DNA of 43,379 bases from Acidobacteriaceae bacterium. GTDB taxonomy: Bacteria; Acidobacteriota; Terriglobia; Terriglobales; Acidobacteriaceae. The DNA lies in the NCBI GenBank assembly GCA_003132445.1, contig PKXU01000108.1:5008-48386 (forward strand), read 5' to 3'. The translations under genes and the position numbers were made by a program. The notes beneath the pieces are model-generated. The model was not told the origin of the DNA, ran no database searches, and saw only the letters and a program-made list of their open reading frames with translations. This document shows, one piece after another, positions 1-43,379 of the stretch; position 1 is the stretch's first letter, and every line of letters starts with the position of its first letter.

Positions 1-854
<854 letters not shown>

Positions 855-892
855 TCATCCTTCGAATCTTGATTAATACTGCGTGAAAAAAA

Positions 893-1321
893 CTACTTTT
901 TGGCGCTGCACTGGCGGCAGAGGCCGAAGACCTCAACTACCGGCTGTGTCAGATCGAATCCACGCGGAACCTGCGGGGATAAGCGTTTGAAATCGATGAA
1001 ATCTCCTTCAATGTCCTGCACCGCTTTGCAGCGCGAGCAGACCAGATGGTGGTGAGGTTCGAGATTGCCGTCCACGCGCAACGTGGAAGCATGAGGAGTG
1101 ACCTCTCGCAACAACCCGCACTCGATGAAAAGCCGCAGATTGTTGTAAACCGTGGCGAGAGAAATGGATGGAATGCGGCGTCGGACCGCGGCGTAAACGT
1201 CTTCCGGGGAATAGTGACCAGGCGAAGCAATCACGGCCTCATAAACCACTTGACGCTGGTGCGTGACCGCCAAACCGTGCTTCACGGCCAGTTCCCGGAA
1301 CTGTTCATGGGAGAGGCGCAT
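893..1321 (-). CDS. perR: Fur-family peroxide-responsive repressor, PerR-like
   Basis: A 142-residue Fur-family metalloregulator. It has an N-terminal winged helix (SLATVYNNLRLF, residues 54-65) and a C-terminal dimerisation domain with the structural zinc site Cys95/Cys98 and Cys135/Cys138. His36, Asp84, His90-92 and Asp103 match the regulatory metal ligands; Asp at 103 rather than Glu favours PerR over Fur. The frame can be extended upstream to 1366, but I chose the ATG at 1321 because family members start near this point and because a Per-box-like operator lies at 1332-1346, which would otherwise be coding. No Shine-Dalgarno is visible before this ATG. The katG gene follows 44 bp downstream, the classic target arrangement. 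Confidence 0.9.
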   Translation of the reverse strand: MRLSHEQFRELAVKHGLAVTHQRQVVYEAVIASPGHYSPEDVYAAVRRRIPSISLATVYNNLRLFIECGLLREVTPHASTLRVDGNLEPHHHLVCSRCKAVQDIEGDFIDFKRLSPQVPRGFDLTQPVVEVFGLCRQCSAKK

Positions 1322-1331
1322 AATTATCGGA

Positions 1332-1346
1332 TGAGAATAATTATAA
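1332..1346. promoter_or_regulatory. Per-box-like operator upstream of perR-katG
   Basis: The sequence TGAGAATAATTATAA matches 12 of the 14 fixed positions of the Bacillus Per box (TTATAAT-N-ATTATAA), with the right half-site perfect. It ends about 11 bp before the perR start, where a repressor would block transcription. This supports peroxide-sensed autoregulation of the perR-katG unit. The match is by eye and the consensus comes from Firmicutes. Confidence 0.6.
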
Positions 1347-1366
1347 ACGAACGAGAGTGGTATCAA

Positions 1367-1686
1367 CCGAAATATTTCCTTTGACCAGCAGGCACGAGTC
1401 AGGAAACCGTAGCCGCGTCACTCCCTCCTGTCACTGTTGCATTTCTCAGCTTCGCTGTTGTGAGACTCATCTGTACTCGACCGACTCGTAAGAGTGTGAT
1501 TACACAGCAATATTTTTTGTTTTTGCTCAAACCGCTGTAAATCACCTGAGCCTGTTGCGATTTCTATCAGCACGGCATCCGCAAGGTTATTAGGAAAATC
1601 GGCAGCACGAACTTGCATCTGCTCTAAATGCCTTGTTTCACGAGAGATCCCAACCAGGACGCTCCTGCAAGTAATTCCCCGCGCAC
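1367..1686. other. Intergenic region, no gene recognised
   Basis: This stretch separates the divergent perR-katG unit from the GcvH-like gene. The open frames here have no recognisable domains. It contains a small palindrome TGTGATTACACA around 1487-1498, about 190 bp upstream of the sigma54 promoter, in the distance range of an activator enhancer site. No other copy of this palindrome was noticed near the second sigma54 candidate, so its role is open. Confidence 0.4.
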
Positions 1687-1702
1687 TGGCAGAGCAATTG
1701 CC
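1687..1702 (+). promoter_or_regulatory. Sigma54 (-24/-12) promoter of the GcvH-like gene
   Basis: TGGCAGAGCAATTGCC contains the invariant GG and GC separated by exactly 10 bases, with TGGCA and TTGC elements as in the consensus TGGCACG-N4-TTGCW. Transcription would start near 1713, about 40 bp before the ATG at 1752. A sigma54-dependent response regulator is encoded nearby, ending at 3174, which makes the match more meaningful. Confidence 0.62.
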
Positions 1703-1751
1703 TTTAGAAAGTGTGGGCGGCTCGCAAGACGGCCCTCCGACGAGGTGACTT

Positions 1752-2429
1752 ATGACAGTCCTACTGGTTCTCTTCACATTCGTGACTTTCTTGCTGATCG
1801 ATTATTTCCGCACTCGAAATGCAATCGTGCATCCTCGCCTGGAAGTCGGGGCGAGCAAGCATGAAACAGCGCCACGCCTTCAGCCCGCCTTGGTCGCGGG
1901 TTTTGAAGTCCCGGAGAATCTTCGCTACCATCCCGGTCACACCTGGGCATTGAGCGAGAGCCCAAACCTGGTGCGCGTCGGCATGGATGATTTTGCCTCC
2001 AAGCTGACCGGCACCCTTGAGAGCATTACGCTGCCGCAACGCGGGCAGTGGATTCGCCAAGGCCAGAAGATGTGCACGATCCATCGCGATGGCTGCACAG
2101 CCGATATGGTTTCGCCGATCGAGGGCACGGTCTCAGACATCAACCCGGCACTGGCCGCAGACCCTAAACTGGCTCTGCGCGACCCCTACGGAGAAGGCTG
2201 GCTGATGACAGTGCAAGCGCCCGATGCCAAGACAAGTTTTCGCAACCTGCTCGGCGGCCCGTTAGTCCGCTGGTGGACCGAAGAGTCCGCAAGCCGCCTG
2301 CAACGCCACATGCCGAGGTCTTTGGCCGGTGCCCTGGCGCAGGATGGTGGAGTAGCGATGGACAACCTCACTACCCGGATTCCAGACCAGGACTGGATGC
2401 CATTGACGAAAGAATTCTTCCTGTCATAA
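1752..2429 (+). CDS. Membrane-anchored GcvH-like protein lacking the lipoyl lysine
   Basis: A 225-residue protein with one N-terminal membrane segment (residues 3-19), a GcvH-fold domain (about 58-158) and a 65-residue C-terminal extension. The domain aligns well with glycine cleavage H protein: YHPGHTW, VGMDDFA, the VSPIEGTVSDIN segment and RDPYGEGW. At the position of the lipoylated lysine (ESVKAVSD in true GcvH) it reads HRDGCTAD, so lysine is replaced by Gly114, with Cys115 beside it. It therefore cannot carry lipoate in the usual way and is unlikely to work in glycine cleavage; no gcvT or gcvP is present. An SD (GAGGTG) precedes the ATG and a sigma54 promoter lies just upstream. Convergent with the ferredoxin/kinase operon, it may be an accessory part of that redox system; the actual function is unknown. 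Confidence 0.82.
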   Translation: MTVLLVLFTFVTFLLIDYFRTRNAIVHPRLEVGASKHETAPRLQPALVAGFEVPENLRYHPGHTWALSESPNLVRVGMDDFASKLTGTLESITLPQRGQWIRQGQKMCTIHRDGCTADMVSPIEGTVSDINPALAADPKLALRDPYGEGWLMTVQAPDAKTSFRNLLGGPLVRWWTEESASRLQRHMPRSLAGALAQDGGVAMDNLTTRIPDQDWMPLTKEFFLS

Positions 2430-2609
2430 GTGCAACTCGCGGCCAGCGAGGCGAACCAGCCTCGCCCGATAGAAACGAGAGCCGCTAACAAACCTGCCGC
2501 CCGGATCCAAGGCTTAACCGCCAGGACACCGGGCGGTTGGTGCGTTTGCACGGAACCAAGCGGCGCGGCGTCGACGGGCCTTGATCACGGTCGCAATGAC
2601 GCCTCAGTT

Positions 2610-3164
2610 TCACTTCGTTCGCGCCGCATGCACCTGCGCGGTCGGCATCACCGCGCGCCGGCAAGTGCCGCACAGCTCCATCTCTTTCAGATCAATCCAT
2701 TCCACCGCGTGCGACGAGGCCATTGCGCAGCGATAGTCATCGCAGTGAGTCAAGTTCAGAGTGTGTCCCACTTCGTGAATCGCTTCTTTAGTCACTCGCT
2801 CGCGAAGCAGTTCCTGATCGGGTGGAAGACCGTAAAACTCCTGCCGCAGCCGTTGTGCCGAGAGCAGCGCGCATGGACCACCCATCTGGGCTTCGCCGAA
2901 AACAAAAGTCAGAATCGGAATATAGAGATCAACTGCCGCAATGCCGAGCACTCGCCAGGAATCTGACGCAACAAACTTCTGCATGCGATGCAAAATTTCC
3001 GAGGAATGATACTGCTGCCGCTCCCCGTGGAAGGCGAATTCCGGATCAAGACGGACAGGAAGTACACGGCAAGTCACGCCAAGAATCTCCTCGCAAGCCG
3101 GACGCACATCTCTTAACAGAGTGTCATCGACATTCCCGATCGGCAACAGGTGCAGGAGCTTCAT
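2610..3164 (-). CDS. amzA: Archaemetzincin-family zinc metalloprotease (M54)
   Basis: A 184-residue soluble protein with the archaemetzincin signature: HEVGH at 130-134, third zinc ligand His140, then Cys141, Cys146, Met148, and the Cys165/Cys168 pair, i.e. the HExxH-x5-HC-x4-CxM-x16-CxxC pattern of the family, which binds a catalytic and a structural zinc. No signal peptide is visible, so it is probably cytoplasmic. It starts 9 bp after the response-regulator gene and looks like the last gene of the ferredoxin-nrfD-kinase-regulator operon. Physiological substrates of bacterial archaemetzincins are not established, so its part in this operon is a guess (protein turnover or processing). Confidence 0.85.
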   Translation of the reverse strand: MKLLHLLPIGNVDDTLLRDVRPACEEILGVTCRVLPVRLDPEFAFHGERQQYHSSEILHRMQKFVASDSWRVLGIAAVDLYIPILTFVFGEAQMGGPCALLSAQRLRQEFYGLPPDQELLRERVTKEAIHEVGHTLNLTHCDDYRCAMASSHAVEWIDLKEMELCGTCRRAVMPTAQVHAARTK

Positions 3165-3173
3165 CGGATGCCT

Positions 3174-4568
3174 TCATCGGGCGACTTCATCGGCTTTCTT
3201 GTCTCTGTCCATGGACGCGCGAGACCAGCCATATCTCTTCAGCTTGTGGTAAAGCGTGACCCGGTCGATGTCAAGTATGGCTGCGGCATGGCTCTGGTTG
3301 CCTCCACACTCTTCTACCACGCGCAGCACGTGAGCCCGCTCCATATCTTCAAGAGTCTTGCTTGAACCGGCAGAGCTGGAAGCACTCTGTGGCTTGAAAA
3401 TGAAATCGCCTTCGTGCAGTTCCGGCTCTTGGCCCACAACCATGGCGCGCTCCACGGAATTTTCCAGTTCGCGAACATTTCCCGGCCAGGGCTGCTGCTG
3501 CAACTGGTTCATCGCCGCAGGCGAAATGCGCGTAATGCGTTTGTTCATCGCTAGGGAAAACTTGTGAACGAAGTGATTGGCTAATGCGGGAATATCTTCG
3601 CGGCGCTCGCGCAGCGGCGGTAGCTCGATGCGAAAGACGTTGAGCCGGTAGAAAAGGTCGGGACGGAACTTGCCCTTGTCGATCAATTGTTCCAGGTCTT
3701 TGTTGGTGGCGGCAATACAGCGGAAATCCACTTTGACGATTTGATTGCCGCCCACGCGGGTGATTTCGCGCTCCTGCAGCACCCGCAGCAGGTCAGTTTG
3801 TGTCTTCAGCGTGATGTCGCCGATCTCGTCGAGAAAAACCGTTCCCCCTTCGGCAATTTCGAATTTGCCTTTCTTGCGGTATTGGGCGCCGGTGAACGCG
3901 CCTTTTTCGTGGCCAAAGAGTTCGCTCTCGAGAAGTGTCTCTGTCAGTGCGCCGCAGTGAATTACGACGAGCGGATGAAATCTTCTTGGACTGGCTTGAT
4001 GAATCGCGCGCGCCACGAGTTCTTTGCCGGTGCCGCTCTCGCCGTTGATCAGAACCGTAGCGTCGGTAGGTCCAACCGTTTCAATGGCGTCAAAAATCTT
4101 ACACATGGCGACGCTCTGCCCGATCAAATCTCCGGGACGCGCGACTTCAGCAACGGTCTCGCGCAACAGCACGTTTTCCTGCGCCGTTCGCTTATGTGAC
4201 AAAGCATTCTTCACCAAATGCGCGATTTCGTCCGGGTCCAGCGGCTTGGTCACGTAATCGTAGGCGCCGTTCTTTAGTGCCGCGACGGCAGTCTCAACGG
4301 AGGCATAGCCGGTCATTATGATCACAATCAGTTCAGGATCGATTTCGTGCATGCGGCGCTGCAGCTCAATTCCGTCGGTACCGTGCATTTTGATATCTAC
4401 CAGAGCCACGTCCCAGCCTTGCTCGCCCAGGCGGGTGAGCGCTTCGCTGGCGTTTTCCGTGGTCGCAACTTCGTAGCCTTCTTCGCGAAACCATTTGCCC
4501 AGCGAATCGCGCACGCTCAATTCGTCGTCCACAATCAGCAGCTTTCCCTGTGTGCTCACTTGAATCAC
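3174..4568 (-). CDS. Sigma54-dependent NtrC-family response regulator
   Basis: A 464-residue regulator with three domains: receiver (about 8-125, phospho-acceptor Asp58 in ALVDIKM), AAA+ (about 148-385) with Walker A GESGTGKE (176-183) and the sigma54-contacting GAFTGA loop (223-228), and a C-terminal Fis-type helix-turn-helix ending in [14 protein letters not shown]. It would hydrolyse ATP to open sigma54-RNA polymerase complexes. The GTG start overlaps the kinase stop by 4 bp, so the two form a two-component pair. Likely targets are the sigma54 promoters at 1687 and 8523-8536. The second of these precedes its own operon, implying positive autoregulation. Confidence 0.93.
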
Positions 4569-6289
4569 CTCACGTTCATCGCGTCAATTCCTTTATCGGC
4601 AGCCACTAGCAACGCCCCAGTCGCCTGCGCTGGCAGCGTTACCGTGAAGGTAGTGCCCTGGCCCAGTTCCGATTGGACCTCGATGCGCCCCTGGTGCCGT
4701 TCCACGATGCCGCGGCTGATCGCCAATCCCAGTCCAACCCCGCGTCCGGTTTCTTTCGTGGTCATAAAAGGTTCGAAGATCTGCGGAAGGACGTCGGAAG
4801 CGATGCCAGATCCGTCATCGCGTACCTGGATGTTGACTTCGGTTTCATCGTGATTCAAACCGGTATGATTCAAACCAGTATGATTCAGCCCAGTGTGGCT
4901 CAGCCCAGTCTCGATCCAGAGATTGCCGCCGTGCGGCATCGCATCGATTGCGTTCATGATCAGTGCCACCAGAACTTGTTCAATCTGCTCAGGATCACAG
5001 GGCACGCGCGGCAGGTCATCGGCAAATTTCAGCTGCAGATCGATCCCGGCTAATTCCAGTTGATGCCGCACCAGCAACAAGGAACGATCGATCACCTGTT
5101 GCAGGTCGGTCGACTGCACGTTCATGGGCGCGCTGCGCGAAAGACACAGCAGATTCTTGATCAGCTCACCGCAGCGGCGGCTTTCGGCGGCGATGAGTTC
5201 CAGACTTTGTATTGCGTCTTCACGTTTCTCATGCACGATCTGGTCCGAGGCTACCCACTTCCGTAATAACTTGGCATAGGTCAGAATGCCGGAGAGCGGG
5301 TTATTCACTTCGTGCGCGACCACCGCGGCCATTTTGCCGAGTGATGCCATTTTTTCCACATGCAAAATGTGATCGTGAGCGCTTCTGAGTTCTTTTGTTT
5401 TCTCTTCGACGCGATCTTCGAGTGTCTTTGCCCAGGCGACGATTTGTTCATTGGCTGCGCGCAACTGCAGGCTCATGTTGTTGAACGAACGGGCCAAGTC
5501 TCCCACTTCGTCCTCAGAGCGCACTACGATCTGGTAACCGAGTTCTCCTCGTGACAGATGGCGTGTGCCACTCTTGAGCGCCTTGATTGGTCTATCGACT
5601 ACGCGCCACACGAATAACCAGCTCAAAGCCGCGACCAGAAACATCGCTCCCGCCGTGTAGTAGAGAGTGCGGGCACTGCTGACCGAGATTTGCGCGTCCG
5701 CTGTGGCCAGTGAGAGATTTGTATCCAGCACGCCCAGTACTTGCTGGCTAGCCGGGTGCGCGTGGCATGACGCGTTGGAGCAACTAGGCTGATTATCGAT
5801 GGGGGTGATGATTCCCATCACACGCGGACCGCCATTGATCCGGTAAATGCGAAAGCGGTCAGGACGATTCAGCCGCGCGAGTGGCCGTGATTGATTGTGA
5901 CAGCCGTAGCAGGCCTCGGCTGTCTTGTCGAGGACGCGGTTGACTTCCGATGGATCAGTGGAGTAGCTGACTCGCCCCTCCTGGTCCAGGATGCGAACCT
6001 TGACCATGCCGGGCTCGTCTGCCATGGTTTGAATGGTGTGGTAGAGGCCCTCGCGATCGTTGCGCAGCATGTAGTAGGTCGCGCTGCGCTTGAGTACGTC
6101 GCTCACCCGTTCGGCACTGGCCAATGTGGCTGCTTCCAGATGTTGGCGGTGCAGCCGGATATTCAAATATCCCAGAAGAGCGAAGATAACCAGCATTCCG
6201 GATAATAACGATCCAATCAGTTTTGCGCTGATGCTGTGAGTCAGCCGCTTCTGCCGCAAGCCATTGCGAATTGATTCAGTCTCCGGCAT
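4565..6289 (-). CDS. Membrane histidine kinase with extracytoplasmic c-type heme motifs
   Basis: A 574-residue sensor kinase. It has TM1 (about 20-45), an extracytoplasmic domain (46-207), TM2 (208-230), HAMP (about 231-283), coiled coil, HisKA with phospho-acceptor His326 in VVAHEVNNPLSG, and a HATPase domain (NAIDAMP, DDGSGI, GRGVGLGLA). The sensor domain holds CYGCH (127-131), a canonical heme c attachment site, and CSNASCH (170-176), a CxxxxCH variant. Covalent heme would make it a redox or gas sensor facing the periplasm, consistent with its position between an NrfD-type protein and its cognate regulator. It overlaps nrfD by 14 bp. Residues 462-480 carry a pentapeptide tandem repeat (TGLNH) between the N and G1 boxes of the ATPase domain. 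Confidence 0.9.
   Translation of the reverse strand: MPETESIRNGLRQKRLTHSISAKLIGSLLSGMLVIFALLGYLNIRLHRQHLEAATLASAERVSDVLKRSATYYMLRNDREGLYHTIQTMADEPGMVKVRILDQEGRVSYSTDPSEVNRVLDKTAEACYGCHNQSRPLARLNRPDRFRIYRINGGPRVMGIITPIDNQPSCSNASCHAHPASQQVLGVLDTNLSLATADAQISVSSARTLYYTAGAMFLVAALSWLFVWRVVDRPIKALKSGTRHLSRGELGYQIVVRSEDEVGDLARSFNNMSLQLRAANEQIVAWAKTLEDRVEEKTKELRSAHDHILHVEKMASLGKMAAVVAHEVNNPLSGILTYAKLLRKWVASDQIVHEKREDAIQSLELIAAESRRCGELIKNLLCLSRSAPMNVQSTDLQQVIDRSLLLVRHQLELAGIDLQLKFADDLPRVPCDPEQIEQVLVALIMNAIDAMPHGGNLWIETGLSHTGLNHTGLNHTGLNHDETEVNIQVRDDGSGIASDVLPQIFEPFMTTKETGRGVGLGLAISRGIVERHQGRIEVQSELGQGTTFTVTLPAQATGALLVAADKGIDAMNVR
4850..4906 (-). repeat. Tandem 15-bp repeat encoding TGLNH pentapeptides in the kinase
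   Basis: Nearly four in-frame copies of a 15-base unit (like ATTCAAACCGGTATG on the + strand) encode TGLSH-TGLNH-TGLNH-TGLNH. Unit length is a multiple of three, so copy-number change keeps the frame. The insertion sits in a loop of the HATPase domain between the N box and the DDGSG motif. Confidence 0.85.
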
Positions 6290-7457
6290 GGGTCAACACC
6301 GCTGTGCCAAGCAAAGGTTCGGCTTTTGTTTGGCGAGGGAGAGCCGCTCCGTATTTTGCTTTAGGAAAGATTGGCAGGTAGTTCACTGCGACCCCGAACA
6401 GGAAGAAACCCAACGCGATGATCATGACTGTGATGGAGAATTCCGTCCATTTGGGAACGTAGTGGTGGCCGACATAGGTTTCAAAGCCGATGAGGGCAAT
6501 ATTGAGACGGTTGGTAATGAAACCAAGCAGAGTAAAAATAGAAGCCAGATACAGCAGTTGTGGCGACAGTCTGACTTTCTTGAAGCTGAGCATGGCGATG
6601 GGAATCACGAATGTCAGCGTGAGCTCGAGCCACAGAAAGTAGGCTTCATAGCTGGGCTTGAAGATCTGCGTAAGCATTCCGCGATGGTAGTAGTCTTCGA
6701 AGCGCAGCAGGGCATTGACCCAGAGAGCAACCAGCAGAGCGCCGCCGAGCGTGACGAGCACCGGGAGCTCCAGCTGACGGCCAAAGGCTTTTGCGCTTTG
6801 CGTTGATTCGAAAATTGTCATGGCCAAGCCAACGGCAATTGCCGAACCAAAGAAAAAGAATGGCAGCGCCGGCGTGTACCAGAATGGATGAAGCTTGCTC
6901 GGCATGATCAGATAGAGCGACCCGAGGGAACTTTGGTGAAGAGTGGAGAGCAAGATGCCCAAAACGATGAGCACCGGGTAGATTTTGTTAGTCCATTTGA
7001 TTGCGGTCTTTAGATTGAAACGCTCGAACACGTTAGGAAGGAATTCGAAGAAGAGCACTGTGGTGTAAGTCATCACGCACAGGCCGACCTCGAACATGAC
7101 CGAGTGCGGGTTCATGTAGATGAGCTGATGCCAGATGTACCAGGGGCGGCCCAGATCGAACAACAGGCCGACGATGAAGAGTATGTAGCCTAAAAATGCT
7201 GTTAATACCGCAGGCCGAACTACGCTATGCAGGCGCTCTACATTGAACAAGTAGACGGCGCCCACCATAATGAAGCCCCCGGCCGCCAGCATGACTCCGC
7301 ACAAACAATCGAAGCCGATCCAGAGGCCCCAGGGAAACTGGTCGGTCATGTTTGAAACCGCACCCAGGCCACGGAAATAGCGGATAAATGACGAGTACAG
7401 GCCCAGGACCATGATGACAATGAATACGACTCTCCAGAAAGTCAGCTTGATTTTCAT
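6276..7457 (-). CDS. NrfD/PsrC-family polytopic quinone-interacting membrane subunit
   Basis: A 393-residue protein with about ten hydrophobic segments. It matches the HybB/NrfD/PsrC family, including the FPWGLWIGFD start region, LLFDLGRPWYIWHQ, and HQSSLGSLYLI. Such subunits exchange electrons between a partner iron-sulfur protein and the quinone pool. The ATG overlaps the ferredoxin stop by 4 bp (ATGA), indicating translational coupling, and the kinase gene begins inside its last codons. It is paralogous to HybB at 11371-12741 but shorter and not adjacent to a catalytic subunit. Its redox partner is therefore probably the ferredoxin next to it and perhaps the small cytochrome. Confidence 0.88.
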   Translation of the reverse strand: MKIKLTFWRVVFIVIMVLGLYSSFIRYFRGLGAVSNMTDQFPWGLWIGFDCLCGVMLAAGGFIMVGAVYLFNVERLHSVVRPAVLTAFLGYILFIVGLLFDLGRPWYIWHQLIYMNPHSVMFEVGLCVMTYTTVLFFEFLPNVFERFNLKTAIKWTNKIYPVLIVLGILLSTLHQSSLGSLYLIMPSKLHPFWYTPALPFFFFGSAIAVGLAMTIFESTQSAKAFGRQLELPVLVTLGGALLVALWVNALLRFEDYYHRGMLTQIFKPSYEAYFLWLELTLTFVIPIAMLSFKKVRLSPQLLYLASIFTLLGFITNRLNIALIGFETYVGHHYVPKWTEFSITVMIIALGFFLFGVAVNYLPIFPKAKYGAALPRQTKAEPLLGTAVLTHAGD

Positions 7458-8224
7458 CGCGCACTTCCGTTCTTTTCTTCTTCCGCTTCGGCGGCTGCCA
7501 CTTCCTCGCGGCGATGCGAGATCCAGTAAATGCCTCCCAGCACTAGGGACCAGACAGGGATAAAGTCCGGAATTCTCTCCATCACTCGGCCGGTGTACTC
7601 AGGCATGGGTGTGTCGCCGATCCTTTCGGACGCCGGATAGCCGTACTCTTCGACTTTCTTGCTGGAAAGAATCAGGACACAGGTTCCGCCGACCTCGTTG
7701 AGTCCATAAATGCGAGGAAGGTAGGTGTCCGGATTTTGACTGAGACGTTGCTTCGCTTCCTGAATGAGGTCGTCGCGATCGCCAAACTTCGTGGCGCCCG
7801 TGGGGCAGATTTCGGCACACGCTGTTTGCTTGCCGGCAGCCACGCGATCGGGGCACATGATGCATTTACGCACGCGCGGATTGAGCGAACCCCATTCGTA
7901 CTTGGGCTGACTGAAGGCGCAGGCCACCATGCAATACCGGCAGCCAATACACTTCCAGACGTCGTAGACGACAGGCCCTTCTTTTGTTTTATGAAAGGCG
8001 CCAACCGGACAAGCTGAGGCACACGCCGGATGCTCGCAGTGCATGCAGAGGCGGCGCATAAACTTGTCGTCTTTAGTCATGACGACTGTATATTTGTGCG
8101 CCGATTGCACGGACTCCGCCGCTATCGTGTCGTTGTAAGGCAGTTTGTTCTGCTCCGCGCAGGCACTTTCGCACTGTTTGCAGCCGATGCACATGGTCGC
8201 GTCATACAGCAGGGCTTTACTCAT
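7454..8224 (-). CDS. Four-cluster [4Fe-4S] ferredoxin (HybA/NrfC type) without export signal
   Basis: A 256-residue iron-sulfur protein with four cysteine clusters in the NrfC/HybA pattern: CIGCKQCESAC, CMHCEHPACASACP, CIGCRYCMVAC and CIMCPDRVAAGKQTACAEICP. A hydrophobic segment near the C-terminus (IPVWSLVLGGIYWIS) could be a membrane anchor. There is no Tat or Sec signal, unlike the paralogous HybA at 12738-13664. An in-frame GTG lies 9 bases upstream, but the ATG at 8224 is chosen because GAGGTG sits 6 nt before it as SD. It is followed by nrfD with a 4-bp overlap. Likely role: electron transfer between the NrfD subunit and an unknown partner. Confidence 0.9.
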   Translation of the reverse strand: MSKALLYDATMCIGCKQCESACAEQNKLPYNDTIAAESVQSAHKYTVVMTKDDKFMRRLCMHCEHPACASACPVGAFHKTKEGPVVYDVWKCIGCRYCMVACAFSQPKYEWGSLNPRVRKCIMCPDRVAAGKQTACAEICPTGATKFGDRDDLIQEAKQRLSQNPDTYLPRIYGLNEVGGTCVLILSSKKVEEYGYPASERIGDTPMPEYTGRVMERIPDFIPVWSLVLGGIYWISHRREEVAAAEAEEEKNGSAR

Positions 8225-8356
8225 AAATTGCACCTCGCGACTTCCGGGCCGGAGTTTCGTTTCGCACGAGTGAAGTACGAAGCAAACGTCGCTGCGATGG
8301 GGCGAACCTCGGAACCGTCCAGAAAATCTCTAACAAACCGTTGAGCACCAAAGCTT

Positions 8357-8386
8357 CGGGTCCGGAGTGGTGAGCCTCCGGACCCG
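8357..8386. repeat. Perfect 11-bp inverted repeat (hairpin) in ferredoxin operon leader
   Basis: CGGGTCCGGAG and CTCCGGACCCG flank an 8-base loop. The hairpin is GC-rich and very stable but has no T-run on either side, so it is not a standard intrinsic terminator. It could be an RNA processing or stability element of the operon leader, or a protein site. Confidence 0.7.
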
Positions 8387-8522
8387 GTGAACACAAAACG
8401 AAGAGGACAGGACAAGAAGCCTGCGCGACAGGGAATCGGAAAAGTTCCACTCCCCGCTGCCGAATTGAACCAGGCATATTCATAGCGCCCTCTCGCTTCC
8501 GCTCGCTGTTAGCGACTTCGCC

Positions 8523-8536
8523 GCAAGCTGCGTACC
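8523..8536 (-). promoter_or_regulatory. Candidate sigma54 promoter of the ferredoxin-nrfD-kinase-regulator operon
   Basis: Read on the minus strand, GGTACGCAGCTTGC has GG and GC separated by 10 bases and keeps ACG and TTGC of the consensus; 9 of 12 informative positions match. It lies in the gap between the cytochrome stop and the ferredoxin start. Transcription would start near 8512. The match is weaker than the one at 1687. Confidence 0.42.
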
Positions 8537-8575
8537 CAACGAGGAACAGCCAATGACAACTACAACTGCGAACGC

Positions 8576-8893
8576 CTACTTCTGCAGGCTGCGAATGTAG
8601 GTCACAATCGTTTTCACTTGGTCAGGAGCCAGACTCTTCACGGAGCCGGGATGCTTCGCGGTCTGGTTGATGGACTTGGCCAGATCATCATCGGAAGCTT
8701 TCTTGGCGTCACCCGAAACCAGGCTCGGAATTTTGGCGGCGGGCTTGCCGGTCGCATCCGCGCCGTGGCACATGGCACTTTTGGATTGGTAGATAGCGGC
8801 TCCGTCATCGGCAGCCCATGACAGATTGGGTATCAGTACGAACAGTGCTACAGCAATTGTCATCACCAGCATTACCAGCTTTGTCGTCTTCAT
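8576..8893 (-). CDS. Small periplasmic cytochrome c-like protein with SxxCH heme motif
   Basis: A 105-residue protein with a Sec signal peptide (about 1-27, ending SWA) and a single cytochrome c domain. The heme motif reads SAMCHG instead of CAMCHG: the first cysteine is serine (codon AGT; TGT would be Cys). Near the C-terminus, where homologues have the axial Met in a KMP context, it has KHP. If the sequence is right, heme would be held by one thioether, possibly with His as sixth ligand. The C-terminal helix DQVKTIVTYIRSLQK is typical of the family. It lies between the hydrogenase operon and the ferredoxin operon on the same strand, with a CRP/FNR-like box upstream. It may be a soluble electron carrier, or a degenerate one. 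Confidence 0.85.
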   Translation of the reverse strand: MKTTKLVMLVMTIAVALFVLIPNLSWAADDGAAIYQSKSAMCHGADATGKPAAKIPSLVSGDAKKASDDDLAKSINQTAKHPGSVKSLAPDQVKTIVTYIRSLQK

Positions 8894-9039
8894 AATTTCG
8901 TATTCTCTCTTCCTGTAAAAGTTTGCAACCCTATGAGAGCAACGATGATACGTGCGAAAGTAACCTTCAAAGATATGTAAGAACTCAGCAACGGCATCGC
9001 TGTCCTGATGAGAGTTTCAACGCTGAATAAAGTAGGTGC

Positions 9040-9055
9040 AGTGACCCCAATCACC
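9040..9055. promoter_or_regulatory. CRP/FNR-like box upstream of the cytochrome gene
   Basis: AGTGACCCCAATCACC is a GTGA-N6-TCAC palindrome, the half-site arrangement of CRP/FNR-family operators. It is located about 150 bp upstream of the cytochrome start and shares its outer A/C bases with the box upstream of hybO (15171-15186). Confidence 0.42.
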
Positions 9056-9115
9056 TAACTTCGTGCGTCTGGGGGCTAGAGAGTGAATCCTGGGACGAAG
9101 AACGGTTTCGCGCGG

Positions 9116-9664
9116 TTAGAACGAAAGTAATCGTAGCGGTTGTTCTTCGCCCGCCCACCAGATGCCCGGTTCGCGCGGGTGTTCCCGACGTCGATACTCG
9201 ACATGCAAGCGATCGAGTTCCTCTAAGACAACCGCGATGGCCTTATCCAACGACGCTCTCACAGGCTCGCTGAGGGTGCAGCCGACATTACAGGACTCAG
9301 CTTTTATTCCTACAAGAAGCACATCCGTGGGCGCGATGGCAAAGAAGCGGGCACTGAGTAGTGCGTCAACGAGGGCAGGAGAATGCGGATCCATGCGCAC
9401 GGCGGGACGCTGCCGCAAGATCTCTTCTTTGCGGTAGAGCAGCACCGTTCCCGGCGCCGCGTCGGTCTCGACGGAATCGATCAGAATGACGGCATCGGTT
9501 GCCGAGATCTGATCGATCAAATCCAGAGCCGGGGTTCCCAGGTCGATTACTTCCACGCGTTCCGCAAATTCGTAACGGGACGCTAGCAGCAGCGCCAGGT
9601 ACGGGCCCACCCCGTCATCCCCCAGCAAGACATTGCCGATCCCCCCGATGATCACCTTCTTCAT
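9116..9664 (-). CDS. hybD: Hydrogenase maturation endopeptidase (HybD family)
   Basis: A 182-residue cytoplasmic protease that removes the C-terminal peptide of the nickel-loaded large subunit. It begins MKKVIIGGIGNVLLGDDGVG, the family's N-terminal nickel-binding region. LIDSVETDAAPGTV and DPHSPALVDALLSA hold the second acidic and the histidine ligand positions. The frame extends upstream, but the ATG at 9664 is chosen because it overlaps the hybC stop (ATGA) and begins exactly at the conserved N-terminus. The neighbour's C-terminal motif DPCMACACH followed by 15 residues is its expected substrate. hypA-F and other maturation genes are not in the window. Confidence 0.93.
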   Translation of the reverse strand: MKKVIIGGIGNVLLGDDGVGPYLALLLASRYEFAERVEVIDLGTPALDLIDQISATDAVILIDSVETDAAPGTVLLYRKEEILRQRPAVRMDPHSPALVDALLSARFFAIAPTDVLLVGIKAESCNVGCTLSEPVRASLDKAIAVVLEELDRLHVEYRRREHPREPGIWWAGEEQPLRLLSF

Positions 9665-11359
9665 AACACTTTTACCTGGGCGATCTCTCGGCCTGAAGGA
9701 TCGAAGGTGTGACAAGCGCAGGCCATGCAGGGGTCGAACGAGTGCACAGTGCGTAGCACTTCGAGGGGTTCCTCAGGCCGCGCCAGCGGAGTATTCAGCA
9801 ACGAGGCTTCATAGGGGCCACGTGCATCTGCATGGTCGCGTGGGCTGGCATTCCAGGTGGAGGGAACGACGGCCTGGTAGTTCTTAATCTTTTCGTCCTT
9901 AATCACGATCCAGTGCGACAAGGTGCCTCGCGGGGCTTCATGCGTTCCAACACCTTCTACTTCGTGACTCGGAAACACTGGCTGGTTGTGAACCGTGTAG
10001 TCGCCTTTCGCGATATTGTCGGTTAAAAGCTGCAAATGTTTTTGCGCGAGTTCCGCCAACATGCAGGCTCGGATCGCGCGCGGCGTGGCGCCCCAGCGTG
10101 GAATGCAACATAGCCGGAGTCACCTGAACCCCGCCGACGGCCTGCACCTTACTGATGGCAAGATTTGTATATTTGAGGGTGAGGGGATGGCCTTGTGCGT
10201 ATCCTACCAGCACCTGCGCCAGCGGACCGACTTGCATGGGCTGATCGTTGAAGCGCGGCGCTTTGACCCATGAATATTTCTGATCTCCATTCCAGCCAGT
10301 GAACTCAGGCTCGGTTTCTCCGACCCAGGGATGAAGCGGCTTTCCGCCTTGATAGTAGGCACGCGTTACATCTTCGCTGACAGAATCGCGAAACACTTTG
10401 TCCGATGCAGTCTGGAAGGGATGGGCACCCGCGATATCTCCGTTCATGATGTAGCCGCCGGGAAGATCATAGGAACTGCCTGCGCTGTCCAGCGGCAGAT
10501 CGGGCACGGCAAGGTAGTTCTTTACGCCGCTGCCAATCTTGAACCAGTCGGGATACATAGCTGCAACGGCGCAAACATCCACCACGTAAACTTCGTTGAT
10601 GAAGCGCACAACTTCCTCGAGCAAATCGCGAATCTGCTCGAGGCGATTCATGTTCAACGCAGTTGCGCTGTCCAGGTCGATCGCGTTGGCCACGCCTCCA
10701 ACCGTCAGGTTCTGAATGTGCGGCGTCTTCGATCCGAAGATTCCGACCACCTGCAGGGCCTTGCGCTGATATTCCAGTGCCTGAATGTAATGCGAGAACG
10801 CTAGCAGGTTCACTTCTGGAGAAAGCCGCATCGCCGGATGTCCCCAGTAGCCGTTCGTGAAGATCCCGAGCTGGCCGCTGTTGGCGACTGCCTTGACCCG
10901 ATCTTGCGCGGCCTTGAACTCATTGCGGGAGTTGCGCGTCCAGGGAGACAGACTTTCCGCCAGCTTCGCGGTCTGATCGGGATCGGCACTGGGAATCCGC
11001 ATGATGTCGACCCAATCGAGCGCAGATAATTGATAAAAGTGAACGATGTGATCGTGAAGCGCATGCGCAATCAGAATCAGATTGCGGATGTACTGGGCGT
11101 TGAGCGGAACTTCGAGCTTTAAGGCATCTTCCACCGCCCGCACGCTCGCCATAGCATGCACCGTGGTGCATACGCCGCAGAAGCGCTGGGTGAAAAGCCA
11201 GGCGTCGCGGGGGTCGCGGCCATTGAGAATTTTCTCGATGCCGCGCCACATGGTGCAGGAAGCCCACGCATTGCTGACCGCATTGTTGTCGACTTCGACA
11301 TCGATGCGAAGGTGGCCTTCGATTCTGGTAATTGGGTCGATGGTGATTCGTTTTGACAT
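9661..11359 (-). pseudogene. hybC: [NiFe]-hydrogenase large subunit HybC, interrupted by a frameshift
   Basis: Catalytic subunit for H2 oxidation. The first frame (from ATG 11359) has MSKRITIDPITRIEGHLR and the N-terminal nickel-binding motif RFCGVCTTVH (Cys61, Cys64). The second frame, ending at 9661, carries the C-terminal motif SFDPCMACACH and the 15-residue tail removed by HybD. The two meet at a CG dinucleotide tract (10075-10082), where the frame must shift by +1 (or two bases are missing). With the shift, the product is about 566 residues, the normal family length. Without it, translation runs to 9938 and loses both C-terminal nickel ligands. The rest of the gene shows no decay, so a sequencing or assembly slip, a very recent mutation, or recoding are all possible. 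It sits between hybB and hybD. Confidence 0.9.
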
Positions 11360-11370
11360 GAGGCCTGCTC

Positions 11371-12741
11371 TTAGTCGGAGTCTGTTAGTTCAAGTTGTTG
11401 TTCTCGTTCAAGTTCGTCATCGCTGAAAAATCCATGCTCGAAATAGCCCGTCCAGCGAATGTAGGGTCTGCGGAAGCGGAAATAGGCCGCCATGTTATGC
11501 CACTCCTGCAGCGGAGCGGGAAGAATGCCAAACCGCTTCACCACAAGAAGAAATCCCGCAACCCCCATGCAAATGAAGCCGAATGACACCAGGATTTCAA
11601 TGGTGGTGGGGAAGTACAGCGACTCGGGATTGGGCCGAAAAGCCAGCGTGGTGGGACTGAAACGATAGATCATGCCGCCCAGAGAACTAAGCACATATCC
11701 GAGGAACATGGTTTGCGTCTTGTGCGTGCGCAGGGAACGCCAAAGCATCCAGCCGCCACCGGCAATCAGAAAAGTTTCCAGCCAGAACACTCCGGCAAAG
11801 CGATCGGCATGAAAAGCGGTGCCAAGCGCTCCGCGGAATACGATGTCCAGCAGGCGCAGTCCGAGCCAGCCGAAGATCAGCCACGCTGTGATGCGAGCGG
11901 CCTCGTCAAGAATCTCCATGTCCATGGCCCGCTTCCACATTACGCAACACAACATGGTGGCTCCCGCGACGCAGCCAAACGACATGAAGCTGGCCGCACC
12001 CAGGTACAGCAAAGGCAGCCATGGACTTTGCCACAAAGGATGGACACGTTCCCCGGCCAGCAACATCAATGCGCCCAGCGACGATTGGTGCATGCCCGGC
12101 AGAAGATAAGCCGCGGCAATGATCCAGGGGAAGAAATAATGGAGCCGGCGTTCGAATTTCTCTACGCCCGGCCGCAGGCGGGAATCAAAGTACCAGAGCC
12201 GCTCCAGCACCGGAGGAATGTTCTCGATGGCCAGGGGAATCGTGGCGTAAATCGACATGCAGATCGCCACCTCGGCCAGAGGCGAATGCATATTCCATTT
12301 CCAGGGGAAGACGATCCAATAAAAGTTCCACGGGCGGCCGGCATCGATGCCCAGCAATAGCAGGCCACAAGCGTACGCCAGAAAGCTGGTCAGCAGAGCC
12401 ATACGCATTAAGGCATGCAGGCGCTTGCGGCGGAAAACCCACGGCGCAATTCCTACCGCGAAAGCTCCTGACCCCAAGCCGGTGAGGACCATCACATTGA
12501 AAGTCTTCCAAATTCCCCAGCCATAAGCATCGTTCATGCCACTGACCGGACCCAAACCCGCTAGTTCGCGGTAGCCCGTTAACACAAATGCCAAACCGGT
12601 CATGGCAAGCAACGCGACAAAAAACCGGTTTACAACCGGGAAACCGTACACTGGCACCGCACGTTCCCAGCGAGGTTTACTTGCGGCTGCATTCGCGAGG
12701 AGCCGGCTTCCAGTTTGAGTGTCCAGAGTTGCGGTGCTCAT
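11371..12741 (-). CDS. hybB: Hydrogenase membrane subunit HybB (NrfD family)
   Basis: A 456-residue polytopic protein of the NrfD/HybB family with about ten membrane segments. It includes the family-typical DAYGWGIWKTFNVMV, LLLGIDAGRPWNFYW and MHQSSLGALMLLAGER motifs. It anchors the periplasmic HybOC-HybA complex and passes electrons to the quinone pool. Its ATG overlaps the hybA stop by 4 bp and hybC follows 11 bp after its stop. A 60-residue cytoplasmic-looking C-terminal tail (RFRRPYIRW ... QQLELTDSD) is longer than in the shorter paralogue at 6276-7457. Confidence 0.93.
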   Translation of the reverse strand: MSTATLDTQTGSRLLANAAASKPRWERAVPVYGFPVVNRFFVALLAMTGLAFVLTGYRELAGLGPVSGMNDAYGWGIWKTFNVMVLTGLGSGAFAVGIAPWVFRRKRLHALMRMALLTSFLAYACGLLLLGIDAGRPWNFYWIVFPWKWNMHSPLAEVAICMSIYATIPLAIENIPPVLERLWYFDSRLRPGVEKFERRLHYFFPWIIAAAYLLPGMHQSSLGALMLLAGERVHPLWQSPWLPLLYLGAASFMSFGCVAGATMLCCVMWKRAMDMEILDEAARITAWLIFGWLGLRLLDIVFRGALGTAFHADRFAGVFWLETFLIAGGGWMLWRSLRTHKTQTMFLGYVLSSLGGMIYRFSPTTLAFRPNPESLYFPTTIEILVSFGFICMGVAGFLLVVKRFGILPAPLQEWHNMAAYFRFRRPYIRWTGYFEHGFFSDDELEREQQLELTDSD

Positions 12742-13664
12742 AGTTGCGCTCTCAATCCGGTCTCTTTTTCGTGTTCATGAGCTTCCTGCTCGTGACCTTT
12801 CAAGCTTTTGCGAATTACCTGCACCAGGCTGACGTACAGCACTGCCGGCAGCGCGAAATACTGGTAAAGGCGTCTCTGCCAGCGCAGCGTTCTCGCGGGG
12901 ACAGATTCCGGTCCTAACTCGGGCAGGCCCAGTTTTTCGAAGGCAACGCGAGAGAGATACAGCGATTGCGTACCGCCGTTGTCCTTTTCTCCATACACAC
13001 GACCCTGGTAATAGCGGCCGGGCTCTTTTTTAATGCGGCTGTGTGCCTCCGAGAGCAGGACGGTTCTTGGACCGAAGATGACCGCGCCCGTGGGACAGAC
13101 GCTGGTGCATCCCGGTTGCAGCCCTTTTTCCAGGCGCGGGCTGCACAACTCGCACTTGGTTACGCGCGGATTGAATCCCATCCATTGAAAACGCGGCACG
13201 TGATAAGGGCACGTAATCGTGCAGTATCGGCACCCGATACATTTGTCTGAATCCCACTTCACGATGCCGCTTTCCGGATCCTTATGAAGAGCCTGGAACG
13301 GGCATCCCGCGGCGCAGGCAGGGTCAAGGCAGTGCATGCACTGCCGTTTCACATAGGAGAATGCAGAACCATCTTCAGGCTTATAGAGCTTGATAACATT
13401 GCGAGTGAGATCATTCAGGTCGGAGGGCGCCTGATGCAGCTGGTCGCCGCGAGTGTCGGGCGGAGTATCGTTGGCTTCCGCGCAGGCAGCGACACAGGCC
13501 TTGCAGCCGATGCAGATGCTGGCATCGTAGAGCAGGCCGACGGCGGCACTGGGAATAGGAATGGTCTCCGCTTGTAGCGTTTCAGCGCCCACCGTAAGGG
13601 CAACCGCCGCCGGAATTCCCGCCTTGCCGATGCTGACAAAGAGTTCTCGCCGAGTGATCGCCAC
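12738..13664 (-). CDS. hybA: Hydrogenase iron-sulfur subunit HybA with Tat signal
   Basis: A 308-residue four-cluster ferredoxin. Starting at the GTG at 13664, the protein opens with TRRELFVSIGKAGIPAAVAL, a twin-arginine signal, followed by clusters CIGCKACVAAC, CMHCLDPACAAGCP, CIGCRYCTITCP and CELCSPRLEKGLQPGCTSVCP. A hydrophobic C-terminal segment (LYQYFALPAVLYVSLVQVI) resembles the membrane anchor of E. coli HybA. The open frame continues far upstream into hybO, but the Tat motif and the 1-bp spacing after the hybO stop fix the start. It relays electrons from the small subunit to HybB. Confidence 0.93.
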   Translation of the reverse strand: MAITRRELFVSIGKAGIPAAVALTVGAETLQAETIPIPSAAVGLLYDASICIGCKACVAACAEANDTPPDTRGDQLHQAPSDLNDLTRNVIKLYKPEDGSAFSYVKRQCMHCLDPACAAGCPFQALHKDPESGIVKWDSDKCIGCRYCTITCPYHVPRFQWMGFNPRVTKCELCSPRLEKGLQPGCTSVCPTGAVIFGPRTVLLSEAHSRIKKEPGRYYQGRVYGEKDNGGTQSLYLSRVAFEKLGLPELGPESVPARTLRWQRRLYQYFALPAVLYVSLVQVIRKSLKGHEQEAHEHEKETGLRAQL

Positions 13665-13665
13665 A

Positions 13666-14892
13666 TTAGCTCTCTTTCTTATGGGGGAGCGGCTTATCGG
13701 GTCGAGGCTTATCGGGTAGTGATGCGGACGACGGTTTGAGAGTCTCGGCATGTGCGCGGTCCACCTCGAGTCGTTCCGCGCCCGCCTCCTGGCTGCTCTG
13801 GAAACGCTGCGACGCGACCCACGTCGCGCCCCCGGCGGCCCCCGCAATCGCGCCCACTAATGCCGCTGCTCCTACTTTGATTCCTCCCACGGCGCTATAA
13901 ATAGGAGGATAAGTGTCGGGGGGAGTGGCCAGATGAATCGGAACAGTTTCGAATGTGCCCATTCGCCAAACCACGCTCTTTTCTGTGCAGCCCAAGCACG
14001 GTGCGCCGATCCCAATGGGCCACACGCCTGGAATCTCGTTGAAGTGCCGGGTGGAACAGGAGGCGTGAGTAACCGGGCCTTTGCAGCCCAACTTGTAGAG
14101 GCACCAGCCTTGGCGGTGGCCGGCATCGCCGAATGCAAGGGCAAACCGGCCGGCATCAAAGTGCGCCCGGCGCGGGCAATTCTCGTGGATCACGCGGTCG
14201 TAGGCGAATTTGGGACGGCTTAACTCATCCATCTCCGGCAACTTACCCATCGTGACATATTCCAGAACAACTGCCAGCAGGTTGTAAGGATTGGGTGGAC
14301 AGCCCGGCAGGTTGATAATCGGCTTGCCCGAGACCACGAAATTAACACCGACCGCCCCAGTGGGATTTGGCTCCGCGGACGGCACTCCACCCCACGATGC
14401 GCAGGAGCCGATGGCGATTACCGCGGCGGACTGGGCTGCAACTTCTCTCACCACTTGAACCGCCGGTCTGCCCGCTAGTTGCATGTACACGCCGTCGTCC
14501 CGAGTTGGAATTGCGCCCTCAACCACCAGCACATACTTGCCGGCATTGTCCGAGATGGCCGAGTTCAGCGCAGCTTCAGCCTGCGCACCGGAGGCCGCCA
14601 TCAAGGTTTCGTGATAGTCGAGAGAAATAACATCGAGGATCAGGTGGGCAACATCAGGAGCGGAGGTACGCAGCAGGGTCTCGGTGCATCCTGTGCAATC
14701 CTGAAAATGCAGCCAGATCACAGATGGCCGCTTTGTCTTTCCGATCGTTGCTGCCATCTGGTGCAGCGTTTTGCCGGTCAGCGACATTCCGACCGGAGCC
14801 GTCGCCATCAGCACGCTGCAAAATTGGAGGAAACTTCTTCGGGAGACCCCGCTCGCCTGCAGATGTTCTGCTATGGTCGGATGCTTGGACAT
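13666..14892 (-). CDS. hybO: [NiFe]-hydrogenase small subunit HybO
   Basis: A 408-residue electron-transfer subunit. The Tat signal SRRSFLQFCSVL (residues 18-29) exports the folded heterodimer. Ligands for the proximal cluster are seen in DCTGCTE, GSCASWGG and PGCPPNP. The distal cluster His/Cys ligands lie in IHENCPRRAHF, QGWCLYKLGC, and the medial cluster in SCSTRHFN and APCLGCTE. A Gly/Ala-rich hydrophobic stretch near the C-terminus (VGAAALVGAIAGAAGG) is a likely membrane anchor. It is followed by an unusually long charged tail of about 50 residues with a repeated DKP motif. The SD AGGAAGG precedes the ATG. It heads the hybOABCD operon, in the gene order of E. coli hydrogenase 2. Confidence 0.95.
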   Translation of the reverse strand: MSKHPTIAEHLQASGVSRRSFLQFCSVLMATAPVGMSLTGKTLHQMAATIGKTKRPSVIWLHFQDCTGCTETLLRTSAPDVAHLILDVISLDYHETLMAASGAQAEAALNSAISDNAGKYVLVVEGAIPTRDDGVYMQLAGRPAVQVVREVAAQSAAVIAIGSCASWGGVPSAEPNPTGAVGVNFVVSGKPIINLPGCPPNPYNLLAVVLEYVTMGKLPEMDELSRPKFAYDRVIHENCPRRAHFDAGRFALAFGDAGHRQGWCLYKLGCKGPVTHASCSTRHFNEIPGVWPIGIGAPCLGCTEKSVVWRMGTFETVPIHLATPPDTYPPIYSAVGGIKVGAAALVGAIAGAAGGATWVASQRFQSSQEAGAERLEVDRAHAETLKPSSASLPDKPRPDKPLPHKKES

Positions 14893-15170
14893 GGGGCGCG
14901 CCTTCCTGCGGATGAATTATCCCGAAGCTTGAGCCGGAATATTCTTGCCAAGCGAAGTCGTGTTCGGGAAGTTCAAAAAACCGCAGGAACTGTGGAAGAG
15001 GCCGACGGTCGCGCCATGTCACTGAATAATGTAAGAATCAATGCACTTCGTGCGCGTTAGTCGGTTGCTCTCCTGTCTGCCAGTTTTCCTGCGGTCCCAG
15101 TGGAATCTTCCGGTCGGCGGCAACCCGGGATTAACGAAACTATTTATCGCTTGTATCAGTTATTTCAATC
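14893..15170 (-). promoter_or_regulatory. Leader of the hybOABCD operon with candidate -10 element
   Basis: This is the non-coding stretch between hybO and its CRP/FNR-like box. On the minus strand a -10-like GATAAA lies at 15148-15143. It would give a start near 15136 and place the box centre near -42, the spacing of class II CRP/FNR activation. The predicted leader is about 240 nt. No sigma54 GG-N10-GC match was found here. Promoter assignment is inference from spacing. Confidence 0.38.
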
Positions 15171-15186
15171 AGTGATTGCGATCACC
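15171..15186. promoter_or_regulatory. CRP/FNR-like box upstream of the hydrogenase operon
   Basis: AGTGATTGCGATCACC is a palindrome that fits both GTGA-N6-TCAC and the FNR form TTGAT-N4-ATCAA with only the outermost base of each half changed. It lies about 280 bp before hybO and 370 bp before the divergent PEP-CTERM gene. The spacing to a -10-like element favours the hydrogenase operon. Confidence 0.48.
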
Positions 15187-15556
15187 GATCAATGTGCGTG
15201 CGCCCCGATCTAAGATCCGAGGAGATCGTGCGCGAGCGCGGCCCACTCCAGTGATGCGTCCTATACCTGGTGATGCATTCCTGTACTCTTTCTCGTGTAT
15301 CGATTCCTCCGGCGCAACTCCAATCTTGGTTAGGCTGCGCACTCTGTAGTGTTACTAAATGGTGGTTACTAAAAGGGGGTACGACCGTCGCGCCTCGAAT
15401 GAAAGTTCTCCCGTTGTGTGCAAGGGATTGCACCGCCCGTCGTTCCTTTGCGCCTAAGTCCCGCATTCCCGGAGCTGTGGCGATGGTTATCGCCATGCTT
15501 GGAAGATAGGCAGCGCTGGAGCGTAGAAACCTGATCTCCGGCGGAGGAGTCAATCG
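15187..15556. other. Upstream region of the PEP-CTERM gene
   Basis: No gene is recognised. A short hairpin GGCGAT-GGTT-ATCGCC occurs around 15478-15493, in the leader of the downstream gene. A poor sigma54-like match (GG 15378, GC 15390) was seen but is not called. Confidence 0.3.
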
Positions 15557-16222
15557 ATGAGGTTACTTCGCAGTGCACGATTTTTTCTTTTTATTCTGGC
15601 TATCTTCTCGATGTGCGCCGGTGCGGCGTTCGCCAATTCGACCGTCGATATGCAATTGGTTAGCGTGGGTGGAAACAATGCCGGAGGCGTCTACACTTAT
15701 CCATACAACTTTTCGATCAATGGCGGGGCACCGATACCGCTGATCTGCGATACCTACGACAACGAAGTTACGATCGGGGAAACCTGGAAGGCCCAAGTGG
15801 TGGGACTGCAAAGTGGAGATGGGCTCTTTGGCAACCAGCTGCTCGATTACAGAGCGGCGGCGCTGATCTTCAACAGCATTCTTAACGGCACGGTGAATGT
15901 GAATGTGGGTAACTTCGCGATCTGGGGTCTTTTCTCGAGCAATGCGCAGGGCTCCTCTTATTTCCAATCGAGCGGCGCGGGTGCGATCGATGAGCAATAC
16001 TTGGCTTGGGCGGGAAGCGCGCCCAACAGCGTATTCAGAGACTTTGTTCTTTATGTGCCAGTAGCTGGTACACAGTCAGCGAATGGCACGCCGCAGGAAT
16101 ATGTTGCATTCGCGCCAGTAATCCCAGAGCCAGTCCCGGAACCAGGATCGATGGTTCTGTTTGGTACCGGCATGATCTCGCTGGCTGGATTGGTTCACCG
16201 CAAGTTCAAGAAGCAAAGCTGA
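15557..16222 (+). CDS. PEP-CTERM sorting-domain exported protein
   Basis: A 221-residue secreted protein with a Sec signal peptide (about 1-27, ending AAFA). The body is Asn/Gly/Ser-rich without recognised enzymatic motifs. The C-terminal PEP-CTERM signal is VPEPGSMVLFGTGMISLAG followed by a basic tail HRKFKKQS. Such tails are recognised by exosortase, which is not encoded in the window, and the proteins are usually surface or exopolysaccharide-associated. The SD GGAGGAG precedes the ATG. A tandem 21-bp duplication and intrinsic terminator follow 40 bp after the stop. Confidence 0.9.
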   Translation: MRLLRSARFFLFILAIFSMCAGAAFANSTVDMQLVSVGGNNAGGVYTYPYNFSINGGAPIPLICDTYDNEVTIGETWKAQVVGLQSGDGLFGNQLLDYRAAALIFNSILNGTVNVNVGNFAIWGLFSSNAQGSSYFQSSGAGAIDEQYLAWAGSAPNSVFRDFVLYVPVAGTQSANGTPQEYVAFAPVIPEPVPEPGSMVLFGTGMISLAGLVHRKFKKQS

Positions 16223-16260
16223 AGCGAATCTCAGGAAAATAAACGCACACCCTAGCCCGC

Positions 16261-16302
16261 GCTAAAAAAGCCGTTCCGATGGCTAAAAAAGCCGTTCCGA
16301 TG
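16261..16302. repeat. Exact tandem duplication of a 21-bp terminator arm
   Basis: The 21 bases starting GCTAAAAAAGCCG at 16261 recur exactly at 16282-16302. Each copy contains the upstream arm (AAAAAAGCCGTTC) of the terminator stem whose single downstream arm is at 16320-16331, so two alternative stems could form. Confidence 0.85.
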
Positions 16303-16332
16303 GAGAGATGACCTCTGCCGAACGGCTTTTTC
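16285..16332 (+). terminator. Intrinsic terminator after the PEP-CTERM gene
   Basis: GCCGTTC (about 16291-16297) pairs with GAACGGC (16320-16326), followed by TTTTTCTTCT. The A-run before the left arm makes the element bidirectional in appearance. Confidence 0.72.
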
Positions 16333-16422
16333 TTCTAACGTCCGGTCCGCCGCTCGGTGTCCCGTCGTTTTAGATTCGCATCCTTTGCGCCCAACCTTTA
16401 ATCTAAGTGGGAGAATTGACCC

Positions 16423-18096
16423 GTGAGGATACTTATGGACTTGGGTGCTGGAAGGATCGCCTCCGCAGTTCTGTTTTCTCTTTTTTCCATCGCCGCTCTG
16501 CAAGCGGTCGATCAACAACCATTTCACGACGCGCCCGCATCGGCGAGGGCCCAGAAAAATCCCTATGAGGGGCAGACAGCTGCGGTCGCGGCCGGCAAGC
16601 AGGTCTATGCGCGAAACTGTCTGGCCTGTCACGGCAAGACAGGACAAGGGACAGGCAATGTGCCATCGCTGGTTGATGGCAAACTGCACGGAGTAAGCGA
16701 GGGAGAAATTTTCTGGTTCGTCACGAAGGGAGATAAAGACAACGGAATGCCGTCGTGGGCGGCCTTGCCAGGGCAGGCGCGTTGGCAAGTGGTCACTTAT
16801 GTGGAGGCGATGGCATCGGGTAAGGCCAGTGCGGGAGCATCTTCAGCCCCGGCTGCCGAAGTCACGGGAGCCAAGATCAAAGACTCCGCGCCGAACCCGC
16901 CTTTCACCGATTTCCGATACGAGAAGCCCGGCGTAACGCGCAAAATCACAGTGAAGGATTTGCCCAAGCCTTATGCGACCGATTCGGCGCAGAACGGCGC
17001 GCAGGTTGTGGCCCGCCCGGAGAACGCCAGGCCAGTGGCGGCTGCGGGATTCCAGGTAGAACTCTACGCATCGGGACTCGACAATCCGCGGTTGCTGCGG
17101 ACGGCTCCCAATGGCGACATCTTTCTGGCAGAGAGCGATCCCGGACGCATTCGCGTGTTTCGCGGAATGACGTCTGACGGACAGCCGGAGCAACAGGCAG
17201 TTTTTGCGAGCGGCCTGAAGCGGCCTTACGGAATTGCGTTTTATCCTCCAGGTCCGGATCCGCAATGGATTTACATCGGCAACACCAACGAAGTGATTCG
17301 CTTCCCGTATCACAATGGAGATTTGAAGGCGAGTGGTGCGTCGCAGCATATCGCAGACTTGCCGTCGGGAGGCGGGCATTGGACACGCTCGGTCGAATTT
17401 TCTCCAGATGGTAAGAAAATGTTTGTGGCAGTAGGTTCGGCTTCGAACGATGACGATGCGGACACGCATCCCGCGGAAAAAGATCGCGCCGACATTCTGG
17501 TGTGCGATCCGACGAACTGCCAATTGCAGGTGTATGCCTACGGCATTCGCAATGCCGGCGGGGGGATCGCGATCGATCCGAAAACGGGCGAGTTGTGGTG
17601 CTCGGTGAATGAACGCGACGCGCTGGGCGACAATCTGGTGCCCGACTACATCACGCACGTGCAGGAGGGCGGCTTTTACGGTTGGCCGTGGTGGTACATG
17701 GGAGCGCATCAGGATCCGCGGCAGCAGGGGAAACATCCCGAATTAAAAGACAAAGCAATCGTTCCCGACGTGCTGCTGCAGCCGCACAATGCGTCTCTGG
17801 AACTGACGTTCTATGAGGCCGATAAATTTCCCGCGGAATATCGGGGAGACATTTTTGCTTCCGAACATGGATCGTGGAACAAGGCGGTGCGCGTGGGCTA
17901 TGAAGTGATCCGCGTGCCTCTGCATCAGACGGGACAGGCCACGGGAGAATATCAGGACTTTCTGACTGGATTCGTGCTGCCGGACGGGCACGTGTGGGGA
18001 CGGCCCGTAGGAATCACGGTAGCGCCCGATGGTTCGCTGCTGGTGAGCGACGATGGGTCGAACTCGATTTGGAGGGTGAGTTATACGGGGAAATGA
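16423..18096 (+). CDS. Cytochrome c / sorbosone dehydrogenase-like (PQQ-type beta-propeller) fusion
   Basis: A 557-residue exported protein. A signal peptide (about 1-28) is followed by a cytochrome c domain with CLACHGKTGQG (heme c) at about 64-74 and a candidate axial Met in NGMPSW. A linker leads to a C-terminal six-bladed propeller of the glucose/sorbosone dehydrogenase family (GFQVELYASGLDNPR, GLKRPYGIAF, YGIRNAGGGIAIDPKTGELW, FASEHGSWNK, GRPVGITVAPDGSLLVSDD). It probably oxidises a sugar or aldose in the periplasm and passes electrons through its own heme. The start may be GTG at 16423 or ATG at 16435, which has GAGG 6 nt upstream. It is monocistronic. Confidence 0.87.
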   Translation: MRILMDLGAGRIASAVLFSLFSIAALQAVDQQPFHDAPASARAQKNPYEGQTAAVAAGKQVYARNCLACHGKTGQGTGNVPSLVDGKLHGVSEGEIFWFVTKGDKDNGMPSWAALPGQARWQVVTYVEAMASGKASAGASSAPAAEVTGAKIKDSAPNPPFTDFRYEKPGVTRKITVKDLPKPYATDSAQNGAQVVARPENARPVAAAGFQVELYASGLDNPRLLRTAPNGDIFLAESDPGRIRVFRGMTSDGQPEQQAVFASGLKRPYGIAFYPPGPDPQWIYIGNTNEVIRFPYHNGDLKASGASQHIADLPSGGGHWTRSVEFSPDGKKMFVAVGSASNDDDADTHPAEKDRADILVCDPTNCQLQVYAYGIRNAGGGIAIDPKTGELWCSVNERDALGDNLVPDYITHVQEGGFYGWPWWYMGAHQDPRQQGKHPELKDKAIVPDVLLQPHNASLELTFYEADKFPAEYRGDIFASEHGSWNKAVRVGYEVIRVPLHQTGQATGEYQDFLTGFVLPDGHVWGRPVGITVAPDGSLLVSDDGSNSIWRVSYTGK

Positions 18097-18109
18097 GCGG
18101 GGCTTTTCG

Positions 18110-18214
18110 CCACGGAGGGCATGAGAGTTTTTGATTGCTGATTTTTGATTGCTGATTGGAATGGCGAATGTTCGTGTCTGTTTTATTTTCTCCGTGGCTC
18201 TGTGTCTCTGTGGT
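18110..18214. repeat. Intergenic dispersed repeat (CCACGGAG...CTCCGTGG plus TTTTTGATTGCTGA units)
   Basis: CCACGGAG at 18110-18117 and its complement CTCCGTGG at 18190-18197 bracket a core made of two TTTTTGATTGCTGATT-like units, followed by a GTGTCTCTGTGGTAAAG tail. The same modules recur inside dnaE2 (21360-21483, 18755-18850), imuB (22416-22452) and imuA (23850-23970). Confidence 0.85.
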
Positions 18215-18221
18215 AAAGAGT

Positions 18222-21200
18222 TTAGTGAAAATCGTGCGAGACGGTTTCGGCTTTTGAGACGAACAGCGGGAGCACGCGTTCGGCTTTGACAGAAATAACG
18301 TTGTCCTGATTTTGCAGGATGCCTTCCACGGCGAGGAAGCGCTCGCTGGTGAGCAGCAGGCGATTTTGATGAAACAAGTCGGGCGTGACAATGGCGTTGG
18401 CGACCCCGGTTTCATCTTCCAGACTTAAAAACACAAATCCTTTGGCAGTTCCCGGGCGCTGGCGGACGATAACGCAGCCGCCGATGCGGAGACGCTTGCC
18501 GCTGGGAATGTCGCGCAGTTCGCTGGCGCGGCGAATACCCATGGCCGTGAGCCATTCGCGGCGATAGGACATGGGATGCGGGCCAACAGTAAGGCCGGTG
18601 CCGCGGAAGTCGGCGACCAGGCGCTCTTCATGATTCATACGCTGCAGCGGCGAAGGCGAGTCGGGCTCAGACTGATTTTCGAGCAGCGGGCCGGAGACGC
18701 GGACGGCACGTTCGACCTGCCAGAGGGCGTCGCGGCGGTGAAGCGCGGTGACGAAAGAATTTTTGATTGTTGAATTTTGATTGTTGATTGAATCCGTGCG
18801 AATCCGTGAAAATCCGTGGCTGTCTTTTTGGTTTTTCTGTGGTGAATTCCCGATTGCATTCAGCGCGCCGATTTCTGCAAGCGTGGTGAGTTCGTCTTTG
18901 CGCAGTTCGGGAACGCGGTGGGTGAGATCGTGGATGGATGCGAAGGGAGTACGCATGCGTTCGCGGAGTAGAGCTTGAGCGGCTTCCTCGCGCAGGCCGC
19001 GGACATAGCGCAGGCCCATGCGCAGCGCGATATTCTTTCGCCCCTCCGGGGCTTGATTATTTTGTATTTCCATCTCCCCACGGCTTGCGCCGTAGGCTGC
19101 ATCCTTTCGCCGCTCCGCGGCTGCATCTTCTTGGCTGATAGCTGATGGCTGACAGCTGACAGCTTCCAACGTGCATTTCCAGTCTGATTGCATCACATCC
19201 ACGGGAAGAACTTTCAGGCCGTGCCTCTGCGCGTCTTTGACTATGGTTGCGGGAGAATAAAATCCCATGGGCTGGTTGTTGAGCAGGGCGGCGGTGAAGG
19301 CGGCCAGGTAACGGCATTTCAGATAGGCGCTGGCGTAGGCGAGCAGGGCGAAACTGGCGGCGTGCGATTCGGGGAATCCGTAGAGTGCGAAGGAAGTGAT
19401 GGAGAGAATAATTTCTTCCTGCGCTTTTGGGGAGATGCCATTTTGCGTCATGCCGGCGCGCAGTTTAGCTTCGATTTCGCGCATGCGCGACTGCGAACGT
19501 TTGAATCCCATGGCGCGGCGCAAATCTTCCGCTTCGCCTCCGCTAAAGTTGGCGGCGATCATGGCGATGCGCAGCAGTTGTTCCTGAAAAAGTGGGACGC
19601 CGAGTGTGCGCTTGAGCACGGGTTCGAGCGAAGGATGGGGATACGTGACTTCTTCGCGTCCCTGGCGGCGCAGAATGAAGGGATTCACCATCTGGCCGAC
19701 GATGGGACCGGGACGAATGATGGCCACCTGCACCACGATGTCGTAAAAGCGGCGCGGAAGCAGGCGCGGCAGAGATGCCATTTGCGCGCGGCTTTCCACC
19801 TGAAACAATCCCACGGTGTCGGCCTGCTGCAGTGCGGAATAGACTTCCGGATCATTCTGCGGAAGATGCGCCAGGTCAACTTCTTCGTGATAGTCGTCTC
19901 GGATCAGTTCGATGGAATCTTTGAGCACGGCCATCATGCCAAGGCCGAGCAGATCGACTTTAACGATGCCCATGTCGGCGCAATCTTCTTTGTCCCACTG
20001 CACCACGACGCGGCCGGGCATGGATGCGGGCTCGAGCGGGACCACCGAATCGAGTTGTCCCTGGCAGATAACCATGCCGCCGGAGTGTTGGCCGAGATGG
20101 CGCGGCATGTCTTGCACGGCGATGCAGAGTTCGTAATATTTGCGCAGGCGGAGATGATTAAGGTCGAGTCCAGCGTCACGGAAACGGCGGTCGAGGGCGT
20201 CGTTCTCGTCGCGGAATTCCCAGGTGGCGACCGCGGCGGAAATCTTCTGCAGCGTTTCCGCATCGAAGCCCAGAGCCTTGCCCATTTCGCGCGCGGCCAT
20301 ACGATTGCGATAGGTAATGACGTTGGCGGTCATCGCGGCGCCTCGCGCGCCGTAACGCTGGTAGACATATTGGATAACTTTTTCGCGTTCGTCGCCGCTG
20401 GGCAGGTCGAGATCGATGTCGGGCCACTCACCGCGTTCTTCGGAAAGAAAACGTTCGAAGAGCAGTTCCATGCCGACGGCATCGACTGCGGTGATGCCGA
20501 GCGCGTAGCAGACGGCGCTGTTGGCAGCGGAGCCGCGGCCTTGCACGAGAATATTTTGCTCGCGGCAGTAGTGGACCAGATCCCAGACGATCAGGAAATA
20601 TCCCGCCAGTTTTAATTTTTCGATGAGGTTCAGTTCCTTCTCAATCTGGCTGCGGGCGCGAGTTTGCATGTCGTGCGAAGCGCGGCCATAGCGCTGACGA
20701 AATCCCTGCCAGGCGCGCTCGCGCAAAAACGAATTCATGGTCTCGCCTTCGGGCACGGGATAGCGCGGGAATTCGTAGCCAAGATCGTTGAGCGTGAATT
20801 CCAGGCGGGAAGAAAGTCCGAGCGTGTTGGCGATGGCTTCGGGCAGGTCGGCGAAAAGTTGCTGCATCTCCTGCGGAGATTTTAAAAAATGTTCGGCGTT
20901 GCGAGTGAGCAGACGTCCGGCGGTGGAAAGCGTGCGGTGGTGGCGAATGGCAGTGAAGGCATCGCAAAGTTCGCGACCTTGCGGGATGGCGTAGCAGATA
21001 CCGTTGGTCGCCAGCAATGGAAGATTCAGGGAACGGGCGAGAGTGATGGCGGCGCGATTGCGCGATTCTTCCTCGCGCTGGAAATGACGTTGCAGTTCGA
21101 CGTAGACGTTGCCAGGGCCGAAGATGCCGATGAGTTGATCGACCTGGCGTCGAGCTTCCTCGATCCCACCTTGCTGCAAAGCTGCGGCGAGGAGGCCTTC

Positions 21201-21695
21201 GTCTCCGCCAGTGAGGCAGATCAGGCCATGCGCGTGCTCTTCGAGTTCTTCCGCGCAGACGGCGCCCTCGCCTTTTTTGGCGCGCAACTTCATTTTGGTG
21301 ATCAAGCGGCAGAGATTCTGGTAGCCGGCGCGGGAAGAAACGAGAAGCGGAAGACGGAATTCACCACGGAGGCACGGAGGCGCGGAGGATCTCAATTTTT
21401 GATTGTTGATTTTTGATTGTTGATTGGTTTTCTCCGTGCCTGAGCCTGCCCTGAGCGAAGCCGAAGGGTGACTCCGTGGTGAAAAAAGATTGGCTGTGAC
21501 TTCCGCGCCGATGTGCGCCTTGATTTTTGCTTTCTTCGCGGCCATATGGAAGCGCGGTGCGCCGTATACTCCGTCGGTGTCGAGCAGCGCCATGGCGGGC
21601 ATGTCGAGGTGGGCGCAAACTCCGGCTAACTCCTCGGGCAGGGACGCGCCTTCGAGAAAGCTGAAAGCAGAGCGGGCGTGAAGTTCGATGTACAT
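18222..21695 (-). CDS. dnaE2: Error-prone DNA polymerase DnaE2 with three in-frame repeat insertions
   Basis: A 1157-residue C-family polymerase of the damage-inducible mutasome. It has an N-terminal PHP domain (YIELHARSAFSFLEGAS), a polymerase core with active-site aspartates in WPDIDLDLPSGDERE, GRGSAANSAVCYALGI and FPESHAASFALLAYASAYLK, and a C-terminal OB fold (GKRLRIGGCVIVRQRPGTAKG). Compared with the family, three stretches of about 35-45 residues look inserted: around residues 69-113, 842-886 and 948-982. They are translated dispersed repeats and keep the frame. All canonical motifs outside them are intact, so the enzyme may still work. It is last in imuA-imuB-dnaE2. The spacer before its ATG is filled by another repeat, with no clear SD other than GAGAACTG. 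Confidence 0.93.
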   Translation of the reverse strand: MYIELHARSAFSFLEGASLPEELAGVCAHLDMPAMALLDTDGVYGAPRFHMAAKKAKIKAHIGAEVTANLFSPRSHPSASLRAGSGTEKTNQQSKINNQKLRSSAPPCLRGEFRLPLLVSSRAGYQNLCRLITKMKLRAKKGEGAVCAEELEEHAHGLICLTGGDEGLLAAALQQGGIEEARRQVDQLIGIFGPGNVYVELQRHFQREEESRNRAAITLARSLNLPLLATNGICYAIPQGRELCDAFTAIRHHRTLSTAGRLLTRNAEHFLKSPQEMQQLFADLPEAIANTLGLSSRLEFTLNDLGYEFPRYPVPEGETMNSFLRERAWQGFRQRYGRASHDMQTRARSQIEKELNLIEKLKLAGYFLIVWDLVHYCREQNILVQGRGSAANSAVCYALGITAVDAVGMELLFERFLSEERGEWPDIDLDLPSGDEREKVIQYVYQRYGARGAAMTANVITYRNRMAAREMGKALGFDAETLQKISAAVATWEFRDENDALDRRFRDAGLDLNHLRLRKYYELCIAVQDMPRHLGQHSGGMVICQGQLDSVVPLEPASMPGRVVVQWDKEDCADMGIVKVDLLGLGMMAVLKDSIELIRDDYHEEVDLAHLPQNDPEVYSALQQADTVGLFQVESRAQMASLPRLLPRRFYDIVVQVAIIRPGPIVGQMVNPFILRRQGREEVTYPHPSLEPVLKRTLGVPLFQEQLLRIAMIAANFSGGEAEDLRRAMGFKRSQSRMREIEAKLRAGMTQNGISPKAQEEIILSITSFALYGFPESHAASFALLAYASAYLKCRYLAAFTAALLNNQPMGFYSPATIVKDAQRHGLKVLPVDVMQSDWKCTLEAVSCQPSAISQEDAAAERRKDAAYGASRGEMEIQNNQAPEGRKNIALRMGLRYVRGLREEAAQALLRERMRTPFASIHDLTHRVPELRKDELTTLAEIGALNAIGNSPQKNQKDSHGFSRIRTDSINNQNSTIKNSFVTALHRRDALWQVERAVRVSGPLLENQSEPDSPSPLQRMNHEERLVADFRGTGLTVGPHPMSYRREWLTAMGIRRASELRDIPSGKRLRIGGCVIVRQRPGTAKGFVFLSLEDETGVANAIVTPDLFHQNRLLLTSERFLAVEGILQNQDNVISVKAERVLPLFVSKAETVSHDFH
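18755..18850. repeat. Repeat inserted in frame in dnaE2 (C-terminal part)
   Basis: It contains TTTTTGATTGTTGAATTTTG units followed by AATCCGTGCGAATCCGTG and AAAATCCGTGG words and a TTCTGTGGTGAATTC end. On the coding strand it yields a stretch such as SPQKNQKDSHGFSRIRTDS and NNQNSTIKNS between the canonical IGALNAIGN and LHRRDALWQ. Confidence 0.8.
19033..19166. repeat. Repeat cluster inserted in frame in dnaE2 (middle)
   Basis: Modules include CGCCCCTCCGGGGCTTGATT, CCACGGCTTGCGCCGTAGGC, CGCCGCTCCGCGGCTGC (each a small palindrome) and a GGCTGATAGCTGATGGCTGA run. Translated, it gives a low-complexity segment of about 44 residues (QPSAISQEDAAAERRKDA ...) between SDWKCTLE and ALRMGLRYVRG. Confidence 0.8.
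21360..21483. repeat. 124-bp repeat with perfect 12-bp inverted ends, in frame in dnaE2
   Basis: TTCACCACGGAG (21360-21371) and CTCCGTGGTGAA (21472-21483) are exact inverted ends. The core has TTTTTGATTGTTGATTTTTG units and a CCTGAGCGAAGCCGAAGGG-type module. It encodes residues about 71-113 of DnaE2, in the PHP domain between HIGAEVTA and RLPLLVSSRAGYQNLCR, which adjoin directly in ordinary homologues apart from a short loop. Confidence 0.88.
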
Positions 21696-21697
21696 CA

Positions 21698-21769
21698 GTT
21701 CTCAGTTCCCAGTTCTCAGTTAAACCGTTCACTTCCGAGTTCTTGCTGAGAACTGAGAACCGAGAACTT
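21698..21769. repeat. GAGAACTGAGAAC-type inverted repeat filling the imuB-dnaE2 spacer
   Basis: CAGTTCTCAGTTCCCAGTTC on the left and GAGAACTGAGAACCGAGAAC on the right form a long imperfect hairpin. It occupies nearly all the space between the imuB stop (21774) and the dnaE2 ATG (21695), so it would shape the ribosome entry of dnaE2. The same 13-bp unit is found in three tandem copies at 28872-28910. Confidence 0.82.
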
Positions 21770-21773
21770 TCTT

Positions 21774-23354
21774 TCAGTCATAGGTTCCTTCCACGAACCA
21801 GTTGCCGCCGAGCAGGTCATGCACGAGGCGGTAGAAAGAAACGGCCTCTCCGTTTCGTAAGGCGAGGTCCCACTCCTCGCGAGACCAGGCTTCGCGCTCC
21901 CACCAATCGCCGGAAGCGCGCCAGGGGCCGGCCTTCCAGAGCACCTCACCCTGGACATCTTTTTTCTTCGCGCAGGCCACGCGCATGGGCTGAGAGTTTT
22001 CCAAGGTCACATGGGCGCGCAACGGGGGACGGAAGCGACGCAAAGCGGTGACTACGGATTTTTCTTCTGACATGTCAGAAGCTTTTTCGCGCTCACTTTT
22101 TCGCGGAGCCTCCGATACGAAACGCCGCATGCGAAATCCTTGCGGATGATGGGTGTCGAGCAACTCCACCGCTCCCACATTGTTTTCGCCGACCATGCTG
22201 GCGATGCGAGCCAGGGTGAGTTCCAGTTTTTCCGGCTCCGGCGAAGGAGGCAGAAACAGGCCGCCCTGGGCGCAACGCGGGTGTGCCGGTTCGGCGGCCA
22301 GATGGATCTTCACGATGGGCGCACCGGGAGGATGCGCGTTCAAATCCAGTTGCAGTAATTTTAGAAATACTTTGGCATCGAGCATAGGTTGGGGCAGGCG
22401 CAGGGTACGGAGAAATTGTTGATTGCTGATTTTTGATTGCCGATTGCGGAAAGAACAATTTTCCAGTTCCAGGGTGAGGCGCAGTTCTTGTGTGGCCAGG
22501 GCACGGGAAGCAAGACGCGCGCAGAGTTGTTCGAGCAGGCAATTTAACAAAAAAGCCAGAGGCTCAAGCAGGACGATGGCGTGCTCCAATTCGACGGCTT
22601 CTTCGAATATCTGCGGCGCGCCCACTGGCACCAGAGTGCGCGCGGCGGCGCCACGCGCCAGTTGCTGCAGGTGCAGACCTTCTTGTCCGAGACGTTCGCT
22701 TAATGCAATTTCCGGCAGTGCGGCCAGAGCACGCAAATTGCATATGCCCCAGCGGTCGAAGGTTTCGAGCAGGCTGTCGGCGGATTTTTTCTGATCTGCA
22801 TTTAGATGATTTGTTTCCAGAGGATTGGGAAATAAAACTTCCAAGGGCAAATTTCCCAATCGCTCCGCTTCTTTGCCTGCCGGGATAACGGTGACGCCGG
22901 AAAAACCTCGGGCAGCGAGCGCGGCCGCATCGGGATTGGAAGCTATGGCAACGTTGGCTGCGAGTCCCAGGGTGATCGCGCGGTTCGAGATGGCCCTTGA
23001 AATTTCCGGCAACGATCCGAAAAGAGATTCCATGCCCGCGAGATCGAGCAGGGCCGTGTTGCAGGCGGCGTCTTCCACGCAGGGTGAGAACGACTGAGCA
23101 CAATCAAGCAGAGCGGCGTGCGTGGCGGATTCCTGCAGCGGAGATCGCGGGCGCAAAGCGAGTTCCGTGCATAGTTCGGCTTGGGCTTTGGTCATGCCCG
23201 GCGCGATACCCTCGGCTTTTTCGTTCACTGCGATAATTTTTCCCAGTGGAGGCTTGCCTTCGAAGATGGCGACTGGTTGAGCCTGTAACTGCAGTTCGGC
23301 GCACAGGGCGGCCGCCACGGGAAAATTCGGAACGTAAATGCAGGCAAACGGCAT
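21774..23354 (-). CDS. imuB: ImuB, Y-family-like mutasome protein without catalytic acids
   Basis: A 526-residue protein related to Y-family polymerases. The start MPFACIYVPNFPVAAALC aligns with the DxDxFFA region of active enzymes but lacks the catalytic aspartate, as expected for ImuB, which acts as a scaffold linking DnaE2 to the beta clamp. Later regions show DLAGMESLFG, GLAANVAIASNPDAA and a long C-terminal part with WWEREAWSREEWDLAL and YRLVHDLLGGNWFVEGTYD, typical of ImuB. A small insertion of about 12 residues (RNRQSKISNQQF) near residue 305-315 is a translated dispersed repeat. It lies between imuA and dnaE2 on the same strand. Confidence 0.9.
   Translation of the reverse strand: MPFACIYVPNFPVAAALCAELQLQAQPVAIFEGKPPLGKIIAVNEKAEGIAPGMTKAQAELCTELALRPRSPLQESATHAALLDCAQSFSPCVEDAACNTALLDLAGMESLFGSLPEISRAISNRAITLGLAANVAIASNPDAAALAARGFSGVTVIPAGKEAERLGNLPLEVLFPNPLETNHLNADQKKSADSLLETFDRWGICNLRALAALPEIALSERLGQEGLHLQQLARGAAARTLVPVGAPQIFEEAVELEHAIVLLEPLAFLLNCLLEQLCARLASRALATQELRLTLELENCSFRNRQSKISNQQFLRTLRLPQPMLDAKVFLKLLQLDLNAHPPGAPIVKIHLAAEPAHPRCAQGGLFLPPSPEPEKLELTLARIASMVGENNVGAVELLDTHHPQGFRMRRFVSEAPRKSEREKASDMSEEKSVVTALRRFRPPLRAHVTLENSQPMRVACAKKKDVQGEVLWKAGPWRASGDWWEREAWSREEWDLALRNGEAVSFYRLVHDLLGGNWFVEGTYD
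22416..22452. repeat. Short dispersed repeat inserted in frame in imuB
   Basis: GTTGATTGCTGATTTTTGAT followed by TGCCGATTGCGG is the core unit of the repeats in dnaE2 and at 18130. It splits LENCSF from LRTLRLPQP, which would be adjacent in ordinary ImuB. Confidence 0.78.
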
Positions 23355-23361
23355 GGTGAAT

Positions 23362-23402
23362 CATTTAGTAATTGGACGATTTAGTAATTGAGTAATTTGT
23401 TT
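23362..23402. repeat. ATTTAGTAATTG direct repeats in the imuA-imuB spacer
   Basis: ATTTAGTAATTGGACGATTT continues into TAGTAATTGAGTAATTTG, giving three related AGTAATT words in about 40 bp. It is AT-rich compared with its surroundings and fills the spacer between imuA and imuB. Confidence 0.65.
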
Positions 23403-23410
23403 CATCTTTT

Positions 23411-24466
23411 TCATCCGGCCCAGACGGTTTTGGTCGCGAACGTGACGGAGTGCGCGGGTTTACGGTCCAGACGGGAACGAATTAGTTCGGCATTGATATT
23501 CATGCCCGTCAGCAATTGCGCGTGAGGCGGATCGGCAATTTGGCAATCAAGGGTGGACTGTTCGCCTAGGCAAATTTTCTTTCGCCTCGGGGCTATTTCA
23601 TCTTCTGAATCCAGCTTCAGCAGTAGAGAAGAGCAGCTTCCGGCAATGGGATATTGCTCAATCGCCAGCAGAATCGTGTGCTTGTTCTCGACCGCGCGGC
23701 GGAAGCGGAACCAGGTGGTCAAAGGAATATAACGCGCGGCCTGTCGCGGAAGATCGGCGAGATCGAGAACAATCAGGCCGAAGCCTCCGCTTTCGAGAAG
23801 CAGATCCGTGGCACGAAGAACTTGCTCCAAACACTGTTCTGCCTGATTTTTGTTTTGTGATTGAATTGGATCTTTGAATTTTTTCCCCTCTGTGTCGGAG
23901 CTTGCCCCTTCGGCAGGCTCAGGGCAAGCTCTGAGCGAAGTCGAAGGGTGCCTCCGTGGTGAGTGCCCTCTTGGTGGCGAACTCTCGCTGCAACGCACCC
24001 ATAGCAGGTGGTCCAGTTCCACGCCGGCCACTGCTGCGGAATAAGGATTGAGCGCGTCGCTGGCATCGACTACTACGCAGAATTCTCCACGCCCAGTTGC
24101 GGCGGCGAGAGCGGCCAACATTAAGGTGCTGCGTCCGGAGGATGCCGGGCCGCAGATTTCGGTCAGGCACCCGCGCGGCAGTCCACCACCGGTCAGGGCG
24201 TCGATGGCAGGGACGCCGCTCGAAACCATTTCCGGCGCGGGACGAATATCGAGCCGCGAAGCCGGGGTGATGTGGGCCAGTCTAGGATCGGCCGAGGCAA
24301 GTGCGGCGGAAAGGTTCGGAAAAAGATTGGGGCGGCGAACCCGTTGTGAGGGACGAGCCTGGTTTGGGCCGTCCGCTGCTGGCAGAGACACTTCTGGAAC
24401 TGCTTGAGCGTCAAAGACAAAAGGGCGGCCCAGGGCCGCCGAAGTGGAAACCACTGCGGAAGACAT
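23411..24466 (-). CDS. imuA: ImuA, RecA-like mutasome protein with a repeat insertion
   Basis: A 351-residue RecA/SulA-like protein that heads the mutasome operon. The P-loop region reads GGGLPRGCLTEICGPASSGRSTL and a second motif GFGLIVLDLADLP corresponds to Walker B. The open frame extends to 24754, but the ATG at 24466 is chosen because GAGGAAC lies 5 nt before it and the protein upstream has no family similarity. Between WVRCSES and EQCLEQVLRATDLLL lies an extra stretch of about 45 residues (RRHPSTSLRACPEPAEG ...) that is a translated repeat. No clear LexA operator was recognised upstream. Confidence 0.85.
   Translation of the reverse strand: MSSAVVSTSAALGRPFVFDAQAVPEVSLPAADGPNQARPSQRVRRPNLFPNLSAALASADPRLAHITPASRLDIRPAPEMVSSGVPAIDALTGGGLPRGCLTEICGPASSGRSTLMLAALAAATGRGEFCVVVDASDALNPYSAAVAGVELDHLLWVRCSESSPPRGHSPRRHPSTSLRACPEPAEGASSDTEGKKFKDPIQSQNKNQAEQCLEQVLRATDLLLESGGFGLIVLDLADLPRQAARYIPLTTWFRFRRAVENKHTILLAIEQYPIAGSCSSLLLKLDSEDEIAPRRKKICLGEQSTLDCQIADPPHAQLLTGMNINAELIRSRLDRKPAHSVTFATKTVWAG
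23850..23970. repeat. Dispersed repeat inserted in frame in imuA
   Basis: It carries a TTGTGATTGAATTGG / TTTGAATTTTT core, GAGCTTGCCCCTTCGGCAGG, CTCTGAGCGAAGTCGAAGGG and a GCCTCCGTGGTGAG end. The last two modules are shared with the repeat at 21432-21483 in dnaE2. Confidence 0.8.
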
Positions 24467-24752
24467 AAGTTCCTCGGAAGATTTCAGGGAGCGCCGGGGC
24501 TGGTATTTTTCAGACTGAGCCGCGGAGGCTATTTCGCTTTTTATTCGCCTTTCGAAATTCTGCGCCGGGAGGCTGAGTTTGTCAAGTCCCAGCCGGATTG
24601 CACAGCGATAGGGATGCTTCGACTGCCAAGGAGTCAGCGTTGCGCTGCTCCTTCTTCGCTCAGCAGGACGGAAGTCCGTGGCCGCTGCATCTATCTGGCA
24701 CCATAAGCAAATGCGCTCCCGAACCGATTGCAATCTGTGACATGATAGACGC

Positions 24753-24908
24753 ATGAAGAAACAAGCGTCCGATCAGCAGTTCCACGACCGCCGTTATCAG
24801 GAGCGGAAGCGTGCCGAGGCCGCCAGGCAACCGGGAAAGAAGAAGAGCGGCCGCGAAAATGCCAAACAAACCGCCGGGATGCCGGCCAAAGAAACTGTAA
24901 AGGAATAG
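24753..24908 (+). CDS. Small basic hypothetical protein (51 aa)
   Basis: An ATG-started frame encodes 51 residues rich in Lys, Arg, Gln and Ala (MKKQASDQQFHDRRYQERK ... AKETVKE), without a signal peptide or membrane segment. It lies between the divergent imuA and the convergent ppc. No family is recognised and no convincing SD is visible. It could be a real small protein or a chance frame. Confidence 0.35.
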   Translation: MKKQASDQQFHDRRYQERKRAEAARQPGKKKSGRENAKQTAGMPAKETVKE

Positions 24909-24924
24909 TGCAAGTTGCAGAGAA

Positions 24925-25001
24925 ATCAAAAGGCAGAATACAGAATGCAGAAAACTAAACCGCGCCCGGGCGTTGCTCTTCCTGCATTCTGCCTTTTCCT
25001 A
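24925..25001. repeat. Palindromic GGCAGAATACAGAATGCAG element downstream of ppc
   Basis: AAAAGGCAGAATACAGAATG on the left is complemented by CTGCATTCTGCCTTTTCC on the right, around a GC-rich centre (CGCGCCCGGGCG). It overlaps the end of ppc only at its right edge. It may act as a terminator-like hairpin for ppc; it belongs to the text-like repeat group in this window. Confidence 0.65.
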
Positions 25002-27806
25002 ACCTGTATTATGCAGTCCGGCGGCGATTCCGTTAATCGTTGCACCCAAGGGATATTCGAGCTCCGTGTTTTTCTGTCCCTGTTGTTTGCGGCGCAAGAG
25101 CTCAACCTGAATCAGGCTCATGGGGTCGACGTAAGGGTTACGCAGGCGAATCGAGCGTGCCAGCACGCGATTGCGGCCCAATAATTCACGCTGCCCGGTC
25201 ACGCGCAGAATCATGCGACGCGAGCGCAGAAACTCTTCTTCCAGCATAGAAAAGACGCGTTCGCGAAGCATCGCATTTTTAACCAGTCCGGAATAATCAC
25301 GCGCGATTCCGAGATCAGCTTTTGCCATTCCTAATTCCACGTTGCGCAGCAATTCCGAAAATACCGGGAAGCCGCGCGCAATCTCCCGCAGCAATCGCTC
25401 GTGTCCGCGACCGCGCTTGGCAAATTCTTCCAGCGCATGGCCCACGCCGAACCACGCGGGCACGGCGTGGCGGCTCTGCATCCATCCAAAAACCCATGGG
25501 ATGGCGCGCAGGTCTTCCAGTCTCCGTCCTTTGGCGCGTCGCGCAGGCCGCGATCCAATACGCGCAGAGTCCAGTTCGTTTACGGGCGTAGCCTGCTCGA
25601 AGTATTCCAGCACGTCGGGATTTTCGGCAATTTCACGACGGTAGACGCGGTACGCCTCCTGCGACATTTCTTCGATGGCTTCTTCCCAGGGGACGGGGTT
25701 CCGTTCTTCATGCCGGGTTAGGGTTTCGATACTCGCCGCGATCATCAGTTCCAAGTTCCACTCCGCAAGTACGGGGTCCGCATATTTCCAGTTGAGAACT
25801 TCGCCCTGCTCCGTGATGCGGATCTGGCCGGAAAAACAGCCCGGGGGCTGCGCGAGAATGGCGGCATGCGTGGGTCCACCCCCTCGGCCCACGGTTCCAC
25901 CTCGGCCATGAAAGAGGCGAAGCTTTACTCGATACTCCTCCGCGGCGCGATGCAACTCACGATGAGCTTTGTAAAGTTCCCAGGTGCTGGTGAGCATTCC
26001 TCCATCTTTATTCGAATCGGAGTAGCCCAGCATGACTTCCTGCCAGCGCCCCCAGGACTCGAGCAGAGGGTCATATTCGGAATCGCTCCACAGGCGGCGC
26101 ATGACTGCTCCCGCGGCGCGAAGCGACTCGATGGATTCGAACAGAGGGACGGGCATCAGGCCGGGATCGTTTACAGATCCTGCAACCTCCACTCCCGCAG
26201 CCTTGGCGAGACGGATTACAGCCTGCACATCCTGCTCCGATTCAGCTCCGCTGATGATGTAGTGACGGATCGAATGCGCGGGATAAGTGCCCTTCAGTTC
26301 TGCGATCGCGCGGAAAGTGTCCAGCACGTCCCGAGTTTCTGGCGATCGCGCCTCTTCATTGAGCGCAGGATTGAGCGCAGGCCCAAGTTCCTTCAGAGCA
26401 TGGGCGTGTACGCGTGCATGCTGGCGGATGTCAAGCGTGTGCAGATGAAAACCGAAGGTGCGAACTTTCCGCAGCAGGGAATCGACGTAGGTTCGTGATA
26501 ATCGTTCGCCGCGGTTAGAGCGCAAACTGTTTTGCACCAGCAGCAGGTCGTCGCTAAATTCGTCGGCGTTAGCGTAAGCGGCGGAGGAGCCCTTGGCTTT
26601 GCGGCTTTGCTGAAGCCGGTGATACATAAAGGAGAGATAACGTCGGTAACTCTCTGTTGTATTATGCGGGCCCCATGCCAGGTGAACACCGGCGATCGTC
26701 TTTTCATAATGCTGCAGGCGCGAAAGCAGTTCTTTCGAAACTCCGGTCTGCCGCCGCGAAGAGCTGAGACGGTCGCTGAGCGATTCGACATCGTTCAGAT
26801 ATTCGCGCAGAATCAAGCCCCGAGCCATTTCCAGGGCATCACGAATGCAATCGGGTTTCACCAGCGGATTGCCGTCGCGGTCTCCGCCGATCCAGGAACC
26901 GAATTGCACCAGGTTGGGCAGAATATTTTCGTCAAGCTCCATACCGTAGACCTCGCGAAAGGATTCCACGACTTCCACATAAATCCTTGGGAGCGAGTCG
27001 AAAAGCGAGAGCCGAAAATACCGCAGGCCCATGCGAATCTCATCATTCACTGTGGGCTTCGCCAAGCGAACTTCGTCGGTCTGCCACAGTGAGGTGACTT
27101 CCGCACGAATGTTGTTCTCGCAGTCTTGCGCCTCTTCCGCCGTAAGCGGTAATCGGTCGAGGCGTTCCAGTTGTTGCGCAATACGTCTGCGTTTGAGCAG
27201 GACGGTCTGGCGCGCGACTTCGGTAGGATGGGCCGTGAATACTGGAATAATCGCGATCTGGCCCAGTGCTGCCGTGGCTTCCTCCGCCGTGAGTCCGGCC
27301 TCTTTCATGCGCAATAACGTTCCACGAAACGAACCGGGCAGCGGAGGATGTTCACTGTCCAATTGGCCGGCACGACGCCGACGCTTGCGGTGGTTGGTTT
27401 CGGCAAGATTGGTGAGTTCGAAATAAGCCGCGAATGCCTTTGTGACCTGGTAGGCGCGAGATAAATCCATGCGCGAAACGATTTCCTGCGCACGCAGCAT
27501 GAGAGCGGGCGCAGAAGCTTGCCCGGGACCGTGTTCCAGAGTCCCATGACGCAGGTTTTCACGCCGTGCGGTCTCCCGATGCTCGATGAGAATGCGCCGC
27601 AATTCTTCCACTGATTCGAACAACTCTTGACCCGATTGCTCTACCAGCACATTCCCGAGGATGGCGCCCAGCGAGCGAACGTCGCGCCGCAGCGGATTAT
27701 CTTTTGCGGGTTCATCTGAACGCGCCGTAAGTTCGGCCAGACGGGCCCGCTGGTCTTCGGCCTTCCATAGCGGTTTGGCTTTACTTACGGTCATTGGCCC
27801 GGTCAT
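24999..27806 (-). CDS. ppc: Phosphoenolpyruvate carboxylase
   Basis: A 935-residue cytoplasmic enzyme that makes oxaloacetate from PEP and bicarbonate to refill the TCA cycle. Conserved catalytic motifs are present: VFTAHPTEVARQTV (catalytic His), GGDRDGNP, GYSDSNKDGG, FHGRGGTVGRGGGP and the C-terminal AAGLHNTG. Length is normal for the bacterial enzyme. The ATG at 27806 gives MTGPMTVSK; a second ATG four codons on is an alternative. It appears monocistronic, 100 bp upstream (in transcription) of the end of the PhoB-like gene's neighbourhood. Confidence 0.97.
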   Translation of the reverse strand: MTGPMTVSKAKPLWKAEDQRARLAELTARSDEPAKDNPLRRDVRSLGAILGNVLVEQSGQELFESVEELRRILIEHRETARRENLRHGTLEHGPGQASAPALMLRAQEIVSRMDLSRAYQVTKAFAAYFELTNLAETNHRKRRRRAGQLDSEHPPLPGSFRGTLLRMKEAGLTAEEATAALGQIAIIPVFTAHPTEVARQTVLLKRRRIAQQLERLDRLPLTAEEAQDCENNIRAEVTSLWQTDEVRLAKPTVNDEIRMGLRYFRLSLFDSLPRIYVEVVESFREVYGMELDENILPNLVQFGSWIGGDRDGNPLVKPDCIRDALEMARGLILREYLNDVESLSDRLSSSRRQTGVSKELLSRLQHYEKTIAGVHLAWGPHNTTESYRRYLSFMYHRLQQSRKAKGSSAAYANADEFSDDLLLVQNSLRSNRGERLSRTYVDSLLRKVRTFGFHLHTLDIRQHARVHAHALKELGPALNPALNEEARSPETRDVLDTFRAIAELKGTYPAHSIRHYIISGAESEQDVQAVIRLAKAAGVEVAGSVNDPGLMPVPLFESIESLRAAGAVMRRLWSDSEYDPLLESWGRWQEVMLGYSDSNKDGGMLTSTWELYKAHRELHRAAEEYRVKLRLFHGRGGTVGRGGGPTHAAILAQPPGCFSGQIRITEQGEVLNWKYADPVLAEWNLELMIAASIETLTRHEERNPVPWEEAIEEMSQEAYRVYRREIAENPDVLEYFEQATPVNELDSARIGSRPARRAKGRRLEDLRAIPWVFGWMQSRHAVPAWFGVGHALEEFAKRGRGHERLLREIARGFPVFSELLRNVELGMAKADLGIARDYSGLVKNAMLRERVFSMLEEEFLRSRRMILRVTGQRELLGRNRVLARSIRLRNPYVDPMSLIQVELLRRKQQGQKNTELEYPLGATINGIAAGLHNTG

Positions 27807-27905
27807 CAGCAGGATGGTAGACAGAATAAACGACGGGACAGGAGCGTGGGATGAAAAGAGTGGATGATGCGGAGCAATTACATTGCGCGGGGAGATAGAA
27901 GGTAT

Positions 27906-28658
27906 TTATTTGGGCGCTTCGAAACGGTAGCCAATGCCGCGCAGGGTTTTCAAATATTGCGGATGGCGGGGGTCAGCTTCAATTTTTTCGCGCAGCCGGC
28001 GGATGTAAACGTCGATGGATCGTGGCGTGACGAATGGCGTCTCTTTCCAAACCGCATCGAGCAGTTGATCGCGAGTGAGGACACGGCCGCGATGCGTGGC
28101 CAGATATTCGAGCAGGCGAAACTCGCGCACGGTGGTCAGAACGTTGCGTCCTTGCACCTGCACGGTCATGGATCCTACGTCGATTTCCAGCTCGCCAAAT
28201 CGCAGGATTTCGGCGACCGCGGTTTCCTTGGCCAATCCTCGCAACACGCTGCGAATGCGGGCGACCAGTTCTCGCGGACTGAATGGTTTCGTAATGTAAT
28301 CATCGCCGCCCAATTCCAATCCTCTGACTCGGTCGGCCTCTGCCGTCTTGGCAGTAAGAAAGATGATTGGAATCGACGCCAGAGCCGGGGTTTGCCGAAT
28401 GTGACGGCATAGTTCGAAGCCGTCGGTCCCTGGCAGCATCACATCCAGCAGAAATAAAGCCGGCATTTCACGGAGAGCTGCGGAGAGAATCGTCGCGCCG
28501 TTGACGAAGCTTTGCACTTCGAATCCACTCGCCCGCAGATTATGGGCAATCAGACGTGCGATGTCTGCCTCATCCTCCACTACGAAAATGAGCGGCCGCG
28601 ACGGACTGGTCGCACTCGCGGCATCGGTCCGCTCGTAAGAATTCAAGGGGAGCTGCAT
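27906..28658 (-). CDS. OmpR/PhoB-family response regulator
   Basis: A 250-residue regulator: receiver (about 22-138) with the acidic pocket VVEDEAD, phospho-acceptor in FLLDVMLPGTDG and the TAK motif, then a winged-helix DNA-binding domain (about 150-247) with TVREFRLLEYLATHRGRVLTR and RSIDVYIRRLREKIE. Because phoU lies upstream on the same strand, it is probably PhoB-like and controls phosphate-starvation genes. No PhoR kinase or Pst transporter is present in the window, so the assignment rests on neighbourhood. Confidence 0.88.
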   Translation of the reverse strand: MQLPLNSYERTDAASATSPSRPLIFVVEDEADIARLIAHNLRASGFEVQSFVNGATILSAALREMPALFLLDVMLPGTDGFELCRHIRQTPALASIPIIFLTAKTAEADRVRGLELGGDDYITKPFSPRELVARIRSVLRGLAKETAVAEILRFGELEIDVGSMTVQVQGRNVLTTVREFRLLEYLATHRGRVLTRDQLLDAVWKETPFVTPRSIDVYIRRLREKIEADPRHPQYLKTLRGIGYRFEAPK

Positions 28659-28871
28659 TTTTGCAGAGACAGCAGGAAAGCTAAGCTGGCTGAATTTCCT
28701 GCATAAACCCTGATCGAACTGTAGGGAGTAAATATTGCGTGGATGTTTAGGGAATGTTAAAGAATGATGAATTTGCAGAAGAATAGTAATGCAGCGGTTT
28801 TAGCACCTACCAATAGTCCTCGCCGGCTATTCCGCTTGACGTCAATCTGCTGCCAAGGCTTGCTTTTTGCG

Positions 28872-28910
28872 GAGAACTGAGAACGAGAACTGAGAACGAG
28901 AACTGAGAAC
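28872..28910. repeat. Three perfect tandem copies of GAGAACTGAGAAC
   Basis: The 13-bp unit occurs at 28872-28884, 28885-28897 and 28898-28910, ending 5 bp before the phoU stop codon region. It is the same unit as the inverted repeat before dnaE2 (21698-21769). It lies in the phoU to response-regulator spacer. Confidence 0.9.
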
Positions 28911-28915
28911 CGCCC

Positions 28916-29647
28916 CTAGTTCGCCGCCTTCTTCTTCGGAACATGGCGCAGGCTGCGGCCTTCGATGAGGTTGTAAAGATCCTCGGCAAGATTCGTCGTA
29001 TGGTCTCCAGCTCGTTCCAGAGCCTGAGCCATAAGCAGCACCTCGAAGCCGGTGGTATCGCCCTGCACTACTGTTTCTGCCAGATGCTTCTGAAACAGCG
29101 CGTGACAGGTGCGATCGATATCCTTATCCATTTGCAACACTTGCCGAGCGCATTCCAAATCAAGAGTGGAAAAACCTTTGTGGATCAAATCGAGCATGTC
29201 GCGCAGCACCGACGACATTTCTACCAGTTGACGCACATCGGAAGCGGGCATTTTGGTGGTTCTCGATTGCGCGCGCATGGCCACGCTCATAACTAAATCA
29301 CCAATCCGCTCCAGGTCGGTTGTCGACTTCAGAGTGGAAAGCAACTGGCGGGCTCGCGCTTCATTCACGCGGGTAATGGCCGCGGGCATACGTTCGTCGA
29401 TCTGCCGCTCGATCTGGTCGAGCTCTTTTTCGCAATCTTTGATGGCGAGAAATGCCATTTGGGACGAGTGAGTGAGCAGGTCGCGGACGTTGAATGCGGC
29501 ATCCCGAGCGATAAGGCAAGCCTTCAGAGCAAGCCGAGTCAGGTCGTCCGGACCACGCAGGCGAGGCTCAGTCGCCCGGGCAGGGGTCGGGCTCGGTTCG
29601 GTTTCCTCAGCTTCGAGATTGCGGGAGCGTAGCGCTTTCCTGGGCAT
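28916..29647 (-). CDS. phoU: Phosphate-system regulator PhoU
   Basis: A 243-residue helical protein with two PhoU repeats: TRLALKACLIARDAAFNVRDLL ... LKSTTDLERIGDLVMSV and VLRDMLDLIHKGFSTLD ... ALERAGDHTTNLAEDLYNLIEG. The paired E/D-R-x-x-D motifs (DLERIGD, ALERAGDH) bind metal in the family. It has a longer, proline-rich N-terminus than usual. The ATG at 29647 is preferred to the upstream TTG at 29668. It modulates Pho signalling and phosphate uptake in the cytoplasm and precedes a PhoB-like regulator by a repeat-filled gap. Confidence 0.9.
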   Translation of the reverse strand: MPRKALRSRNLEAEETEPSPTPARATEPRLRGPDDLTRLALKACLIARDAAFNVRDLLTHSSQMAFLAIKDCEKELDQIERQIDERMPAAITRVNEARARQLLSTLKSTTDLERIGDLVMSVAMRAQSRTTKMPASDVRQLVEMSSVLRDMLDLIHKGFSTLDLECARQVLQMDKDIDRTCHALFQKHLAETVVQGDTTGFEVLLMAQALERAGDHTTNLAEDLYNLIEGRSLRHVPKKKAAN

Positions 29648-29829
29648 CTGAGCAATATGAATGCGCAATACGAATTATGGATTGAAATCGCTTCAAGACA
29701 GCCGCGACCGGCCAGAAATCCAGGAAGCAGTCTAGACCATAAGTATGAAAGGATGGTTACAACATTGCTTAAGACGGTACCCGCGCGTACATTGAAGCCG
29801 CGAGAACAATAGGGTTTGGAGGCTCTTTC

Positions 29830-30300
29830 GTGAACCTTGCTGACTATCTGCGCCGCCAGTTCGCCTATGACGAGTGGGCAAACCGGGAAGTTTTGAACGC
29901 GATACGAGCCGCCGACGGAGAGAACCACCGCTCTCTGCAACTCATGTCTCATATTCTCGCCGCGGAGCTGGTCTGGCTCGAGCGTCTGAAACAGCAACCG
30001 CAAAGTGTGCCCGTGTGGCCGGAACCCGACCTGGCGCAGTGCGAGGCGCAAGCGGCCAAGATGGGTGGGCAATGGCTCGAATTTCTCGATCTCATCACTG
30101 CCGGGGATGTTTCCCAATCCATCTCTTACCGCAACAGCAAGGGGGAAGAGTGGACCAGCACAATTGTCGACGTGCTTACTCATGTCGTAATGCACTCGGC
30201 CTATCATCGAGGACAGATCGCCAGCCACATGCGCGCCAACGGCCAGACTCCTGCGTATACCGACTTCATCCACGGTGTGCGTCAAGGCCTCTTTAAGTGA
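29830..30300 (+). CDS. DinB/YfiT-like metal-binding four-helix protein
   Basis: A 156-residue protein of the DinB superfamily: start LADYLRRQFAYDEWANREVL, first metal-ligand histidine in LMSHILAAELVWLERL, and the HVVMHSAYHRGQIA motif with two more histidines. Family members are putative thiol-dependent transferases or metal-dependent hydrolases; the substrate here is unknown. The GTG start has GGAGG 8 nt upstream. The next gene's frame overlaps its end. Confidence 0.85.
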   Translation: MNLADYLRRQFAYDEWANREVLNAIRAADGENHRSLQLMSHILAAELVWLERLKQQPQSVPVWPEPDLAQCEAQAAKMGGQWLEFLDLITAGDVSQSISYRNSKGEEWTSTIVDVLTHVVMHSAYHRGQIASHMRANGQTPAYTDFIHGVRQGLFK

Positions 30301-30760
30301 TGCCCGTTCCACTGAAATAAACCGTCACCTTGGTGTGCAGAGCAGACAGATCTACGTTTTCACCGGACTCCAACTCGTAGCGATGAGCATTGTGTTATGG
30401 GTTTTATTCCGATGGCGCGGGCCGTGGAATGCACAGCGATACATTGGAACCATTTTATTTGTGCTAGGCATCGCTTTTATTGCCATCGCTCGCTGTCAAC
30501 TCGGTAAATCATTTTCCATACGAGCTGAGGCGCACCACCTTGTCACCACCGGCATATATTCGAAGATTCGCAATCCAATTTATGTGTTCGGTATAGTGAT
30601 GATGACAGGGCTGATTCTGGTCATTCAAAAGCCTGTTTTGTGGCTCCTTCTCGTCGCCATGCTAATCGGCCAAACCATCCGCGCCCGCCGGGAGGCACGC
30701 GTTTTGGAATCGGCGTTTGGCGACGAGTACCGCGAATACCGCCGCAAGACCTGGTTCTAA
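30275..30760 (+). CDS. Isoprenylcysteine methyltransferase-like (ICMT/PEMT) membrane protein
   Basis: A protein of up to 161 residues with four or five hydrophobic helices and the C-terminal signature of the ICMT/phospholipid methyltransferase fold: HHLVTTGIYSKIRNPIYVFG followed by RARREARVLESAFGDEYREYRRKTWF. These enzymes use S-adenosylmethionine at the membrane; the bacterial substrate is not known. The start is uncertain: the frame opens at GTG 30275 inside the preceding gene, and a GTG at 30335 (MQSRQIYVFTG) would give a more typical beginning. No good SD is visible for either. Confidence 0.8.
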   Translation: MCVKASLSDARSTEINRHLGVQSRQIYVFTGLQLVAMSIVLWVLFRWRGPWNAQRYIGTILFVLGIAFIAIARCQLGKSFSIRAEAHHLVTTGIYSKIRNPIYVFGIVMMTGLILVIQKPVLWLLLVAMLIGQTIRARREARVLESAFGDEYREYRRKTWF

Positions 30761-30822
30761 GCGAACGGTCCAGGCAACCGGCGCTTTGCCGCTGCTGGTC
30801 TCAAAGACGTAATATCTCAGCG

Positions 30823-31878
30823 ATGAAAAAACTCCCCGTCTTTCTTTTTTTGGCACTCTTTCTTCCCGCACTGGGGGCGTTATTCCTGCTGGCGGACGAG
30901 TCAGCGAAGATTCCAACTATGCCCGGCGCAGTGGCCAACAATGCCGTCGCCTCGCTGAAGAATGGGATTGAAATCTATTCCCTGATGGGAGTGGGGCCGA
31001 AGAGAACCTGGGACGACATCACCAACAAAATGTATATTTTGCGTCTCTCCTCGAAGAAGTGGACCGAGGGTCGCGGCGTGCCAGGAGTTGCCGGTCGACT
31101 GGGCGCCTCCGCCATCGGCGCCAGAGGGCAAGTTTTTGTCTTTGGCGGCTACGTGGTCGACGCCCAGGGAAATGAAATCACAGTTGGCGATGTGAACTCT
31201 TACTCTGCTGATGCCCATCGCTGGTACCGCGCGGCGGACATCCCGCTGCCGGTCGATAGTGCTGTGATCGGCGTGAATCACGACCGTTACATCTACCTGG
31301 TGGGCGGAAGATCGAAGAATGGTCCGGTCAATAATGTGCAAGTCTACGACGCCGAGAAAAATATATGGAGTCAGGCCACGCCTTTTCCCGGAACTCCAGT
31401 TTTCGGTCATGCCGGCGGCTTAGAAGACGATGCGATTGTTTTCGTCGACGGAGCAAAGAAAAATACCGCGGCTGGCAATCCCTACGTTGCCTCTGACGAA
31501 TGCTGGATGGGCAAGATCGACCGCAAGGATCCGAACAAGATCGAATGGAGCAAACTGCCTCCGCATCCCGGGTCCGGACGCTTTGGAATTGTGGCCGGCG
31601 CCGGCGAAAAAGAACACCGCATTATCTTCTCGGGCGGGTCCGCCAATCCGCACAACTTCAAAGGCGTGGATTATGACGGCAAACCGATCGGAATCTCCCC
31701 GATGACATTTTCCTTCGAACTCCACGGCAATCGTTGGGACACGATTACTAAAGACACATTCGACGTCCGCACCGACAGTCGAGGAATCGTCTCCACTCCA
31801 ATTGGGCCGCTGATTCTAGGTGGCATGCTCAAGAATCAGGCCATCACAGCCCGAGTGCTGGCATTGCCCAAGAAATAG
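30823..31878 (+). CDS. Exported kelch-repeat beta-propeller protein
   Basis: A 351-residue protein with a Sec signal peptide (MKKLPVFLFLALFLPALGAL) and repeated kelch blades (GQVFVFGGYV, DRYIYLVGGRS, HRIIFSGGSA, GPLILGGML). It resembles the N-acetylneuraminate epimerase/cyclically permuted mutarotase group of propellers, but specific active residues were not confirmed. The frame is open further upstream into the methyltransferase gene; the ATG at 30823 is chosen because the signal peptide begins there. Probably periplasmic. Confidence 0.82.
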   Translation: MKKLPVFLFLALFLPALGALFLLADESAKIPTMPGAVANNAVASLKNGIEIYSLMGVGPKRTWDDITNKMYILRLSSKKWTEGRGVPGVAGRLGASAIGARGQVFVFGGYVVDAQGNEITVGDVNSYSADAHRWYRAADIPLPVDSAVIGVNHDRYIYLVGGRSKNGPVNNVQVYDAEKNIWSQATPFPGTPVFGHAGGLEDDAIVFVDGAKKNTAAGNPYVASDECWMGKIDRKDPNKIEWSKLPPHPGSGRFGIVAGAGEKEHRIIFSGGSANPHNFKGVDYDGKPIGISPMTFSFELHGNRWDTITKDTFDVRTDSRGIVSTPIGPLILGGMLKNQAITARVLALPKK

Positions 31879-31929
31879 CCGCTCACTCTACCCCGGGATT
31901 GCCGAAAACATTCAAGTGTTCGGACCGTT

Positions 31930-33036
31930 CTATGGCGTGGGGTGCGTGAAGGCGATATTGAGCCCGGTGGTGAAAATCACATCGTTCTTCTTGGCCGTCA
32001 CAGGCGGGTTGGTCACGTAGATGTCGCTGAACTGATTCTGCCAACCGAACCATTTGCTGATCTTGGTGACGGTGCCGAAATTGAATGTAAACCGATACTG
32101 GCTGGTGTCCTGCAGGTCGGGATAGAAATATACATTCTCTGTAAGGACGGTACTTTTCCCGAATTTTCGCGTCAGTTCTTCGCCCAGGGTGAGTGCCACG
32201 AACTTGTTCGTCACTCCATAAGAGGAGTAAATGAGCGGCACAGTCTCCACCACCGCGGGACCGTTGGAGTAGGTTTCATGCGTATAGTTCACGCCGCCCA
32301 AAACGTTGAAGATAGTATTTTCAGATTTTACGACGTGGAACCCGAAGCCAGCAGAGTACACGGCGCGCAAGTCCAAATCCTGCAGCGCATTGCTCATGAA
32401 ATCCGCGCCGGCAAAAGCGAATAGCCGCGGGTTGATGTTCCGGTCGTAACGAATTCCGCCTTCCGTGAGGTTCGCAACCGTGCTGGGCGTGGCAAGATTA
32501 TTCTGGGTGTCGATGGAACTTGCATAGAGCGAGATCTGGTCGTTCAGTGTGGGATGCACCGCATTAAATGCGAGCGCCAGGTTTTCCGTTTCGCTGTTTC
32601 CGCGGGCCACAGAAAAACCCACGTTAGCCCCGCCGTTCCAGCCGTGCATCAGTCCCGGGTGCTGGAGTTTTTCGTACAATTCCTGGTCGGCGGCGCCACG
32701 AATGGCGGTCACGTCGCCTTTCTGCGCCTCAACCGCACCCGCGTTCTTGGTGACGATCTGAATCTTGCTGTCAGTGAGCGTGACTTGGCCCTCTGAGGTC
32801 TTGCCGCTTTTCAAGGTCACGTAGAGGTCTTTATCGGACTTGATTTCCTGGATGTCCTCAAATTTAAACGTCACATCTCCCGCGGCATCGGTATGCAGCA
32901 CCAGTGTCTTGCCGTCTGAATTTACGACCGTACCACTCAGGCGATCGCCATTTTTTAACGTCACTTGGTCAGCAAACAGAGCCGACGATAGTGCAACGAA
33001 CAAAGCAATTAAAGTGAAGCGTTTGAATCTACGCAC
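31930..33036 (-). CDS. DUF481-family outer-membrane beta-barrel protein
   Basis: A 368-residue protein: signal peptide (about 1-22, ending LFA), an N-terminal pair of repeats (DQVTLKNGDRLSGTVV and DLYVTLKSGKTSEGQVTL) and a C-terminal DUF481 barrel (GGANVGFSVARGNSETENLAL ... aromatic-alternating strands to the end). The family includes salt-induced E. coli YdiY; its transport or structural role is unknown. Its 3' end converges on the kelch gene. Confidence 0.85.
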   Translation of the reverse strand: MRRFKRFTLIALFVALSSALFADQVTLKNGDRLSGTVVNSDGKTLVLHTDAAGDVTFKFEDIQEIKSDKDLYVTLKSGKTSEGQVTLTDSKIQIVTKNAGAVEAQKGDVTAIRGAADQELYEKLQHPGLMHGWNGGANVGFSVARGNSETENLALAFNAVHPTLNDQISLYASSIDTQNNLATPSTVANLTEGGIRYDRNINPRLFAFAGADFMSNALQDLDLRAVYSAGFGFHVVKSENTIFNVLGGVNYTHETYSNGPAVVETVPLIYSSYGVTNKFVALTLGEELTRKFGKSTVLTENVYFYPDLQDTSQYRFTFNFGTVTKISKWFGWQNQFSDIYVTNPPVTAKKNDVIFTTGLNIAFTHPTP

Positions 33037-33166
33037 GTGCTCTTACCTCCGAAGTGGTAGACATTGGAGAAGGAAAGACAAACAGGGGTTGCCTTAGACA
33101 GAAATAGGGATAGGACGATACAGAAAAAAGGGCGAAAACTGAAGGTTCCTTGCCGCGAACGTCCGG

Positions 33167-33364
33167 CTAAACCTTGGTCTCAGTCTTCTTGGCCGGATCG
33201 GTCGGAGCCTGCGCCGACGGGTTATCCTTCATGCCCTCTTTGAGGGCGCGGATCCCTTCGCCCAAACCTTTGCCGAGTTCGGGTAACTTCTTGGGACCGA
33301 ACACCAGCAAAGCAATAAAAAAGATTACCAGCAGGTGCATCGGTTGAAATAGACCTTCCAACAT
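33167..33364 (-). CDS. tatA: Twin-arginine translocase subunit TatA
   Basis: A 65-residue protein with the TatA layout: an N-terminal membrane helix (LLVIFFIALLVFGPKKLPE, with the FGP hinge) followed by the amphipathic helix LGKGLGEGIRALKEGMKD and a charged tail. It forms the protein-conducting element for folded Tat substrates such as HybO and HybA. The ATG at 33364 is preferred to a TTG 12 bases upstream because GGAGG lies 5 nt before it. tatB/tatC are not in the window. A CRP/FNR-like box lies 154 bp upstream. Confidence 0.93.
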   Translation of the reverse strand: MLEGLFQPMHLLVIFFIALLVFGPKKLPELGKGLGEGIRALKEGMKDNPSAQAPTDPAKKTETKV

Positions 33365-33712
33365 CGGAGCCTCCAAAGGGACAAGCTACAATCTTCAATC
33401 ATACGCTATCGCGTGCCTGGGCGAAAGATCAAAGTCCTCCGCCTCGGCAAACTCAAGACTTTCCATTGTTTTACGCCCGCGCTGCGCAATTCCTCGGTGA
33501 AGCCGGGTACGGCCACTTGTGATTGGAATCACACCCGCGGCGAGAACCTCTGATCGATTTTTTTTCTCGCTTCGCCCGCCTCGGTTACCTCGGTGATCTT
33601 ACCTGCCGGTCCGTTAGCAGACTATGTTTTCGAAGGGGTTTTCTGAATGCAACATGGTTTGCATTCCCTCAAAACCGCCACGAGCAGGCCACTTCATTTG
33701 TTGGGGAGTCCA
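33365..33712. other. Divergent tatA / TPR intergenic region
   Basis: No credible gene. It holds the CRP/FNR-like palindrome at 33518-33533; the TPR reading frame is open from 33647 but its coding start is placed at 33713. Confidence 0.5.
33518..33533. promoter_or_regulatory. CRP-consensus palindrome between tatA and the TPR gene
   Basis: TGTGATTGGAATCACA matches the classical CRP half-sites TGTGA-N6-TCACA exactly. It is 154 bp upstream of tatA and 180 bp upstream of the TPR gene, so it could serve either. The same GTGA-N6-TCAC core is found upstream of hybO and the cytochrome gene. Confidence 0.48.
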
Positions 33713-35185
33713 GTGAAAGTTAAGGCTGTTCTATTTCTGGTGATGTTCAATCTGGCCGCTGTCGCCCAGTCCGGCGACGCTCCTCAAGCTCCCGAAAGTC
33801 GCTCGGTCGATACGACTCAAATCGCCGCCTGGCTCGTCGGCGGCGCTTCCAGCAGCGGCCTGGCGCGCATGGTCGCGGATCGTGGGCTGGCCAATTTGCC
33901 TACGAACAGCGAACTTCGACAACTGGAAACGCTAGGGGCGGGGAAGGACCTGATCCGCGTCCTTAGTTCAGGAAAGGTTCAGTCGGCCAGGATCGGCCGT
34001 CCTATCCCGGCCGTTCTGCTGAAGGCCGCGGGCGATACTCGCCAACAGCACTTCCGCGAAGCCGAATCCGATCTCCGCGAACTGTTGACCGCCGACGATC
34101 ATAACTCCGCCCTGCATTTCGCGCTTAGCTTCATTTTCCGCCAGCAAGAAGAGTGGGACGAAGCTTTTGACGAACTGGAGCAGGCCACGCGTCTCATGCC
34201 TGATCTTTCCGAGAACCATTGCGCCACGGCCTATCTTTTCTATCGCCTTGACGACGGCCCCAACGCCATCGCCGAGGCGCGGACCGCGCTCAGCCTCGAT
34301 CCTCAAAACGCCGAGGCGTATCAGTACCTGGGTCTCGGCCTTTATTCGAGCTATCAGTATGCGGCTGCGGTTCATGCCTATGCCGAAGCCCTGGCTCGAG
34401 ATCCCGGCAACGCAGACACCTATTACGACATGGGCATCGCTATTCACGCAGATGGGAATCTCCCGCAAGCGATCGCCGCTTATACCCAGGCCATCCGCCT
34501 GAGGCCAGCGTTTTGGGAAGCTCACTCCAATCTGGCACTGGTCCTCCACGAACAGGGCAACCTTCCTCAAGCCGAGGCTGAATATCTTGAGGCCAAGCGC
34601 ATCGCTCCCGGTGAACCTTCCATCCGCAACAATCTCGCTAATACTTATTGCGACCGGGGAAAATACGATGCGGCCATCGAGGAATTGCGTGCGCTTTACA
34701 GCCAGCACCCGGAGTGGCAGAAAGGGCACGCTTGCCTGGCCAGCGCCTACCTGGCAAAGAAAAATTATGAAGCTGCGGTGCAAGAGTTGCGGCTGGCTGT
34801 ACAACAGAATCCCACCGGATCCAACGAACACCGCGTTCTTGGCCAGGCTTTGATGCTGAACGACAAGCCGGACGAGGCCCTGCGTGAACTGCAGCTGGCA
34901 GTTTCACTTGATCCCGATTCTGATTTTTCCCATCACCTTCTGGGCACCGTTTTTTATCAGCAGCAACAACTACAGGCGGCAGAAAAGGAATTTCGCGAGG
35001 CGGTTCGCCTGAAAGGTACAGCTGACAATCATTTCTCGCTGGCGGCATGCCTGATGAGTATGAATCGCAATCAGGAAGCGCTGGCAGAACTGGAGATCGC
35101 CTCGCGCCTTGATCCCGAGCGCCTGCTATATCGCGCCCGCCGTGAAGAGCTTCTCAAGCTGATGAAGGAAACAGATTCACGCTGA
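33713..35185 (+). CDS. Exported tetratricopeptide-repeat protein
   Basis: A 490-residue protein with a signal peptide (KVKAVLFLVMFNLAAVAQ) and a long array of about ten TPR units (for example AEAYQYLGLGLYSSYQYAAA, ADTYYDMGIAIHADGNLPQA, WEAHSNLALVLHEQGNLPQA). TPR arrays mediate protein-protein contacts; no enzymatic domain is present. The start at GTG 33713, preceded by GGGGAG, puts the signal peptide at the N-terminus; the frame is open from ATG 33647. Periplasmic or membrane-associated. Confidence 0.85.
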   Translation: MKVKAVLFLVMFNLAAVAQSGDAPQAPESRSVDTTQIAAWLVGGASSSGLARMVADRGLANLPTNSELRQLETLGAGKDLIRVLSSGKVQSARIGRPIPAVLLKAAGDTRQQHFREAESDLRELLTADDHNSALHFALSFIFRQQEEWDEAFDELEQATRLMPDLSENHCATAYLFYRLDDGPNAIAEARTALSLDPQNAEAYQYLGLGLYSSYQYAAAVHAYAEALARDPGNADTYYDMGIAIHADGNLPQAIAAYTQAIRLRPAFWEAHSNLALVLHEQGNLPQAEAEYLEAKRIAPGEPSIRNNLANTYCDRGKYDAAIEELRALYSQHPEWQKGHACLASAYLAKKNYEAAVQELRLAVQQNPTGSNEHRVLGQALMLNDKPDEALRELQLAVSLDPDSDFSHHLLGTVFYQQQQLQAAEKEFREAVRLKGTADNHFSLAACLMSMNRNQEALAELEIASRLDPERLLYRARREELLKLMKETDSR

Positions 35186-35275
35186 GAATTGACGCACCTT
35201 AGCCCCGCATCGAGGCGCGGAGGATGTTTGAAATCCCGACCCGCATGGGTTGCGGACAGATGAAAACGGAGACGA

Positions 35276-35905
35276 ATGATGGCGACGAATGCAACGCAGT
35301 CCCAGCAATCCGCTGTCTCAGCCGCTGTGGCCCGTGAAACCGGCCAACGTAATCCAAACGCGACATCTCCGCGCAAGCCTTCGGGATACGGGTTGCCGTG
35401 CGCCAAATGTCATCTATATTATTCCGCCGATTTGGATACTTGCCCCACCTGCAAGCACAACGAACGCGTTTCGCCCGTGCTTTCGCGCGTTCCGTTAAGG
35501 GCGGCGCAGGCAGCGCCCGATCCCATCCCCGATACTTCTATAGTCGAACAGGAGCGCGAAGAATTTCTTCGCCAATTCAAGTCGCAGCTCTTAGAAGCAC
35601 ATGCCAAGGTCGCGAACGTTCCGGAATCGCTATGCAAGTTTAACGAGCAACATTCCGGCAATCCGGCCCCGGCTGAAATCTGCCAGGCCTGTTACGAGCG
35701 CCTGCAGGAACGCGCGGATATCTTCGAAGCCGCTCTGCATCTGGATCTAAAGGAAGCCGCTCAGATTGTGTACGACGCGGTATGGGCCGATGCCTCCGAT
35801 CCCAGCAAGACCTATCAAAATGCCGCCGGCGCATTGCTATCGGAATTGCGCAAACGTGCCGGGATGGCTACGGTTCTAGGTCCCTTCCAGCCCCTGTCGC
35901 ACTAG
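35276..35905 (+). CDS. Hypothetical protein with a zinc-ribbon-like CxxC pair
   Basis: A 209-residue soluble protein. Residues about 42-60 (CAKCHLYYSADLDTCPTCK) form a CxxC...CxxC zinc-ribbon-like motif. The remainder is helical and charged, with a further CxxC-like region (CKFNEQHSGNPAPAEICQAC). No family was recognised. The start is ATG-ATG at 35276 with GGAGA upstream. It follows the TPR gene by 90 bp and could be co-transcribed. Confidence 0.65.
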   Translation: MMATNATQSQQSAVSAAVARETGQRNPNATSPRKPSGYGLPCAKCHLYYSADLDTCPTCKHNERVSPVLSRVPLRAAQAAPDPIPDTSIVEQEREEFLRQFKSQLLEAHAKVANVPESLCKFNEQHSGNPAPAEICQACYERLQERADIFEAALHLDLKEAAQIVYDAVWADASDPSKTYQNAAGALLSELRKRAGMATVLGPFQPLSH

Positions 35906-35939
35906 AACGCCGGTCGCTCGATGCGTGTCGTTGGCGTGG

Positions 35940-36040
35940 GTCGTTCGTCGTTGGCTCTCCTTTGTTTGCCCTAGCGACCAACGACGAAGGCCAGCGGCTA
36001 AGGGTTAACAGCAACGACTAACGGCCGACGACTAACGACC
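35940..36040. repeat. CGACTAACGAC-type palindromic repeat
   Basis: TTCGTCGTTGG (35944-35954) and CCAACGACGAA (35978-35988) are perfect inverted arms. They are followed by a run of related words (AACGACTAACGG, GACGACTAACGACC). It is non-coding and lies between two convergent hypothetical genes. Confidence 0.75.
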
Positions 36041-36051
36041 GAAGTCCCAAA

Positions 36052-36561
36052 TCACTGAGTCTTGATTTCTACCCACTTCTTTCCCGCGTAGAGCTTGTAA
36101 CCAGCAACGTCCTCGTCCAATTTGAGCGGAACCGCACGTTGCAGGTTCGCATCCGTCTGCGAGGGAACGTTGAGCACATCGGCATTGGCCACGTCCATTA
36201 CCACAAACTTGCCGTCTGAGGTAAAGCCGAAGCCATATTCTCCCGGGTCCAACTCCGAGCCGCCGATGCTGAGTTTCGTTTCCGTGATGAGCATGCCCTG
36301 GTATTTCTGCTGGATGGCTGTCGAATAACCCGATGCGTCGAGCAGCGCGGCCAGCATCATTCTGCCGTCCGCCAGTTGGAAGCCGACCGCGTTGCGCAGC
36401 TGCACCGGGGCCTTCTGGCCGCGAAAGAAATATTCCGAAGGGATCGCCTTCTTCAATTCGTCGCTACCGAGAACGTGTTTCGATGCCTGCTGAGCCGCGG
36501 CCGATACCAAAATTGCGAGAGTAAACGTGGTTGCCAAAATTGCCAGACGACCGTTCTTCAT
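36052..36561 (-). CDS. Exported hypothetical protein
   Basis: A 169-residue protein with a signal peptide (MKNGRLAILATTFTLAILVSAAAQ) and a compact domain containing GFQLADGRMMLAALLD and GEYGFGFTSDGKFVVMDVA. No family is recognised with certainty. The frame is open to 36657, but the ATG at 36561 has GAGGA upstream and starts the signal peptide. It is divergent from ada. Confidence 0.75.
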   Translation of the reverse strand: MKNGRLAILATTFTLAILVSAAAQQASKHVLGSDELKKAIPSEYFFRGQKAPVQLRNAVGFQLADGRMMLAALLDASGYSTAIQQKYQGMLITETKLSIGGSELDPGEYGFGFTSDGKFVVMDVANADVLNVPSQTDANLQRAVPLKLDEDVAGYKLYAGKKWVEIKTQ

Positions 36562-36721
36562 TTGGTAGATCCTCGAAAGTGGAAGTAAGAAGTACTTCCG
36601 GAACTGTAATCTTTCCCAAGGATGTGCGCAAATCAAATCGGCGAGAGCGAATCGCATATTTCATTTTGCACGCAAGATTCGGATATTTCGTTCCGCGCAC
36701 TTGTCATAGTCTTTTCTCGTT

Positions 36722-37849
36722 ATGACAACCAGTGCGATACTCACAACAGGAAGCCTGAAGCGGATGCCCGGCCGTCAACTCAACTCGACACTGCAGCCGG
36801 AAGCCAACGAAGAAGTTCGCTGGAATGCGGTGATGACCCGCGACGATGCGCGCGACGGAGAATTCGTCTTCGCGGTTTCCAGCACCGGCATTTATTGCCG
36901 GCCGTCCTGTCCCGCACGGCGGCCCCGCCGGGAAAACGTTCGGTTTTTTCTTCGCCCCGAACAGGCCGAGCAGGCAGGATACCGCGCCTGCTTGCGCTGC
37001 CGCCCGAAGTCCTCAAAAGACAACGGCGAATCCGAGGGCGTGAAGTCCATTTGCCGATTCATTGAGCAGCATCTTGACGAGCCGCTGACCCTCGCTCGGT
37101 TGGGAAAGGAATTCCGGCAGAGTCCGTTTCATTTGCAGCGGCGATTCAAGAAAGCGCTGGGAATTACGCCGCGCGAGTATGCAGATTCCTGCCGCTTGCG
37201 GATGTTGAAACGCAATTTGCAGGCAGGAGATTCGGTGACGCGCGCCATGTATGACGCGGGATACGGCTCCAGCAGCCGGTTATACGAACGCACCGCCTCC
37301 CAGCTGGGCATGACGCCTGACAGGTATCGCCGTGGCGCGGTGGCCGCCCCCATTCGCTATACCTGTGCCGATTCGCCGCTGGGACGGATGCTGATCGCTG
37401 CGACCAATCGCGGCATTTGCTCCATCCAGTTCGCACCCACCGATGGTGAACTGATCGAAGGACTGAAGCGCGAGTTCCCATTTGCCGCTCGCAAACCGGA
37501 TGAAAGTGGCTTGCAGTCTTGGGTGAGCGCATTGCTCGCGCACATGCGCGGCCAGGATCTGGATTCTTCTTCGTCGTTGCCGCTCGACATCCGCGCGACG
37601 GCATTTCAACGTCGCGTGTGGACCTATCTGCAATCGATTCCATTTGGGACCACGAAAACTTATCGCGAGGTTGCCCAGGCCATTGGCGCTCCCACTGCTT
37701 GCCGTGCCGTGGCGCGCGCGTGCGCGACGAATCCAGTGGCAATTGCAATCCCCTGTCATCGCGTGGTGCGCGGGGATGGCAGCACCTCCGGATATCGCTG
37801 GGGAGTGGAGCGGAAGAAAGCTTTGTTGGAGATGGAACGGCAGTCGTAG
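36722..37849 (+). CDS. ada: Ada: methylated-DNA repair methyltransferase and transcriptional activator
   Basis: A 375-residue multi-domain protein. An N-terminal zinc domain has cysteines in GIYCRPSCPARRP and ACLRCRP (methylphosphotriester acceptor Cys). An AraC-type HTH follows (LTLARLGKEFRQSPFHLQRRFKKALG, about 110-200). The C-terminal O6-methylguanine methyltransferase has active site PCHRVVRGDG and the FGTTKTYREVAQAIG helix. It repairs alkylated DNA and, once methylated, activates its own regulon. The start ATG at 36722 gives a slightly long N-terminus; MPGRQLNSTLQP (36764) is an alternative. Confidence 0.95.
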   Translation: MTTSAILTTGSLKRMPGRQLNSTLQPEANEEVRWNAVMTRDDARDGEFVFAVSSTGIYCRPSCPARRPRRENVRFFLRPEQAEQAGYRACLRCRPKSSKDNGESEGVKSICRFIEQHLDEPLTLARLGKEFRQSPFHLQRRFKKALGITPREYADSCRLRMLKRNLQAGDSVTRAMYDAGYGSSSRLYERTASQLGMTPDRYRRGAVAAPIRYTCADSPLGRMLIAATNRGICSIQFAPTDGELIEGLKREFPFAARKPDESGLQSWVSALLAHMRGQDLDSSSSLPLDIRATAFQRRVWTYLQSIPFGTTKTYREVAQAIGAPTACRAVARACATNPVAIAIPCHRVVRGDGSTSGYRWGVERKKALLEMERQS

Positions 37850-38029
37850 ATGGGAATTTTATAGAGCTGAAGGTTGCGTCTGCTGTTGTCGCCCATCTGG
37901 CGTTGCAGTCAACCTTCTACGCCGAACAGCACTGAAGTACTCCGTCTCTTGTGTTTGACTGCGGGATTTCCGCGCCGTTAAATAGAGCAGAGAGACTGTT
38001 TTTCCACTCTTGAGCGAAGGCGCGAAGCG

Positions 38030-39181
38030 ATGCGGGCAGAGGCGACAACTCTGGCAACGATTCTTTTGTCGACCGCGCTGATGTGCGGGTGCGGCGGAAG
38101 CGGCGCAGGCAGCGGGGGAAATTTTGGTAGTGGAGGAAGCGGCGAAAATCAGACCGCGGCTCCGACGATTTCGTCGACGCCTGCACAGAATGGCGCCGTG
38201 ATCGTCAGCCTGGCCTCGGCAACAGACGCAGTTATCTTCTACACGGTCGACGGCAGCACGCCGACGCCATCTTCGCAGCAATACCAGGCTCCCTTTCTCG
38301 TATCGTCAAACCTCACCGTCAGCGCGATTGCGATATCTGGAGCCTCCACCGTGCTGACGCCGAGCACGGTTACGATTCAGAGTTTTACGCTTAACATCCC
38401 GTCGGGAACCCTGGTATGGAGCGACGAGTTCACCAACTCCACCGGCGCGATCGCGCAGCCTAACCCCGCCGTCTGGACGTACGACACAGGGACCGACTGC
38501 TGTGGCAATAACGAGGTGGAGGACTATTGCGCCTGGGGCTCGGCTATTTCCCCTTGCGGCACGGCGAATCCGAGCGAGTACGTGGGCATCGACGGTTATC
38601 TGCACATTGAGGCGCAGCAACCCTCACCCGGTGTGTATACATCGGCGCGGTTGAAGACGCAGGGCCTGTTCAGCTTTCAGTACGGCCGGTTTGAGGTGCG
38701 CGCGATGGTGCCGGAGGCGCAAGGATTCTGGCCAGCCGCCTGGCTGATGGGCAACAACATCGCCAACATAAACTGGCCAGCCTGCGGCGAACAGGACGTG
38801 TTGGAACGCATTGACGCGGCGGCAACGCCGGATTGGAATTCGGGATCGATTCACGGGACCGGTTTCACCGGCGGTACGGGACTGGGTACTCTCTACTACT
38901 TTCCCAGCGGGGAGACGGCAGCCCAGTGGCACACCTACGGCATGATCTGGTCACAGGGCAGCGTCGCGTATTACGTCGATGACTCCGCGCACCCCTACGT
39001 TACCTATACGACCGGCAGTCTCAGCGGTCTGAGTGGGGCCGTTTGGCCATTCGATGCTGGGCAGAGCAATTTCATCCTCTTGAACCTGGCGATCGGCGGC
39101 GACTGGCCTGGTTCTCCCGACTCATCGACTCCATTCCCCTCGGAAATGCTGGTTGACTACGTGCGTGTCTACACAAACTAA
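38030..39181 (+). CDS. GH16-family glycoside hydrolase lipoprotein with chitobiase-like domain
   Basis: A 383-residue exported protein. A lipoprotein-type signal ends in ALMCGCGGS, followed by a Gly/Ser linker. A chitobiase C-terminal-like module lies at about 45-125 (FYTVDGSTPTPSSQQYQAPF). The GH16 catalytic domain (about 130-383) carries the ExDxxE signature in GEQDVLERID. It also has TSARLKTQGLFSFQYGRFEVRA and a C-terminal EMLVDYVRVYTN typical of the fold. It probably cleaves beta-1,3/1,4-glucans or related polysaccharides at the cell surface. Its stop overlaps that of the convergent permease by 4 bp. Confidence 0.88.
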   Translation: MRAEATTLATILLSTALMCGCGGSGAGSGGNFGSGGSGENQTAAPTISSTPAQNGAVIVSLASATDAVIFYTVDGSTPTPSSQQYQAPFLVSSNLTVSAIAISGASTVLTPSTVTIQSFTLNIPSGTLVWSDEFTNSTGAIAQPNPAVWTYDTGTDCCGNNEVEDYCAWGSAISPCGTANPSEYVGIDGYLHIEAQQPSPGVYTSARLKTQGLFSFQYGRFEVRAMVPEAQGFWPAAWLMGNNIANINWPACGEQDVLERIDAAATPDWNSGSIHGTGFTGGTGLGTLYYFPSGETAAQWHTYGMIWSQGSVAYYVDDSAHPYVTYTTGSLSGLSGAVWPFDAGQSNFILLNLAIGGDWPGSPDSSTPFPSEMLVDYVRVYTN

Positions 39182-40515
39182 TTACTATCTGCGCCTTTGC
39201 GGTTTCTAACTATCAGCCAATTCAGAAAGCCCACCGCAATCGTAGCCAATAGAATCAGCGATTGGTCGAAGTCCACGCGCGTCACCAGAATCGCGCAGAT
39301 TATAACTGCAAGTCCTGCGAGGAGATTGCCCGCCGGTAACCGGAAGCGCGCTTCTCCTGGCTGCTTGCGCCGCAGCACGGGCAGCGCCGCGCAGCAAACG
39401 GCGTAATATAGTAGTCGGGCCACTGCTGAGAGCGTCACGTTCCATTTGAATTCGCCGCTTAGGGCAAACGCCCACACGATGGCCGCGAAAATTAGAATGG
39501 ATACGTAGGGGGTGAGAAATCGTGGATGAATTGACGCGAAAGCCTTCGGAAAATCTCCTCGCTCGGCTAGAGCGAAGGTCACGCGCGGCATGGCGAGAAT
39601 TTTCGCGCTGAGATATCCATAGAAAGAAATCAGCGCGCCCACGGCGACTAGCCTCGCGCCGAAAGATCCCAGCGCCACTCGAGCCACATCAGAGAGCGGA
39701 CGATCGCTATGCGCCGCGTCCGGAAGAACTCCCACAACGACCCATTGAATCAGTACGTAAATCGTGATGCAGACCAGCAGGCCGGTGAACAGGGCGAAAG
39801 GCGCGTCTCGCCGTGGATCGTTTGCCTCGCCCATGGGCGCGAGCGCAGTCTCAAATCCTCCGTAGGCGAACACAAGCAGCAGCACGGCTTGCAGCCACAG
39901 GCCGGTGGTCATGGGCACTCCTGCGCCGGCAGAACTTTCAACGGGATGCGCGCGCAGCACGAATAATCCCATTACGATTACGGCAAACAGCGGCAACAAT
40001 TTCGCGGAGGTGAAGAGGTTGCTGACCTGCGCTCCCGCGCGTACGCCACGCACGTTGACGAGAGCGAGCACGCCAATCAGGACGGTGAGAATAAGAGCGC
40101 GCGGCCAGGGATCCCGGGCGTGCGGCCAAAACTCGGCGAGATAAATGACAAACAGATTGGCATTGGCCGCGGGAGCCGCGGCCTGGCCAAGGAAAAGCAT
40201 CCAGGCCATCTGGATGCCCATGCCGCGTCCGAAAGCGGCGCGAGCGTACAAGTACGGGCCACCGGCTTGCTGAAAGCGCGAAGCGACTTCCGCGAAGCAG
40301 CCGAAAATGATGCCCATGCCAATGCCGGCCAGCAGCACGGCCACAGGGCTGAACCTTCCGATGAGTCCGGCGACTTTAGACGGAAGTCCGAAGACACCGC
40401 TGCCGATAATTGAGTTCACGACCAGCGCGGTCAGGCTCCAGCGGCCAATCGCGCGCACCAATTGCTGAGTTGGGTTGGCTGCGTGGGGCAGATTTTCCTG
40501 GCGAGTTTCAGTCAC
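39178..40515 (-). CDS. APC-superfamily amino acid permease
   Basis: A 445-residue inner-membrane transporter with 12 predicted helices. Family landmarks are the first helix VNSIIGSGVFGLPSKVAGL, GGPYLYARAAFG and the YGGFETALAPMGEANDPRRDAP segment of helix 6. It imports amino acids or related amines; the substrate cannot be told from sequence. It is monocistronic. Confidence 0.88.
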   Translation of the reverse strand: MTETRQENLPHAANPTQQLVRAIGRWSLTALVVNSIIGSGVFGLPSKVAGLIGRFSPVAVLLAGIGMGIIFGCFAEVASRFQQAGGPYLYARAAFGRGMGIQMAWMLFLGQAAAPAANANLFVIYLAEFWPHARDPWPRALILTVLIGVLALVNVRGVRAGAQVSNLFTSAKLLPLFAVIVMGLFVLRAHPVESSAGAGVPMTTGLWLQAVLLLVFAYGGFETALAPMGEANDPRRDAPFALFTGLLVCITIYVLIQWVVVGVLPDAAHSDRPLSDVARVALGSFGARLVAVGALISFYGYLSAKILAMPRVTFALAERGDFPKAFASIHPRFLTPYVSILIFAAIVWAFALSGEFKWNVTLSAVARLLYYAVCCAALPVLRRKQPGEARFRLPAGNLLAGLAVIICAILVTRVDFDQSLILLATIAVGFLNWLIVRNRKGADSN

Positions 40516-40877
40516 CGCGAGTTTGTATCACAAATCGCAGATTCGTTGGCAAGGAGGAATTGGGTCATCTAAAATTCACCAATACTGCCGGGGACGCGCG
40601 CCGGGGCGCAACGGCTTGCCCTGGTGACCTTGAACAGATGATAAGTGCATTAACAGTTGCCGTAGAACGTCCCATATCAGGAAGAAGGGTAATCACCGTG
40701 CCTGAGATTCGCGCCGCTCGCGTGTAAAGCCTTGGCAATCGAGGGATCCAGCGGCAGTGACCTTTTGCCGGACCAAAGTAATGCGCAGAATTACGAAAGG
40801 CGCATGGCCGTGGGACATCTATTCGTTGACGGTCGCCAATGAGATGGTGTGAAGGCGAACAGAATGCCCATCACAGA
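40516..40877. other. Intergenic region, nothing recognised
   Basis: No gene with coding features and no clear regulatory motif was found between the permease start and the small hypothetical gene. Confidence 0.4.
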
Positions 40878-41267
40878 ATGCCGATCAAAAACATGGACGA
40901 CCTTCATCTCAGAATCGCGCGCGTAACGGAAGATATGCGGAACATTCAGCAAGAATTGAACTGCGCCGCGATGCAGGCGCCCAGCGATCCGGAACTGATG
41001 GAAGCGCTGAACTCTCTTTCGGAAACCGAACCCCTCGAGACTTTGCGCACAGCTCTCGATCAGATGCGCCACTTTCTCTGGTTCTATTCGCAGGTGATGG
41101 ACAATGAACCCGAACTGGGAGACAGACTGCGCCAGGCCAATGTGGCCAAGACCGCAAGCGATGAGACGCCTAGATCAGGAAGCTCTTTTCTGGATCAGCT
41201 TTCGCGAGCTGACGAGATCATGTTGTTGCAACATCTGGCCGAGTCAAGGCGTCGCAAGCCCAACTAA
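40878..41267 (+). CDS. Small helical hypothetical protein
   Basis: A 129-residue, acidic, probably all-helical cytoplasmic protein (LHLRIARVTEDMRNIQQELN, ETLRTALDQMRHFLWFYSQV). The frame extends upstream to 40839, but the ATG at 40878 (MPIKNMDD) is a plausible start; a third ATG at 40893 is also possible. No family recognised. Confidence 0.6.
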   Translation: MPIKNMDDLHLRIARVTEDMRNIQQELNCAAMQAPSDPELMEALNSLSETEPLETLRTALDQMRHFLWFYSQVMDNEPELGDRLRQANVAKTASDETPRSGSSFLDQLSRADEIMLLQHLAESRRRKPN

Positions 41268-41316
41268 GAATTTCGGTCCATCAAGCGTGCACTTGCCTTG
41301 CTGAACGGCATCCCGC

Positions 41317-42486
41317 TTACATTCCCCGCCCGCGAATAATCGTCGTAATCACTTCTCCATTTTTATTTAACACTACGAAGTTCGCCTCCGCTCCCTTGAC
41401 TAAATTTCCGTGGTGACGCGTTAAACCGACGGCTCGCGCTGGATTGAGCGTGGCGGCCTGCACAGCATCGCGCAGGCTCCAGTTAGAAAACTGCGTCACA
41501 TTGCGCACCGCCCGATCCATGGTAAGTACGCTCCCGGCAAGACTTCCATTCGATGTGCACTTTCCGTCCTTCACGTCGACTTCAATAGGCCCCAATTGAT
41601 AGCGGCCGTCCGGCATGCCGGTGGCGGAGATCGCATCCGTGATAAGCACGGCACGGTTGCGACCTTTCGCGCGCAGAAACAGTTTCACCACGGACGGCGC
41701 CACATGAATTCCATCGACAATGATGTCGGCGCTGATACGGTCGTCGCTCAGTACTTCGCCAATAATTCCGGGATCGCGATGGTCGAGAGGGCGCATAGCG
41801 TTAAAGGTATGAGTAGCGTGGCGTGCGCCGGCTTTCACAGCCTCCTGCGCAATCGGCATCTCGGCATCCGAGTGTCCGATGCTGACGCAGACCTTGCGAC
41901 GCGCCGCCTCCGCAATCACTTCCAGAGCGCCAGGAATTTCCGGAGCAATGGTCATCATGCGCACATGCCCGCGCGCCGCCTGCCAGAGGCGCTCAAAGAT
42001 TTCGAGCGTGGGCGAAACCAGATTTTCTGGCGGATGTACGCCGCGTCGCTTGTGACTGAGAAACGGCCCCTCGAGATGAATACCCAGAGGCCGAGCTTGC
42101 ACGCGGTTGCCGTTGCTTGCTGTCTGCTTCGCCTCGATGGCATCGGCTAAACGTCCAAGAGCAGCATAGGTCGCGTCCAGTGGCGCGGCCACCGTGGTCG
42201 GAAAATATCCAGTCACGCCGTGACTTGCCAGAAACTTTCCCAGCACCGGCAGTTCCGGGGGCGACGCGCGCATCAGATCCACCCCAGCTCCGCCGTGCAT
42301 GTGAATGTCGACAAATCCCGGCGTCAACACCGCCTCGCCGAAATCGACGAGCGAAGCATTGGCCGGAATTTCTTTCGTGGCGCGCGAAGATATTTCCGAG
42401 ATCACTCCGTCTTCCACCGTGAGCAGGGGATGATCGATTTCTTCGACCGGAGTGTAGAGCCGCCGTGCCGTAAATATTTCTTTCAT
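41317..42486 (-). CDS. nagA: N-acetylglucosamine-6-phosphate deacetylase
   Basis: A 389-residue amidohydrolase that deacetylates GlcNAc-6-phosphate in amino-sugar and cell-wall recycling. Motifs: DIHMHGGAGVD (metal-binding HxH), GIHLEGPFLSHKRRG, SIGHSDAE, ATHTFNAMRPLDHRDPG, VDGIHVAP and the catalytic Asp in LITDAISATGMP. Normal family length. No nagB, kinase or transporter is adjacent; the GH16 enzyme with a chitobiase-like module upstream may be a loose functional neighbour. Confidence 0.95.
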   Translation of the reverse strand: MKEIFTARRLYTPVEEIDHPLLTVEDGVISEISSRATKEIPANASLVDFGEAVLTPGFVDIHMHGGAGVDLMRASPPELPVLGKFLASHGVTGYFPTTVAAPLDATYAALGRLADAIEAKQTASNGNRVQARPLGIHLEGPFLSHKRRGVHPPENLVSPTLEIFERLWQAARGHVRMMTIAPEIPGALEVIAEAARRKVCVSIGHSDAEMPIAQEAVKAGARHATHTFNAMRPLDHRDPGIIGEVLSDDRISADIIVDGIHVAPSVVKLFLRAKGRNRAVLITDAISATGMPDGRYQLGPIEVDVKDGKCTSNGSLAGSVLTMDRAVRNVTQFSNWSLRDAVQAATLNPARAVGLTRHHGNLVKGAEANFVVLNKNGEVITTIIRGRGM

Positions 42487-42754
42487 GGAAGGCCGTCGCG
42501 AAGTGAAAATCTATCGTAGCCTCAGGTTGGCTTTCAGACAACACTAGGGACAAGAAGGTTTTTATCGTAATGGAGGCGCAGGCCGCTCGGACGCTCATAC
42601 CAAAACAACGGAACTCGAATTTCGCGTTGACTGTTATGATTTCTTGCCCATTCCGATAATCTTGCACCGGAGCGCCAGGGGCTCCGTAACCTCGGTCGGC
42701 GACAAAGTGGAAAGCCCAGTCGCCATCATCGCGCTCTTGACGTCGGAGACGTCC

Positions 42755-43009
42755 ATGCCGTATTGCCCAGTATGTGGAGACACCCGAAAATGCCGGGATT
42801 GCCAAGGAAGCGGAGAGGTATTCTGTTCGGAGTGCGGCGGGAACGGTTGGAAGCTCGTGTTCTGTTCCGGCTGCAACGGACACGGCAGCATGGGCAACCA
42901 GCCCTGTGGGCGCTGCGGTATGACGGGGCGGGCTCGAGAGGGTTGCCCATCCCACATGCGCTGCCTTTCGTGCAACGGTTCCGGCATTTGTAGATTTTGC
43001 GCAGTGTAA
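42755..43009 (+). CDS. Cysteine-rich mini-protein with DnaJ-like CxxCxGxG repeats
   Basis: An 84-residue protein made almost entirely of zinc-finger-like repeats: YCPVCGDTRKCRDCQGSGE, FCSECGGNGWK, FCSGCNGHGS, PCGRCGMTGRA, RCLSCNGSGICRFC. These resemble the central cysteine-rich domain of DnaJ but no J-domain is present. It likely binds two to three zinc ions. The frame is open upstream, but the ATG at 42755 begins at the first cysteine motif and has GGAG 8 nt before it. Role unknown, possibly a chaperone-like or thiol-binding factor. Confidence 0.75.
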   Translation: MPYCPVCGDTRKCRDCQGSGEVFCSECGGNGWKLVFCSGCNGHGSMGNQPCGRCGMTGRAREGCPSHMRCLSCNGSGICRFCAV

Positions 43010-43360
43010 TTTCTAATCCCGAGCGAAGACCCGCGCAGCCGCAAGTAAATTCGAACTTCCTTTGAAATTCATATCCGGACCACGCGTGGACAGAAGAGGA
43101 AATGTTCTCTGTTCCGAAAGCGATCAGAAGCAAACCGCGTCGGAGTCGTACTTTTTCAGCATCGCGCAGGAAAAGTTTATGGTTCGGTATGAAATAGTCC
43201 ACAACTGGCTGCCGAGTGTTGATTGGTCAATCGTAGGGCGGAATCTCAAGAGATAACGACGAAGTGTGGGATGACGCGTCAGTATTGAAACTCAACATTA
43301 CCTGCTGAGTCGATCAAGAGACGCATGGGCTGTAGTAGAATTAAGGAACTCACCACCAGT
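43010..43360. other. Upstream region of the edge tRNA, no gene recognised
   Basis: No protein-coding gene is supported. The last part should hold the tRNA promoter; a TAGAAT -10-like hexamer occurs near 43336-43341, without a good -35 partner. Confidence 0.35.
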
Positions 43361-43379
43361 CGGGGAGTGGCTCAGCCTG
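43361..43379 (+). tRNA. 5' end of a tRNA, probably tRNA-Pro (cut by the window edge)
   Basis: CGGGGAGTGGCTCAGCCTG fits a tRNA start: 7-nt acceptor arm CGGGGAG, U8 and G9, D-stem GCTC, then the D-loop AGCCTG(G). A C at position 1 is characteristic of bacterial tRNA-Pro. The anticodon lies outside the window, so identity is inferred. Confidence 0.62.

Follow-up and report, generated by a model that had tools for sequence, protein, structure and literature searches.

The question raised by this locus is why short dispersed repeats should interrupt, in frame, all three genes of a single mutasome operon. The window, that is, the whole stretch of DNA analyzed here (43,379 nucleotides of an Acidobacteriaceae bacterium, contig PKXU01000108.1), comes from a genome bin; Candidatus Sulfotelmatobacter is among its closest named relatives. 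A DnaE2-type polymerase gene adjoins genes for a Y-family ImuB and a RecA-like ImuA, the composition of an ImuA-ImuB-DnaE2 mutasome; the NCBIfam match of ImuA was below the cut-off and its longest ORF starts at 24754, and imuB is putatively so named from operon context and the Pfam IMS match. An earlier note on this DNA had reported three such inserts in dnaE2, one in imuB and one in imuA, with copies of the same modules between genes. All five inserts and the intergenic copies could be located (Table 1).

Table 1 Coordinates of the mutasome genes, their slots and the neighboring repeats in the window
Feature	Position	Strand	Product or content	Protein position or basis
dnaE2	18222..21695	-	error-prone DNA polymerase, 1157 aa	ORF; NF004225 1209.8 bits, cut-off 939
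dnaE2 Pfam domains	18222..21695	-	PHP, DNA_pol3_alpha, finger, HHH_6, OB	Pfam matches
imuB	21774..23354	-	Y-family protein, 526 aa	ORF; PF00817 IMS
imuA	23411..24466	-	RecA-like, 351 aa counted from ATG 24466	ORF; RecA Pfam match
DnaE2 slot S1	21363..21482	-	8-mer palindrome arms CCACGGAG..CTCCGTGG; nested CAATCAA 7-mer array and CCTTCG..GCTCAGG element	aa 72-111, within PHP match
DnaE2 slot S2	19029..19157	-	7-mer array and three-hairpin composite (composite also flanks Y1 transposase gene, same genome)	aa 847-889, inside HHH_6 match
DnaE2 slot S3	18741..18851	-	8-mer arm remnant, 10-mer array, 7-mer array	aa 949-985, between HHH_6 and OB matches
ImuB slot	22413..22454	-	7-mer array, CAATCAA type	aa 301-314
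ImuA slot	23855..23983	-	8-mer arm start, nested CCTTCGACTTCGCTCAG..GCCGAAGGGG element	
Second ImuA slot	23573..23596	-	possible decayed S2-type element remnant, IAPRRKKI	inferred
Intergenic composite copy	18112..18214	.	7-mer array between 8-mer arms	
imuB-dnaE2 spacer	21695..21768	.	inverted 7-mer arrays AGTTCTC / GAGAACT	

In the window, the modules consist of palindromes and of 7-, 8- and 10-mers repeated in tandem (about 2-5 units per array), often nested. Three modules had been described as common to the inserts, and several are indeed shared: the TTTTTGATTGNTGATT type is present in two dnaE2 sites and imuB, and CTGAGCGAAGNCGAAGGG in dnaE2 site 1 and imuA, whereas full CCACGGAGGCACGGAG is confined to dnaE2 site 1, imuA having only its start. 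Not every insert holds all three, and S2 belongs to a different family. The phenomenon extends well past the window. Across the genome, the heptamer pattern gave 79 matches (41 forward and 38 reverse) and 0 when read backwards, and CTGAGCNAAGNCGAAGG gave 26 matches compared with 1 for its control. For CCACRGAGGCACRGAG, 57 matches with at most two mismatches were found versus 14 in the control, and placement was assigned for clusters with a match of at most one mismatch (30/57) and one two-mismatch pair. For the repeat survey itself, BLAST was run with either intergenic DNA or a collection of DnaE2 inserts as the target; a survey by shared intergenic 12-mers was dropped, its list being dominated by conserved promoter DNA of the imu loci. 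When 75 inserts were compared with 400 kb of the source genome, 14 places were detected (6 intergenic, 3 at gene edges and 5 intragenic), compared with 1 for reversed sequences. Several genic labels less than about 80 bp from a called start are probably start overcalls, and the match at C108:28068 is probably due to chance.

Beyond what the earlier note had described, alignment with 80 named Acidobacteriota loci revealed that the insert positions recur across relatives as linker slots while their contents differ. There are three such slots in DnaE2, at most three in ImuA (the second ImuA slot being occupied in several relatives) and one main slot in ImuB, and the inserts sit within or between domains, where lengths vary. 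Among the close loci (27 loci with at least 83.6% core identity to the window), at least 10 residues were present in S1, S2 and S3 of 24/26, 26/27 and 26/26 loci, with medians of 36, 44 and 37.5 residues, respectively, and 26/27 had a period-7/8/10 array in some DnaE2 slot. The corresponding medians fell to 2, 4 and 22 among the 31 most distant loci, slot filling being mixed in deeper loci. S3 reached at least 10 residues in 20 of these 31, many without obvious repeats; thus, a long linker need not be a repeat insert. Unrelated repeat families occupy identical slots, and inverted arms are present in inserts.

The contents of these slots appear to turn over. When S1 repeat types (A, C, J or none, assigned by hand) were mapped onto the core tree of 35 loci, 15 changes were required, the minimum being 3, compared with a mean of 17.8 for shuffled types; since 13/200 shuffles were as low as 15, clustering of S1 types by clade is weak. 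Two loci with 92% core identity (L051 and L054) differ in S1 type and match in S2 and S3. Two others (L053 and L039) have a common S2 cassette (87%) whose left flank is 97% identical over 36 nt and 72% over the next 36 nt, a pattern that fits short-tract exchange. In L047, a 24-nt element is nested within the S1 hairpin element and is absent from all 11 of the remaining C-type copies; GTCGAA stands at both of its sides and may represent common homology instead of duplication. No target duplication, which in MITEs accompanies terminal inverted repeats, was established. The 13-bp stem of the C-type hairpin is maintained by two-sided changes at 6/13 pairs (10/12 copies counted, two of other length being excluded). 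A-type S1 inserts were 61% alike among themselves and 49% alike to A-type S3 inserts; therefore, many contents are old alleles rather than fresh landings. Fresh independent insertion of each S1 copy was not supported as the sole process, as S1 copies are alike within type. Long-tract dnaE2 recombination was not supported either as the source of S1 swapping: codons outside S1 showed no clear grouping by type (63/1000 shuffles scored as high as the best codon window), and the 20-codon left flank, which did group by type (22/24), reaches into the element-linked linker.

With regard to mobility, the S2 composite is a short dispersed imperfect palindrome that is mostly extragenic: two patterns gave 39 matches in 19 clusters, of which 15 were intergenic, 1 at a gene edge and 3 intragenic. 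On one contig (C95), a Y1_Tnp (IS200-like) gene lies between two oppositely oriented AGCCCCGGAGGGGC units; the full S2 composite occurs at one of its flanks and an additional direct-orientation unit at the other. A Y1 transposase gene is thus flanked by this palindrome, as for REP sequences. By eye, no GTAG/CGTC tag was seen at an end of the window copy. An active mobile process, one of three explanations offered earlier, is thus supported for the S2 family at the level of sequence arrangement, with no such support for the others. No 7-/8-mer modules were found near the two strongest of five Y1_Tnp matches (L168, L169; wider L178, L190); a single CTGAGC module lay at a distance of about 1.7 kb from one of the two scanned genes, and no cognate transposase of the 7/8-mer families was found by scanning these two.

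The inserts leave the reading frame open. One open frame spans both flanks of S1, S2 and S3 in 80, 81 and 80 of 81 DnaE2 loci, respectively, a rate biased by the choice of loci as open frames with core motifs. Two bins of the genus with fragmentary genes had frame breaks, G034 (about 1090 contigs) at the end of the site-3 insert and G021 in conserved sequence outside the slots. Heptamer arrays on mutasome coding strands were in the stop-free orientation in 27 cases versus 1, compared with the 41 forward and 38 reverse matches of the heptamer pattern across the genome, an orientation bias that points to selection for an open frame. The in-frame tolerance of repeats inside proteins, which had been likened to the situation in Rickettsia, was upheld.

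The concentration of repeats in the operon was also confirmed. Segments like randomly sampled intergenic DNA of the source genome numbered 16 in the 115.7 kb of 56 mutasome genes from relatives and 0 in the 286 kb of 101 control genes (UvrA1, PolA, LeuS and the paralogue DnaE1; only control sequences with 0.9-1.25 times the median length were kept). With the full intergenic set, which was larger and module-enriched, 59 mutasome segments and 1 control segment were found, and period-7/8/10 arrays numbered 92 versus 2, those listed for DnaE1 being an artefact of a run of N. For DnaE2, segment and array counts cover 21/27 close loci. The operon is enriched yet not unique: in the source genome, imuB and imuA each matched only one place in randomly sampled intergenic DNA, and 4/322 other genes matched at least two. 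Inserts also occur in a DNA ligase, an Lhr helicase and a small number of further genes, where most of them lie, by eye, in linkers or close to the ends, and one linker of UvrA2 has repeat-like segments in roughly 5/20 genomes (by eye). A rule extending to every DNA-repair gene could not be sustained. Because PolA, DnaE1 and UvrA1 are clean, a general attraction of polymerase and repair genes, previously proposed as hot spots, did not emerge.

Taken together, we consider it probable that tolerant linkers of DnaE2, ImuA and ImuB are landing slots within coding sequence. Tolerance was the best supported of the three options in the earlier note, given the length-variable positions, the stop-free orientation and the other genes hit. 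The genome contains numerous short dispersed repeats, namely hairpin composites and tandem arrays of 7/8-mers, the latter often paired in inverted orientation; these repeats may insert, nest, be deleted and be exchanged, chiefly in intergenic DNA, intragenic copies surviving only if the protein tolerates added residues and the frame stays open. Tolerant mutasome linkers would then fill and turn over like intergenic spacers, the rest of the protein being conserved, and each insert could serve as homologous sequence for a subsequent nested insertion or short-tract exchange, so that the slot would stay active. Most families probably move in this manner, slot contents are presumably neutral, and low constraint on an SOS-type polymerase may be the reason for the tolerance. 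On the other hand, tolerance alone leaves repair-type hosts recurring in unrelated phyla unexplained, and neutral drift does not predict the two-sided stem changes, which palindrome correction would predict. If instead the inserts were adaptive cassettes that alter mutasome activity or expression by flexible tethers, hairpins in the operon mRNA or 7/8-bp slippage switching the mutator, the nearly complete filling of DnaE2 slots in close relatives and the maintained stem would be accommodated; gain or loss of one 7- or 8-bp unit shifts the frame, one genome has a slot frameshift, and the authors of a 2013 study likewise suspect an effect on mutators (BMC Genomics 2013;14:522, PMC3733652). However, close relatives differ in slot sequence, length and type, the short window arrays limit slippage and the genome with the frameshift is a bin of poor quality, which makes this reading unlikely. 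A contingency locus, in which unit gain or loss or cassette exchange shifts the frame and toggles error-prone repair at a raised rate, seems to us very improbable.

An insertion process preferring these genes, for example by damage-induced single strands open to Y1 transposase, would agree with the strong enrichment, with the Y1 transposase gene between S2-type units and with the REPs reported within repair genes of other phyla in the 2013 paper (PMC3733652). We regard it as unlikely, as PolA and UvrA1 of the genus lack such segments, unrelated families occupy identical slots and S2-family clusters are mostly intergenic. The idea that these are ordinary low-complexity linkers, evolved as protein and merely resembling DNA repeats, draws on the long repeat-poor S3 linkers of distant loci and is hardly tenable: intergenic regions of close relatives hold the same DNA in both orientations, nearly all close loci have an array in a DnaE2 slot and the control genes lack such repeats. 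For close relatives it is refuted by the intergenic copies and clean controls, a verdict whose scope excludes some distant loci.

If the linkers are landing slots, they would record, in nature and across many species, how well insertions are tolerated, as unrelated repeats repeatedly test the same linkers in a single polymerase complex. Should slot contents vary within populations, this would mean variation in the mutator machinery itself. Annotators should note that peptides of Acidobacteriota proteins such as RHRDTEK, NQQSKINNQ and STEYRVPSK can represent translated repeat DNA.

Several known systems are comparable. Rickettsia palindromic elements are particular Rickettsia hairpin families tolerated in frame inside proteins; compared with their general description, to which the likeness refers, several families are concentrated here in one Acidobacteriota operon. 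Cyanobacterial short tandemly repeated repetitive sequences are dispersed heptamer arrays, and nested small dispersed repeats also occur in that phylum; the tandem heptamers and the nesting are shared with our repeats, whereas phylum and units differ, and we know of no fixed coding slots for them. Among the literature matches listed, nothing was nearer than the 2013 study (PMC3733652). That study describes REPs inside DnaE2, UvrA, RecBCD and ligase genes of other phyla and holds that the presence of palindromic repeats in repair genes such as DnaE2 is not fortuitous; recB in two Xanthomonas species is the only case for which it reports nearly the same REP site. Because DnaE1, PolA, UvrA1 and UvrA2 serve as controls in the same genomes, the claim of non-fortuitous placement can be tested here. 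REP/REPIN sequences (GTAG-/CGTC-tagged) resemble our repeats in being short dispersed palindromes, mostly intergenic and some intragenic, with DNA synthesis and repair genes, DnaE2 included, prominent as hosts (PMC3733652), and the S2 family shares with them a Y1 transposase gene flanked by identical hairpin units. In contrast, the slots here are shared by several unrelated families, most of them 7/8-mer arrays for which no transposase is known. Intragenic REPs in DnaE2 have thus been known since 2013, and what the present locus adds is recurrent slots, shared by unrelated families across relatives, with differing contents.

The window belongs to a 5.12-Mb genome bin with 203 contigs and 87% completeness. 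ORFs and profile matches placed imuA, imuB and dnaE2 on the minus strand of the window, and translations of repeat DNA were located at five places in this operon, so that the observation of the earlier note, in-frame inserts of dispersed repeats at three sites of dnaE2, one of imuB and one of imuA, stands. The inserts consist of hairpin composites and tandem arrays with 7-, 8- or 10-bp units and are frequently nested; in the first dnaE2 slot (S1), a 7-mer array and another element lie within an 8-mer palindrome. A profile search gave replicative alpha subunits as solved relatives, including 5fku of E. coli. In addition, the 12-mers of TTCGCTTTTTATTCGCC, upstream of imuA, occurred in up to 34 of 101 compared sequences, mostly imu loci, and this sequence is a possible operator (SOS or other) for the mutasome in Acidobacteriota.

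Coordinates of the mutasome genes, their inserts and other features in the window
Feature	Position	Strand	Remark
dnaE2	18222-21695	minus	
S3 insert	18741-18851		between HHH_6 and OB (Pfam)
S2 insert	19029-19157		within HHH_6 match (Pfam)
S1 insert	21363-21482		within PHP match (Pfam)
imuB	21774-23354	minus	
imuB insert	22413-22454		
imuA	23411-24466 (read from the ATG at 24466)	minus	
imuA insert	23855-23983		
TTCGCTTTTTATTCGCC	24533-24549		
Further 7-mer arrays (GAGAACT, AACGACT)	28872-28910 and 36013-36042		beyond the operon

The alignment with other Acidobacteriota, proposed in the earlier note, showed that length variation in DnaE2 was largest at three places (81 proteins: the window and the best 80 of 434 loci). 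Among close relatives (27 loci with core identity of at least 83.6%, window included), at least 10 residues were present at S1 in 24 of 26, at S2 in 26 of 27 and at S3 in 26 of 26 (medians 36, 44 and 37.5), and 26 of 27 had a period-7/8/10 array in a DnaE2 slot. Candidatus Sulfotelmatobacter bins were among the loci with DnaE2 75-83% identical to that of the window. Median slot lengths at S1, S2 and S3 were 16, 13 and 25 in the 75-80% identity loci (n=23) and 2, 4 and 22 in more distant ones (n=31), of which nine had an array in a slot. In distant loci, S1 and S2 are thus frequently almost empty, and S3 is frequently occupied; the eight that were chosen for short linkers are not typical. ImuA had at least three slots of this kind and ImuB one main slot, with a single additional ImuB insertion at one locus (L042). 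Blocks with a length range of at least 10 residues numbered three in DnaE2, four in ImuB, three in ImuA, none in UvrA1, one in DnaE1 and two each in LeuS and PolA.

Enrichment across the genus was measured in 21 DnaE2, 18 ImuB and 17 ImuA genes (115.7 kb) and in 22 UvrA1, 27 LeuS, 29 PolA and 23 DnaE1 control genes (286 kb). Segments resembling at least two intergenic places of the window's genome numbered 16 in the mutasome set versus 0 in controls when the random intergenic sample (55 kb from 20 stretches of 20 kb) was used. The counts rose to 59 versus 1 against the full set of fetched intergenic DNA (114 kb), which is biased to the window's modules because half was fetched for holding them. 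Common descent links many of the mutasome segments, which are therefore not independent events. Period-7/8/10 arrays numbered 92 in mutasome genes and two in UvrA1, both at the 3' end, with no real ones in the other controls. Unlike UvrA1, UvrA2 (L337-L356) had one linker with repeat-like segments in some genomes.

The genome-wide module survey, also proposed earlier, found copies in some other genes too. Four module searches gave 36, 25, 21 and 19 clusters, at places overlapping between searches, of which 3, 2, 1 and 1, respectively, were within mutasome genes (five places; the imuA copy was intergenic according to the gene caller and was assigned by coordinates). Other hosts were a tetrapyrrole-methylase-family gene (RsmI-like by our reading), an ATP-dependent DNA ligase, a Methyltransf_28 protein and a partial HpnE-like gene; two copies lay in one ORF on contig C21, and two further intragenic copies were doubtful. 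The random intergenic sample, whose stretches were drawn from contigs already known to carry a heptamer match, was matched by all three mutasome genes and by nine of the 322 others; some of these nine resemble paralogous coding sequence. Four of the nine, and likewise dnaE2, matched at least two intergenic places; imuA and imuB did not. In this genome, a gene for an Lhr-type helicase (L131:5790-9443) had several repeat-derived segments of a different family. An 8-mer repeat was also observed at the gene start in two sequences (L199, from 2450; L206, near 1795-1896), with a hydrophobic, signal-peptide-like translation (FAFLCVLCASVVS in L199).

S1 contents were assigned by hand to A (8-mer palindrome), C (GTCATCCTGAGC hairpin), J or none, with one decayed copy (L045) taken as A. 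On the core-column tree of 35 loci, these labels required 15 changes (minimum possible 3); shuffled labels required 17.8 on average and as few as 15 in 13 of 200 shuffles, so clustering by clade is only weak. L051 and L054 share 92% core identity and similar S2 and S3 contents and have unlike S1 types. Mean identity among S1 copies was 61% within A and 73% within C, and between-group insert identity was 44-51%, except for A at S1 versus A at S2 (57%). This relatedness within types suggests that old alleles have been exchanged or lost, besides the gain of new ones. No clear grouping by S1 type was found in codons outside the insert. Two loci (L053 and L039) have an S2 cassette in common, together with 36 nt of its left flank, beyond which divergence resumes, and L047 contains a clean nested insertion of 24 nt. 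The inner stem (13 bp) was paired in 93.8% of cells across 10 of the 12 C-type S1 copies, with two-sided changes at six pairs; the observed values were reached by 0 of 500 shuffles for covariation score, 1 of 500 for two-sided pairs and 32 of 500 for pair types. Selection on the hairpin or palindrome correction may act within coding sequence.

Because arrays of 7- or 8-bp units give an identical peptide cycle in all three frames, an orientation is stop-free in every frame or in none (for the heptamer, CAATCAA is open and TTGATTG closed). Open heptamer arrays outnumbered closed ones by 27 to 1 on mutasome coding strands (window and 80 named loci). Genome-wide, the heptamer pattern had 41 forward and 38 reverse matches, and 14 of 36 clusters contained both orientations; each of the window's four clusters had a single one. 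At one locus of the genus (G034:C741, L207), the S3 insert ends in a frameshift, which reflects either misassembly or a disrupted allele.

The best account, which we consider probable, is that tolerant mutasome linkers serve as landing slots for small repeats in genome-wide flux, which would be retained only where the frame stays open; the more mixed state of distant loci at S3 slightly reduces our confidence. Listed titles and abstract openings contained no description of such slots in Acidobacteriota. The new part is the recurrence of slots that differ in content and are common to unrelated repeat families. REPs inside genes, many for DNA synthesis and repair and including DnaE2, with a suspected mutator effect, are reported in PMC3733652. 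Two S2-composite hairpin patterns (28 and 11 matches) formed 19 pooled clusters, 15 intergenic, one at an edge and three within genes. For the 7/8-mer families, no transposase gene flanked by such repeats was found at the two top-scoring Y1 matches out of five. On contig C95, S2-type units flank an IS200-like Y1 transposase gene on either side, the nearest ones being oppositely oriented and one lying directly before the likely start codon. REP elements flank their transposase genes in such an arrangement (PMC3116915), and the S2 family resembles them in having hairpin units around a Y1 transposase gene.
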